Positions 1 to 38,351 of a stretch of DNA of 38,351 bases are shown here, piece by piece (positions within the stretch are counted from its first letter, which is position 1; every line of letters starts with the position of its first letter). The notes below the pieces were generated by a model. It was not told the origin of the DNA. It ran no database searches and worked only from the letters and a program-made list of their open reading frames with translations. Source of the stretch: a virus; IMG/VR virus record IMGVR_UViG_3300007770_000038, positions 1 to 38,351 of that record; one strand, 5' to 3'. The position numbers were made by a program, and so were the translations under genes.

Positions 1-119
1 TTTATATGCTTTAACTGACTTCTTGGGAGGTTTAACTTTTTTCCAAGCCTCAGGCTCGCCAGGAGTAATTTCGGCTTTTTCTCCACTTGGCAGAGTGGCT
101 ACAGTTGGATCATCTTTTT
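1..119. repeat. Terminal direct repeat, copy 1 (circular-assembly overlap)
   Basis: These 119 bases are identical to 38233-38351. The repeat lies inside a gene, and the minus-strand frame is continuous across the joint (position 1 to 38232). The simplest reading is that the contig is circular and was reported with an overlap. A true packaged terminal repeat, as in T7, would normally lie between genes. The length 119 equals a k-mer size used by common de Bruijn assemblers, which also suggests an assembly overlap. Confidence 0.93.
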
Positions 120-3100
120 CTTGAGTTGCGAGTCGTATACCCTCTTCGTATGTATCAACTTCTGGAAATCCAGTTGGATTGTATTCGCTTCCGATTGTGC
201 CATCGAAACGCATAAACACTACATCTGGCTGGCCTTCGTTATACTTGCTGTAAGTTGCGGTGGACCAACCTTCGGGTTGAAACTCTGGATTAAATTTTAA
301 CCTAGCAACTGGAGTAAACCCATAACCTGCATACTTGGCTGGAAGTACTGTTTCAAATCCGTTTAAGAATCTAACCTTGCCAGTAGAAATAGCCATGTCA
401 AAGGCTGCATGCACATCTTGAGCGGTAGCACCAGGAGATTTAGTTACGCTTCCTACTTCTCCTTCGGGAGATATAGATATCGTAACACTTTCGCCAGGCT
501 TGCTAGAGGTTATAATTAAATCATAACCTTTATAGTCGGAAGGTTTAAATACATCAACAGATGATCCAAATTTATTCCCGTCCTTATTAGCTTTAGCAAT
601 TTTTGAGAATCTATTTTCGTTTAGAACGGGGCCTCGTTTAACAACTCCAAGGCTTCCTTTTGGTTCTTTGCCAGTCCCATTTTTATAACTGACCTTACCT
701 GTGTAGCTTCTAAGTCTGTCAATTGATCTTGTAACTTGTCGTTTTCTGTTTGATTCAACTGAGACGCTTTCATATACAGCTCCGCTTCCTCGGGATTTGA
801 GGTAATCAGAGATAACACTTTGTCTAAGGAATTTGTCATATTTTTTTCTGTTTTCAATTTGTCTTGTGGGTTGTACGGCATCAGGAAAATTAATGTCACG
901 GATAATTATACGCTCTGCCGCTAAAAAGTCAAGTATTAAATTGGCATCCGCCTCGCTGCGAGTCGATCCATCTACAGGATAGAACACATCAGCAGGAGTA
1001 TCAAACGAAGATTTAAGTGCACCCGCTGCACCAGTCCATCCATTCTCATCCCATATTTGTTTTTCACCAAACCATACCAAAGCTTGGAGGTCGTCAGGAT
1101 TCAAGTTTAGCTTCTGAGCTGCTCGACGAAACACTAACTGACCTAAGGCAAAGTCTGGATTGCTAACTGCCGTTTCTTGAGACGGCAAAATCCTAGCATC
1201 TTCTTGACCTTTATAAATAACTCTACGCAGCAGGCGAGCTGCCCATACATCAATCGTCGCCTCCAGCGATTCACCATTCAAGTTCATTGTGAACTGAGGT
1301 GTCTTAGGAGTCATTTTGTCCTTACCCAACTTTTCATCAAACCAAACTTGAGCCAATGCTTTCAACGCAGGGTAAGAATTTGTACCGTATAGTTTCCCGT
1401 TAGTCTGCCTTGGCAACAAGTCGTAGTGCTCCGACGCCGAGCGAAGTAGGGCACTGCCGCTCGATTTTTTGATCATCTCGGGCGTGTATAGCACACCCTT
1501 GCTGTTCTTAACTTTATCTTTAAGAAGTAAATCTCCCAAAGTTCCTGCCTTCATCTGGCCGTACAGTCTTAGGTACTTTTTGATTTTGGAATCAAATTCT
1601 CCAGATTTAAATCTATTGTACAAGTCTACGCTATAACGAAAGTTAATTTCTACTGGAGTTTGAGCAGACGTAGTCCCCAGCAACTGAGTAAAGATGTTAA
1701 TATCTTTTCCAAAAATTGCACCCAAGCGTTTACGCATCCGTCCGTACCAACCAATGCCAGCAGCAATAGAAGGGTCTTTCATCATTTCGGTTGCTTCCGT
1801 AGCCACTTGATTTGCTAAATCATCAACAGCACCAGATGCAATAGCTGCATTTAGTTTTTGTTGTTGACTATTAGATACAACGTAATGAAAAGAACTATAT
1901 TCGGGAATGCTGGTGTCGGTAGGCCCAGGTCCGTCGTATTCCTCAATAAATGGTGAACTAAGTAAGTCGTAATCCCTCGTTGCTTTCTTGGCTACAGTTG
2001 GATCATCTTTTTTTATTGAACGCTTAATCTCAGCTTCTGGCAACGCCTTTTCTTCTTTAACAGGATCTATTACATCTATTTCTTCAAAAAAGTCGCCCCT
2101 TAGTTTTCTTAGTTCTGCTAATTTTTTTTCCTTAAACTGCTCTCTCCATTCTTTTCCGTGTTTAATTATTTCTTCAACCAATGCTATAGACGCATTAAGC
2201 TGCTTGGGTTCCTTGGCGTTAATGTTAGAAAACGCATCGTAAAGAGTAGAAATAGCCTTTCCTTCTTCGCTGTCTTCTGGAAGCTGGGATAATTCCTCAA
2301 ACATTGCCGCTTGATTGTCTTCCGCACTGCTCTTCATTATGCGGTCAATCTTCTGGACAATTTCCGCACTAGGCCCAAGTCTTTTAGAAACGGCCTTGGC
2401 ATCGCCTTTGGTAGCTTTTTTAACAACTGTACGCAAAAGAGTTTTTCTGCCTTTGGTAAAGTCTTCGTCTATTAAACTATTTACCCGATCTACGACTCCT
2501 TGCAAAACCTTGAGACGTGAATCCACAGTTGTGGCGTTTGCCATTTTACGAACAAACTTAACTTTACCCCTGATGGCAGGAGGCAAAACATTAAGAAACT
2601 CTTGAATTTGCTTAGACAACTCCTTAACATCAGCTCTTTCATCAACCCAAGCTTGTTTGTCTTTGGCCCTTAACTCCTTTAACTCCTTGGCCTCTTTTTT
2701 AAGTTTTGCTACCCTCTCCTTGTAGCGACTTTCCATTTTGGAAAATCTTTCTTTAGCAGCATCTTTTGCTCTTCTTCGAGACTGCTCTTGCCTTTCTTTA
2801 AGGTTGTCAATTTTTTCTTGAGTAGTAACAGGAGCAGGACGCTCCTTAACTATTTCTCTTTCCTTAAATTCTTCAAGCCTAGCATCCCGAACATCTTCTT
2901 CTGTAAACTCAAATTCGGTCTGAATCTCAGTAGTTATGCTTTCAAGTTCGTTTACCGCATCGGATAGTTTCTTTAATTCTGGAGAAACTTCTACCTCGGC
3001 TTCTTCGACTGATCGAATAACAGAAACTAAACTGTCATAAGCTTCAGAATTACCTCTAGTCGCTTCAACAACTAAATTCCCCGTGACTGGATCTACCTCG

Positions 3101-4410
3101 GATATTTCTTCTGCAAAGTCGTCGGGCAAATATTCTGAAAGAGCCGCTACTTCTTTCCGAGATTTAATTGATCCATCTTCGTTTTTGAGAATGCTGTTAA
3201 TCGGGCTTTTAGCTACATTAGTTCCTATTTTTGCAGTAAACTCAGCAACGCTCTGGGTGGTGCCTCCCAAAACTTCTAGCATTACTTCTTGAATGTCTAC
3301 TTCTCCCGTAGCAAATGATTGTCCCAAAACTTCCCCAACGGAGTCTAAGCCAGCCTGGGTAACGACTTCTTTGCCAAGTTTGCCTAATGCGGTTTTACCC
3401 TTTATCGGCAAATACGCACTAAGGGCAGACGTAATTGCAATTGGCAAACTTTTATTCATGCCCCTAAGCATAGCGTCAGACATTAACTTATCATTAGATA
3501 ATGCCGCATTTAAAGACTCTTGGTCATCAAAGTTTACACCATTTTCCCTCAAGTGCTGCATCATTTCAAATGCACGTTCTTGATGGAATGATTCTGAAAA
3601 AACCGTAGCAGTAACTGTTGGAACGCCAGCAGGACCAGACATAATAGTCTTAAGTGCCGTAGGAGCTTGCTGAACCGTTTGCTCGGTCATAAAGCCAACT
3701 AAAAACTCCCCAAAAGATTTGGGGGACGTCGGAATGTTTCCGCTGTCAACAAAAGATTTGTACCCTTCAGAAAGTTTTGCAGACTCTATTTTAGATTGAG
3801 CATCAATAAAGTTTTTAATTTCATTGGACCTCAATAACAATGTTCCTGCAACAAATTGTTTCGCAGATTCCTGTTGCCTTCTTGCTCTTTCTTTTGCTTC
3901 AGCACTTAGCCCAGACTCTAAGACCTTATCTAATTGATTAATCTCAGAAATCTTTCCATCAATAAGAGATTGGTAAGTAGGGTCAGATATTCCCATTAAA
4001 GAATATGCTTGGGATAAATTTTGAATACCCCTTTGTGCTGCTCCTGATACCCCTTCCTTAAAAGTAACTGGCTCAATTTCTTGCAAAGACAGCCTTTGAG
4101 TTTTTCTTATATCAGAGGCAATGTCGTTAGCATCATTTGCTGGAATCCCGGTTAACCCAATGGATTTTGCGTATGGTTGGTAGTTTGCTAGTATTTGTTC
4201 AGCATCAATGTTGTGAGATTCAGACAAATAATTAGAAACAATAAATTTATTTACATAATCTGGGTCTATTTCTTCAATAGCATTAAATGCATCTCCACCA
4301 ACTATAGACTTAAATAAGTCTGGGCTTTCGTAAAGATCCAAAAGTTCTCTTTCAGAAAGAGCAGGCTGCTTGCTTTCTGGTTCAATAGAAGATATTAAAC
4401 TATCGCTCAC
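1..4410 (-). CDS. Giant polyvalent/internal virion protein, N-terminal 1,470 residues (continues at 38232)
   Basis: First part of a 2,637-residue protein that crosses the contig ends. The frame is open from a GTG at 4408-4410 to base 1 and resumes in phase at 38232. The GTG has no clear Shine-Dalgarno site and is the first plausible start after an in-frame TAA at 4423-4425. Residues about 1-430 resemble N-terminal regions of phage polyvalent proteins. A Lys/Glu-rich coiled coil lies near 515-590. Around 1050-1125 there is a segment (VWAARLLRR, then LQALVWFGEKQIW) like a recurrent all-helical domain of such proteins. Around 1350-1405 a segment with YGFTPVAR and DVVFMRFDG looks GNAT-like. Position after the internal virion genes matches T7 gp16-type ejection proteins. 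The domain calls are from memory of families; the length and frame are directly visible. Confidence 0.85.
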   Translation of the reverse strand, partial: MSDSLISSIEPESKQPALSERELLDLYESPDLFKSIVGGDAFNAIEEIDPDYVNKFIVSNYLSESHNIDAEQILANYQPYAKSIGLTGIPANDANDIASDIRKTQRLSLQEIEPVTFKEGVSGAAQRGIQNLSQAYSLMGISDPTYQSLIDGKISEINQLDKVLESGLSAEAKERARRQQESAKQFVAGTLLLRSNEIKNFIDAQSKIESAKLSEGYKSFVDSGNIPTSPKSFGEFLVGFMTEQTVQQAPTALKTIMSGPAGVPTVTATVFSESFHQERAFEMMQHLRENGVNFDDQESLNAALSNDKLMSDAMLRGMNKSLPIAITSALSAYLPIKGKTALGKLGKEVVTQAGLDSVGEVLGQSFATGEVDIQEVMLEVLGGTTQSVAEFTAKIGTNVAKSPINSILKNEDGSIKSRKEVAALSEYLPDDFAEEISEVDPVTGNLVVEATRGNSEAYDSLVSVIRSVEEAEVEVSPELKKLSDAVNELESITTEIQTEFEFTEEDVRDARLEEFKEREIVKERPAPVTTQEKIDNLKERQEQSRRRAKDAAKERFSKMESRYKERVAKLKKEAKELKELRAKDKQAWVDERADVKELSKQIQEFLNVLPPAIRGKVKFVRKMANATTVDSRLKVLQGVVDRVNSLIDEDFTKGRKTLLRTVVKKATKGDAKAVSKRLGPSAEIVQKIDRIMKSSAEDNQAAMFEELSQLPEDSEEGKAISTLYDAFSNINAKEPKQLNASIALVEEIIKHGKEWREQFKEKKLAELRKLRGDFFEEIDVIDPVKEEKALPEAEIKRSIKKDDPTVAKKATRDYDLLSSPFIEEYDGPGPTDTSIPEYSSFHYVVSNSQQQKLNAAIASGAVDDLANQVATEATEMMKDPSIAAGIGWYGRMRKRLGAIFGKDINIFTQLLGTTSAQTPVEINFRYSVDLYNRFKSGEFDSKIKKYLRLYGQMKAGTLGDLLLKDKVKNSKGVLYTPEMIKKSSGSALLRSASEHYDLLPRQTNGKLYGTNSYPALKALAQVWFDEKLGKDKMTPKTPQFTMNLNGESLEATIDVWAARLLRRVIYKGQEDARILPSQETAVSNPDFALGQLVFRRAAQKLNLNPDDLQALVWFGEKQIWDENGWTGAAGALKSSFDTPADVFYPVDGSTRSEADANLILDFLAAERIIIRDINFPDAVQPTRQIENRKKYDKFLRQSVISDYLKSRGSGAVYESVSVESNRKRQVTRSIDRLRSYTGKVSYKNGTGKEPKGSLGVVKRGPVLNENRFSKIAKANKDGNKFGSSVDVFKPSDYKGYDLIITSSKPGESVTISISPEGEVGSVTKSPGATAQDVHAAFDMAISTGKVRFLNGFETVLPAKYAGYGFTPVARLKFNPEFQPEGWSTATYSKYNEGQPDVVFMRFDGTIGSEYNPTGFPEVDTYEEGIRLATQEKDDPTVATLPSGEKAEITPGEPEAWKKVKPPKKSVKAYK
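96..119. repeat. 24-bp direct repeat, copy 1 (encodes KDDPTVA)
   Basis: Identical to 1989-2012, 1,893 bases (631 codons) away and in the same frame of the giant gene. Both encode KDDPTVA, here at residues 1432-1438. The copies flank the module holding the helical domain, the nested frame and the GNAT-like segment. Confidence 0.85.
621..839 (-). CDS. Possible 72-residue gene nested out of frame inside the giant gene
   Basis: An ATG at 837-839 opens a frame shifted relative to the giant gene on the same strand and ends at TAA 621-623. The product is acidic and helical, with balanced composition (SLDKVLSLITSNPEEAELYM, later AKNQKEALELLNEAPF). The giant frame over the same bases is unusually rich in Arg and Ser (residues about 1191-1263) and looks like a linker. 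The frame is also open upstream to a GTG at 899, giving 92 residues. The A-rich upstream stretch has no strong ribosome site. It may be an overprinted gene, or the giant frame may be the overprinted one here. Confidence 0.4.
   Translation of the reverse strand: MTNSLDKVLSLITSNPEEAELYMKASQLNQTENDKLQDQLTDLEATQVRSVIKMGLAKNQKEALELLNEAPF
1989..2012. repeat. 24-bp direct repeat, copy 2 (encodes KDDPTVA)
   Basis: Second exact copy of 96-119. It encodes KKDDPTVA at residues 800-807 of the giant protein, in a charged linker after a Lys/Glu-rich region. It could mark an old in-frame recombination or a repeated linker. Confidence 0.85.
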
Positions 4411-4449
4411 GGTAGAATTTGCTTACTTGGCACGGTAGAATTTGCTTAC
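4408..4449. repeat. Tandem 19-bp duplication at a gene junction
   Basis: The 19-base sequence CACGGTAGAATTTGCTTAC occurs at 4408-4426 and 4431-4449, a period of 23 bases. On the minus strand the first copy encodes the C-terminal SKFYR of the 575-residue protein. The second, read in another phase, contains its TAA stop and the GTG start of the giant gene. Confidence 0.9.
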
Positions 4450-6150
4450 CTGGCCTCTCCACTCAAGGGCTTTGTCTTTTATTATTTTTGTAGAAGAGTT
4501 TCCAGCTTTTTCCTCCAACATATCATCAAATTTTTTAATTTCATCTTGATAATTTTCATCAGTAAGCGAATTAAGTTTTTGTTCCTTCCAAAAGCGTGAA
4601 AGCAAATCATAAGCATCTTCTGCACCAATTAAAGAAACTTTTACAGAAGCCTGCTTGGCAATATCAATAGTCTCTTCTTTTTTTAAGCCTTCTGTATCAA
4701 TAATAATTGCTTTAGGAGCCGCAGTTTTATCAAACAACCTAGTTGCAATGTGCTTGGCAAAATCTCTGTGAATTTCTTTTGCATCAAATTCTTTAGTAAC
4801 GTCACTTTCGCCTCCAGATGCAAAAACCAAAATATCATCTTTAGTGGCATCTTTATATAAAGCTGCCAAGTAAGTTGACATTAGTTTTAGTTTTGCATTT
4901 TGAGTAAAATCTTCGCTCGTAATTAAATCGTTAATTCCTTGAAAATCTTTTTTCCTAGCATCAAAAAAATTGCCCCTATAAATAGATGTTTCTAATTTTT
5001 TTTGAGCGTCTACATATTCTTCTGAGTCTATTCCCTTTGAGCCAAGTTGCCCTTTGTTAATGTTGAGAAGTGCCTGATAAGTTTCTTCTCCAAAAATACT
5101 TTTATATTGCTCTATTTCTGACTCGTCTAATAAACCTTGTTGAGCTTGTGTTTTAAAGTTAGACAAAAGAGTTAAATCGCTTCTCAACCTAGTTGTTTCT
5201 TCACTTATTAACGATCTTCTTTTTGCCTCATTAGACTCAAGTTCGGCATTTGCTTGAGTGCGAGTTATTTCTCCTTTTTTAACATAATCTTCTATTTTAG
5301 ATTTGTTTAACTCAATCTGGTCAAGGGTTTGAGTTTTAGAAATTAACAAAGAAATTTTAGAAACAAGTTCTTTTGACCCCTCATCAAATTTCTTTTTCTC
5401 TACACCTTTTTTATATTGAAGATAGTCTGCCTCAAGCTTGTCGTTCCAGACCCCTTTGTTTCTAGCATCTGCTTTTATTAAATCTAAATTTTCTGTCAAC
5501 CTCGTCTGGTAAGCACGATCCAACGAGTCTTTAATTGCTGCATTTCTTTCAATTAGGGTTGCCTTGGCTTCGTCTTCTTGTTTTTTAGTTATTGCTGCTA
5601 AAGCCTCATTTATTCTTGCCTGTTCTAATTCTGGGCTAAGATCCAATGAGCGAATCCCTGCATATGCAGCATCTACATCCATAGCATTTACGGCATTAGC
5701 AATAACCTGTTCCCCGGTTGCCATCTTGTCTTGCTCGGCTTTTTGAGCACTCCAAGACATGCTGTTAGAATAAAGCTGCTGGGTCCACAGGTCGTTGTTT
5801 TGCTGAAGAGCCTCACGAGCGGTTTTGCTTACACCAGGAGTAAACGTAAGCTTTCTAGTTTGTGATGCAAAATCGTCTATAATTGCTGGATGCTCAGATA
5901 TGTCAGCATCCCTAAGCCTAGCCTCAAGCTCTGCGGCCCTTTCGTCTTGATGAATTTTAACCTGATTTGCTTCTTTGGTGTCAATTGCTTTTTGTTTTTC
6001 AACTCTGGCTTGCTCAACTAATTGACCAGCCTCTGCTGACGCAGACGCAATGCTGCGAAAGAATGCGTCCTGGGAGTTAATATTTACTTGGCCCCCAATA
6101 GATGGCTTAGCTCTAACGTCTTCTGGTTTACTTGTAGGTATCCTCGGCAT
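4423..6150 (-). CDS. Internal virion protein C-like, coiled-coil (T7 gp15-position)
   Basis: 575 residues, mostly charged and helical, with long predicted coiled coils (for example the AELEARLRDADI and KKQEDEAKATLIERNA regions) and no membrane segment. It begins with MPRIPTSKPEDV at ATG 6148-6150, and the AGGA preceding the start overlaps the upstream stop. It sits between the gp14-like and giant proteins, the place of the T7 internal core protein gp15; the function is inferred from position. It is strongly AT-rich: one hand-counted 60-base block at 4981 has 30 percent GC. Its stop TAA is in the same frame as the giant gene and only 12 bases before that gene's GTG, so readthrough would fuse the two. 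Confidence 0.75.
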   Translation of the reverse strand: MPRIPTSKPEDVRAKPSIGGQVNINSQDAFFRSIASASAEAGQLVEQARVEKQKAIDTKEANQVKIHQDERAAELEARLRDADISEHPAIIDDFASQTRKLTFTPGVSKTAREALQQNNDLWTQQLYSNSMSWSAQKAEQDKMATGEQVIANAVNAMDVDAAYAGIRSLDLSPELEQARINEALAAITKKQEDEAKATLIERNAAIKDSLDRAYQTRLTENLDLIKADARNKGVWNDKLEADYLQYKKGVEKKKFDEGSKELVSKISLLISKTQTLDQIELNKSKIEDYVKKGEITRTQANAELESNEAKRRSLISEETTRLRSDLTLLSNFKTQAQQGLLDESEIEQYKSIFGEETYQALLNINKGQLGSKGIDSEEYVDAQKKLETSIYRGNFFDARKKDFQGINDLITSEDFTQNAKLKLMSTYLAALYKDATKDDILVFASGGESDVTKEFDAKEIHRDFAKHIATRLFDKTAAPKAIIIDTEGLKKEETIDIAKQASVKVSLIGAEDAYDLLSRFWKEQKLNSLTDENYQDEIKKFDDMLEEKAGNSSTKIIKDKALEWRGQVSKFYRAK

Positions 6151-6154
6151 GGTA

Positions 6155-6646
6155 TTATGTTCCTAAGTCTGGGGCTGGTCCGGTAGATCCGCTGGTCATT
6201 CTTGACCCAAGTCTTTTTGATGTTTTATATGCTCCCATTCCAATTGATGTCAAGCCCCCAACGGTGGAAGCAAGTTGAGCACTACGTCCCTGAAATCTCA
6301 TAGCGTCAGCACCACGCCGCAGACGAGACGCTTCTGCCCGACCCTGCATCATAACATTTCCAACTCTTTGAGCGGCCATAGCGGCCTCCTGGGCGGCTAA
6401 AACTGCAGGTGTGCCGGTGGTTGTTACAACACCGCCTGCTGCAAATCCAGCCCTTTGCTCACCGACAATCATGCGGCCCTTCTGCAATTCAATGAACGCT
6501 TGGGTTTCTGCGTCCTGCATTGCCTGTTGAGCATCTAACTCTGCAATCTTGGCATTGTGTTCAGCTAACGCTCTTTGCTGGCGGCCCATTGCAATTTGAG
6601 CACCGCCTTCTATGCCGCCAAATATAGCTTGTGCGAAGTCTCCCAT
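6155..6646 (-). CDS. Internal virion protein B-like (T7 gp14-position)
   Basis: 163 residues, Ala/Gly/Gln-rich, amphipathic. It starts MGDFAQAIFGGIEGGAQ, followed by a helical Gln/Glu-rich region and a glycine-rich stretch (GFAAGGVVTTTGTPAVL) that occurs widely in gp14-like ejection proteins. The ATG at 6644-6646 overlaps the upstream TAA as TAATG, with AAAGGA just before it as ribosome site, so the two genes are probably translationally coupled. In T7 this protein forms part of the trans-envelope channel on DNA ejection; that role here is inferred from sequence style and order. Confidence 0.75.
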   Translation of the reverse strand: MGDFAQAIFGGIEGGAQIAMGRQQRALAEHNAKIAELDAQQAMQDAETQAFIELQKGRMIVGEQRAGFAAGGVVTTTGTPAVLAAQEAAMAAQRVGNVMMQGRAEASRLRRGADAMRFQGRSAQLASTVGGLTSIGMGAYKTSKRLGSRMTSGSTGPAPDLGT

Positions 6647-9474
6647 TATTGTCCTTTAGGTAAAATTTGTGGCGACATGTACTGTATTGTCGCGGGAAGT
6701 GGTTTGGTTTGCTTGTAAAATAAAGAGAAATATCGGAAGTTACCATGTGGCAATGGCAGAATCTTTTCGCCAGTAAACAACGGAATTGCTGTGTCCATGT
6801 TGTCCTGTGGAGTGCGGAACTGTATCTCGTAAGAGCTTTCTCCGGTCTGACCATCTTCGTAGTCATACTTTACGCCAATGTCCCCACCCAGTGTCCTAAA
6901 GAATCCAACTCCTACATTTACTGCTCTTTTGTTTTTGCTTCGAGACATGCCGTCGCCTGCAGGTGCTTGCAACTTCATTGTCTCAATTTCTGATGGATAA
7001 GCTATTCCGTAAATAATTGAATGAGAACTAGAGCTAAACTCTCCGTCTACGCTGAACCGATCTCCGTGTACCTGATATGGGCCAAGCACTAATCCGTTGC
7101 CCAAAACGTAAACGTCATCCCTTCCACGGGCAAGCTCAAACGAAGCCCCAGACAATGCTGGACTAAAAGCGTTTGTCGTAGTTAAAGAAGTTTCGCTATC
7201 AATTGATGCTACACGCTGGGTTTGACCACCGGCTTTGATGTAGCTTCCAACGGAAAGATCGGAAACAAATGTCGTTGACGTTCCCGTTACCGTTGTGCCA
7301 CTAGAGCTAATAGTTCCACTTAAGGACGAGTAGGAGCCTAAATGCCCTGCTCCCGTAACAAGAGTAAAGTCGCTGCCAAGGTCGGGGTCAGGGTACGTTG
7401 TGTCGCTTTCTGCCCCAGTTACAACCGTGCCAGCATCTAAAAACCATTGGTAATTTCGGGTGTTCTCCGAAGAACGCAGACGCATTATTTGAATCTTGCT
7501 GTCCGAAGCTCCAGTTATGTAGTTCCGATAAATAACCCAAACGTCGTCCTCGTCCGATCCGTACACAGATGCGGCACTAAGGAATTGGTCTAGCCCGTTT
7601 TCGTTAGGCTTGCGTTCGGACCAAGCTTGAACCTCTTCTTGCTTTTCCCACATCAAACAATCAATTTGACCACTGTTGGGTAGCCACAAAATTCTATAAG
7701 GATCTTGGCTGTATGCAATTTGAGTGTACGCTCGACCAGTGGCTCCAGTGTTTATGGCGTTAAGCCTTGTCAAATCTTCGGCTGCGTAGCCCCTAGCTCT
7801 CCAGTCGTATGACAATTCGTAAACACGCTGTCTTTCGGAACTAAGAAACACAATGCTACCACTAACTAGCCTTGGCTGTATGTAGGCACTGCCAATTGAA
7901 CTTTGAACCTGGATTAGAGGAGCAGAGGTAGCAGATACGGCGTTGCTGTCGGCTCCACGCAAAGAATATTCTTCTCCAGATGTTCCTATTAGCAAGGCGT
8001 CTTCTCCGACAAGCCACCTAATTTTATTTTGCTCTACGCTAGACAATGTGTAGTTTACCCCGTCGCTTGCCAAAACGTTAGGTACAGACGTTCCAAAATT
8101 CTTAAAATCGTCAATTCCAGACCCCCAAATAGTTTGTTTGCGATTTTCTGTACCGCCAAACCAAATGCGTCCTTGGTAAAAACAAACTGCAGCAGGATAG
8201 CCCTGAACACTACTGAACGCACCCTCGGACCATAGTTCAGTAGCGGCCACTGCACCGCCTGCTGTAGAATCAAGCGACTCAACCCAATCCGCTGTTGCAC
8301 TAAGTTTATCACTTGCACATGCCGTAATTTTAAAACTGCCCTTAACCTCAATTGCTGGTGCAGTTATTATTGCTAAACCATCACTACTGCTGTTACTCCA
8401 AGTTGTATGGGAATAACCATCTCCTCCCCCTAACAACGCTTTTATTTTATATTGAGCTTTCGGGTTAGACTCACTTCCTGTTATATTAAAGTTATCCGAT
8501 CCCAAGCTAGCAACCTCATGTATAAGTTCTTCTGTAGAAAAATTATCAATAGATCTATAAACCCCTATGCCTCCCTTCCAGTCTCCGCTAGTAGTAAACA
8601 CCCAATCTCCAAAAATAGGAATAGCCCCACTGTCCCAAGAAGAACTTAATGGAGCTTTTAAATCTTGAGTTGCTTTTTTGGCCTCACGCTTTTCACGTAT
8701 TTCCCAATAACTCCCAACGTGACCCGCCTCAAATAATGCAGATGATGCGGTAACGGTTACACTGTTGCCAACATATCCATTAACGGCCAGCGTAGTTGTG
8801 CTAGTGTTTTGCTCAATAACTGGAGGTAGGGTAAAATCGACTTGTTCTATACGCCAGTCGGTTGCTCCATACCGAGACAGGGTTAACGGCTGGTAATTTT
8901 CATTTACCAGATAGACTACATCATTTACCTGTGCCCTCATCGGGTAATCTAGGTAAGAAGTGAACTGGCTCATTGGCAACGGGATTTCGTAGATAAACGT
9001 ACCCGTTGTTTCTGTTTCTGTCAAAGCGTGCCAGTTACCTGCGGTAAATGTGCCAGCAGAATCGCCGCCTCCGAGCGTGTCAAATGCATACACAACTCCA
9101 CCATTGCTAACCAACTCGCCATACCTGTATGTCGTACTTGCCTGCCAAGCCGACACATCCCCTATGTCAACCGTAACCTGGGCATTGCCAATTGTGCTTT
9201 GAGAGCTATCAAAGAAACGCATGTACGTTCCGTCAGTCTCAATAATGTAGTTTACCGATTGGCTAAACTTAAATGGCAACAATATGCTGCTGCTAGTCTT
9301 AGCCTCAGCCGCATACTCAAAGCCCCACATGCGTTCAGCGGGACCATACTTAAGCGGCATGAAACCCGTGCAGGTTTTAAGGGCTGAGTTGTAGTCTTCT
9401 AAATCTGTACGCCCATGCAATAGGGGCGACCACAGTCCAGCATTAAACCGATTTATTCTAGTCCACAAGCTCAT
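6646..9474 (-). CDS. Tail tubular protein B-like (nozzle)
   Basis: 942 residues if started at the ATG 9472-9474 (MSLWTRINRFNAGLWSP), which overlaps the previous stop as ATGA and has AAGGAG upstream. A longer version from 9510 is open but runs into the preceding gene and is less likely. The N-terminal pattern (NAGLWSPLLHGRTDLEDY, then GFMPLKYGPAERMWGFEY) is characteristic of podoviral nozzle proteins. A middle segment LAVNGYVGNSVTVTASSALF and a later repeat-like beta module (GTISSSGTTVTGTSTTF, SVGSYIKAGGQTQRV) look like inserted beta domains. It follows tail tubular protein A, as in T7. Confidence 0.88.
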   Translation of the reverse strand: MSLWTRINRFNAGLWSPLLHGRTDLEDYNSALKTCTGFMPLKYGPAERMWGFEYAAEAKTSSSILLPFKFSQSVNYIIETDGTYMRFFDSSQSTIGNAQVTVDIGDVSAWQASTTYRYGELVSNGGVVYAFDTLGGGDSAGTFTAGNWHALTETETTGTFIYEIPLPMSQFTSYLDYPMRAQVNDVVYLVNENYQPLTLSRYGATDWRIEQVDFTLPPVIEQNTSTTTLAVNGYVGNSVTVTASSALFEAGHVGSYWEIREKREAKKATQDLKAPLSSSWDSGAIPIFGDWVFTTSGDWKGGIGVYRSIDNFSTEELIHEVASLGSDNFNITGSESNPKAQYKIKALLGGGDGYSHTTWSNSSSDGLAIITAPAIEVKGSFKITACASDKLSATADWVESLDSTAGGAVAATELWSEGAFSSVQGYPAAVCFYQGRIWFGGTENRKQTIWGSGIDDFKNFGTSVPNVLASDGVNYTLSSVEQNKIRWLVGEDALLIGTSGEEYSLRGADSNAVSATSAPLIQVQSSIGSAYIQPRLVSGSIVFLSSERQRVYELSYDWRARGYAAEDLTRLNAINTGATGRAYTQIAYSQDPYRILWLPNSGQIDCLMWEKQEEVQAWSERKPNENGLDQFLSAASVYGSDEDDVWVIYRNYITGASDSKIQIMRLRSSENTRNYQWFLDAGTVVTGAESDTTYPDPDLGSDFTLVTGAGHLGSYSSLSGTISSSGTTVTGTSTTFVSDLSVGSYIKAGGQTQRVASIDSETSLTTTNAFSPALSGASFELARGRDDVYVLGNGLVLGPYQVHGDRFSVDGEFSSSSHSIIYGIAYPSEIETMKLQAPAGDGMSRSKNKRAVNVGVGFFRTLGGDIGVKYDYEDGQTGESSYEIQFRTPQDNMDTAIPLFTGEKILPLPHGNFRYFSLFYKQTKPLPATIQYMSPQILPKGQ

Positions 9475-10082
9475 ATCGCTCCTTCGCCGCCGTGGTGGAG
9501 AGAGTCCCAAGCAGAAGAAGCGTACATGTTGTCAACTGGCCTGCGGCGTTGCAGACTATCTGTAAATTTAGCTTCCTCTACTTTCTGGTCATACAACGAA
9601 AACAATCCTTGGGTTAGCCCTTTGTCATCGGCAATAGCCATTGAGCAAGAAGCCGCCAAATGAAGTGCCATAGACTCTGTGAGCAGCGCATCAAACAAAG
9701 AAGTGTCTTCCTCGTCTCTAATGTAAGTAATTTTTAAAGGAGCGGCCAAGTCAGTGTGTATGTACTGCCCTTTAAGCTCGTACTCCTTAAAGTGTAAATC
9801 GTCTAAGTCCGTGTCGGCTATATTGACAAGCCTTAAAGACTCTTGAGGAACTAAATATCTTTTGCTCCATGTATGGACCGGAGCAGTTGCATCCTCGGAA
9901 AGGCTAGTGTCTTTCTTAGCACATCCCCAGGTGTGCGACCTTAGCACTTCTTTTCTGCTAAAATCATACCGAAAACTAAGAAGCTCGGCTGTTGGACTAG
10001 TGTCGGTAAAAGGATCGGTGTACCTTCTTTCCCCTAAATGGGTTGCCGCTAAATTTACTATATCGGTTTTTGTTACTGCCAT
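9471..10082 (-). CDS. Tail tubular protein A-like (head-tail adaptor)
   Basis: 203 residues. The opening MAVTKTDIVNLAATHLGERR, and RYDFSRKEVLRSHTWGCAKK soon after, match the pattern of gp11-like adaptors (the N and HLG motifs, the RxDxxRxxxLRxHxW motif, then an all-alpha C-terminal half). It sits between capsid and nozzle genes, its usual place. It would bind the portal and carry the nozzle at the tail base. A weak AAGAAG lies before the ATG at 10080-10082. Its TGA overlaps the start of the next gene. Confidence 0.88.
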   Translation of the reverse strand: MAVTKTDIVNLAATHLGERRYTDPFTDTSPTAELLSFRYDFSRKEVLRSHTWGCAKKDTSLSEDATAPVHTWSKRYLVPQESLRLVNIADTDLDDLHFKEYELKGQYIHTDLAAPLKITYIRDEEDTSLFDALLTESMALHLAASCSMAIADDKGLTQGLFSLYDQKVEEAKFTDSLQRRRPVDNMYASSAWDSLHHGGEGAI

Positions 10083-10105
10083 GCTTCTTATATGTTAAAC
10101 CCCTA

Positions 10106-10131
10106 AGCCCACCCCCCGAAAGGGGTGAGCC
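10106..10131 (-). terminator. Strong hairpin after the capsid gene (attenuator)
   Basis: A stem of CACCCC with GGGGTG around a six-base loop, extended by AGCC on both sides through GU-permitting pairs, gives about ten pairs. It lies between the capsid stop (10166) and the adaptor start (10082). On the minus strand it is followed by TTAGGGGTTTAAC rather than a clean U run, so partial termination or 3-prime protection of abundant capsid mRNA is more likely than full termination. Confidence 0.55.
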
Positions 10132-10165
10132 AAGGAGACTAGGAAGAACCTAGAATTTAAAGAGT

Positions 10166-11059
10166 CTATGGACTCTGATCGCAGAGAACTTCTACTACGC
10201 CTTCTTCTTGAACGCGAGTAGCGCCAATATCTTGCTCTGCCCAAACTTGCCAAGAGTAGTTCTTGGTGGGGAGCTGCTCGACTTTAGCATTAAAGCCAGA
10301 GGTGATACCGGCAACGACTCCGCTGCGAGTGTAAGCAAACGAGCTTGCAATGTCGCTTCCGTCAACGGCAACTAGCTGAGTTGGGCAGAACTCGAATCCC
10401 ATGAAGTAATTAACTTCACCGTTTACGAGAGCCTTAACAGCAGCAAAGTCGGAGTCGCTAACTTTGTCTACATTGTTTAGCAAGTCGTCCAACTGCTCTT
10501 GGCGGTGGACGTAGTATTTTTGCTCACCCATTGGAGTCTCATTCTTACCAAGAATAGACTTGGCTTCGATGAGTTTAGCAAGGGTCAACCCTTCGCTGGA
10601 ACCGCCTAGGTCAGCAGCAACCTTCTGCGAAGCAGGAAGAGAAACTGAAGACTCAGAAGTAGATCCAGAGAGCTTGGCCGTAGCGGCGTCCAAAGCAGCC
10701 GCGATAACCGTGGAGTCGTAAGAGCGGCCAAAGAAGGCAGACGCTATTTCGACGTATGGTCCGAGGAAGTCGGCAACGCTACGATTGCGGTCAGGCATGT
10801 CGATAAGATCTGCCCAACGAGTTGGAGTTGCAGTAAGCTTGCGGGTTTCGTGTACTGTATCAATATACGCAGTGTCCGAAGCGCGAGTGTAAGTGGTTCC
10901 ACTAGCAATTGCTCCAACCTGGGGCAAAAACAAAGCTTCTCCACCAACCATGCTACGCTCGGCGAGCTTACCCTTAAGACGAGAAGCTCCCTGCTGATAT
11001 TGAATATGTACGTCCGAAGCAAACTTTTGCGAGAATGCATTAGGATATTGTGAGGACAT
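10166..11059 (-). CDS. Major capsid protein
   Basis: 297 residues, soluble, without a signal peptide. The N-terminal MSSQYPNAFSQKFASDVHIQ and QQGASRLKGKL, followed by RWADLIDMPDRNRS, resemble one podoviral capsid family. It has its own promoter at 11169-11197 and a roughly 100-base leader with a small CCAGT/ACTGG hairpin. It directly follows the scaffold gene. There is no clear Shine-Dalgarno site before the ATG at 11057-11059, which is notable for what should be the most expressed gene; an A/U-rich unstructured leader may compensate. The call rests on position and family resemblance. Confidence 0.85.
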   Translation of the reverse strand: MSSQYPNAFSQKFASDVHIQYQQGASRLKGKLAERSMVGGEALFLPQVGAIASGTTYTRASDTAYIDTVHETRKLTATPTRWADLIDMPDRNRSVADFLGPYVEIASAFFGRSYDSTVIAAALDAATAKLSGSTSESSVSLPASQKVAADLGGSSEGLTLAKLIEAKSILGKNETPMGEQKYYVHRQEQLDDLLNNVDKVSDSDFAAVKALVNGEVNYFMGFEFCPTQLVAVDGSDIASSFAYTRSGVVAGITSGFNAKVEQLPTKNYSWQVWAEQDIGATRVQEEGVVEVLCDQSP

Positions 11060-11168
11060 ATTGTAATATAATTAGTTGTTATAGTTCAGGTTTATTTCCT
11101 GTTCCCAGTCAACACTGGCAGGGGCTTCCGACACAGGGCGCAAGGCTTGTCTGATTGGAGTGCCGCAT

Positions 11169-11197
11169 ATTATACACTATTTTATTTAAAATGTCAA
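11169..11197 (-). promoter_or_regulatory. Perfect sigma-70 promoter for the capsid gene (P3)
   Basis: On the minus strand CTTGACA, a 17-base spacer and TATAAT, followed by ATGCGGCA. It lies just after the scaffold stop at 11214, so it serves the capsid and downstream tail genes. Confidence 0.9.
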
Positions 11198-11213
11198 GCA
11201 AAATTTTAAATAA

Positions 11214-12107
11214 TTATCCAAGCTGTAGTGCTGCCTTCTCTTCAAAAAGTTTTAAAACCTTTTGGTGAGCGGCGCGATCTCCATCTCGGTACGCAGTGTA
11301 GTAAGGATTTGACGGGTTGTTTTGAATGTCGTGAATCTGCTCGTCAATGCTTTGAGATGACGTTATGCTGGTATTCTCAACACCCCTAATTTTAGACCCC
11401 ATCAACGTATCGTACTGAGACGCCAAACGAGAGGCAAACCCAGGCATAGTCCAAAAGTCGGCAATATCTAGTCCTAGGTGTTTAGCAACTACCTGAGCCT
11501 TGTCTAAGGCTTGCTGATAGTTCTCGCCGCCTCGTGGACCAAATTCTGCCTCTAGCGATTGAACCGCCTGCTCTACACTTTGAGTAGACTGCTCTTGCTG
11601 ATTGCTTGCATTGTCTTCAAGAGCTTTAGCAATTTGCCCATAAAGCTTAGATGCTTGGCGTTGCGAAAGCCCAGCATCATGAAAAATAGCATCAGTTGCA
11701 GCTTTAGCTTCTGGATCTATCCCTTCTGGGGCTTGATAGCCCTCGGGGGACTCTGGTCTTCCCATAGCTTTATAAGCCTGATCCCACACCTCATCGCCAT
11801 CATTATCTGTTGGAATGGGCATCTTTTCCTTAGAAAGCATACGTTCCAAGTTAAGGTAGGATTTAGCCAAGCCACTAACTGAGTTAAACTTGTCGCCAAG
11901 GGCTTTATACTTATCGACGTTTTCACCCTCTTCCAAGGGCAATCTATCAAATATGTTTTCCTTAAATGACAAATCATCGCCAACAAACTCCTTTAAGTTT
12001 GTTGTAGCAACCGGTTCCGCAGGGGCAGCAGGTGCCGCTTCGACTTGCTCAGTCGCTGGTGCTTCTGTTGGCTCTGCTGCAAGTGGATTTGCTGTTTCTT
12101 CGCTCAC
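11214..12107 (-). CDS. Scaffolding protein
   Basis: 297 residues, acidic, with an Ala/Glu/Pro-rich low-complexity start (AAPAAPAEPVATTNL) and a mostly helical, Gln-rich remainder. It has no enzymatic motif. Position directly before the capsid gene and the acidic helical composition fit a podoviral scaffold (T7 gp9 type), which is needed for procapsid assembly and then released. The start is GTG at 12105-12107, with a full GGAGG six bases upstream, overlapping the previous gene's TGA. The middle (WDQAYKAMGRPESPEGYQ) is a frequent scaffold motif. Confidence 0.82.
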   Translation of the reverse strand: MSEETANPLAAEPTEAPATEQVEAAPAAPAEPVATTNLKEFVGDDLSFKENIFDRLPLEEGENVDKYKALGDKFNSVSGLAKSYLNLERMLSKEKMPIPTDNDGDEVWDQAYKAMGRPESPEGYQAPEGIDPEAKAATDAIFHDAGLSQRQASKLYGQIAKALEDNASNQQEQSTQSVEQAVQSLEAEFGPRGGENYQQALDKAQVVAKHLGLDIADFWTMPGFASRLASQYDTLMGSKIRGVENTSITSSQSIDEQIHDIQNNPSNPYYTAYRDGDRAAHQKVLKLFEEKAALQLG

Positions 12108-12517
12108 AATACACCTCCACCGTTTTTATAGCCAATGTCGTATTCGTCCCTGACCATACCTTTGTACTCGTGCTCATCGGCGTTATACCCTAGCCGAGAT
12201 CGAGCATCTTCAAACCCCTGTCTTTGTGCGGCAACGCATTGCTTAGTAAGCGACGGACCGCTTCGCCGTTCCCGGTCATCAAGAATAGTATATCTATTTT
12301 TATATCTAACCTTGTAATCTTCGGGGTAGTTTTTATTTAGCCATGTCACAAAATTGGGGTCCTTATCTCCATAAAGACTATTAAGTCCTGGAGCATCGGG
12401 ATAAGCCTCATCAATAGGCATGGCTAATCTTTCTTTAAGCGTCGGACCCTCGGGTTTAGACGCAGTTTTAGTGGCTACCTTTTTGGTAACCTTTTTTACT
12501 GTTTTCTTTGTAGGCAT
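12104..12517 (-). CDS. Small basic-N-terminus protein of the head module, unknown
   Basis: 137 residues with a Lys/Thr-rich tail (MPTKKTVKKVTKKVATKT) and a globular part including FVTWLNKNYPEDYKVRYKNR and a C-terminal EYDIGYKNGGGVL. I do not recognise a family. The ATG overlaps the previous TAA as TAATG, and the stop overlaps the scaffold's GTG, so it is translated as part of the portal-scaffold block. The basic tail could contact DNA or capsid, but that is only inference. Confidence 0.75.
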   Translation of the reverse strand: MPTKKTVKKVTKKVATKTASKPEGPTLKERLAMPIDEAYPDAPGLNSLYGDKDPNFVTWLNKNYPEDYKVRYKNRYTILDDRERRSGPSLTKQCVAAQRQGFEDARSRLGYNADEHEYKGMVRDEYDIGYKNGGGVL

Positions 12518-12774
12518 TATACTTCGTTGATTATCCGAAATGGACCATCCACTTCAGGTCTTTGAAAGTTCTCAAGCCCCCGCATGTACTCAATGTAATT
12601 GACGATACGGCTTAGAAGATGATAACTTCTGAGCTCGTCATTTGTTACATTCGGGTCTACGCCAAACTGATTCATCCGACAAACATCTTTAAGATGGTTC
12701 AGAACAGTTTCGCCGTAATCGTTATTAAAACATTCTTGATATGCTTTAACTAAGTCCTTTTCTCCTTTTTCCAT
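12517..12774 (-). CDS. Bbp19-like small phage protein
   Basis: 85 residues. The pattern DLVKAYQECFNNDYGETVL, then HLKDVCRMN and a final helix LLSRIVNYIEYMRG, resembles the Bbp19-type family that sits beside portal genes in podoviruses. It starts at ATG 12772-12774, three bases after the portal stop. The function in that family is not well defined; a structural or connector role is suggested by place. Confidence 0.75.
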   Translation of the reverse strand: MEKGEKDLVKAYQECFNNDYGETVLNHLKDVCRMNQFGVDPNVTNDELRSYHLLSRIVNYIEYMRGLENFQRPEVDGPFRIINEV

Positions 12775-12777
12775 AAA

Positions 12778-14439
12778 TTAAAGACCAGCACCGCTCATTT
12801 GAGAGACGGCCTGCCCAGCCATTTGCAATTGCTGCAACTGCTGAGTAAGCATTGCGATTTGCTCATCGCGTTGCTTAAGCTGATCTATCGTAGCATCATC
12901 ATTAACAATTTCGGCAGGCACCGTAGAGTTAATGGCAATTTCCTTCAAGCCACGTTCCCAGTCAAGGGACCTTGCCCCGGCACCAGGTACAAACGCTTCC
13001 ACGACCTGTGCGGCTTGCGCCACTCTAACCAAGCCTTGTGTGCGTTGTGCCTTAACCGCTAGAGCAATGCGGCTATTGTATACTACGCTAAAATTGCTAA
13101 TGTCTTCAAGTCCCGTTTCTTCAAGTATGTCGTCAAAGTCCCCGACTAGAGACATTTGGATAAACACGTTTTCAATAACTTGATTTAGACACTCGTCTAC
13201 GATGTTTTGGAATATAGGGGTAAAAAGTTTAAGCTGTTCTTCTGCCTGCATCTGAACCTCAAATGCTGTCTTCTCAGTAGTAGCAATGTCCTGCTGAGTA
13301 AAAAACTTAAACATCTCATTAAAAAACGCAGAGCGAACTTGGCCCTCAAGCCTACGGACAAACCAATCAACACTTTGAATGTTAAATGGGACAATGTATG
13401 GCTGAGGTACACCGTTTGGCGTATGTGGGTCAAACATAATTTCCCCACCGGCACGGTCGTCCTTGCGATAGGAACTATCCTTGGGCACCAGCATTGGAGG
13501 ACGGACACCCTTCTCCACTGCCACGCTAATGTCGCGTATAGCACGATTTAGAACTCGGACAGTTGGGTATGCTTGCGTTCCAGGAGAACGGCCAAAGCCT
13601 GCATCGTGCCTGCTTTTAAGTATGCGAGTTACAATGTAAGGCTGGTAGTACAGGCCATCATTGTCTAAGATAACGCTGCTGCTTTCCTTGCAAACATACA
13701 CCGACTCAAACGGACGGTTTTCCGGTGCAGCCGGTATGTTCCCTTCGGAGCCTAGGCGTGGCTTTACCATGTGGATGATGGTAAACTTTTTATTGCGAGA
13801 GGAAGGATGGTCGGACTTCATTGCGTCCATAATAACTTCTGGAAGCTCTGCCTTGCCATCTTCTATGTCGTCTTTAAAGTAGGCATAGATTTGTTCAGCC
13901 GTCTTGCCGTCCCACTCGTGAAATACCGTAGTAGCATATCCGTCTTCATCTTCGCGGAATCTAAACTTGCCAAACGGAATTTCTACAAAGTTAAATGCAC
14001 GTTTCTTAGATGGCATCATAGCCAAGCAAAACGTACCAAACATGCCGCCACTATGCACTGCCTCGTGGAATGCACGGTAGAAGTTGGACTGACCAATACG
14101 AGTGCGAATGCGATCTGACGCACCATTGTAGAAGCGACGCTCACTTTCTATAACTTCTGGGTCAAAGCTTTGTGACTCAAGCTCTAGCCAACGCTCGTTT
14201 TGCGGAGTTAGATCCGACACAATGCCAGCACTAAATACCTCTAGGGCATCACGAAACGTAGTGTCAAATATGCGGGTGCTGTCAATCTGACCTGCGGTGC
14301 GACCGCCAATCTGTCCAGACTTACGCTCCTCTCCATAAATTGCTATGTTGTTTGCGTAAGACTTCCACTGTTCCATTTCTGGAAAGTCGTTGAAGTCAGC
14401 AAGGATGGCTCTCGCCCTTGATGAATCTTCTTGAGGCAT
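12778..14439 (-). CDS. Portal (head-to-tail connector) protein, T7 gp8-like
   Basis: 553 residues, the usual length for podoviral portals. Recognisable stretches are ARAILADFNDFPEMEQWKSY at the start, STRIFDTTFRDALEVFSAGI (residues about 50-70), a GTFCLAMMPS segment, and SRHDAGFGRSPGTQAYPTVR followed by LNRAIRDISVAVEKGVRPPM in the middle, all typical of this connector family. The C-terminus is Gln-rich. It forms the dodecameric ring through which DNA enters and leaves. The ATG overlaps the upstream TAA, and promoter P2 lies one small gene upstream. Confidence 0.92.
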   Translation of the reverse strand: MPQEDSSRARAILADFNDFPEMEQWKSYANNIAIYGEERKSGQIGGRTAGQIDSTRIFDTTFRDALEVFSAGIVSDLTPQNERWLELESQSFDPEVIESERRFYNGASDRIRTRIGQSNFYRAFHEAVHSGGMFGTFCLAMMPSKKRAFNFVEIPFGKFRFREDEDGYATTVFHEWDGKTAEQIYAYFKDDIEDGKAELPEVIMDAMKSDHPSSRNKKFTIIHMVKPRLGSEGNIPAAPENRPFESVYVCKESSSVILDNDGLYYQPYIVTRILKSRHDAGFGRSPGTQAYPTVRVLNRAIRDISVAVEKGVRPPMLVPKDSSYRKDDRAGGEIMFDPHTPNGVPQPYIVPFNIQSVDWFVRRLEGQVRSAFFNEMFKFFTQQDIATTEKTAFEVQMQAEEQLKLFTPIFQNIVDECLNQVIENVFIQMSLVGDFDDILEETGLEDISNFSVVYNSRIALAVKAQRTQGLVRVAQAAQVVEAFVPGAGARSLDWERGLKEIAINSTVPAEIVNDDATIDQLKQRDEQIAMLTQQLQQLQMAGQAVSQMSGAGL

Positions 14440-14750
14440 TATCCTAATTTATTTTTTCTTTCTCGCCCAGCAATAATTGTGCTAAGCAAATCCATTTGGC
14501 GACGGTCTTCTTCTTGTCCTTGAGGCTGCGTTTGAATAGTTGTTGTTGTAGATGGCTGACTAATTTGAGTAGGAACAGATGGTGGTTTTGGTACTGATGC
14601 TTTTGCTATTTCAGTTACACCCTTTGTTACGGCAGCAACCTTAGTAGCTTTAGCAGCTAAAGAAGCAGCTTTTACGACCTTTGCAGACGCACCTGCTGGT
14701 GCAGCCGCTCCTTGTAAAGCATTAACAAATGCTGGTATAAATTGACACAT
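14439..14750 (-). CDS. Small Ala-rich protein before the portal, unknown
   Basis: 103 residues. An Ala/Lys/Val-rich amphipathic N-terminal half is followed by a Pro/Gln/Thr linker (SQPSTTTTIQTQPQGQ) and a C-terminal RRQMDLLSTIIAGRERKNKL resembling the ends of other short podoviral proteins. It is the first gene after promoter P2. The predicted transcription start near 14764 leaves only about 13 leader bases, and no Shine-Dalgarno site is seen. Its overlap with the portal start suggests coupled translation. The function is unknown. Confidence 0.7.
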   Translation of the reverse strand: MCQFIPAFVNALQGAAAPAGASAKVVKAASLAAKATKVAAVTKGVTEIAKASVPKPPSVPTQISQPSTTTTIQTQPQGQEEDRRQMDLLSTIIAGRERKNKLG

Positions 14751-14770
14751 AATAATAAAACTTGCCGAAC

Positions 14771-14799
14771 ATTATACACTATTGAGCATCAATTGTCAA
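14771..14799 (-). promoter_or_regulatory. Perfect sigma-70 promoter for the portal block (P2)
   Basis: On the minus strand CTTGACA, 17 bases, TATAAT, then GTTCGGCA. It lies between the small-terminase stop (14815) and the 103-residue gene. Confidence 0.9.
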
Positions 14800-14814
14800 G
14801 TAAAAAATAAAAAA

Positions 14815-15282
14815 CTACTCTTCAGAAATGTCTATAACTTTTTCGGCTTGCTTAATGTCTTTGTTCTTTTCCCGCAACTGTTTCATCAGTTCGCCAATAA
14901 GAGCATTGCCTTGCTGCAACTTTGCATCCCCTTGCTCGTCAGACCTTGTGTGCCCCTGCATTTCATTGTCCATACGCACTAGCTTAATGTAGTTTTCTTT
15001 GTCCCTAATCCGGTAAGCCTCGTCAATTAGCACCCGGTTCTGGATAAGCTTTTCATCCTTAGTCATGGGATCGCTGGAGGTCTCAATCTGCTCAAGCCGA
15101 TCCTTTTCACGAATAAACTCTGCATGTTTCATCCAGTCCCAAGCTTTCTGCTGGGCATAGCTAAGGCTAACGCCAAACACCGCAGAGGCTATTTTTGGTA
15201 TAGTTTGCGATGCGTCTTTCTTGTGGATGCGAAGGGCGTACTCCGCATATTTGTCATCTGTAAATCTATTATGTTTCCCCAT
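14815..15282 (-). CDS. Small terminase subunit (candidate)
   Basis: 155 residues from the ATG at 15280-15282 (MGKHNRFTDDKYAEYALRIH). That start overlaps the preceding gene's end and has AAGGAA upstream. A longer open version from 15390 lies wholly inside that gene and is rejected. Residues about 25-50 (TIPKIASAVFGVSLSYAQQK) fit a helix-turn-helix, and the rest is helical and charged with an acidic tail (VIDISEE). Location between the large terminase and portal supports DNA recognition for packaging. The call is from architecture, not from a catalytic motif. Confidence 0.65.
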   Translation of the reverse strand: MGKHNRFTDDKYAEYALRIHKKDASQTIPKIASAVFGVSLSYAQQKAWDWMKHAEFIREKDRLEQIETSSDPMTKDEKLIQNRVLIDEAYRIRDKENYIKLVRMDNEMQGHTRSDEQGDAKLQQGNALIGELMKQLREKNKDIKQAEKVIDISEE

Positions 15283-15634
15283 CGTTTTTAAGTTCCTTAT
15301 ACCAAAGCACCGACTGGTACGGAGAAAACCCAAACTTAGGCATAAATTTAAATATAGGGCTATCTTCATTGCAGCAAACAAGCGCGTCACAAAACCCAGC
15401 TTCTTTGCCTATTTTTTCACTTTGCCTAAAAACCCTCATTAAAGCAGTTGGGCTTTTAACCTCTTTATCCATAAACATCGTTACTAAAGGAACCCCACCT
15501 ATGGATATGCTCCCTTTTATTTTGCCATCTATTTCTATTATGTTAGTTGGGCGCCACAACCCATGCCCATTTTTTTTGGCTAAGTCTACTAGTTCTTCTA
15601 CGTCCTCTTCTTTTATGTCTCTTATATTTGTCAT
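15269..15634 (-). CDS. GNAT-fold-like protein (T7 gp13/internal protein A-like)
   Basis: 121 residues shaped like a short GNAT acetyltransferase: IRDIKEEDVEELVDLAKKNG at the N-terminus, a beta strand ISIGGVPLVTMFMDKEVKS, then RQSEKIGKEAGFCDALVCC and a final FKFMPKFGFSPYQSVLWYK. The canonical acetyl-CoA loop (Q/RxxGxG/A) is not clear, so catalysis is doubtful. Similar short GNAT-like proteins occur in podoviral late regions. It lies between the terminase genes and overlaps the small-terminase start by 14 bases. The role is unknown. Confidence 0.65.
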   Translation of the reverse strand: MTNIRDIKEEDVEELVDLAKKNGHGLWRPTNIIEIDGKIKGSISIGGVPLVTMFMDKEVKSPTALMRVFRQSEKIGKEAGFCDALVCCNEDSPIFKFMPKFGFSPYQSVLWYKELKNDGET

Positions 15635-15636
15635 AA

Positions 15637-17199
15637 TTAAAAACCATTAACCGGTTCCTCAACATAGACCGGCCCTTTGCGTTTGTCCTGAGTGTACCCG
15701 ACCGTCGTGCTTAACAAGCCATGCTCGATGCCTTCCGCTACATACCTAGCAGCATCAGCGGCGTGAGAAGTAAAATCGTGGACAGGCACAGTGCCTAGTA
15801 TGCCAGCAGCATCGTTCTTTTTGGCCCTGTACTGCTGCAGCATCTTAAGTCCATCCTCCATGTTGGGGCGATAGAAATAAGACTTGTGCAGCAGACTTCT
15901 CAAGTTGTTAATGCCACGCCACACATCCCTCGTCTTAGGGCACACCTTGATGTTGTTGCCGCCACAATCGCGAAGCTCCATAACATAGTTCTTGGTTCCG
16001 GTCTTGTCCATGTACGCAGCGTCATGCGGTAGGATGTGGCCGTACACACCGTAGCCCGACATAGCAAGCTCAGACACATACTCCCGAGTTTGCTTTTGAC
16101 TGCCCTGGGTAAACCATAGCCACTTAAGCGTAACCCCATCCCATTGCACCAACCATATAGCCGTGTAGTCACGGAAACCCAAATCCCATACGGCCCATAT
16201 TGGCACTTCCTTGCTAGCTGGCAAATCGTTTCGGTAGTGGCCTTTTCTCCTAACAACCTCCAGTATGTCGGCGTATATGGCACCATCGACAGGAGCAGCC
16301 ATTGCTTCTTCTGGCGTAGAGGGAAACTCCCGTCCCATAAATAGGCCAAGAAGGTCGCTTTGTTTTTGCCACCATATCTTCTGCGAAACGGTAAACTTTC
16401 GGTTTACACGCTCTTCTAGTTCCGCAAAGTAATCTATTGTGCTTTGCGTAAGCAACGACTCGTCGCCTACCATTTTGTAGCTGGCGTCATCGTACCAAGG
16501 ATAGAACAGGAACTTGAAGTCCATGTCGGTCCTATGCTCATCCGTAGTGTTCATGGCTTGGACTACTTGATTATAAAAGTGGCCCGACTGACCACCCTCA
16601 TAGGTAGACTCGATAAAAACTATAGCACCCTGACCAGCAGTAGGCAAAGCACCGGTAAGGATTTCTTCAGACCTAATAGGATCTTTGGCCGCAACCTTTC
16701 CCCACTCCGACACATGCAGCACCTGGCTTGTGCCACCACGAATTTTGACCTTCGACCTAATCTTCCATACCGGACTAAACACTAACTCGTTTAAGTTGCT
16801 GTTAACCACATCAACCGTGGCTTTCAGGGAATCGTCTAGCTGGTTAAAAGGCTGGATAACCTTCTCTCTCAACAAATCCTTTGCCGCCTCGTCATTATGA
16901 GACTGGATGTTGAACGTGCTGTTCTCGTGAGTTAATACATAGTCTAGGCCAATAATGGCAATGAGGGTTGACATCCCAAGCTGTCTAGCTTTAAGTATAA
17001 GCACACGTTTGTGCCCTTCTAGGAATACCTCGTTAAGCACATCGCACTGAGCGTCATTCGGAACAAACTGAACCTCTACGCCTTCCTTGGTTATGCAGGT
17101 GTATAGGTTGCCTATTCGCCACACTGGGTTGGCAAACGACTCCTCTCTAATGGGCTCGGCCATAATTTCCCGAACCTTCGCTATTCCTTCTCTGTTCAT
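15637..17199 (-). CDS. Large terminase subunit
   Basis: 520 residues. The ATPase loop KARQLGMSTL is at residues 70-79, and a Walker B-like strand AIVFIESTYEG is near 193-203. The RNase H-like nuclease half starts with WAVWDLGFRDYTAIWLVQW near 330, has HDAAYMDKTG later, and ends with HAADAARYVAEGI, where the Asp residues are the likely metal ligands. It cuts concatemeric DNA and powers packaging into the portal. The ATG at 17197-17199 is only four bases after the encoded CCA of the tRNA-like RNA, so it lacks a normal ribosome site. Confidence 0.95.
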   Translation of the reverse strand: MNREGIAKVREIMAEPIREESFANPVWRIGNLYTCITKEGVEVQFVPNDAQCDVLNEVFLEGHKRVLILKARQLGMSTLIAIIGLDYVLTHENSTFNIQSHNDEAAKDLLREKVIQPFNQLDDSLKATVDVVNSNLNELVFSPVWKIRSKVKIRGGTSQVLHVSEWGKVAAKDPIRSEEILTGALPTAGQGAIVFIESTYEGGQSGHFYNQVVQAMNTTDEHRTDMDFKFLFYPWYDDASYKMVGDESLLTQSTIDYFAELEERVNRKFTVSQKIWWQKQSDLLGLFMGREFPSTPEEAMAAPVDGAIYADILEVVRRKGHYRNDLPASKEVPIWAVWDLGFRDYTAIWLVQWDGVTLKWLWFTQGSQKQTREYVSELAMSGYGVYGHILPHDAAYMDKTGTKNYVMELRDCGGNNIKVCPKTRDVWRGINNLRSLLHKSYFYRPNMEDGLKMLQQYRAKKNDAAGILGTVPVHDFTSHAADAARYVAEGIEHGLLSTTVGYTQDKRKGPVYVEEPVNGF

Positions 17200-17203
17200 T
17201 TTT

Positions 17204-17272
17204 TGGTGGAGGAAGTGGGATTTGCACCCACGTCCGTTTGCTATTCGCGAACGTCGAATCTATGTTTCCCCC
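17204..17272 (-). ncRNA. Mini tmRNA-like RNA: tRNA-like domain only
   Basis: A 69-base sequence on the minus strand folds as follows. The acceptor is GGGGGAA with TTCCTCC (seven pairs, including G3:U70, the alanine identity pair), then A73 and an encoded CCA. A stemless D region contains GATTCGACG, a signature of tmRNA 5-prime ends. Next comes a P2-like helix CGTT-GC with GC-AACG (one C/A mismatch) capped by GAATA. A GGAC linker precedes a perfect T stem GTGGG/CCCAC. The E. coli tmRNA shares GATTCGACG and CGGACG before its T arm. There is no tag-coding region or pseudoknot. The T loop is TGCAAAT, with G instead of T at position 55. It is one base after the upstream gene's stop and four before the terminase ATG. 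It could be functional, a decoy or an attachment-site relic. Confidence 0.8.
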
Positions 17273-17273
17273 T

Positions 17274-17645
17274 CTACTTTGTCTTAGTCTTGTTTTTTGT
17301 TATTTCTCTTATTAAGTAATCCATTAAATAAGCTCCGGCCTCTTGGCCCTCCAACCCCAAATACTCCAGGGCCCCAACCACGGCATGGTACGCCTCGTGA
17401 GCATATGTGTCCACCGTAGACCATTTCAACGCTTCCTTAACAAATATGCCCTGCACTATCCCCAGGTCAAGCCTAAAGCCAGCAGTGTTCTCGCAAGTTT
17501 TTAAATTTCCAACCTGCTCCTCTATTTCCCTTACACTAGCCCCCTCTTTGACCATAGCGTCAACGAACCCCCCATAGTCTTTACTGCCACCCCATATGAT
17601 GAACGAACAGGGGTAGACGTTGGGCTTTAGCACAAGCTTAATCAT
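17274..17645 (-). CDS. Small HExxH-motif phage protein, unknown
   Basis: 123 residues. The C-terminal half reads WSTVDTYAHEAYHAVVGALE, with HEAYH as a possible HExxH zinc site, followed by EAGAYLMDYLIREIT in which a Glu could be the third ligand. The pattern HEA-[FY]-HA then a Glu-containing helix recurs in short phage proteins of undefined role. A metallopeptidase-like fold is inferred; activity is uncertain at this size. Its TAG ends one base before the tRNA-like RNA. No Shine-Dalgarno site is evident before ATG 17643-17645. Confidence 0.65.
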   Translation of the reverse strand: MIKLVLKPNVYPCSFIIWGGSKDYGGFVDAMVKEGASVREIEEQVGNLKTCENTAGFRLDLGIVQGIFVKEALKWSTVDTYAHEAYHAVVGALEYLGLEGQEAGAYLMDYLIREITKNKTKTK

Positions 17646-17714
17646 TTTGCATTTATCTGTCTATATTTGTCCTGTTAAGCAACTTATTTCGCTAATATTG
17701 CCATTATGTGGTCT

Positions 17715-17781
17715 TTTTTAAACAAAGTTAAGACAAACATACCCCTCTTTTAAACAAAGTTAAGACAAATATACCCCCTCT
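17715..17781. repeat. Two tandem copies of a 32-33 bp unit
   Basis: TAAACAAAGTTAAGACAAA starts at 17719 and again at 17751, each followed by a near-identical AYATACCCC(C)TCTTT. The pair lies upstream of the HExxH-motif gene and partly overlaps the end of a possible 34-residue frame. It may be an operator or processing element; nothing more can be said from sequence. Confidence 0.7.
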
Positions 17782-17864
17782 TTTCCGAAGCATATCAATT
17801 TACCTCCCTGCTTACCTGTCAGCATACAGTCCATCACGTACTGTTGCTCTATTGTTAATCCCAT
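17760..17864 (-). CDS. Possible 34-residue peptide
   Basis: An ATG at 17862-17864, six bases after the preceding stop, opens 34 codons to TAA at 17760-17762. The product begins MGLTIEQQYVMDCMLTGKQG. No ribosome site is clear, and the end runs into the tandem repeat, so this may be chance. It is the only open frame in the 225 bases between two genes. Confidence 0.3.
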   Translation of the reverse strand: MGLTIEQQYVMDCMLTGKQGGKLICFGKEGVYLS

Positions 17865-17870
17865 TATTTT

Positions 17871-18152
17871 TTAATCGTCCATCAGGTCATCTGACTTTGC
17901 CATGCAAAACAAACCGCAAGATATGCTCGGCTCGTCATTGATGTTCCCCATGTCTTCTGGCAATTCATCAACCCCGCACCACTCCAGCTTATCCCACGGC
18001 TCATGCCTAACAGGTCCATACAGATCACGCATCTCATCCTCTATTAGCGCTTCCCACAAATCCCGAGGCATAACCCTACGACCAGACCTCGGGTCTAAAC
18101 CACCCTCTATGCGCACCAAACGCTCAAGCAACGCATATCTGTCACTTTTCAT
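17871..18152 (-). CDS. First late-operon protein, unknown
   Basis: 93 residues from ATG 18150-18152 (MKSDRYALLERLVRIEGGLD). A longer frame reaching 18191 would start inside the promoter and is rejected. The protein is acidic, with MPRDLWEALIEDEMRDLYGP and a C-terminal region with three Cys. No family is recognised. The predicted transcription start near 18155-18157 leaves only about three to five leader bases, so the mRNA would be almost leaderless. Confidence 0.65.
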   Translation of the reverse strand: MKSDRYALLERLVRIEGGLDPRSGRRVMPRDLWEALIEDEMRDLYGPVRHEPWDKLEWCGVDELPEDMGNINDEPSISCGLFCMAKSDDLMDD

Positions 18153-18162
18153 AACGCCGCAC

Positions 18163-18191
18163 ATTATACCACACAAACTTAACCCTGTCAA
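18163..18191 (-). promoter_or_regulatory. Perfect sigma-70 promoter for the late genes (P1)
   Basis: On the minus strand CTTGACA, a 17-base spacer ending GTGG, TATAAT, then GTGCGGCG. It is divergent from P5, with 29 bases between the two -35 elements, and fires leftward into the terminase block. Confidence 0.92.
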
Positions 18192-18220
18192 GAAATAACT
18201 TAACTATTCCGATTTTAGTC

Positions 18221-18249
18221 TTGACAATTACCCCAATATGTACTATAAT
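18221..18249 (+). promoter_or_regulatory. Perfect sigma-70 promoter for the early genes (P5)
   Basis: CTTGACA, 17 bases, TATAAT, then ACGCAAGT. It fires rightward into a roughly 500-base leader before the first early gene at 18750. This is the main candidate immediate-early promoter. Confidence 0.92.
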
Positions 18250-18358
18250 ACGCAAGTGCGAGCGAAGAGAGACACGAGACGTGTTATATCGGAACGGAGT
18301 GTAGCCTGCGGAACGAGTACCGAACAATGCGCTTTTTTGATCTCGATGAATAATTCGG

Positions 18359-18392
18359 TTTGTCCAGTATTTTAATTAAAAAACTGGACAAA
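18359..18392. repeat. 10-bp perfect inverted repeat with AT-rich centre
   Basis: TTTGTCCAGT at 18359-18368 and its exact complement ACTGGACAAA at 18383-18392 flank a 14-base AT-only core that is itself nearly palindromic (TTTTAATTAAAA). About 110 bases downstream of promoter P5. It may be an operator, RNA hairpin or origin element. Confidence 0.75.
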
Positions 18393-18552
18393 ATATCCAA
18401 GTAGCACATTAGTCTACGACAGCATACGGAATGATAAGCGTGGTTGTATATGAAACATATACAGCAACATATGTAAACATGACTATTTGTAAACCGTTGA
18501 GTGTGTGATTGATAGGTACCATGCTACGCTGTCGCAGCTCAAAGTGAACCCT

Positions 18553-18580
18553 CCCCCTGGTGTGGTACCGGGGGTGTTTT
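18553..18580 (+). terminator. Intrinsic terminator-like hairpin in the early leader
   Basis: CCCCC-T-GGT pairs with ACC-GGGGG around a five-base loop (bulged T or a GU pair), followed by TGTTTTAT. The U tract is short, so partial read-through into the early genes is expected. Confidence 0.6.
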
Positions 18581-18749
18581 ATCAGACTGCAGTTGTGATC
18601 GCTTTCCTATCACTCTTGCATGGCGTCAACGTATAGGTGACAATCAAAGGGTGGAAACGGTCATTGCTAAGCTTGCAAAGTGGATGAGCGAAAAAGAAAG
18701 TTGAAAATAAATCTCGACACTCTGCGCGATTTCGTCCAATTTTTGGAGC

Positions 18750-19145
18750 ATGGAAACAAAAACGAAAGAATTAACAGAAGAACAATTGACCGAACAAATC
18801 ATTGAATGGGAAGCTCAATCGCTAGGTGATGCGATAGGCAACTGTCTTGAACTTAACCAAGATTTTTTGGAGCGCTATTGTTCCAAGGAGCTTGCCGAAG
18901 CCCTCAAGGAAATACCCGAAAAGAACAGAGAGTTTCACCTTCAAGGTCACATTGGGGAGTGGCGCGAGCTGAACTACTTTGACTCAGGCTTGGACATAAA
19001 CTTGCCGATTTGGGAAATTGAATGGCAAGACGAAGAGGGCAACTTGCACTACGTTGAGTGCCTAGGAATTGCCTTCAAGGTGGATATTGAATCCCTCAAA
19101 GAAGATTGGAAGGAGTATTGGAAGGAGTGGAACCGCAATGACTGA
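18750..19145 (+). CDS. First early protein, acidic, unknown
   Basis: 131 residues, strongly acidic and Trp-rich (WEIEWQDEEGNLHYVECLGI, then LKEDWKEYWKEWNRND). No domain is recognised. A TTGGAG sits only one base before the ATG, too close for a normal ribosome site. It is the first gene of the rightward unit and overlaps the next by eight bases. Acidic small proteins expressed first are typical of host-takeover genes in phages, but no target can be named. Confidence 0.7.
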   Translation: METKTKELTEEQLTEQIIEWEAQSLGDAIGNCLELNQDFLERYCSKELAEALKEIPEKNREFHLQGHIGEWRELNYFDSGLDINLPIWEIEWQDEEGNLHYVECLGIAFKVDIESLKEDWKEYWKEWNRND

Positions 19146-19371
19146 AAGGCTAATCAAAAAACATAACGAGAGCTTGCAACTTGGCCGGGACATTTTCGGC
19201 AACGAGTGGGACCTAAACTACCTCACTCAAAGCAACTCGGAAATAAATAGGTACCAAGGGTTGCTAGAGGAAATTGTTAGCGACATAAGAAAACACCTTG
19301 TTCCAAGTTGGAACTATTTAAAAGAAGACCAAATGGGGTTTATCAAAATAGAAAGAAAAGAAAATGACTAA
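19138..19371 (+). CDS. Small early protein, unknown
   Basis: 77 residues from ATG 19138 (MTERLIKKHNESLQLGRDIF), which overlaps the end of the previous gene. An upstream in-frame start at 19069 lies inside that gene and is rejected. Mixed charged and helical, with LLEEIVSDIRKHLVPSWNYL near the C-terminus. No family is recognised. Its end overlaps the start of the next gene, continuing a tightly packed operon. Confidence 0.65.
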   Translation: MTERLIKKHNESLQLGRDIFGNEWDLNYLTQSNSEINRYQGLLEEIVSDIRKHLVPSWNYLKEDQMGFIKIERKEND

Positions 19372-19501
19372 GTATAAAACGTGTTCACTAATAACAATAA
19401 CCGGATTGCTGGAAGCTGAAAAGCTGAAGGCTAGCGGTTGGGAAATTGGCTCGGTTGGATTGTTCTCAATCCAATTTTATAAGAAAGGAAAAGAAAAGTG
19501 A
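19364..19501 (+). CDS. 45-residue early protein
   Basis: ATG 19364 lies inside the last codons of the previous gene, and TGA 19499-19501 overlaps the next gene's GTG. The product MTKYKTCSLITITGLLEAEK continues KLKASGWEIGSVGLFSIQFY with a basic end, and looks like a compact alpha-beta fold. Overlaps on both sides and natural composition support a real gene. The function is unknown. Confidence 0.65.
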   Translation: MTKYKTCSLITITGLLEAEKLKASGWEIGSVGLFSIQFYKKGKEK

Positions 19502-19698
19502 AAATAGGAAACGTTGAAATAACTATTGAACCAAACGACAAGGGACACTCCGTCGCCCTAATAGGAAACTACTCTTCCAACTATGGAAGGGTAGAAGGGG
19601 GAAAGCTCTCAATGGAATGGGAGTGGGGACTCACTCCGGAAGTTGTAAGGTTTATCCAATCCCAAACTAAGAAAGGGGAAAGCAATCTTAATATATAA
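19498..19698 (+). CDS. 66-residue early protein
   Basis: A GTG start at 19498 overlaps the preceding stop as GTGA, and AAGGAAAAG upstream can serve as ribosome site. The sequence MKIGNVEITIEPNDKGHSVA followed by SMEWEWGLTPEVVRFIQSQT suggests a small beta-rich protein. No known family is recognised. Its stop codon is inside the left arm of the inverted repeat at 19695-19740, so translation termination and the hairpin may interact. Confidence 0.65.
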   Translation: MKIGNVEITIEPNDKGHSVALIGNYSSNYGRVEGGKLSMEWEWGLTPEVVRFIQSQTKKGESNLNI

Positions 19699-19740
19699 GG
19701 GGAAGGAAATAAAAGGTTTGACAACCAGTTTTCCCCTTAT
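19695..19740 (+). repeat. 10-bp perfect inverted repeat after the 66-residue gene
   Basis: ATAAGGGGAA (19695-19704) and TTCCCCTTAT (19731-19740) are exact complements, with a 26-base loop that contains TTGACA. No matching -10 lies at 16-18 bases, so a promoter call is weak. As RNA it would form a stable stem ending just before AAGGTGAGAG, a ribosome-site-like sequence. Confidence 0.7.
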
Positions 19741-19755
19741 AAGGTGAGAGCATAA

Positions 19756-19863
19756 ATGAAACAGAAAGGAGTTACAGATAATGTCTCGGGCGGGAGGCTA
19801 GTCACCTCAGCCAGTCAGCCAAAAAAAAGTGCAGTTTTGAGTTGCAAGTGCACAAACAGTTGA
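19756..19863 (+). CDS. Possible 35-residue peptide in a structured gap
   Basis: An ATG at 19756 has AAGGTGAG suitably upstream and opens 35 codons (MKQKGVTDNVSGGRLVTSAS, ending LSCKCTNS). The 290-base stretch 19699-19988 otherwise holds further inverted repeats (CAAACAG with CTGTTTG near 19853-19873; GTGCA with TGCAC near 19830-19853) and a 52-codon frame from 19880. The stretch may be mainly a structured RNA; the peptide is uncertain. Confidence 0.3.
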   Translation: MKQKGVTDNVSGGRLVTSASQPKKSAVLSCKCTNS

Positions 19864-19988
19864 CCACTGTTTGGAAGCAATGCACCAAGAGACTGGGCGG
19901 CAATTAAGCGATAGAATCATCCGGGATGGGCGGCAGCTCACCTCTTGGCCGCTACGCACCGAGACGCTATCTGTAACTAAAATAACTT

Positions 19989-20324
19989 ATGGAAAAAAAT
20001 ACACTAAATACCCTAGATCAAATCTGGCAGGACGTTGAGTCAGCTAGATACGACGTCAAGCTGGGCCACACCCAAACCGCCGACGAACTCTTGTCGGAGG
20101 TCTTGAGACAGGTGGAGAGAATAAAAATTGTTCTCTTCCCCGAGGACGCTCTAGCCTGCTTCAAGGCGGGTAAGGAGCACGGGCAGGCATTGCAGGCCCG
20201 CAATGATGACAACGAAAGGCTGCACCGCACTATGGAGGCGAACAGCAGCCCAATTGGGACTTACTTTGAAAGTCTCAGGGAGGTTTATGCTCAGAAGGAG
20301 GGGAGCGGTCCGACTCATGGATAA
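19989..20324 (+). CDS. Early protein, helical, unknown
   Basis: 111 residues from ATG 19989 (MEKNTLNTLDQIWQDVESAR). Predominantly helical with an N-terminal half like a coiled bundle (ADELLSEVLRQVERIKIVLF) and a polar C-terminus. No family is recognised. It follows the structured gap and overlaps the next small membrane protein by eight bases. Confidence 0.65.
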   Translation: MEKNTLNTLDQIWQDVESARYDVKLGHTQTADELLSEVLRQVERIKIVLFPEDALACFKAGKEHGQALQARNDDNERLHRTMEANSSPIGTYFESLREVYAQKEGSGPTHG

Positions 20325-20433
20325 AATCATTGATTGGATAGCCGCTGGCCTCATATTCTTGGGGCTGGCTGGCATAACCGCCACAATTTTGTGGCACTTA
20401 GTGATAGGTGGAACAGTACTATTATGGACATAG
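20317..20433 (+). CDS. 38-residue single-span membrane protein
   Basis: ATG 20317 (MDKIIDWIAAGLIFLGLAGI) continues with TATILWHLVIGGTVLLWT to TAG. Nearly the whole peptide is hydrophobic, enough for one or two membrane spans. It overlaps both neighbours. Early small membrane proteins in phages can act in superinfection exclusion or membrane takeover; no specific function can be claimed. Confidence 0.65.
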   Translation: MDKIIDWIAAGLIFLGLAGITATILWHLVIGGTVLLWT

Positions 20434-20618
20434 AAAAAGAAATAACGATCCGCTTAGGGGTCCCCGAGCAGGAGTACAGCCTAACTGTACAATTCGACAC
20501 TGATGATGAAGAGCCTATTGTCAGCGGGGTTTGGCTAACAGATCCTGGCCAGTGCATACAGGCAATCATTCATCAAAGCGATCTTTCCACTATAGAAAGG
20601 CATCTGGATGATACCTGA
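20424..20618 (+). CDS. 64-residue early protein, unknown
   Basis: ATG 20424 (MDIEKEITIRLGVPEQEYSL) lies within the end of the membrane-protein gene. The product is acidic and beta-rich (VQFDTDDEEPIVSGVWLTD). An in-frame upstream start at 20334 would run through that gene and is less likely. Its stop overlaps the next gene by 11 bases. Confidence 0.62.
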   Translation: MDIEKEITIRLGVPEQEYSLTVQFDTDDEEPIVSGVWLTDPGQCIQAIIHQSDLSTIERHLDDT

Positions 20619-20799
20619 AAACGCGAAGATTGAGAACCTGGAGGTCGAGGGGATTGACCCCTCTGACTATCCAGATTTCTGCGATGCGTACATTAGCTAC
20701 GCAGAAATTGATGGCCGGGAAGCTACCGAAAAGGAGCTTGACGAGTTGAACGACGACAGTAGTTTTGTTTACGAAAAAGTAATAGAAAGGGTTTTTTAA
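20608..20799 (+). CDS. 63-residue acidic phage protein of a common early type
   Basis: The core IDPSDYPDFCDAYISYAEID followed by GREATEKELDELNDDSSFVY is very like a short acidic protein found in many tailed-phage early regions. I recall the pattern but no function. It starts at ATG 20608 inside the previous gene. All helix-forming and negatively charged. Confidence 0.7.
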   Translation: MIPENAKIENLEVEGIDPSDYPDFCDAYISYAEIDGREATEKELDELNDDSSFVYEKVIERVF

Positions 20800-20801
20800 A
20801 A

Positions 20802-20978
20802 ATGGATTTAAGAGAATGGCAAGAGTCAGCTACAGAAGTAAGAAAGGTTGCACGGCCACGCGACCCCATAGTGGCTAAAGAGATCGAGAACATTCTGAAA
20901 GGGTTTGAAGCATACCCGCCAGAGTGCGATGACATAAAAGAAATCGAGGAAGCACTGAACGACTATGGAATGGAATGA
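20802..20978 (+). CDS. 58-residue early protein, unknown
   Basis: ATG 20802 to TGA 20976-20978, two bases after the previous stop. It begins MDLREWQESATEVRKVARPR and ends with an acidic helix (DDIKEIEEALNDYGME). It has good codon composition and overlaps the next start at 20965, which supports a real gene. No family is recognised. Confidence 0.65.
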   Translation: MDLREWQESATEVRKVARPRDPIVAKEIENILKGFEAYPPECDDIKEIEEALNDYGME

Positions 20979-21303
20979 AGAACTAGAAGAAATTGGCGAG
21001 AACCTTTTCGCCGAATACGAGCCAGACAGAGATCCCTTAAAGGAGGCATACATGGCTGGGGTTAAGGCTGCGATGTCAGAGCTCTTGGATGAGGTGGATA
21101 TCAAGTTTGAATTTGGCATTCAAGCCACTTTCCTGACCGAGCATGGTCCCTTGTCGCTGGCTTGCCAAGACTGGAAAACCGTAATTGAGAACTCCGCATG
21201 GACGTTGAGGGGCACGGAATGGGAAAGGGAAAGGCTCCAGGAGATCAAGCAATTCATCGAGGAGGGGCTCAAGGAGGTCAATGGGCAGCTAGACAAACTT
21301 TAA
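20965..21303 (+). CDS. Early acidic protein, unknown
   Basis: 112 residues (MEWNEELEEIGENLFAEYEP). Glu-rich and helical, with AYMAGVKAAMSELLDEVDIK in the middle and a long C-terminal helix ERERLQEIKQFIEEGLKEV. No motif is recognised. It is the last gene of the first early block; the promoter P6 begins three bases after its stop. Confidence 0.68.
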   Translation: MEWNEELEEIGENLFAEYEPDRDPLKEAYMAGVKAAMSELLDEVDIKFEFGIQATFLTEHGPLSLACQDWKTVIENSAWTLRGTEWERERLQEIKQFIEEGLKEVNGQLDKL

Positions 21304-21305
21304 TC

Positions 21306-21334
21306 TTGACACCCATTCGAGACAAGGCTATAAT
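21306..21334 (+). promoter_or_regulatory. Perfect sigma-70 promoter for the replication block (P6)
   Basis: CTTGACA, a 17-base spacer and TATAAT, immediately after the stop at 21301-21303. It drives the SSB-like, nuclease and helicase genes, and AT-rich direct repeats lie directly downstream. Confidence 0.92.
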
Positions 21335-21357
21335 GGCCTAGTCGGCCTAATTAAACT

Positions 21358-21397
21358 ATAATTGTAGTTAATCATAATTGTAATAATCATAATTGTA
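21358..21397. repeat. Three direct repeats of ATAATTGTA (iteron-like)
   Basis: ATAATTGTA occurs at 21358-21366, 21374-21382 and 21389-21397, with spacings of 16 and 15 bases and similar spacers (GTTAATC, ATAATC). They lie 24-63 bases downstream of the P6 -10 box, in a leader almost free of G and C. Possible repressor operators or origin iterons. The regular spacing is not a full helical turn multiple (10.5), so binding on one face is not certain. Confidence 0.75.
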
Positions 21398-21426
21398 ATT
21401 AATTGTTTTGCCTTAGTTGTTAAATC

Positions 21427-21636
21427 ATGAAAATAATTGTTGACAGTACGCTATCATTAGCATATTTTATGAGGAAAATGGACAAAATCCTCATAAACAT
21501 AAACCGCAGGAACTCGCAAAGGGACACCCACTACGAGATGCGTAAGCAACTCAGGTGGCAGTCTGTCAAGCAGTTCGCAATCTTGGCCGCGATAGGGGCC
21601 ATACTAACACTAACATTCTACATAGCATACAACTAA
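21427..21636 (+). CDS. 69-residue protein with C-terminal membrane span
   Basis: The N-terminal half is basic and polar (KILININRRNSQRDTHYEMR); the C-terminal part FAILAAIGAILTLTFYIAY is a clear transmembrane helix, so it is probably tail-anchored. No Shine-Dalgarno site lies before ATG 21427; a second ATG at 21469 is possible. First gene after P6. Its TAA overlaps the next ATG as TAATG. The function is unknown. Confidence 0.65.
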   Translation: MKIIVDSTLSLAYFMRKMDKILININRRNSQRDTHYEMRKQLRWQSVKQFAILAAIGAILTLTFYIAYN

Positions 21637-22283
21637 TGGAAACTCGATATTGGAGAACCAACAAGGACCTTGGGCAATTTTGCACGAAGGTCGATGAAAC
21701 CACACCAGGTGCCGTCAAGTACGAGCATTCTATGTGTACCAACGGATTCAAGTGGCAATTGCAGGTGAGCACCATTGCAGGCCACATTGAGTCCATGTGG
21801 ATGGACGAGAGCCCGTATATAAAGGGGAAGCAGCTTTGCATAGGCCTGCAGAACAGTGCAGGCGTTGACGTTGCGGTGATCCCTACGCGCAAGCAGAAAA
21901 GCGTCTGGCCGACGGATGCATACAGCTACCTCGCCAAGCGAGTAATGAACTTCGACATTGACAGCATCTTAGAGCTAAAGGTGTGGAAGGTCAAGCCAGA
22001 GGACAGCGACTACGAAAAATTATTCATTCTTCCCTACCAAGGGGGGAGAAAGCCAGTCGCTGAGGCTTTGACTAAGGAGAAGCAGCCCAAAGTTGAGACG
22101 GTTATGGTCGGGTCAACGAAGAATTGGAACACCGAGCCTCTTTTCAAGGCCCTTGAGGAGCAGGTCGAGGCATTCATTGTTGCCAACAAGGGCAAGCTTG
22201 ATGAGGCGAAATCCAGCCGAGAGCCTACGAAAAACGAAGTGGTTGCTCAGTCGAACGATATTTTGGAGGACTGCCCGTTCTAG
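21636..22283 (+). CDS. Single-stranded DNA-binding-like protein (candidate)
   Basis: 215 residues from ATG 21636, overlapping the previous stop; the in-frame start at 21555 lies within the neighbour and is rejected. The chain ends with DILEDCPF, an acidic segment closed by Pro-Phe like the interaction tail of SSB proteins (DDIPF in E. coli). The body is beta-rich with many aromatics (FKWQLQVSTIAGHIESMWMD), preceded by a flexible tail region. Its place ahead of nuclease and helicase genes supports an SSB or gp2.5-like role. An OB fold is not proven by sequence alone. Confidence 0.55.
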   Translation: METRYWRTNKDLGQFCTKVDETTPGAVKYEHSMCTNGFKWQLQVSTIAGHIESMWMDESPYIKGKQLCIGLQNSAGVDVAVIPTRKQKSVWPTDAYSYLAKRVMNFDIDSILELKVWKVKPEDSDYEKLFILPYQGGRKPVAEALTKEKQPKVETVMVGSTKNWNTEPLFKALEEQVEAFIVANKGKLDEAKSSREPTKNEVVAQSNDILEDCPF

Positions 22284-22303
22284 TTGTCTGTTGTCGTTAT
22301 GAG

Positions 22304-22327
22304 CCCTGCCCTCTTCGGGGGGCGGGG
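22304..22327 (+). terminator. GC-rich hairpin with UUCG tetraloop
   Basis: CCCTGCCCTC and GGGGGCGGGG form ten pairs around TTCG, giving the very stable C(UUCG)G loop, followed by TTAAATTT. It lies between the SSB-like stop and the next start. The U tract is weak, so it may limit read-through or protect the upstream mRNA end. Confidence 0.65.
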
Positions 22328-22338
22328 TTAAATTTACC

Positions 22339-22635
22339 ATGATTACAAAAACACTTTTAGACTCACTCGTAGCGAACCACAATGGTCAGGACGACCAGAA
22401 GTGGAAGACCACTTTGGCCGTAAAGAAGCGCAACGGGATTACAGAGGTGATTGGCATTTGCACTTACGGCAACCTGTATTTTGTACAGCTCACGAAGGAT
22501 GGCAAAGCCCGCATTGATTGGATTAAAAAGAACCTAATTGGCGACCAGCATTTGGTAGATCAGCCAAGGCACTACCGAGTTACGGATTCAGTGCTAGACA
22601 AATTTAGACAGGAAACCGTCGAATGGATTTCTTAA
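22339..22635 (+). CDS. 98-residue protein, unknown
   Basis: Starts MITKTLLDSLVANHNGQDDQ after the UUCG hairpin. A mixed alpha-beta pattern (GITEVIGICTYGNLYFVQLT) and a basic C-terminal half with IDWIKKNLIG. No known motif. Its end overlaps the next gene by 13 bases. Possibly a DNA-metabolism accessory by neighbourhood only. Confidence 0.65.
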   Translation: MITKTLLDSLVANHNGQDDQKWKTTLAVKKRNGITEVIGICTYGNLYFVQLTKDGKARIDWIKKNLIGDQHLVDQPRHYRVTDSVLDKFRQETVEWIS

Positions 22636-22823
22636 GACTGATAAACCCAACAGATGAGGAAGAGGTTGACATCCTTGTGACGGTAATCGAGGAGGCCATC
22701 GAGAGACACTGTAGCGACGAGCAGATTCACGACATTAGCGACTACGTTGACCAGAGAATTGAAATTGAACTGGAGCCATTTGGCAGCGACGACTACCTGC
22801 TGGGCATAAGCGAATTGAGATGA
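22623..22823 (+). CDS. 66-residue acidic protein, unknown
   Basis: MDFLRLINPTDEEEVDILVT followed by acidic helices (EEAIERHCSDEQIHDISDYV). It overlaps both neighbours (starting inside the previous gene and sharing ATGA with the next). No family is recognised. Confidence 0.65.
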   Translation: MDFLRLINPTDEEEVDILVTVIEEAIERHCSDEQIHDISDYVDQRIEIELEPFGSDDYLLGISELR

Positions 22824-23191
22824 AAACGACAATAAAAGCAATACAGGGGCAGTGGGCAGATTGCCTAACTGAACAAGGAGATCGGGTTATCATCAAGATG
22901 CTGAACCCAAGCCAGCACCAAGTTGGCGACGAAAGTAATTGGTGGACCGAGTACACGGCAACCAAAGAGGACGGTACAATGGTTTACGAAGAGGCCGTTG
23001 CCCCAACGCACATAGACGAGGATGGGAATAAGGGGGAAGCTCCAGAATCCAATCAGTTTAGCCGAGAGGAGTACCTTATAGCGTTGGTCGAGGTAATGTC
23101 TGTAGCCGTCTTTGAGTCTGCTAAAATTGAAATGGATCTGGAGGGAATCCGACTGCTTGCCACTGCCCAAGCCGCGAAGAACAGAGGATGA
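22820..23191 (+). CDS. 123-residue protein, unknown
   Basis: Begins MKTTIKAIQGQWADCLTEQG, with a beta-rich N-terminal half (GDRVIIKMLNPSQ) resembling a small barrel, an acidic linker, and a helical C-terminal half (REEYLIALVEVMSVAVFESA). The ATG overlaps the previous TGA. No catalytic motif and no family recognised. Confidence 0.65.
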   Translation: MKTTIKAIQGQWADCLTEQGDRVIIKMLNPSQHQVGDESNWWTEYTATKEDGTMVYEEAVAPTHIDEDGNKGEAPESNQFSREEYLIALVEVMSVAVFESAKIEMDLEGIRLLATAQAAKNRG

Positions 23192-23763
23192 AGAAAAAAA
23201 TCAAGGATCACCTGCACTTATGGAAGGTGATGCTCCATGCGGCTAGACACTCATGGGAGAGTGGGTGCGCGGCTGACTGGGAGGATGCAGCGTCTTACGC
23301 TTACCAGAGATTCATTGATCAGGTTGGCGAGGATGAGGACAAGTGGGATTCTCCATTTGTGTACGTGTTTGGCAAGAGAAAAACTAGGGATTATCAACGC
23401 TTGCTTTGGGGGCACCATGACAGGGATGTCAAGAAAAGAGCCAAGCTCTTAGAGGTCCATAACGAATTAATTGAATCTTACAAACCAAGCCGAGAAAAGG
23501 TCTTTGTGAAGTGCTTGAGCGATATAGGTAAATTGATGGATGCTAGACTGTACAGCAATGCTACGGTTAAAACATCCACCATTTTAGACGAGATAGTGGG
23601 AGGGGAAAGACCAAGAAACCACCGCTTTGGGGAGGTGAGCGAGGAGACTGCCTTAAGGGTGGGGATAACCAGAAGGAATTGCCACAAAAGAATATGTAAC
23701 ATCCGCAAAAACGACCAAGCCCGAGCAATTTGGAGCAAATACAAGGAGAAAGCCCATTCATGA
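23188..23763 (+). CDS. Possible sigma-factor-like transcription protein
   Basis: 191 residues. Residues about 28-75 (WEDAASYAYQRFIDQV, then SPFVYVFGKRKTRDYQR) have the spacing of region 2 of ECF-type sigma factors: an acidic helix with aromatic residues, then a hydrophobic helix ending in a basic stretch. The C-terminal part (GEVSEETALRVGITRRNCHK) could be the region 4 helix-turn-helix. The match is a pattern judgement, not a motif identity; another helical DNA-binding protein remains possible. If correct it could redirect host RNA polymerase during infection. It starts at ATG 23188 overlapping the previous stop as ATGA. Confidence 0.4.
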   Translation: MKKKIKDHLHLWKVMLHAARHSWESGCAADWEDAASYAYQRFIDQVGEDEDKWDSPFVYVFGKRKTRDYQRLLWGHHDRDVKKRAKLLEVHNELIESYKPSREKVFVKCLSDIGKLMDARLYSNATVKTSTILDEIVGGERPRNHRFGEVSEETALRVGITRRNCHKRICNIRKNDQARAIWSKYKEKAHS

Positions 23764-23948
23764 GATACAACGATGAACTAGAAGGTTTGGAGGACCACGA
23801 AGTTATTGTCGGAATGATTGGCAAGACAATCGAGGTGCTACCCGTGGACGAGTTGAGTGTTACGGCATTTGTTAACAGCAAGATTATTAGGTGCGACTTG
23901 GAAGATGATGGAGGCGTCTCTGTCGCAGTGATTTCTGACGATGGCTAA
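23760..23948 (+). CDS. 62-residue acidic protein, unknown
   Basis: ATG 23760 (MRYNDELEGLEDHEVIVGMI) overlaps the previous stop as ATGA. Beta-rich and acidic, ending CDLEDDGGVSVAVISDDG. It overlaps the start of the phosphoesterase gene by eight bases. An upstream start at 23730 would lie inside the previous gene and is not favoured. The function is unknown. Confidence 0.65.
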   Translation: MRYNDELEGLEDHEVIVGMIGKTIEVLPVDELSVTAFVNSKIIRCDLEDDGGVSVAVISDDG

Positions 23949-24588
23949 GGTATTGGTAATCGGGGACTTGCATTGCCCATTTACCCTCAAGAAATATTTG
24001 AGGTTCTGCAAGAACGTGGACCGCCGAATGTCATGCAATGAGGTCGTGTTCATTGGCGACGTCATTGACAACCACTATTCGTCGTATCACGAGACTGACC
24101 CAGATGGGCTTAGTGCAGGCGACGAACTGGACAGGGCAATCTCCGAGATCCAGAAATGGTACAAGGCATTCCCCCAGGCACACGTTTGCATTGGCAACCA
24201 CGACCGGTTGGTGCACCGAAAGGCGTACAGTGCTGGCATATCCAAAAGATGGGTTAGGGACTATAACGAAATGTTCGAGGCACCTGGCTGGAAGTTTGTT
24301 GAGTCGGTCTGTATCGACAACGTGGTCTATTGCCACGGGGACGGCAAGAAGGCCATTCAGCGAGCCAAGCAAGATATGCAGAGCGTGGTCCAAGGTCACT
24401 GGCATTCGGAGTGCTACGTTCAATGGCACACGGGAGCCAAGTGCAAGGTTTTTGGAATGCAGGTTGGCAACGGGATCGACAAGGACTCGTATGCTATGGC
24501 CTACGGCAAATATGGGCCTCACCCTGCCATCGGGTGTGGTGTAGTTGAGCATGGCAAGGTGGCTACAAACTTTTTAATGGAACTATGA
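23941..24588 (+). CDS. Calcineurin-like metallophosphoesterase
   Basis: 215 residues with the full metal-binding set: GDLHCP at 8-13, GDVID at 39-43, GNHD at 85-88, CHGDG at 131-135 and GHWH at 152-155. These give the Asp, His and Asn ligands for two metal ions in this superfamily. Phage members act on nucleotides, DNA ends or protein phosphates; the substrate cannot be read from sequence. The start at ATG 23941 overlaps the upstream gene. It sits next to nucleotide and DNA-processing genes, which favours a nucleic-acid role. Confidence 0.9.
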   Translation: MAKVLVIGDLHCPFTLKKYLRFCKNVDRRMSCNEVVFIGDVIDNHYSSYHETDPDGLSAGDELDRAISEIQKWYKAFPQAHVCIGNHDRLVHRKAYSAGISKRWVRDYNEMFEAPGWKFVESVCIDNVVYCHGDGKKAIQRAKQDMQSVVQGHWHSECYVQWHTGAKCKVFGMQVGNGIDKDSYAMAYGKYGPHPAIGCGVVEHGKVATNFLMEL

Positions 24589-24899
24589 CGAAAAAAGAAT
24601 TTTTTGATTTTGTCGAAAAAGACAACCAACGGATGTTGGAACTGTTGCAGGCAAAAAACAATGATTACACTGCGGGATCAGACAATGCACTGGCAAATTT
24701 CGATCAGGCTGAGAGAATTGGCATCGACCCCGTGAAGGGGATTCTGCTTCGGGTTTTGGACAAAATGAAGCGGTTGGAGACATTCGCGCAGAATGGCTAC
24801 TTGTCAGTGAAGAACGAAACGGTTATGGATGCAGCCGACGACATAGAAGGCTACATGAAAGCTATTAAATCCTACTTGGAGGGCAGGGAATATCCATGA
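24585..24899 (+). CDS. All-alpha nucleotide-metabolism-like protein (DUF1599-type)
   Basis: 104 residues. The pattern KNNDYTAGSDNALANFDQAE, then RVLDKMKRLETF and ETVMDAADDIEGYMKAIKSY, matches short phage proteins of the all-alpha NTP-pyrophosphatase-like group: a KxxDY motif, a DKxxR motif and a DxxDDIxxY helix. Family members are linked to nucleotide clean-up or base modification. The exact substrate is unknown. The ATG overlaps the previous TGA. Confidence 0.65.
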   Translation: MTKKEFFDFVEKDNQRMLELLQAKNNDYTAGSDNALANFDQAERIGIDPVKGILLRVLDKMKRLETFAQNGYLSVKNETVMDAADDIEGYMKAIKSYLEGREYP

Positions 24900-25207
24900 T
24901 GTACACAGAAGAAGACATACCATATGTGGTAAGAGAGTGCCGAGACTGGATGACGGGCGGCTCCAGGTTCACCAATAAGAGCATTGGCATTGTGGTGGGT
25001 GGACCCGCCCACGGTAGGATTTGGATCATTGACAGAGAGCAAAGGGACCGAGAGTTTGGGCCGGCGAAATACCACCTGACGGACTACGAATTTGGGGGAG
25101 AAAAGATAGCAGCATGGCGTTGCGAGGGGCTTACCGACTTTGACGCCAAGGGTATGTTGCTTGCCATGATATTCTCAGCAGTGGAGGCATTTACTGAAAG
25201 CTTATGA
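24896..25207 (+). CDS. 103-residue protein, unknown
   Basis: Starts MMYTEEDIPYVVRECRDWMT, has a glycine-rich turn GIVVGGPAHGRIWIIDREQR, then LTDYEFGGEKIAAWRCEGLT and a helical end. No family is recognised. It overlaps both neighbours by four bases (ATGA), so it is part of the same translational chain as the nuclease. A DNA-metabolism role is suggested only by location. Confidence 0.62.
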   Translation: MMYTEEDIPYVVRECRDWMTGGSRFTNKSIGIVVGGPAHGRIWIIDREQRDREFGPAKYHLTDYEFGGEKIAAWRCEGLTDFDAKGMLLAMIFSAVEAFTESL

Positions 25208-25962
25208 GCCACTTCTATACACAGCAAAAGAACGGCAAGGTAAAGCTGCTGAAGAGCATCGACACTATAGCCAAGGCAAGAGGTCACGGAAACTGCGTCA
25301 AGAGCGTGACCACTGTACTGTCCCTGTTCCCAAGGCAGCTACGTGGCTTTGACATTAACGAATGGCGTGAGCGTAAGTTGGTCCACTTAGCTAGGGAGTA
25401 CCCAGAGGACACGGAGGACAAGCTTAGGGAAAGACTATGGGGCTACCGCACCGACCTTGATGGTAGCGAGCTAACCTCCTCTGAGTTTGGAACCAAGCTG
25501 CACGCAGAGATGGAGGAGGCGATCAACCAGCGAATGCTAGGGGCAGACTACCACAGCGAGTACCGCCACTTCTACCGACCATTCCTTGTTTGGATAGACT
25601 CCCTCGGGATTTACCCCCAACTAGTGGAGCATTCAGTTATCGACACTGAACGCAGGGTGGCAGGCATGATCGACTTTATCGGAGAGCGTGACGACAAGCC
25701 AGTGTTGATGGACTTCAAGTTCAGGCAAGGAGATCCACGCAAGAAGAGCTACGAGACTGACCTGTGCCAGCTTGCGGTGGAGGCAGACATAATAGCCGAG
25801 GAGTGGGGTTTCGAACTTTGCGACGTTGACTGCTACAGCGTCATCTTCGACTGCGAGACTGCCCAGATGCACGTCAAGAAGTGGCCGCTGCACAAGGTCG
25901 AGTGGGGCATTGAGGCGTTTGATTACCTGAACGGAGCATACAACTTCTTCACTGGACTTTGA
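25204..25962 (+). CDS. PD-(D/E)XK exonuclease, RecB/Cas4-like
   Basis: 252 residues. GTKLHAEME (96-104) gives the early His/Glu motif, GMIDFIG carries the active-site Asp at 157, VLMDFKF supplies Asp170 and Lys172 of the D-x-K core, and DLCQLAVEA (around 187-195) is the Q motif of RecB-family nucleases. It is likely an ATP-independent exonuclease for recombination or host DNA breakdown. The upstream neighbour overlaps as ATGA, and the helicase start overlaps its own stop, so nuclease and helicase are probably made together. Confidence 0.85.
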   Translation: MSHFYTQQKNGKVKLLKSIDTIAKARGHGNCVKSVTTVLSLFPRQLRGFDINEWRERKLVHLAREYPEDTEDKLRERLWGYRTDLDGSELTSSEFGTKLHAEMEEAINQRMLGADYHSEYRHFYRPFLVWIDSLGIYPQLVEHSVIDTERRVAGMIDFIGERDDKPVLMDFKFRQGDPRKKSYETDLCQLAVEADIIAEEWGFELCDVDCYSVIFDCETAQMHVKKWPLHKVEWGIEAFDYLNGAYNFFTGL

Positions 25963-27296
25963 GCTTATCCCAACAGCAGCAGGAGGTATTTGACCTTATC
26001 AAGTCACGCAGGTGCAAGTTTGTCCGTCTCGATGGATCGGCTGGCACCGGCAAGAGCTACCTAATTGACCAAATCAGACAGTATGACAGAGCAGTTTGCA
26101 TCGTTGCCCCAACAGGCAGAGCGGCTTCCAATGTTCGAGGCGAAACTCTCTATAGAATGTTTGGCGTCCCGAGTGAGGGATCGCTTGACCCAGACGAGAG
26201 AGTCACTACACTCAGAGCAAAGCAAATCCAAACCAGATTCTTTGGACGCAAGAAGGATCGACTTCTACAAGGCATCTCTTGGATCGTAATCGAGGAGTAC
26301 ACGATGGTCAGGTGCGACCACATTGACTTCATCGACAAGGCTATGCGTAGGGCTACTGGCAACCCAGAGGCGTTCGGCGGCAAGCATGTGCTCTTTGTCG
26401 GTGGGCCAGGGCAATTGCTGCCAGTGGCTGACGAGAAGGATACCAAGACCTTGCTAGGATATGACTACCCTCCCCCATTTGGGTTGGAGCAGTCTAGGTT
26501 CTGGCGTGATAACGTAAACCACATACGGATTTGCAGCCTCAACCACATCTTCCGTCAGTCCAATCCCGTTGAGGCAAACATACTGGAACGTGTGAAGGTG
26601 GGCAAGCAGACTGACATAGATCTGCGACTCATAAACAGCAGGGTAGGGGAGCCTCACAACGCTGCCATGATCCTGACCCCATACCGCAAGAGGGCCAGCC
26701 AGATTAACGAGGCTAGGTTGTCTGGGCTAAAGAGCAAGGAGTATGTGTTCGAGGGTACGCAAAAGGGTGAGATGGATGAGGTGAGGAACATGGACCGCAC
26801 CTTGAAGCTCAGGGAGGGATGCCGTGTCATCATCAAGAAGAACATCCGCAAGAAGATTCGGGGCGAGATGCAGCACGTTGTCAATGGGGACACTGGCACC
26901 TTTGTGGGCATAGACAAGTACCAGCGGCTGGTGATAATCAGAGACAGCGACAGCGACTACGTTTACATTGGGCAGGAGAAGGAGAGCAAGTTTAAGCACG
27001 AGATGGACGGGGACGGCAACATTGAGTCCAAAGAGGTTGCCTACCTTAAGCAGTATCCCGTGCGGCTGGGCTACGCCCTTACGGTACACGCCAGCCAGGG
27101 GCTAACCCTAGATCGTGTCCACCTGGAGCTACCCAGTCATGTGATGAAGGACTGGTTCGGGCTACTTTACGTCGCGGTCAGCCGTGTCACATCCTTTTCG
27201 GGGCTCACAATCAGTAGACTTTTGACACACGGAGACATATCATCAACGATAGCAGACTTTGAGGAACCGCAACAGCAGTATGAGCTCGCAAACTGA
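25959..27296 (+). CDS. SF1 helicase, RecD/Dda-like
   Basis: 445 residues from a TTG at 25959 that overlaps the nuclease stop. Walker A GSAGTGKS is at 26-33, motif II reads IEEYTM at 111-116, motif III reads VGGPGQLLPV at 147-156, and the C-terminal motifs VHASQGLTLDRV and YVAVSRVTSFSGL (near 375-425) are the UvrD-C2 type. The usual Asp of motif III (GD) is Gly here and the first acidic residue of motif II is Glu. Dda and RecD2 relatives unwind DNA 5-prime to 3-prime and remodel forks. With no polymerase present it probably cooperates with the host replisome. Confidence 0.9.
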   Translation: MSLSQQQQEVFDLIKSRRCKFVRLDGSAGTGKSYLIDQIRQYDRAVCIVAPTGRAASNVRGETLYRMFGVPSEGSLDPDERVTTLRAKQIQTRFFGRKKDRLLQGISWIVIEEYTMVRCDHIDFIDKAMRRATGNPEAFGGKHVLFVGGPGQLLPVADEKDTKTLLGYDYPPPFGLEQSRFWRDNVNHIRICSLNHIFRQSNPVEANILERVKVGKQTDIDLRLINSRVGEPHNAAMILTPYRKRASQINEARLSGLKSKEYVFEGTQKGEMDEVRNMDRTLKLREGCRVIIKKNIRKKIRGEMQHVVNGDTGTFVGIDKYQRLVIIRDSDSDYVYIGQEKESKFKHEMDGDGNIESKEVAYLKQYPVRLGYALTVHASQGLTLDRVHLELPSHVMKDWFGLLYVAVSRVTSFSGLTISRLLTHGDISSTIADFEEPQQQYELAN

Positions 27297-27486
27297 ACAG
27301 CCAGAGGAGGGCACAATAGAACTTGTTTACCGTGAGTTGTCGAAAGCAATTAGGGGAGTCCAAGCGGTGGACCCAGAGGCATACTTGCAAATGCCCCGCC
27401 TATGGGACACTTGGAAGAGGGCAGAGACTGACTGCCTGCTATCGGTATGGAGTGCCTTGCAGAAATATGAAGACAGAAATGATTGA
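27280..27486 (+). CDS. 68-residue protein, unknown
   Basis: ATG 27280 (MSSQTEQPEEGTIELVYREL) lies inside the helicase end. Helical, with AYLQMPRLWDTWKRAETDCL in the middle. It overlaps the next gene. No motif. A start further upstream at 27259 is open but has no ribosome site. Confidence 0.6.
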   Translation: MSSQTEQPEEGTIELVYRELSKAIRGVQAVDPEAYLQMPRLWDTWKRAETDCLLSVWSALQKYEDRND

Positions 27487-27769
27487 TAACGACAATGAGG
27501 AGTACGGGACGTTCATGTTCCCTGAAGATGAGTTCAATGGGTACTGGCGAATTCAAACCGACAACCCAGGAATCAGATCAAAAATGCGTAAGATCGCACG
27601 AGACAATAAATCACCTTGGACTAAGGTTGGTTGGGGAACCTCTGATTTGTTTCGACGCACCTTCACTCGCAAGGCCACGGCATTGGCTTTCTTTGCCAAA
27701 TTAGGGCTTGAGTATGGGCTTAGGGTCATTCAACCAAACAAAACGACGTGGGAGCTAAGAAAACGATAA
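27479..27769 (+). CDS. 96-residue protein, unknown
   Basis: From ATG 27479 (MIDNDNEEYGTFMFPEDEFN), overlapping the previous stop; another ATG at 27467 would add four residues. The C-terminal half is basic (RSKMRKIARDNKSPWTKVGW, later RRTFTRKATALAFFAKLGL), suggesting nucleic-acid binding. It overlaps the HNH gene by 22 bases. No family is recognised. Confidence 0.6.
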   Translation: MIDNDNEEYGTFMFPEDEFNGYWRIQTDNPGIRSKMRKIARDNKSPWTKVGWGTSDLFRRTFTRKATALAFFAKLGLEYGLRVIQPNKTTWELRKR

Positions 27770-28230
27770 AAACTGCAGGTGTCTCGGCGGTTATGAGGAA
27801 ACCTAAGCCACATAATTCAGGTCAATGGACTGACGCTCGCAAACGTAGCTTTGCTATGTCTGCTTTGCGTGGTGCTAGGTGGCCTGTAAAGTACCAAACA
27901 ATTAAGGATGCCTACGTCAAGGATGGGGTCAACCCTGCGACGGGACGCAAGTGCAAGCTGCACAAGTGTGCCCAATGTGGAAACCTATTCCCTCAAAAGG
28001 ACATGGCCGCTGACCACATTGAACCAGTGGTTCCCATTGAAGGATTCACTGGGGAAACTTACTTGGGCTACAACTGGAATGAGCTAATCCAACGACTCTA
28101 CTGCGAAATTGATGGCTTCCAGGCGTTGTGCAAGGGGTGCCACAAGCTTAAGTCAGCAGATGAAAGGGCATTGCGGGACGCTGCAAAAACATACCCGCCA
28201 CCACACGGCTGGTCAAGCGCACACGGCTAG
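27748..28230 (+). CDS. HNH endonuclease-like protein
   Basis: 160 residues from GTG 27748, or 145 from the ATG at 27793. Cys74-x-x-Cys77 in KCAQCGNLF, then ADHIEPVVP with the paired Asp-His at 89-90, Asn residues near 109-111 and a second zinc knuckle LCKGCHKL (128-132) form an HNH with two CxxC. Such free-standing HNH proteins sit in early regions of T7-like phages, as homing or packaging-related nucleases. It is the last rightward gene and its stop overlaps the stop of the leftward tailspike gene. Confidence 0.8.
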   Translation: MGAKKTIKTAGVSAVMRKPKPHNSGQWTDARKRSFAMSALRGARWPVKYQTIKDAYVKDGVNPATGRKCKLHKCAQCGNLFPQKDMAADHIEPVVPIEGFTGETYLGYNWNELIQRLYCEIDGFQALCKGCHKLKSADERALRDAAKTYPPPHGWSSAHG

Positions 28231-30275
28231 ATTACAGTCCTGGTTTTTTCTATCCATCGCGTACCGTCATTCACGAACGTGATGTTGTCTTGTATTCCAC
28301 CCAAGGCAAGGTTAGCAGACCCTGCCAAGCGTAGGTTCCCGGACCCACCACCGTTGTGCCTGACCGTCACCGTGCGTGAAGCATTCTCTTGGAAGATTGT
28401 GATCTCGTCACCGAAGACTCCACCCTCAATGTTGTCCAAATCATCACTGGCAGCATCACTCTCGGTGTCTACGCGAACGATCGGAACGATGTAGTCTATA
28501 CTTCCGCTGATGATCGTCTGCTCGTCGTTCCACACGGTTGTTAGGTCCCCTTGGTACGGGGAGTAGACCTTGATATTCTCAGGAGCCTGTCCTAAGCTGG
28601 CGAACTCCGTACGGTTGTCGATCTTAATAAGCTCCGCTACCGTCCCCTCGGTGTTCGAGGTGAACGGCATACTGACTGTAATCGCCTCGGTCTTCACCGC
28701 GAGACTCACAGACAGGGAACCGTTGGCATCATCACCAGCAGCAATGCGAACAGGCACCTCGCAGTCGATGTGTCTGTTGTTCTCAAGCATGATGTTCCTG
28801 CCGGCAACCAACATACCATTCCCCTCTCCGGACCCGCCATCTTCCCTGCCTTGGCAAGCACCGTAAGAGTACCTGCCATTCTCGCAGATCATTACGATGT
28901 CGAAGTCCAGTGAATCGTGCCGGTTGCCGGATTCCAGTCCGCCCCTGAAGGACTCATGGTTGTCGATCATCAAGCGGTACGGGATATACACATTGCTCGC
29001 AATCACATCACCGATCAGCATGTTGTTCCCTCCGTTGTCCGAGGTGCGGCAATCCCTGATGGAGGTCAGACCGACTCGGTTGCTTCCGGTGTGAGTGTAC
29101 CCTGCCTCGTCACCGCGACCAACGTAGATCCCGTACGAGTTGTTGTACTCGAAGATACTTTTCTCGACGTGACACCCTACCGAGTTCCCGCAAATAATTA
29201 GACCAGATCCAGGTTGACCTCTGACATGCATTTCCTCAATGCGAACATAATTCATGCGTTCGCTTGCGCTGGCTCCATTGTTAGGAGCAACACAATGAAT
29301 GCCGTCATTTCTACCCGTGGTAGTGCCAATTGCCGGGGCAGTGTACCCCTGAGAAGAAGTATAGGCATTTGCTGGCAACCTTGACCCGCTAGAGTCTACT
29401 CTAAATCCCTTTAGACGTGTGCTAGACGCTTTTACATGAATGATTGGTCCATCAGTATGCGACCCGATAATCGACGACGTTGTGCTAACACTAAAGAATC
29501 TAGTGCCAACCCCCTGAATTGTTACGCCCTCGTCATCTATAACCAAAGGTGCCGTTGTTGCATATCGGTTGGGGCCCAGCAAAACTGTGCCACCTCGATC
29601 TGGTTTTTGCGATTCTGCCCAGTCAATGGCTGCTTGAATGGCTGCGGTATCGTCAGTTGACCCATTTCCCACTGCTCCAAAATCTTCTACATGAACAAAT
29701 TGTTGCAGCTTATTTTCTACTGTTTGAGATACGCTTCCAGTGGCCCCCTGCAAATACGATATGTCTGCTGAGGTAGTGGCTGTGCCGCCAGCCAAAGCCG
29801 CAGGATCTCCATTCGCATCAAAACCCAAGTATTTGCTAGCCCTCAAGGTCTTGTTTGGTATGTTTGTAGACGCTGTGTCGCTAATGGGCAACTTCAATGC
29901 ACGATCAGCCTTGCCGTCTGCCTCTTGGGTACCAATTGCTAGCTTGTCAAAGGTGTACTCCAATGACTTTGCGGGAAACTCACCAGCCGTTGTTAGTGTG
30001 GTAGCTTGGGCATTGCCAGCATCAGAGTATATTACCCAATTCGTGCCGGTAGGAATAGCTGAGGCTGGAGTAATGGTAACGCTGGAGGACGTGTCCCCTG
30101 CACCTGATACGGTGAAATCAGTCCCGTTTACCAACGCTGTCTCGACGTTTGTGGTAGTGTCGTACTTAAATCCCTTGATGTCGGTCAGGTTAAATACCTT
30201 GCGATTGAACGCAATTGTGGGGGTTGACCCGTCGCCAACCACATTTACTTTATAAAGTTCTGATGATACACTCAT
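28227..30275 (-). CDS. Tailspike with pectate-lyase-like beta-helix
   Basis: 682 residues. The first 110 (VVGDGSTPTIAFNRKVFNL, then PASAIPTGTNWVIYSD) match the virion-attachment domain of T7-like tail fibres. At 199-218 FGAVGNGSTDDTAAIQAAID is the hallmark start of a pectate-lyase-type beta-helix, and the repetitive remainder (GLIICGNSVGCHVEKSIFEY) fits the helix coils. It probably binds and degrades a surface polysaccharide of the host. Base composition changes within the gene: blocks downstream of about 29220 are near 58-65 percent GC, the N-terminal blocks near 47 percent. This suggests that the receptor-binding half was exchanged. Confidence 0.88.
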   Translation of the reverse strand: MSVSSELYKVNVVGDGSTPTIAFNRKVFNLTDIKGFKYDTTTNVETALVNGTDFTVSGAGDTSSSVTITPASAIPTGTNWVIYSDAGNAQATTLTTAGEFPAKSLEYTFDKLAIGTQEADGKADRALKLPISDTASTNIPNKTLRASKYLGFDANGDPAALAGGTATTSADISYLQGATGSVSQTVENKLQQFVHVEDFGAVGNGSTDDTAAIQAAIDWAESQKPDRGGTVLLGPNRYATTAPLVIDDEGVTIQGVGTRFFSVSTTSSIIGSHTDGPIIHVKASSTRLKGFRVDSSGSRLPANAYTSSQGYTAPAIGTTTGRNDGIHCVAPNNGASASERMNYVRIEEMHVRGQPGSGLIICGNSVGCHVEKSIFEYNNSYGIYVGRGDEAGYTHTGSNRVGLTSIRDCRTSDNGGNNMLIGDVIASNVYIPYRLMIDNHESFRGGLESGNRHDSLDFDIVMICENGRYSYGACQGREDGGSGEGNGMLVAGRNIMLENNRHIDCEVPVRIAAGDDANGSLSVSLAVKTEAITVSMPFTSNTEGTVAELIKIDNRTEFASLGQAPENIKVYSPYQGDLTTVWNDEQTIISGSIDYIVPIVRVDTESDAASDDLDNIEGGVFGDEITIFQENASRTVTVRHNGGGSGNLRLAGSANLALGGIQDNITFVNDGTRWIEKTRTVI

Positions 30276-30282
30276 AACTAAC

Positions 30283-30345
30283 CTACTTTTTTCTTCCTTT
30301 GCCCTTGGTTCCGTACCCTTTAGATTTTTTAGTTCCGTAAGCCAT
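30283..30345 (-). CDS. 20-residue basic phage peptide
   Basis: ATG 30343-30345 to stop at 30283-30285 encodes MAYGTKKSKGYGTKGKGRKK. Very short Lys/Gly/Tyr peptides of this type (MAYGTKK...) recur next to tail or lysis genes of podoviruses. It begins just after the holin-like stop at 30347. A longer frame from 30471 is a shadow of the holin-like gene. Confidence 0.6.
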   Translation of the reverse strand: MAYGTKKSKGYGTKGKGRKK

Positions 30346-30346
30346 A

Positions 30347-30568
30347 TTATTTGTCTTTTGTTTCTTGTCTTCTGGTTTTAATTCCCAATATAACAAAATA
30401 TATGCCAAGGCTGGTAGACACCAAACTAAGGATTCCACCAACCATTCCCAGTACCGTGTTAAGCTGTGCAATGTTATCTAACATAGTGCCTGTTGCAGCC
30501 AATAAACCGCCAAAGGAAAACCCAAATCCCTTTACAAAAGATTCATGAGCTGCTGTTGTTAAACTCAT
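30347..30568 (-). CDS. Small membrane protein, holin-like
   Basis: 73 residues. A glycine-rich amphipathic start (GFGFSFGGLLAATGTM) is followed by MVGGILSLVSTSLGIYFVIL, a clear membrane span, and a charged tail RRQETKDK. One or two spans with a charged C-terminus fits a holin-type protein. It overlaps the upstream gene as ATGA and lies within the cluster of small membrane genes. No endolysin is recognised nearby. Confidence 0.55.
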   Translation of the reverse strand: MSLTTAAHESFVKGFGFSFGGLLAATGTMLDNIAQLNTVLGMVGGILSLVSTSLGIYFVILGIKTRRQETKDK

Positions 30569-31029
30569 TCTGAAAATAGTCTCTTATTTAGATCTCGCTG
30601 TCCAAAATACCACCCACCGTATGCGAATGCTATTGTAAAAATTTGCTGAAGAATAATGTCCTGGTACTCCTCTGGCATTTTAAAATACAAAACTGCGGCA
30701 ATGACGTGGGCGCCCAATGCCAATGTCGGACGAACACTGCCCTTAAAAACAAAATGAAGGACAAGCAATCCCCGCTGCCAGGGCTTATCGGCAATTTGTG
30801 AGATAGATATTAGGGCGTCGCTTTCCTTTTGTGCGGCTTTCTGTGACGCCTGGAAGTCTGCACTATCGGCCTCAATGGTGCCCTTGTCGATCTGGAGCTT
30901 TACCATCTCCCTTTCGATTTCGGCCTGGGCTTTTAATCCCCTAATCTTCAGCCAGCCAGACGCAACGGAGCCGGCAATCCCAAGGATGCCGCCCGTGCCT
31001 GCATTGGTTAATGCTTGAATCCAGTCCAT
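30565..31029 (-). CDS. Membrane protein, possible three-span holin (GTA-type)
   Basis: 154 residues from ATG 31027-31029 (MDWIQALTNAGTGGILGIAG). An N-terminal glycine-rich segment is followed by a charged coiled coil (EIEREMVKLQIDKGTIEADS) and then two hydrophobic segments (LVLHFVFKGSVRPTLALGA and the IFTIAFAYGGWYFGQ region). This layout resembles the three-span holin family seen in gene-transfer agents and podoviruses. An upstream in-frame ATG at 31068 lies in the previous gene. Holin activity is inferred. Confidence 0.6.
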   Translation of the reverse strand: MDWIQALTNAGTGGILGIAGSVASGWLKIRGLKAQAEIEREMVKLQIDKGTIEADSADFQASQKAAQKESDALISISQIADKPWQRGLLVLHFVFKGSVRPTLALGAHVIAAVLYFKMPEEYQDIILQQIFTIAFAYGGWYFGQRDLNKRLFSE

Positions 31030-31033
31030 GTTT

Positions 31034-31285
31034 TTAAGGCGTATAACTTTCAGCGTACTTGTACACAAATCTAACAGATAATGTTCGATTTTCTAGTGCC
31101 TTCCTCAGTTCTTGGCGATCAGCCAATCCAAAGCACTCATCACTGAACAAAACATGATCCCTAAATCCCTCAAACTCCCAGTCGTTCTGCTTGCAAAGTT
31201 CGTTAATGACATGGGCATAGTCCTTGAACCCCAAGAATCTTTCACTTGAGGAATTGTTTAAAGTCTTTACGTTGCAAGCAATCAT
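31034..31285 (-). CDS. 83-residue protein, unknown
   Basis: Starts MIACNVKTLNNSSSERFLGF and has LCKQNDWEFEGFRDHVLFSD. Not hydrophobic and no motif. It is separated by four bases from the next gene and lies right after the small membrane gene. Might be a lysis accessory by place only. Confidence 0.6.
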   Translation of the reverse strand: MIACNVKTLNNSSSERFLGFKDYAHVINELCKQNDWEFEGFRDHVLFSDECFGLADRQELRKALENRTLSVRFVYKYAESYTP

Positions 31286-31411
31286 TTAAAACAAGGGAGT
31301 GCTTCCGCTCCACTTAACTGCCAAAACTAGCAGCACTAAAAAAACGCCAACCAAAAAAATTCTTCGCGTTCCCTTTCTGGAATTTAGCCACATATCTTTA
31401 AGCCAAGTCAT
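31286..31411 (-). CDS. 41-residue single-span membrane protein
   Basis: ATG 31409-31411 (overlapping the FnIII stop as ATGA) to TAA 31286-31288. A positively charged N-terminus (MTWLKDMWLNSRKGTRR) precedes IFLVGVFLVLLVLAVKW, one transmembrane helix, then a short polar tail. The inside-positive pattern predicts the N-terminus in the cytoplasm. It is a possible holin or spanin-like partner; not assigned. Confidence 0.7.
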   Translation of the reverse strand: MTWLKDMWLNSRKGTRRIFLVGVFLVLLVLAVKWSGSTPLF

Positions 31412-31788
31412 GATTTATTTCCTCTCAGTTTTTTCAAAAATTGTTTGCCTAGCCAAGCCAACGGGTTGCTTTCCTTGCCCACCTTAAGATCCGAAGGAGC
31501 CACAGGGCCAATAGTAATTTCAGTAGCTTCATTTGAATAGCCGCTATTTCCGTATTGATTCACAGCCCGTACTCGGTATGTAAGCATAACGCCAGTTGGG
31601 ACCTCGGCATCAATGTAGCTGTTCTCATTAGGGCCAGTGCCGTTCAAAAACACGAACTCCCCATCTCCCACCTTGCGTTCAATCTCAAAGCCGTCCTCAT
31701 TGTCGGAATTGTCCTGCCACTCTAGACGCAGGTCAGCAGCGTTCAAAACAGAACCCAAAAATATAAATGGCAGTAGTAAATTCTTCAT
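31408..31788 (-). CDS. Fibronectin type III protein with signal peptide
   Basis: 126 residues. MKNLLLPFIFLGSVLNAADL looks like a cleavable signal peptide (basic start, hydrophobic core, Ala at -1 after NA). The mature part (LRLEWQDNSDNEDGFEIERK to YRVRAVNQYGNSGYSNEATE) is one FnIII domain: LxWxDNS, the ExxxFEIER strand, and the YRVRAVN strand. The C-terminal tail is basic. FnIII domains are common in phage tails for glycan contact, but an N-terminal secretion signal is unusual for a virion part. The ATG overlaps the lectin-gene stop. Confidence 0.75.
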   Translation of the reverse strand: MKNLLLPFIFLGSVLNAADLRLEWQDNSDNEDGFEIERKVGDGEFVFLNGTGPNENSYIDAEVPTGVMLTYRVRAVNQYGNSGYSNEATEITIGPVAPSDLKVGKESNPLAWLGKQFLKKLRGNKS

Positions 31789-32519
31789 GAGCTGAACCCC
31801 GCAGCAGCAGCGTGTGCGACAAGTGTGCTTTGAGACAGTGCTTGGTCATATATAGCAACCTCGTCGATATATCCTTGAAAGTATCTGGTCAAGGTGGGAT
31901 CGCGAGCAATGTGCCATCCATCGTTGCTACAATCCAAAGCGGAGTGCGACACGGTATTTACGGCGGTCGTAAGGGTTCCGTCTTCTTCAATAACGTAAAA
32001 TGTTGCCTCTGTTGATGTCACAACAAGAGCCACGTAATACCAAGTGTTGTCAGATAGTGTAGGCCCACCTGACCAACCCCAAGTATTTGAAGCGTCTCTC
32101 CAGCTATACGCCAACTTGCCCAAAGTGCTTCCTTTTTGCCAAATACCAGAAGCAGCATTGCTTCCAGAGCGATAAAAAACCATTCCTGCGTTGCTGTCAC
32201 TCGCACCTGATGGTTTAATGAAACACTCCATCGTGCATGGAAGCAAGGAAGTTTCCGAGCTTAGTGTAACGGTTTCTGCTGACTCACTGTTAGCCTGTTC
32301 AAATAATACAGATGTGTTTGAGTCACCAGAAATTGCACCTGTTTCTCCCAAGTCTGGTGTGTTGTAATACGTGCCGTTATTAGTTGTTGCCACCTCATCG
32401 TAGGCATCAGTACCGCTGGCCTCGCCGAGACGGTAGTAAAATAACGGGTTGTCTGCTAGTACGGTGGCTCTGTAGTCGGTAGCAGCAGCAGGCTTCAAAC
32501 TGGATTTCCAGCGCAGCAT
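31785..32519 (-). CDS. LamG/concanavalin A-like lectin-domain tail protein
   Basis: 244 residues. ADNPLFYYRLGEASGTDAYD begins a laminin-G-like jelly roll seen in many phage and marine bacterial proteins (the YRLGE start, then NNGTYYN). Later strands include TMECFIKPSG, WYYVALVVT and the closing YFQGYIDEVAIYDQALSQ, which is the signature end of this fold. It probably binds glycans on the virion as a tail appendage. The start overlaps the upstream gene's stop at 32519. Confidence 0.82.
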   Translation of the reverse strand: MLRWKSSLKPAAATDYRATVLADNPLFYYRLGEASGTDAYDEVATTNNGTYYNTPDLGETGAISGDSNTSVLFEQANSESAETVTLSSETSLLPCTMECFIKPSGASDSNAGMVFYRSGSNAASGIWQKGSTLGKLAYSWRDASNTWGWSGGPTLSDNTWYYVALVVTSTEATFYVIEEDGTLTTAVNTVSHSALDCSNDGWHIARDPTLTRYFQGYIDEVAIYDQALSQSTLVAHAAAAGFSS

Positions 32520-33199
32520 TACAACAATTCAAACTCGGTTTGGAAGGTGACGGTAAGATCGCCAGCATTCACTTTATCTATTGCATTGGACTCGGCATCA
32601 AAACAGTTTTTGATGTGGGTGCCAACCAAAGCAATCATCTCGTTCCACTCTTCTAAGGAGTTTTGACGGAATTGCTTTTGCCAAACCTCTTCTGTGGCTT
32701 CAATTTCGTTGCCATCTTCGTCCCAATCAGGATAGGCCACTTCCACCTTCTTCTCCATCTTCCAATTAGAGTAGCCAGTAGAAGTGGGATCTGCTGTTAG
32801 CATAGCCAAAACAGAAGTTAGCTTCTGCTGGCTGTTGTTATCTGTCGCTATGCGCCACAAATCAAAATTGCTATCCAGCCACTCAACGCCACCCTGCTCC
32901 TTGTCCCAGCGGTCAGATGTGATTTGGTTTTTAAGTCTGCTCTTTGCAGCATCTTCACTAAAATCTACAACCTCCCAAGTCTGAACCCAGCCATCAGCTC
33001 TTTGCTCAAATACTTGGTTTAAGTGTTGGAGAGTGGGATTGTGGTCGGGCTTAGGATCTATGGTATAAATGTAGCAATCGAAATCTGCAAGCACCCGATC
33101 ATTTAGTGGACTGGGAAAACTAACATTAGGATTGTCCCGCTTTAGGCGAGACTCGCTATATTCTCTAGGTGCTCCGTCTGTAAGTTTTAATATATTCAT
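32519..33199 (-). CDS. Tail-fibre-associated protein (DUF4376-like)
   Basis: 226 residues from ATG 33197-33199 (MNILKLTDGAPREYSESRLK), overlapping the fibre stop; an earlier start at 33319 lies inside the fibre gene. The N-terminal PNVSFPSPLNDRVLADFDCY and the middle GGVEWLDSNFDLWRIATDNN look like fibre assembly or tip proteins with a DUF4376-type segment. It is located right after the fibre gene. A chaperone or tip role is inferred. Confidence 0.6.
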   Translation of the reverse strand: MNILKLTDGAPREYSESRLKRDNPNVSFPSPLNDRVLADFDCYIYTIDPKPDHNPTLQHLNQVFEQRADGWVQTWEVVDFSEDAAKSRLKNQITSDRWDKEQGGVEWLDSNFDLWRIATDNNSQQKLTSVLAMLTADPTSTGYSNWKMEKKVEVAYPDWDEDGNEIEATEEVWQKQFRQNSLEEWNEMIALVGTHIKNCFDAESNAIDKVNAGDLTVTFQTEFELL

Positions 33200-34239
33200 G
33201 ACGCTACCCCCGATGCCATTCCGTACAATGTGCTGTTCACTTTCCAAATAACAATAATATGTTCGTTTGTTGTATCTAGTGTTGGAGCAGATCCTCCGAC
33301 CCATTCCATCGTGGGCCAAGTAGCAGTGTTGCCAGATCCGTCGTCGATGTGCAGGGTTATAGACTCGCCGTCTGCTAACGAATCCGTAAACGTAACTGTC
33401 CCTGAAAACGTTAGCCTTTGAATTGTGCCACTAGCTGGGTCCAATGCAGTTGATCCTGTAACGCTCGTTGTGTTTACGGCAAGCTCTATAATTTCACCAT
33501 TTATGTCAACAGACCCAACAGTAATGCCGTTAGTCGTCGTAGCCCCTCGGCCCGTAACAGTGTCAAGCGTATCAGACTCTGCGGTTAGGTAGGCGCCAAG
33601 ATCGGATATGTCGCTTTCGGTAATTGGATCTACGGTAATAGCTTGCCCCGCAATGCTAAGATAGGTTCCAGACCCAGTAAGCGTTACATCTGTGCTGTTG
33701 TCCGTGCCAGCGGCATCTACGCCTAGTGTGGTGCGACCAGCCGCAGCATCGGCGTCGTCAACTAGACTAGCTCCAAACGTGCTTATTGTTGTGCTAGCAG
33801 GCAATGACAATGTTTTAATGTCAGCATCTACCTCGCTATCCATCAACGCCCCAGCGGCAGTTACGTTAGCCGTATTGGTTACGTCCGCTCCATCCTCTAT
33901 TAAGGCAAGCTTGCTTATGTCGGTTGCTGTAGTAAATTTGTTGGTAGTAGAAGTGTCGTCTATGTCATCCGCATCTAAAACCACTGCTCCGGTCTGAGTA
34001 TTAACCGAGTCTACAGCAGCAGCCTCTCTGCCCATAAATACCCAAGCGGATCCACTGTAGCGATAAAACCCAGCAGGATACCCGGTGGTCGCGGCAATAA
34101 CTAAATAAACATCGCCAGTAGTCGGGCTGCCTGGTAGGCTAGCATAGTTTGCAACCTCGCCTTTTATTTCGGGAATTTGAGTGGCTTTGCGAACGCCCTC
34201 ATCCACTTGTGGGCCAGTATAGGAACTATTATATGCCAT
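33196..34239 (-). CDS. Tail fibre protein
   Basis: 347 residues, Thr/Ser/Asp/Ala-rich and poor in Cys, as fibres usually are. GPQVDEGVRKA at the start and YPAGFYRYSGSAWVFM early, then VNTQTGAVVLDADDIDDTST, a pattern frequent in fibre repeat regions. The end (TATWPTMEWVGGSAPTLDTT) is a beta-rich tip typical of phage structural proteins. The ATG overlaps the previous TAA. It is a second adsorption protein beside the tailspike. Confidence 0.75.
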   Translation of the reverse strand: MAYNSSYTGPQVDEGVRKATQIPEIKGEVANYASLPGSPTTGDVYLVIAATTGYPAGFYRYSGSAWVFMGREAAAVDSVNTQTGAVVLDADDIDDTSTTNKFTTATDISKLALIEDGADVTNTANVTAAGALMDSEVDADIKTLSLPASTTISTFGASLVDDADAAAGRTTLGVDAAGTDNSTDVTLTGSGTYLSIAGQAITVDPITESDISDLGAYLTAESDTLDTVTGRGATTTNGITVGSVDINGEIIELAVNTTSVTGSTALDPASGTIQRLTFSGTVTFTDSLADGESITLHIDDGSGNTATWPTMEWVGGSAPTLDTTNEHIIVIWKVNSTLYGMASGVAS

Positions 34240-34403
34240 TATTGTATTACGTTAAATGCTTCATTGGATGGACCAACATTGTAGGCTTGGTGTCCACCCG
34301 CCCCGTCGCTTACATTGTACTGATGACGTGACACGGGAGCAGCCTCACCCCCTAGTAGAAGGGAGGTTACAAAGGCTTTAACCTTAACTATAGTTGCAGA
34401 CAT
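34239..34403 (-). CDS. 54-residue small structural-region protein
   Basis: ATG 34401-34403 overlaps the upstream TAA as TAATG, and its own TAA 34239-34241 overlaps the fibre ATG the same way. The product begins MSATIVKVKAFVTSLLLGGE and ends AYNVGPSNEAFNVIQ. Natural composition and both-sided coupling support a real gene. The function is unknown; perhaps a fibre-associated peptide. Confidence 0.7.
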   Translation of the reverse strand: MSATIVKVKAFVTSLLLGGEAAPVSRHQYNVSDGAGGHQAYNVGPSNEAFNVIQ

Positions 34404-34657
34404 TAGAGCCTAGCTGCAATGATTGGCGTAGCTGTGGTCCCTGTTGACAGGATGTGGGTGCCTTGTACTGGGTGATAGCTGTTAGCTGCAACGGGGATGG
34501 TGACATTTGACTGTCCACCACCTGGGCTAACTACGACGTTTCCAGCCGTGCCTCCCACGTAAATCCATTGAAACTTAGCATCAGTAAATACCCTATTCGA
34601 GTCGTGAGGGCTTACAGTTTTGTAAACTTCTGCTGGTGATCCTATTGTTTGTGCCAT
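34403..34657 (-). CDS. 84-residue phage structural protein
   Basis: MAQTIGSPAEVYKTVSPHDS, then QWIYVGGTAGNVVVSPGGGQ and VQGTHILSTGTTATPIIAAR, a recurrent beta-sandwich-like pattern (LYVGG-x-G-x-V, P-V-x-V, STGTTA) in short proteins next to tail fibre genes. First gene after promoter P4, with an approximately 27-base leader and no Shine-Dalgarno site. Virion location is probable; the exact role is unknown. Confidence 0.7.
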   Translation of the reverse strand: MAQTIGSPAEVYKTVSPHDSNRVFTDAKFQWIYVGGTAGNVVVSPGGGQSNVTIPVAANSYHPVQGTHILSTGTTATPIIAARL

Positions 34658-34690
34658 AATTAGTGTTTGTTGTTATGGGGAATGTGGCGT

Positions 34691-34719
34691 ATTATACCAC
34701 AATACCCTTTAATTGTCAA
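34691..34719 (-). promoter_or_regulatory. Perfect sigma-70 promoter for fibre and lysis genes (P4)
   Basis: On the minus strand CTTGACA, a 17-base spacer ending GTGG, TATAAT, then ACGCCACA. It lies ten bases past the stop of the giant gene and restarts transcription for the fibre-to-tailspike block. Confidence 0.92.
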
Positions 34720-34728
34720 GTAAAAAAG

Positions 34729-37700
34729 TTAATCGAAGTAATAGTCGCTAGTGCTTTTCTTTTTCTTCTTTTTCTTTTTGGTCTCAAAGGCTGAATAATC
34801 CGAAATGCCCCATATGTTTTGGTAAACATCATCGCCTTGAAGTAGTTCATACTTGGCCTCAAACTCCCTAGATATAGTATCGTAGGGAATTCCACCAAGC
34901 AATAGCATCATTGATCCGACCAAATCAGACAAGTTGCCTTCTGCGTCTATGTTTGCAGCCGATCTAACAATGTCTGAAATCTCAGAAACTACAGGATTGG
35001 ACAAATCGTAAAATTGTTCATCTTTAATAATTGATCCAAGCAAGGCTTCCAAAGCGTCACCAGCTAAAAAGAATGCGTTTAAATTACCCAAAGCAGCCGC
35101 ATACCTTTGTCTACGCCACCACGCTTCTTTCTTTTCTTCATCGTCAGAAAACAAACCCAGCCCCATTGACCCCATAGCCGTAAAAATTTGAGGCAGTATA
35201 ATATGATAAATTGCAACCGTTTTTATTGCTGTCGGAAGATTTATTCTACCTTTCCGCCATGCCCTTATTGACGAATTAATAATTCTTTGGTACTGAATAG
35301 GCGAGGTCATAAACATTGTAAACAACTTTGCAAACGATCCACTTGATTGAAAATAAGAAAGATTTTGGGGTTTGCTAGATTGTTGCGACCTATCAGAAAC
35401 AAAGCCAAATTCAAACTCTGCCATTTCTTTGGCCTCTTCTATTGACTTCCCAGCGGCAATAGCTTCATCATAAGTCTTTTTATATATAGGCCAACCTCCA
35501 GCCATAATAGCTCCAACGTCACCAAGTCTAGTTAAGATCATTAAACGATCTCTCCAGTTCTTGGCACCCATTGCCGCCTGTTGAAATGATTTGCTTTCGG
35601 CTACAGATCGCAGGTCGCGGTCACCGGTTGTTGTTATACGGTTTTTAATGTAATCAGTTTCTAAAAGAATCTTAATGTTACTACTAGCATTTTTAAAAAA
35701 CGAAAGAAACCCTTTACTCCATTCCTTAGCAGGCATAGCATTTGCGTATGCCGGAACAGAACCCAATTGCTTTACTGCTGATGGGAAGTTGATGGCTAGT
35801 TTTCCAACCGCTACGTTTCTAATTAATTTACTAACAAATGGGTCAATTCGGCCATAATCAATTCCACCTCGAGTAAAATTGTCGATCATGTGTTTTATAA
35901 GCCTTACTCTTTGTGGCCCATAAATTTGAATTATTGCTCTTTTAACACGATCATCTTTAAACAAATTCTTCATGCGGGCTGCAACCTCCCCATGAGTAAT
36001 ATAATGATTCATTTCCGAAATGTGCTTATCAAAAACTTCTAAAGCTCCACGGGTTGCATCAAGGGCGGCTTTTTCGTCAACACGCAACTTCATAGAATTA
36101 TTTTTTGCGGTACTTTTAACAATGCCATCCTTCATTGCTTCTTCAATATCAAGCACGGCATTTTTTGCATGTTTAGAAACCGGAGAATAGTTTTCTATAA
36201 TTGGCAACTTCCATCCTTCAACCTCAAACAAAACATCGTTCATCTCGACGCCCAGTTTTTTGTAAACCGACATCATGTATTTGCCTAAAGCAATGCCTTC
36301 TTCGCCAATGTAAGAATTAAGCTGAGCGTCAACATCGTCTGTCCACTGCATAGTGTCAAAAGACCCTTGAAGAGTTTTATCTTGTCTCCACATCCAAAGT
36401 TGGATGCCTTGGTCTTTGGTAATGGGTTGTTCCTTAACTCCATACCCAGACTGTGACTCGAAATAAACCCCAGTGCTGTCGCCCTTTTCGAAGTTTGGCG
36501 GCTTTCTTAAGCCCATAAACAAGTCTTTAATTTGTTCGGGATTTAACCCCTGGTCTTTTAAAACCTTGTTGAACGAATCAAAGGCAGCTTCTCTCGTTGT
36601 GCGTTGCCTTGTAAGAAAATTTTCAGCAGCCTTAAATGCTGGTTTTGTAATTTGATCGTGAAGTTTGCCAGCGTATTGCGTACCTGGAACGCGAATTAAG
36701 TTTTCAATTAATTGCTCTATACCGTCAAGCGTAGATATGTACCAGTCTGCACCCTCTAGCCATTCGCCAAAAACGCCTGCAAGATTTCGCTTAGTTTCAA
36801 GATCTTGCTTTGACAACAAAACATCTGGCTTCCGCTTTTTCTTTTGTTTAAAAAACGATAGCTGAATGTCACTTTCTGGATAACCCGCAATTACAGTAAC
36901 CTCTTGGTCTGCGGTAATACTTTCTATTCTGTCTACATCAAGATCTATTATTGCACTTGCCAAGTCATCTAGCTTTAAAGAGCTTTTGCCCCTAAAAGCA
37001 AATTCAGCAAGATCAATAATTATTTCTGAAACTTTATAAAACAAATCTTTAACTTTGTTGAAAGCATTTCCAAGCGTTGATTTGTTTCGAGTTAAAACTC
37101 GACCGCCGTGTTCTGCTAGTATTTCTTCAAACGCTTGCAAGTCACCACGAGATCCTTTTTCTAAATCCCAATTTTCTTTTACAGCATTGATAAAGGATTT
37201 GTCGTTGACTAATTCCTTTACCATAGAAAAAACCCTAGACCTTAAATCTGGCGAAAGTTTTGCAAGTTGAGCATGAACCAGCTCATGTCCAATTGAATGA
37301 ATTTGCTGGTCGGGAACTAAACCATCGGCAATGGTAATAACGCTTTTGCCTTTTGGCCCCCTTCGAGCCGAACCGTGAAGCCTTCCCTCAATGACCCTCC
37401 CGTCACTTTTTGAAAACTCCAAACTGTGGCCCATCTCTTGGATTTTTTCAACAAACTCTTTTTGCTCCTGAGTTAGTTCTTTAGAATCTTTTATGTTAGA
37501 CAAAAATTCTGGTATTAATTCTTGTTGCGATTTTAAAGCTTCCGGTAAAAACGGTTCTTGTAATTCTGTAACACCTGGCTCTTTCCTTGGCAAATCAGCA
37601 ACTCCAGCTTCTTTGTTTATTTGGCTAACTTCATTATCAGAAAGCACTCGAATAACTTTCATTTCACCGCTAATAAGCCAATTTCCAGTCATGTTGGAAT

Positions 37701-38351
37701 TTGTTTTATAACGGTAATGCCCTTTCTTGGGAAGAACATCCTGAATGTGTGCAGTGCGAGCTATAATGTTTCCTGCTTTACTGCGTTTAGCACGGCTATT
37801 AGCTTCTGTTTGCCAATCAACATCATCAGACATTTCTACCTCTGCCCAAACGTGATTTGGCGGTCGAAATGAAGGAGCTGTTGTCCCTTCGGGATAAGGA
37901 ATTTTTTTGTTAATTTTTGCTCGTGCTGCTTTGTCCTTTGCTCCCTCAGGTTCAATTCCCTCTTTTTTGTACGCTTTAAGACGTTGAGCGTCAACTTTGG
38001 CGGCAGTTTTCTTTTGAGCATCTGTACGCCCTCCAATGTGATTGGCAACTGGCATGTCTCCCGCATGCCACCCTGGACGAAAAGCAAGTTCTCCAATTTC
38101 AGATTTTACTTTTCCAGACTTAGCCTGCTCCCCAATGATAGCTTCTACCCACTCTCCTACAATAACTGGAGTTTTTGCATCAACAAACAATGGAAACAAT
38201 TTACCCGGTTGATTGGGATCTATTCTAAATAATTTATATGCTTTAACTGACTTCTTGGGAGGTTTAACTTTTTTCCAAGCCTCAGGCTCGCCAGGAGTAA
38301 TTTCGGCTTTTTCTCCACTTGGCAGAGTGGCTACAGTTGGATCATCTTTTT
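34729..38351 (-). CDS. Giant polyvalent/internal virion protein, C-terminal part with HExxH peptidase motif
   Basis: Continuation of the gene that starts at 4410. Residue 1471 is encoded at 38230-38232, and the stretch 38233-38351 repeats residues 1431-1470. An FRPGWHAGDMPVANHIG motif at residues 1521-1537 is typical of phage polyvalent proteins. At 1786-1790, within HSIGHELVHAQL, is a HExxH zinc-peptidase motif, and AFEEILAEHGG about 50 residues later could give the third ligand, as in gluzincins. The last third is helical with a hydrophobic stretch near 2440-2500 and ends in a poly-lysine run before SDYYFD. Such multidomain proteins are injected with phage DNA in related phages; that role is inferred here. 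No lytic transglycosylase motif was recognised. Confidence 0.85.
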   Translation of the reverse strand, partial: KDDPTVATLPSGEKAEITPGEPEAWKKVKPPKKSVKAYKLFRIDPNQPGKLFPLFVDAKTPVIVGEWVEAIIGEQAKSGKVKSEIGELAFRPGWHAGDMPVANHIGGRTDAQKKTAAKVDAQRLKAYKKEGIEPEGAKDKAARAKINKKIPYPEGTTAPSFRPPNHVWAEVEMSDDVDWQTEANSRAKRSKAGNIIARTAHIQDVLPKKGHYRYKTNSNMTGNWLISGEMKVIRVLSDNEVSQINKEAGVADLPRKEPGVTELQEPFLPEALKSQQELIPEFLSNIKDSKELTQEQKEFVEKIQEMGHSLEFSKSDGRVIEGRLHGSARRGPKGKSVITIADGLVPDQQIHSIGHELVHAQLAKLSPDLRSRVFSMVKELVNDKSFINAVKENWDLEKGSRGDLQAFEEILAEHGGRVLTRNKSTLGNAFNKVKDLFYKVSEIIIDLAEFAFRGKSSLKLDDLASAIIDLDVDRIESITADQEVTVIAGYPESDIQLSFFKQKKKRKPDVLLSKQDLETKRNLAGVFGEWLEGADWYISTLDGIEQLIENLIRVPGTQYAGKLHDQITKPAFKAAENFLTRQRTTREAAFDSFNKVLKDQGLNPEQIKDLFMGLRKPPNFEKGDSTGVYFESQSGYGVKEQPITKDQGIQLWMWRQDKTLQGSFDTMQWTDDVDAQLNSYIGEEGIALGKYMMSVYKKLGVEMNDVLFEVEGWKLPIIENYSPVSKHAKNAVLDIEEAMKDGIVKSTAKNNSMKLRVDEKAALDATRGALEVFDKHISEMNHYITHGEVAARMKNLFKDDRVKRAIIQIYGPQRVRLIKHMIDNFTRGGIDYGRIDPFVSKLIRNVAVGKLAINFPSAVKQLGSVPAYANAMPAKEWSKGFLSFFKNASSNIKILLETDYIKNRITTTGDRDLRSVAESKSFQQAAMGAKNWRDRLMILTRLGDVGAIMAGGWPIYKKTYDEAIAAGKSIEEAKEMAEFEFGFVSDRSQQSSKPQNLSYFQSSGSFAKLFTMFMTSPIQYQRIINSSIRAWRKGRINLPTAIKTVAIYHIILPQIFTAMGSMGLGLFSDDEEKKEAWWRRQRYAAALGNLNAFFLAGDALEALLGSIIKDEQFYDLSNPVVSEISDIVRSAANIDAEGNLSDLVGSMMLLLGGIPYDTISREFEAKYELLQGDDVYQNIWGISDYSAFETKKKKKKKKSTSDYYFD
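38233..38351. repeat. Terminal direct repeat, copy 2 (circular-assembly overlap)
   Basis: Exact second copy of bases 1-119. Removing one copy leaves a 38,232-base circle in which the giant minus-strand gene is uninterrupted. Confidence 0.93.

Follow-up and report, generated by a model that had tools for sequence, protein, structure and literature searches.

The virus record analysed here (IMG/VR record IMGVR_UViG_3300007770_000038), a stretch of 38,351 bases to which we refer in the following as the window, carries a 69-nt RNA element that is a real, conserved RNA and most likely has a function. Its sequence places it in the class of tmRNAs that consist of the tRNA-like domain (TLD) only, a kind already known from one phage, the Mycobacterium phage DS6A (tmID 11587; Mao et al. 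2009, as related in passages of PMC4131195 and PMC11915505). What is new is the breadth of this kind across phages: TLD-only tmRNAs, which we call mini-tmRNAs or minis, are common there and essentially restricted to viruses. We consider it probable (about 60%) that the mini is a functional, alanine-chargeable competitor of tmRNA, which would use the SmpB and EF-Tu of the host and thereby block tagging.

A tRNA-like domain without a message

The mini of the window (GGGGGAAACATAGATTCGACGTTCGCGAATAGCAAACGGACGTGGGTGCAAATCCCACTTCCTCCACCA; Table 1) possesses all structural elements that an initial annotation, made from the letters alone, had named, as seen in its sequence, in its match to the Rfam tmRNA model RF00023 and in its fold; all of them lie on the minus strand. 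The acceptor forms seven pairs, G3:U70 included, the D region reads GATTCGACG, and the T loop carries G instead of the usual U at position 55. The annotated P2-like stem with its GAATA cap is likewise present (GTT.GC/GC.AAC around a 5-nt loop), together with an internal C.A mismatch that had gone unmentioned. The isolated RNA folds as acceptor, P2 hairpin and T arm: the minimum free energy structure (-22.7 kcal/mol) is exactly the proposed one, with a z-score of -2.5 and one of 200 shuffled sequences equally good.

Table 1. Features of the mini-tmRNA and its neighbouring genes in the window.
Feature	Position	Strand	Details	Basis
TLD-only tmRNA (mini-tmRNA), 69 nt	17204..17272	-	5' end 17272, 3' CCA 17206-17204	RF00023, model R1, fold
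Acceptor 5' strand GGGGGAA	17266..17272	-	G3 = 17270	sequence
D-loop-like UUCGAC	17253..17258	-		sequence
P2 hairpin GTTCGCGAATAGCAAAC	17236..17252	-	loop GAATA; in place of the whole mRNA-like domain	fold
GGAC linker	17232..17235	-		sequence
T arm GTGGG-UGCAAAU-CCCAC	17215..17231	-		sequence
Acceptor 3' strand TTCCTCC	17208..17214	-	U70 = 17210	sequence
Discriminator A (A73) and encoded CCA	17204..17207	-		sequence
terL	15637..17199	-	terminase large subunit; starts 4 nt after CCA	phrog_2, E 2.5e-25
Small ORF in terS position	17274..17645	-	terS by position alone	phrog_1365 (unknown function), E 7.8e-08

The scan with a tmRNA model that the initial annotation had proposed gave an end-to-end match. 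RF00023 aligns from model position 1 to 374 with 45.7 bits (E 4.9e-17), 1.3 bits under its gathering score of 47, and covers both model ends, including the GGAC-T arm typical of a tmRNA tRNA-like domain, while 316 positions, the message part, are skipped. Likewise, a covariance model (R1) for which 16 elements from other phages were used, with the window's own branch left out, returned the mini as its single match in the window (58.3 bits, E 6e-12). The reported absence of resume codon, tag and pseudoknots was borne out: the 316 model positions are missing, along with any stop codon of a tag, P2 closes on its 5-nt loop, and the 17 nt between UUCGAC and GGAC leave no room for pseudoknots. As RF00023 has one match only across the 38,351-base record, there was no sign there of a message domain encoded separately. 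The order of the parts is the normal one and the model of permuted, two-piece tmRNAs, RF04321, reaches just 14.9 bits; from a tRNA, the element differs in having no D stem and a hairpin without an anticodon loop. ARAGORN, which expects a message domain, did not call the mini in the window and found no tRNA there.

SmpB contacts tmRNA at A15, U17, G19 and A334 (PMC8363625). In the E. coli numbering, as mapped in this analysis, UUCGAC with its preceding A matches the first three of these positions and the A of the GGAC linker is the fourth, which sits in the SmpB pocket; by this mapping, the window keeps all four contact bases.

A family of minis in phages

Contigs of IMG/VR were scanned for a tmRNA-type D sequence, GAC, a T loop and a UCCACCA end with 9-39 nt between, which gave at least 119 stretches. 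After an acceptor-pairing filter and the addition of other loci, the kept set comprised at least 118 loci, of which 116 of 118 have seven acceptor pairs, and at least 95 distinct elements of 64-85 nt. These fall into at least about 51 groups, defined by shared 8-mers rather than as tree-based lineages. The candidates L021-L027 were chance matches and not minis, and what matched in Synechococcus phage S-CAM1 was a permuted tmRNA, by its acceptor piece. Since most scans required UUCGAC, GAC and CCA, the conservation of these motifs is partly a matter of ascertainment; among relatives reached via their protein, and thus free of the filter, 22 of 26 have UUCGA and three have CUCGA instead.

The fold is maintained by compensatory change. 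In the 95 elements listed, the T stem is paired in 100% of cases and acceptor pairs 4-7 in 99.7%, compared with 67% each when partners are shuffled, and the first five P2 pairs are standard in 94% (50% shuffled). Across 20 divergent sequences, 109 cells changed on both sides, versus 27 in shuffles, and the covariation score was 0.847, versus 0.18 for shuffled sequences and 0.07-0.17 for slid controls. The alanine identity is equally constant. Our first patterns forced U70, but in a repeat scan that left position 70 free, the matches listed included 86 distinct elements whose acceptor helix was good, and every one of them has G3:U70, while the pairs 5-7 beside it vary freely. We read this difference as selection on the identity pair of AlaRS, which suggests that charging matters in nature.

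Within these constraints, the family is varied. RF00023 exceeds its gathering score in 25 of the 28 mini-bearing records sampled. Some minis have an extra T-stem base (L002-L005), and one of these phages (L003) carries two different minis, at 1562-1638 and 5108-5183, one of them with the extra base. Many minis with a long P2 hairpin (for instance L061, L055, L080 and L213) have in its inner part a common motif of approximately AA(R)CC..A..GGA(A)C, which is absent from the short-P2 forms and is a possible extra contact site.

A similar pattern applied to the genome_contigs collection (84,980 bacterial and archaeal species) yielded 66 matches. Sixty were rejected, most of them because they were the 3' portion of an ordinary full tmRNA in which TTCGAC occurs by chance; the true minis, six in about 85,000 genomes, make the form essentially viral. 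One, on a Prochlorococcus single-cell contig, has an exact counterpart on a viral contig (L178/L128); the others lie on two contigs of one Bacillota MAG, on a Hydrogenophaga MAG contig and on two further contigs. The contigs of the two named MAGs hold large tRNA arrays, as confirmed for L164 and L205. Some of the six minis are clearly on phage DNA. The Streptomyces phages LuckySocke, GiJojo, pSt2308, Alone3 and BRock carry a mini beside tRNA genes, with the RNA unannotated; the Alone3 copy (38.7 bits, mismatched T stem) looks decayed. ARAGORN calls overlap the mini in three of the roughly 51 groups listed, and two of these calls look spurious: in both L034 and L095 a full tmRNA is reported although the mini has all its parts. 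SmpB was not found in 34 carrier records, one of which (L066) is not a carrier after all. The tmRNA model, run on 28 records, found a full-length tmRNA besides the mini in one: this 123.6-kb viral record (G005) has a full tmRNA (L280, 77588-77979; ARAGORN tag SPEYRIRLLTNTKW) and a TLD-only form at 46486-46567.

The initial annotation was aware of no phage RNA described in exactly this form, a statement that DS6A corrects; it is the only phage with a TLD-only tmRNA named in the searched literature, as far as the relevant passages of PMC4131195 and PMC11915505 go. Like the DS6A molecule, the mini of the window is little more than a TLD in a phage genome, a likeness drawn from the published description, whereas the present family comprises many groups and includes a gene-nested form. 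Our search of open-licence papers found no report of this wider family. With canonical tmRNA (ssrA, RF00023), the mini shares the acceptor, G3:U70, UUCGAC, GGAC and the T arm, but its P2 is a short closed hairpin, and resume codon, tag and pseudoknots are lacking. The CDS-less tmRNAs of mitochondria and Mallomonadaceae plastids (RF02544; PMC11915505) have no tag reading frame either, and the plastid form is about 65 bp long; unlike the minis, however, they are organellar, the mitochondrial ones are usually permuted and occur together with a nucleus-encoded SmpB, whereas the sampled phage carriers encode none. Lastly, the two-piece tmRNA that Melnitz and other marine phages carry (PMC9004378) is also phage-borne, but has a permuted order and a full mRNA-like piece.

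Genomic setting and the branch of the window

In the window, the mini is packed between the terS-like ORF, whose stop codon ends 1 nt before it, and terL, and in the lineage around L108 it is just as tightly flanked by a terS-like gene and the gene that follows. Minis near terminase genes also occur in L031, L088 and L133. A fixed link to these genes was rejected: many other minis are kilobases away from terS and terL or beside unrelated genes, and 13 of the 51 groups among the matches listed have a tRNA within 500 nt. Because several branches lie near terminase genes and others do not, a terminase-specific role of the mini is unlikely. A second weak phrog_2 (terminase) match in the window, at 25884-26387 on the plus strand, in the plus-strand half and with two TGA stops reported inside, is possibly another P-loop ATPase.

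The window belongs to a branch whose type, GGGGGAAA.ATAGATTCGAC, is common to at least about 25 loci. In most of them, a small ORF of the pattern MNGKGDRDRT...RIF-[GGNIDST...DVGANPTSST]-IE..PIRHGIRKIIE contains the RNA, in frame, as its bracketed part; in L031 and L090, this ORF is located upstream of terL. In 14 aligned ORF-nested members, third codon positions of the flanks change in 29% and 43% of cases and first and second positions in 4-22%, whereas the RNA part is nearly constant at all three codon positions, with about 5% change at the third, which argues that selection acts on the RNA. The small nested protein had no match among isolates, PHROGs and Pfam; three more distant proteins (L261-L263) share its N-terminal part without the RNA.

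The window has lost the protein part and kept the RNA. Its relative L006, with a TerL 99% identical, has a 67-aa version with a degenerate N-terminus between terS and terL, and the RNA in it has a wholly different P2, TCAGGGGGAGACTTCTGA. In L008 (97% TerL identity), the mini is found elsewhere, with the same arm and a wholly replaced T stem, GCCGC/GCGGC, and in other terL relatives of the window no mini was found at the terS/terL junction. As relatives either lack the mini at the junction or carry it elsewhere, the RNA moves or gets lost, with its fold kept wherever it is present.

Just upstream of terL in L009, L012 and L018, the terS/terL junction holds another insert, about 60 nt long; it was rejected as a mini, the best R1 match in the L009 stretch being 9.1 bits on the opposite strand. 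In two loci (L251:1062-1137 and L255:2024-2099), a tRNA-Thr(UGT) follows the 3' half of the RNA in one continuous small frame, whose peptide thus spans two RNA genes.

Probable competition with tmRNA and its alternatives

That an alanine-chargeable, TLD-only RNA may serve as a decoy against trans-translation had been suggested in the initial annotation, and it is the reading that the sequences support best. The mini would be transcribed together with the packaging genes and trimmed like a tRNA. With G3:U70, A73 and CCA present, the host's AlaRS could charge it with alanine, and SmpB and EF-Tu of the host could bind it through UUCGA and GGAC; a truncated tmRNA has been crystallised on the ribosome with both proteins (PMC8363625). 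The mini would then compete with host tmRNA for SmpB and stalled ribosomes and, because trans-translation cannot finish in a molecule with neither resume codon nor tag, ssrA tagging and proteolysis should fall during infection. According to the passage on it in PMC4131195, a DS6A-like TLD molecule strongly inhibits tmRNA whether charged or not, perhaps by titrating SmpB. This alanine-independence of the inhibition described in 2009 means that titration alone would leave the invariant G3:U70 unexplained; the invariance suggests a charged dead-end acceptor somewhat more than a mere SmpB sponge. Neither an absence of covariation nor a full message domain elsewhere in the record, either of which had been named as fatal to the proposal, appeared, an outcome that favours the RNA. 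Points against competition are the record with both tmRNA forms, the many close terL relatives without a mini at this locus, the C.A mismatch in P2 of the window and its RF00023 score just below the cut-off.

The main rival to such competition is a tagless rescue of the kind suggested for mitochondrial tmRNA, in which a charged mini with SmpB would enter the stalled ribosome, take over the nascent chain and release it, sparing phage proteins. This agrees with the strictness of G3:U70 and with the persistence of tag-less tmRNAs in mitochondria, with SmpB, and in Mallomonadaceae plastids (PMC11915505). However, the similar phage form inhibits tmRNA, as the relevant passages of PMC4131195 and PMC11915505 have it, a release route is not known and host tmRNA is normally present, and we therefore regard rescue as unlikely. 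Still less probable is a tRNA-like processing or cis element, at which RNase P or a 3'-end cut would sever the polycistronic late mRNA before terL, or which would shape the start of its translation. The tight packing in the window and around L108 speaks for it, and excision from the late transcript would give a nearly leaderless terL mRNA with a leader of 4 nt; yet the position of the minis varies, close relatives manage without one, and processing has no need of an invariant G3:U70 or of the SmpB-contact bases.

The latter bases also weigh against an alanyl-RNA with a use unrelated to SmpB, be it an alanine donor or a decoy for defences or toxins that attack tRNAs, since UUCGA and GGAC are kept alongside the conserved charging identity on which this idea draws. 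The tRNA arrays of some carriers would suit such a decoy, but the mini offers no anticodon as a nuclease target, and we give the idea as little credence as processing. That the mini is, finally, a decaying remnant of an attachment site or of the host's ssrA is very improbable and already largely refuted. Genomic islands do often integrate into ssrA (PMC11915505) and some copies, such as that of Alone3, look decayed, but the integration relic considered in the initial annotation finds no support: the mini has both its halves, joined by a short P2, this form recurs with compensatory changes in all these groups, hardly any minis exist in bacterial genomes, and the branch of the window lost its protein coding and kept the RNA.

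Returning to competition, the number of groups, their near-absence from bacterial genomes and the near-blindness of ARAGORN to them suggest interference with trans-translation as a common phage strategy, an idea testable in cultured Streptomyces phages. More tentatively, and with the odds somewhat against it, the minis could be a general, mostly unannotated phage counter-measure in the form of an alanine-charged dead-end acceptor, with one branch nested in frame such that the making of RNA and of protein compete. The minis also constitute a natural set of minimal substrates for SmpB, AlaRS and EF-Tu, and one of their branches offers a case in which a structured RNA lies inside a protein-coding gene.

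Genes for RNA-binding proteins occur in the vicinity of some minis: one of phrog_850 is close to the mini in L089 (7147-8670), and a Ro-like RNA-binding protein is encoded about 5 kb from the mini in LuckySocke (L217:1-552).
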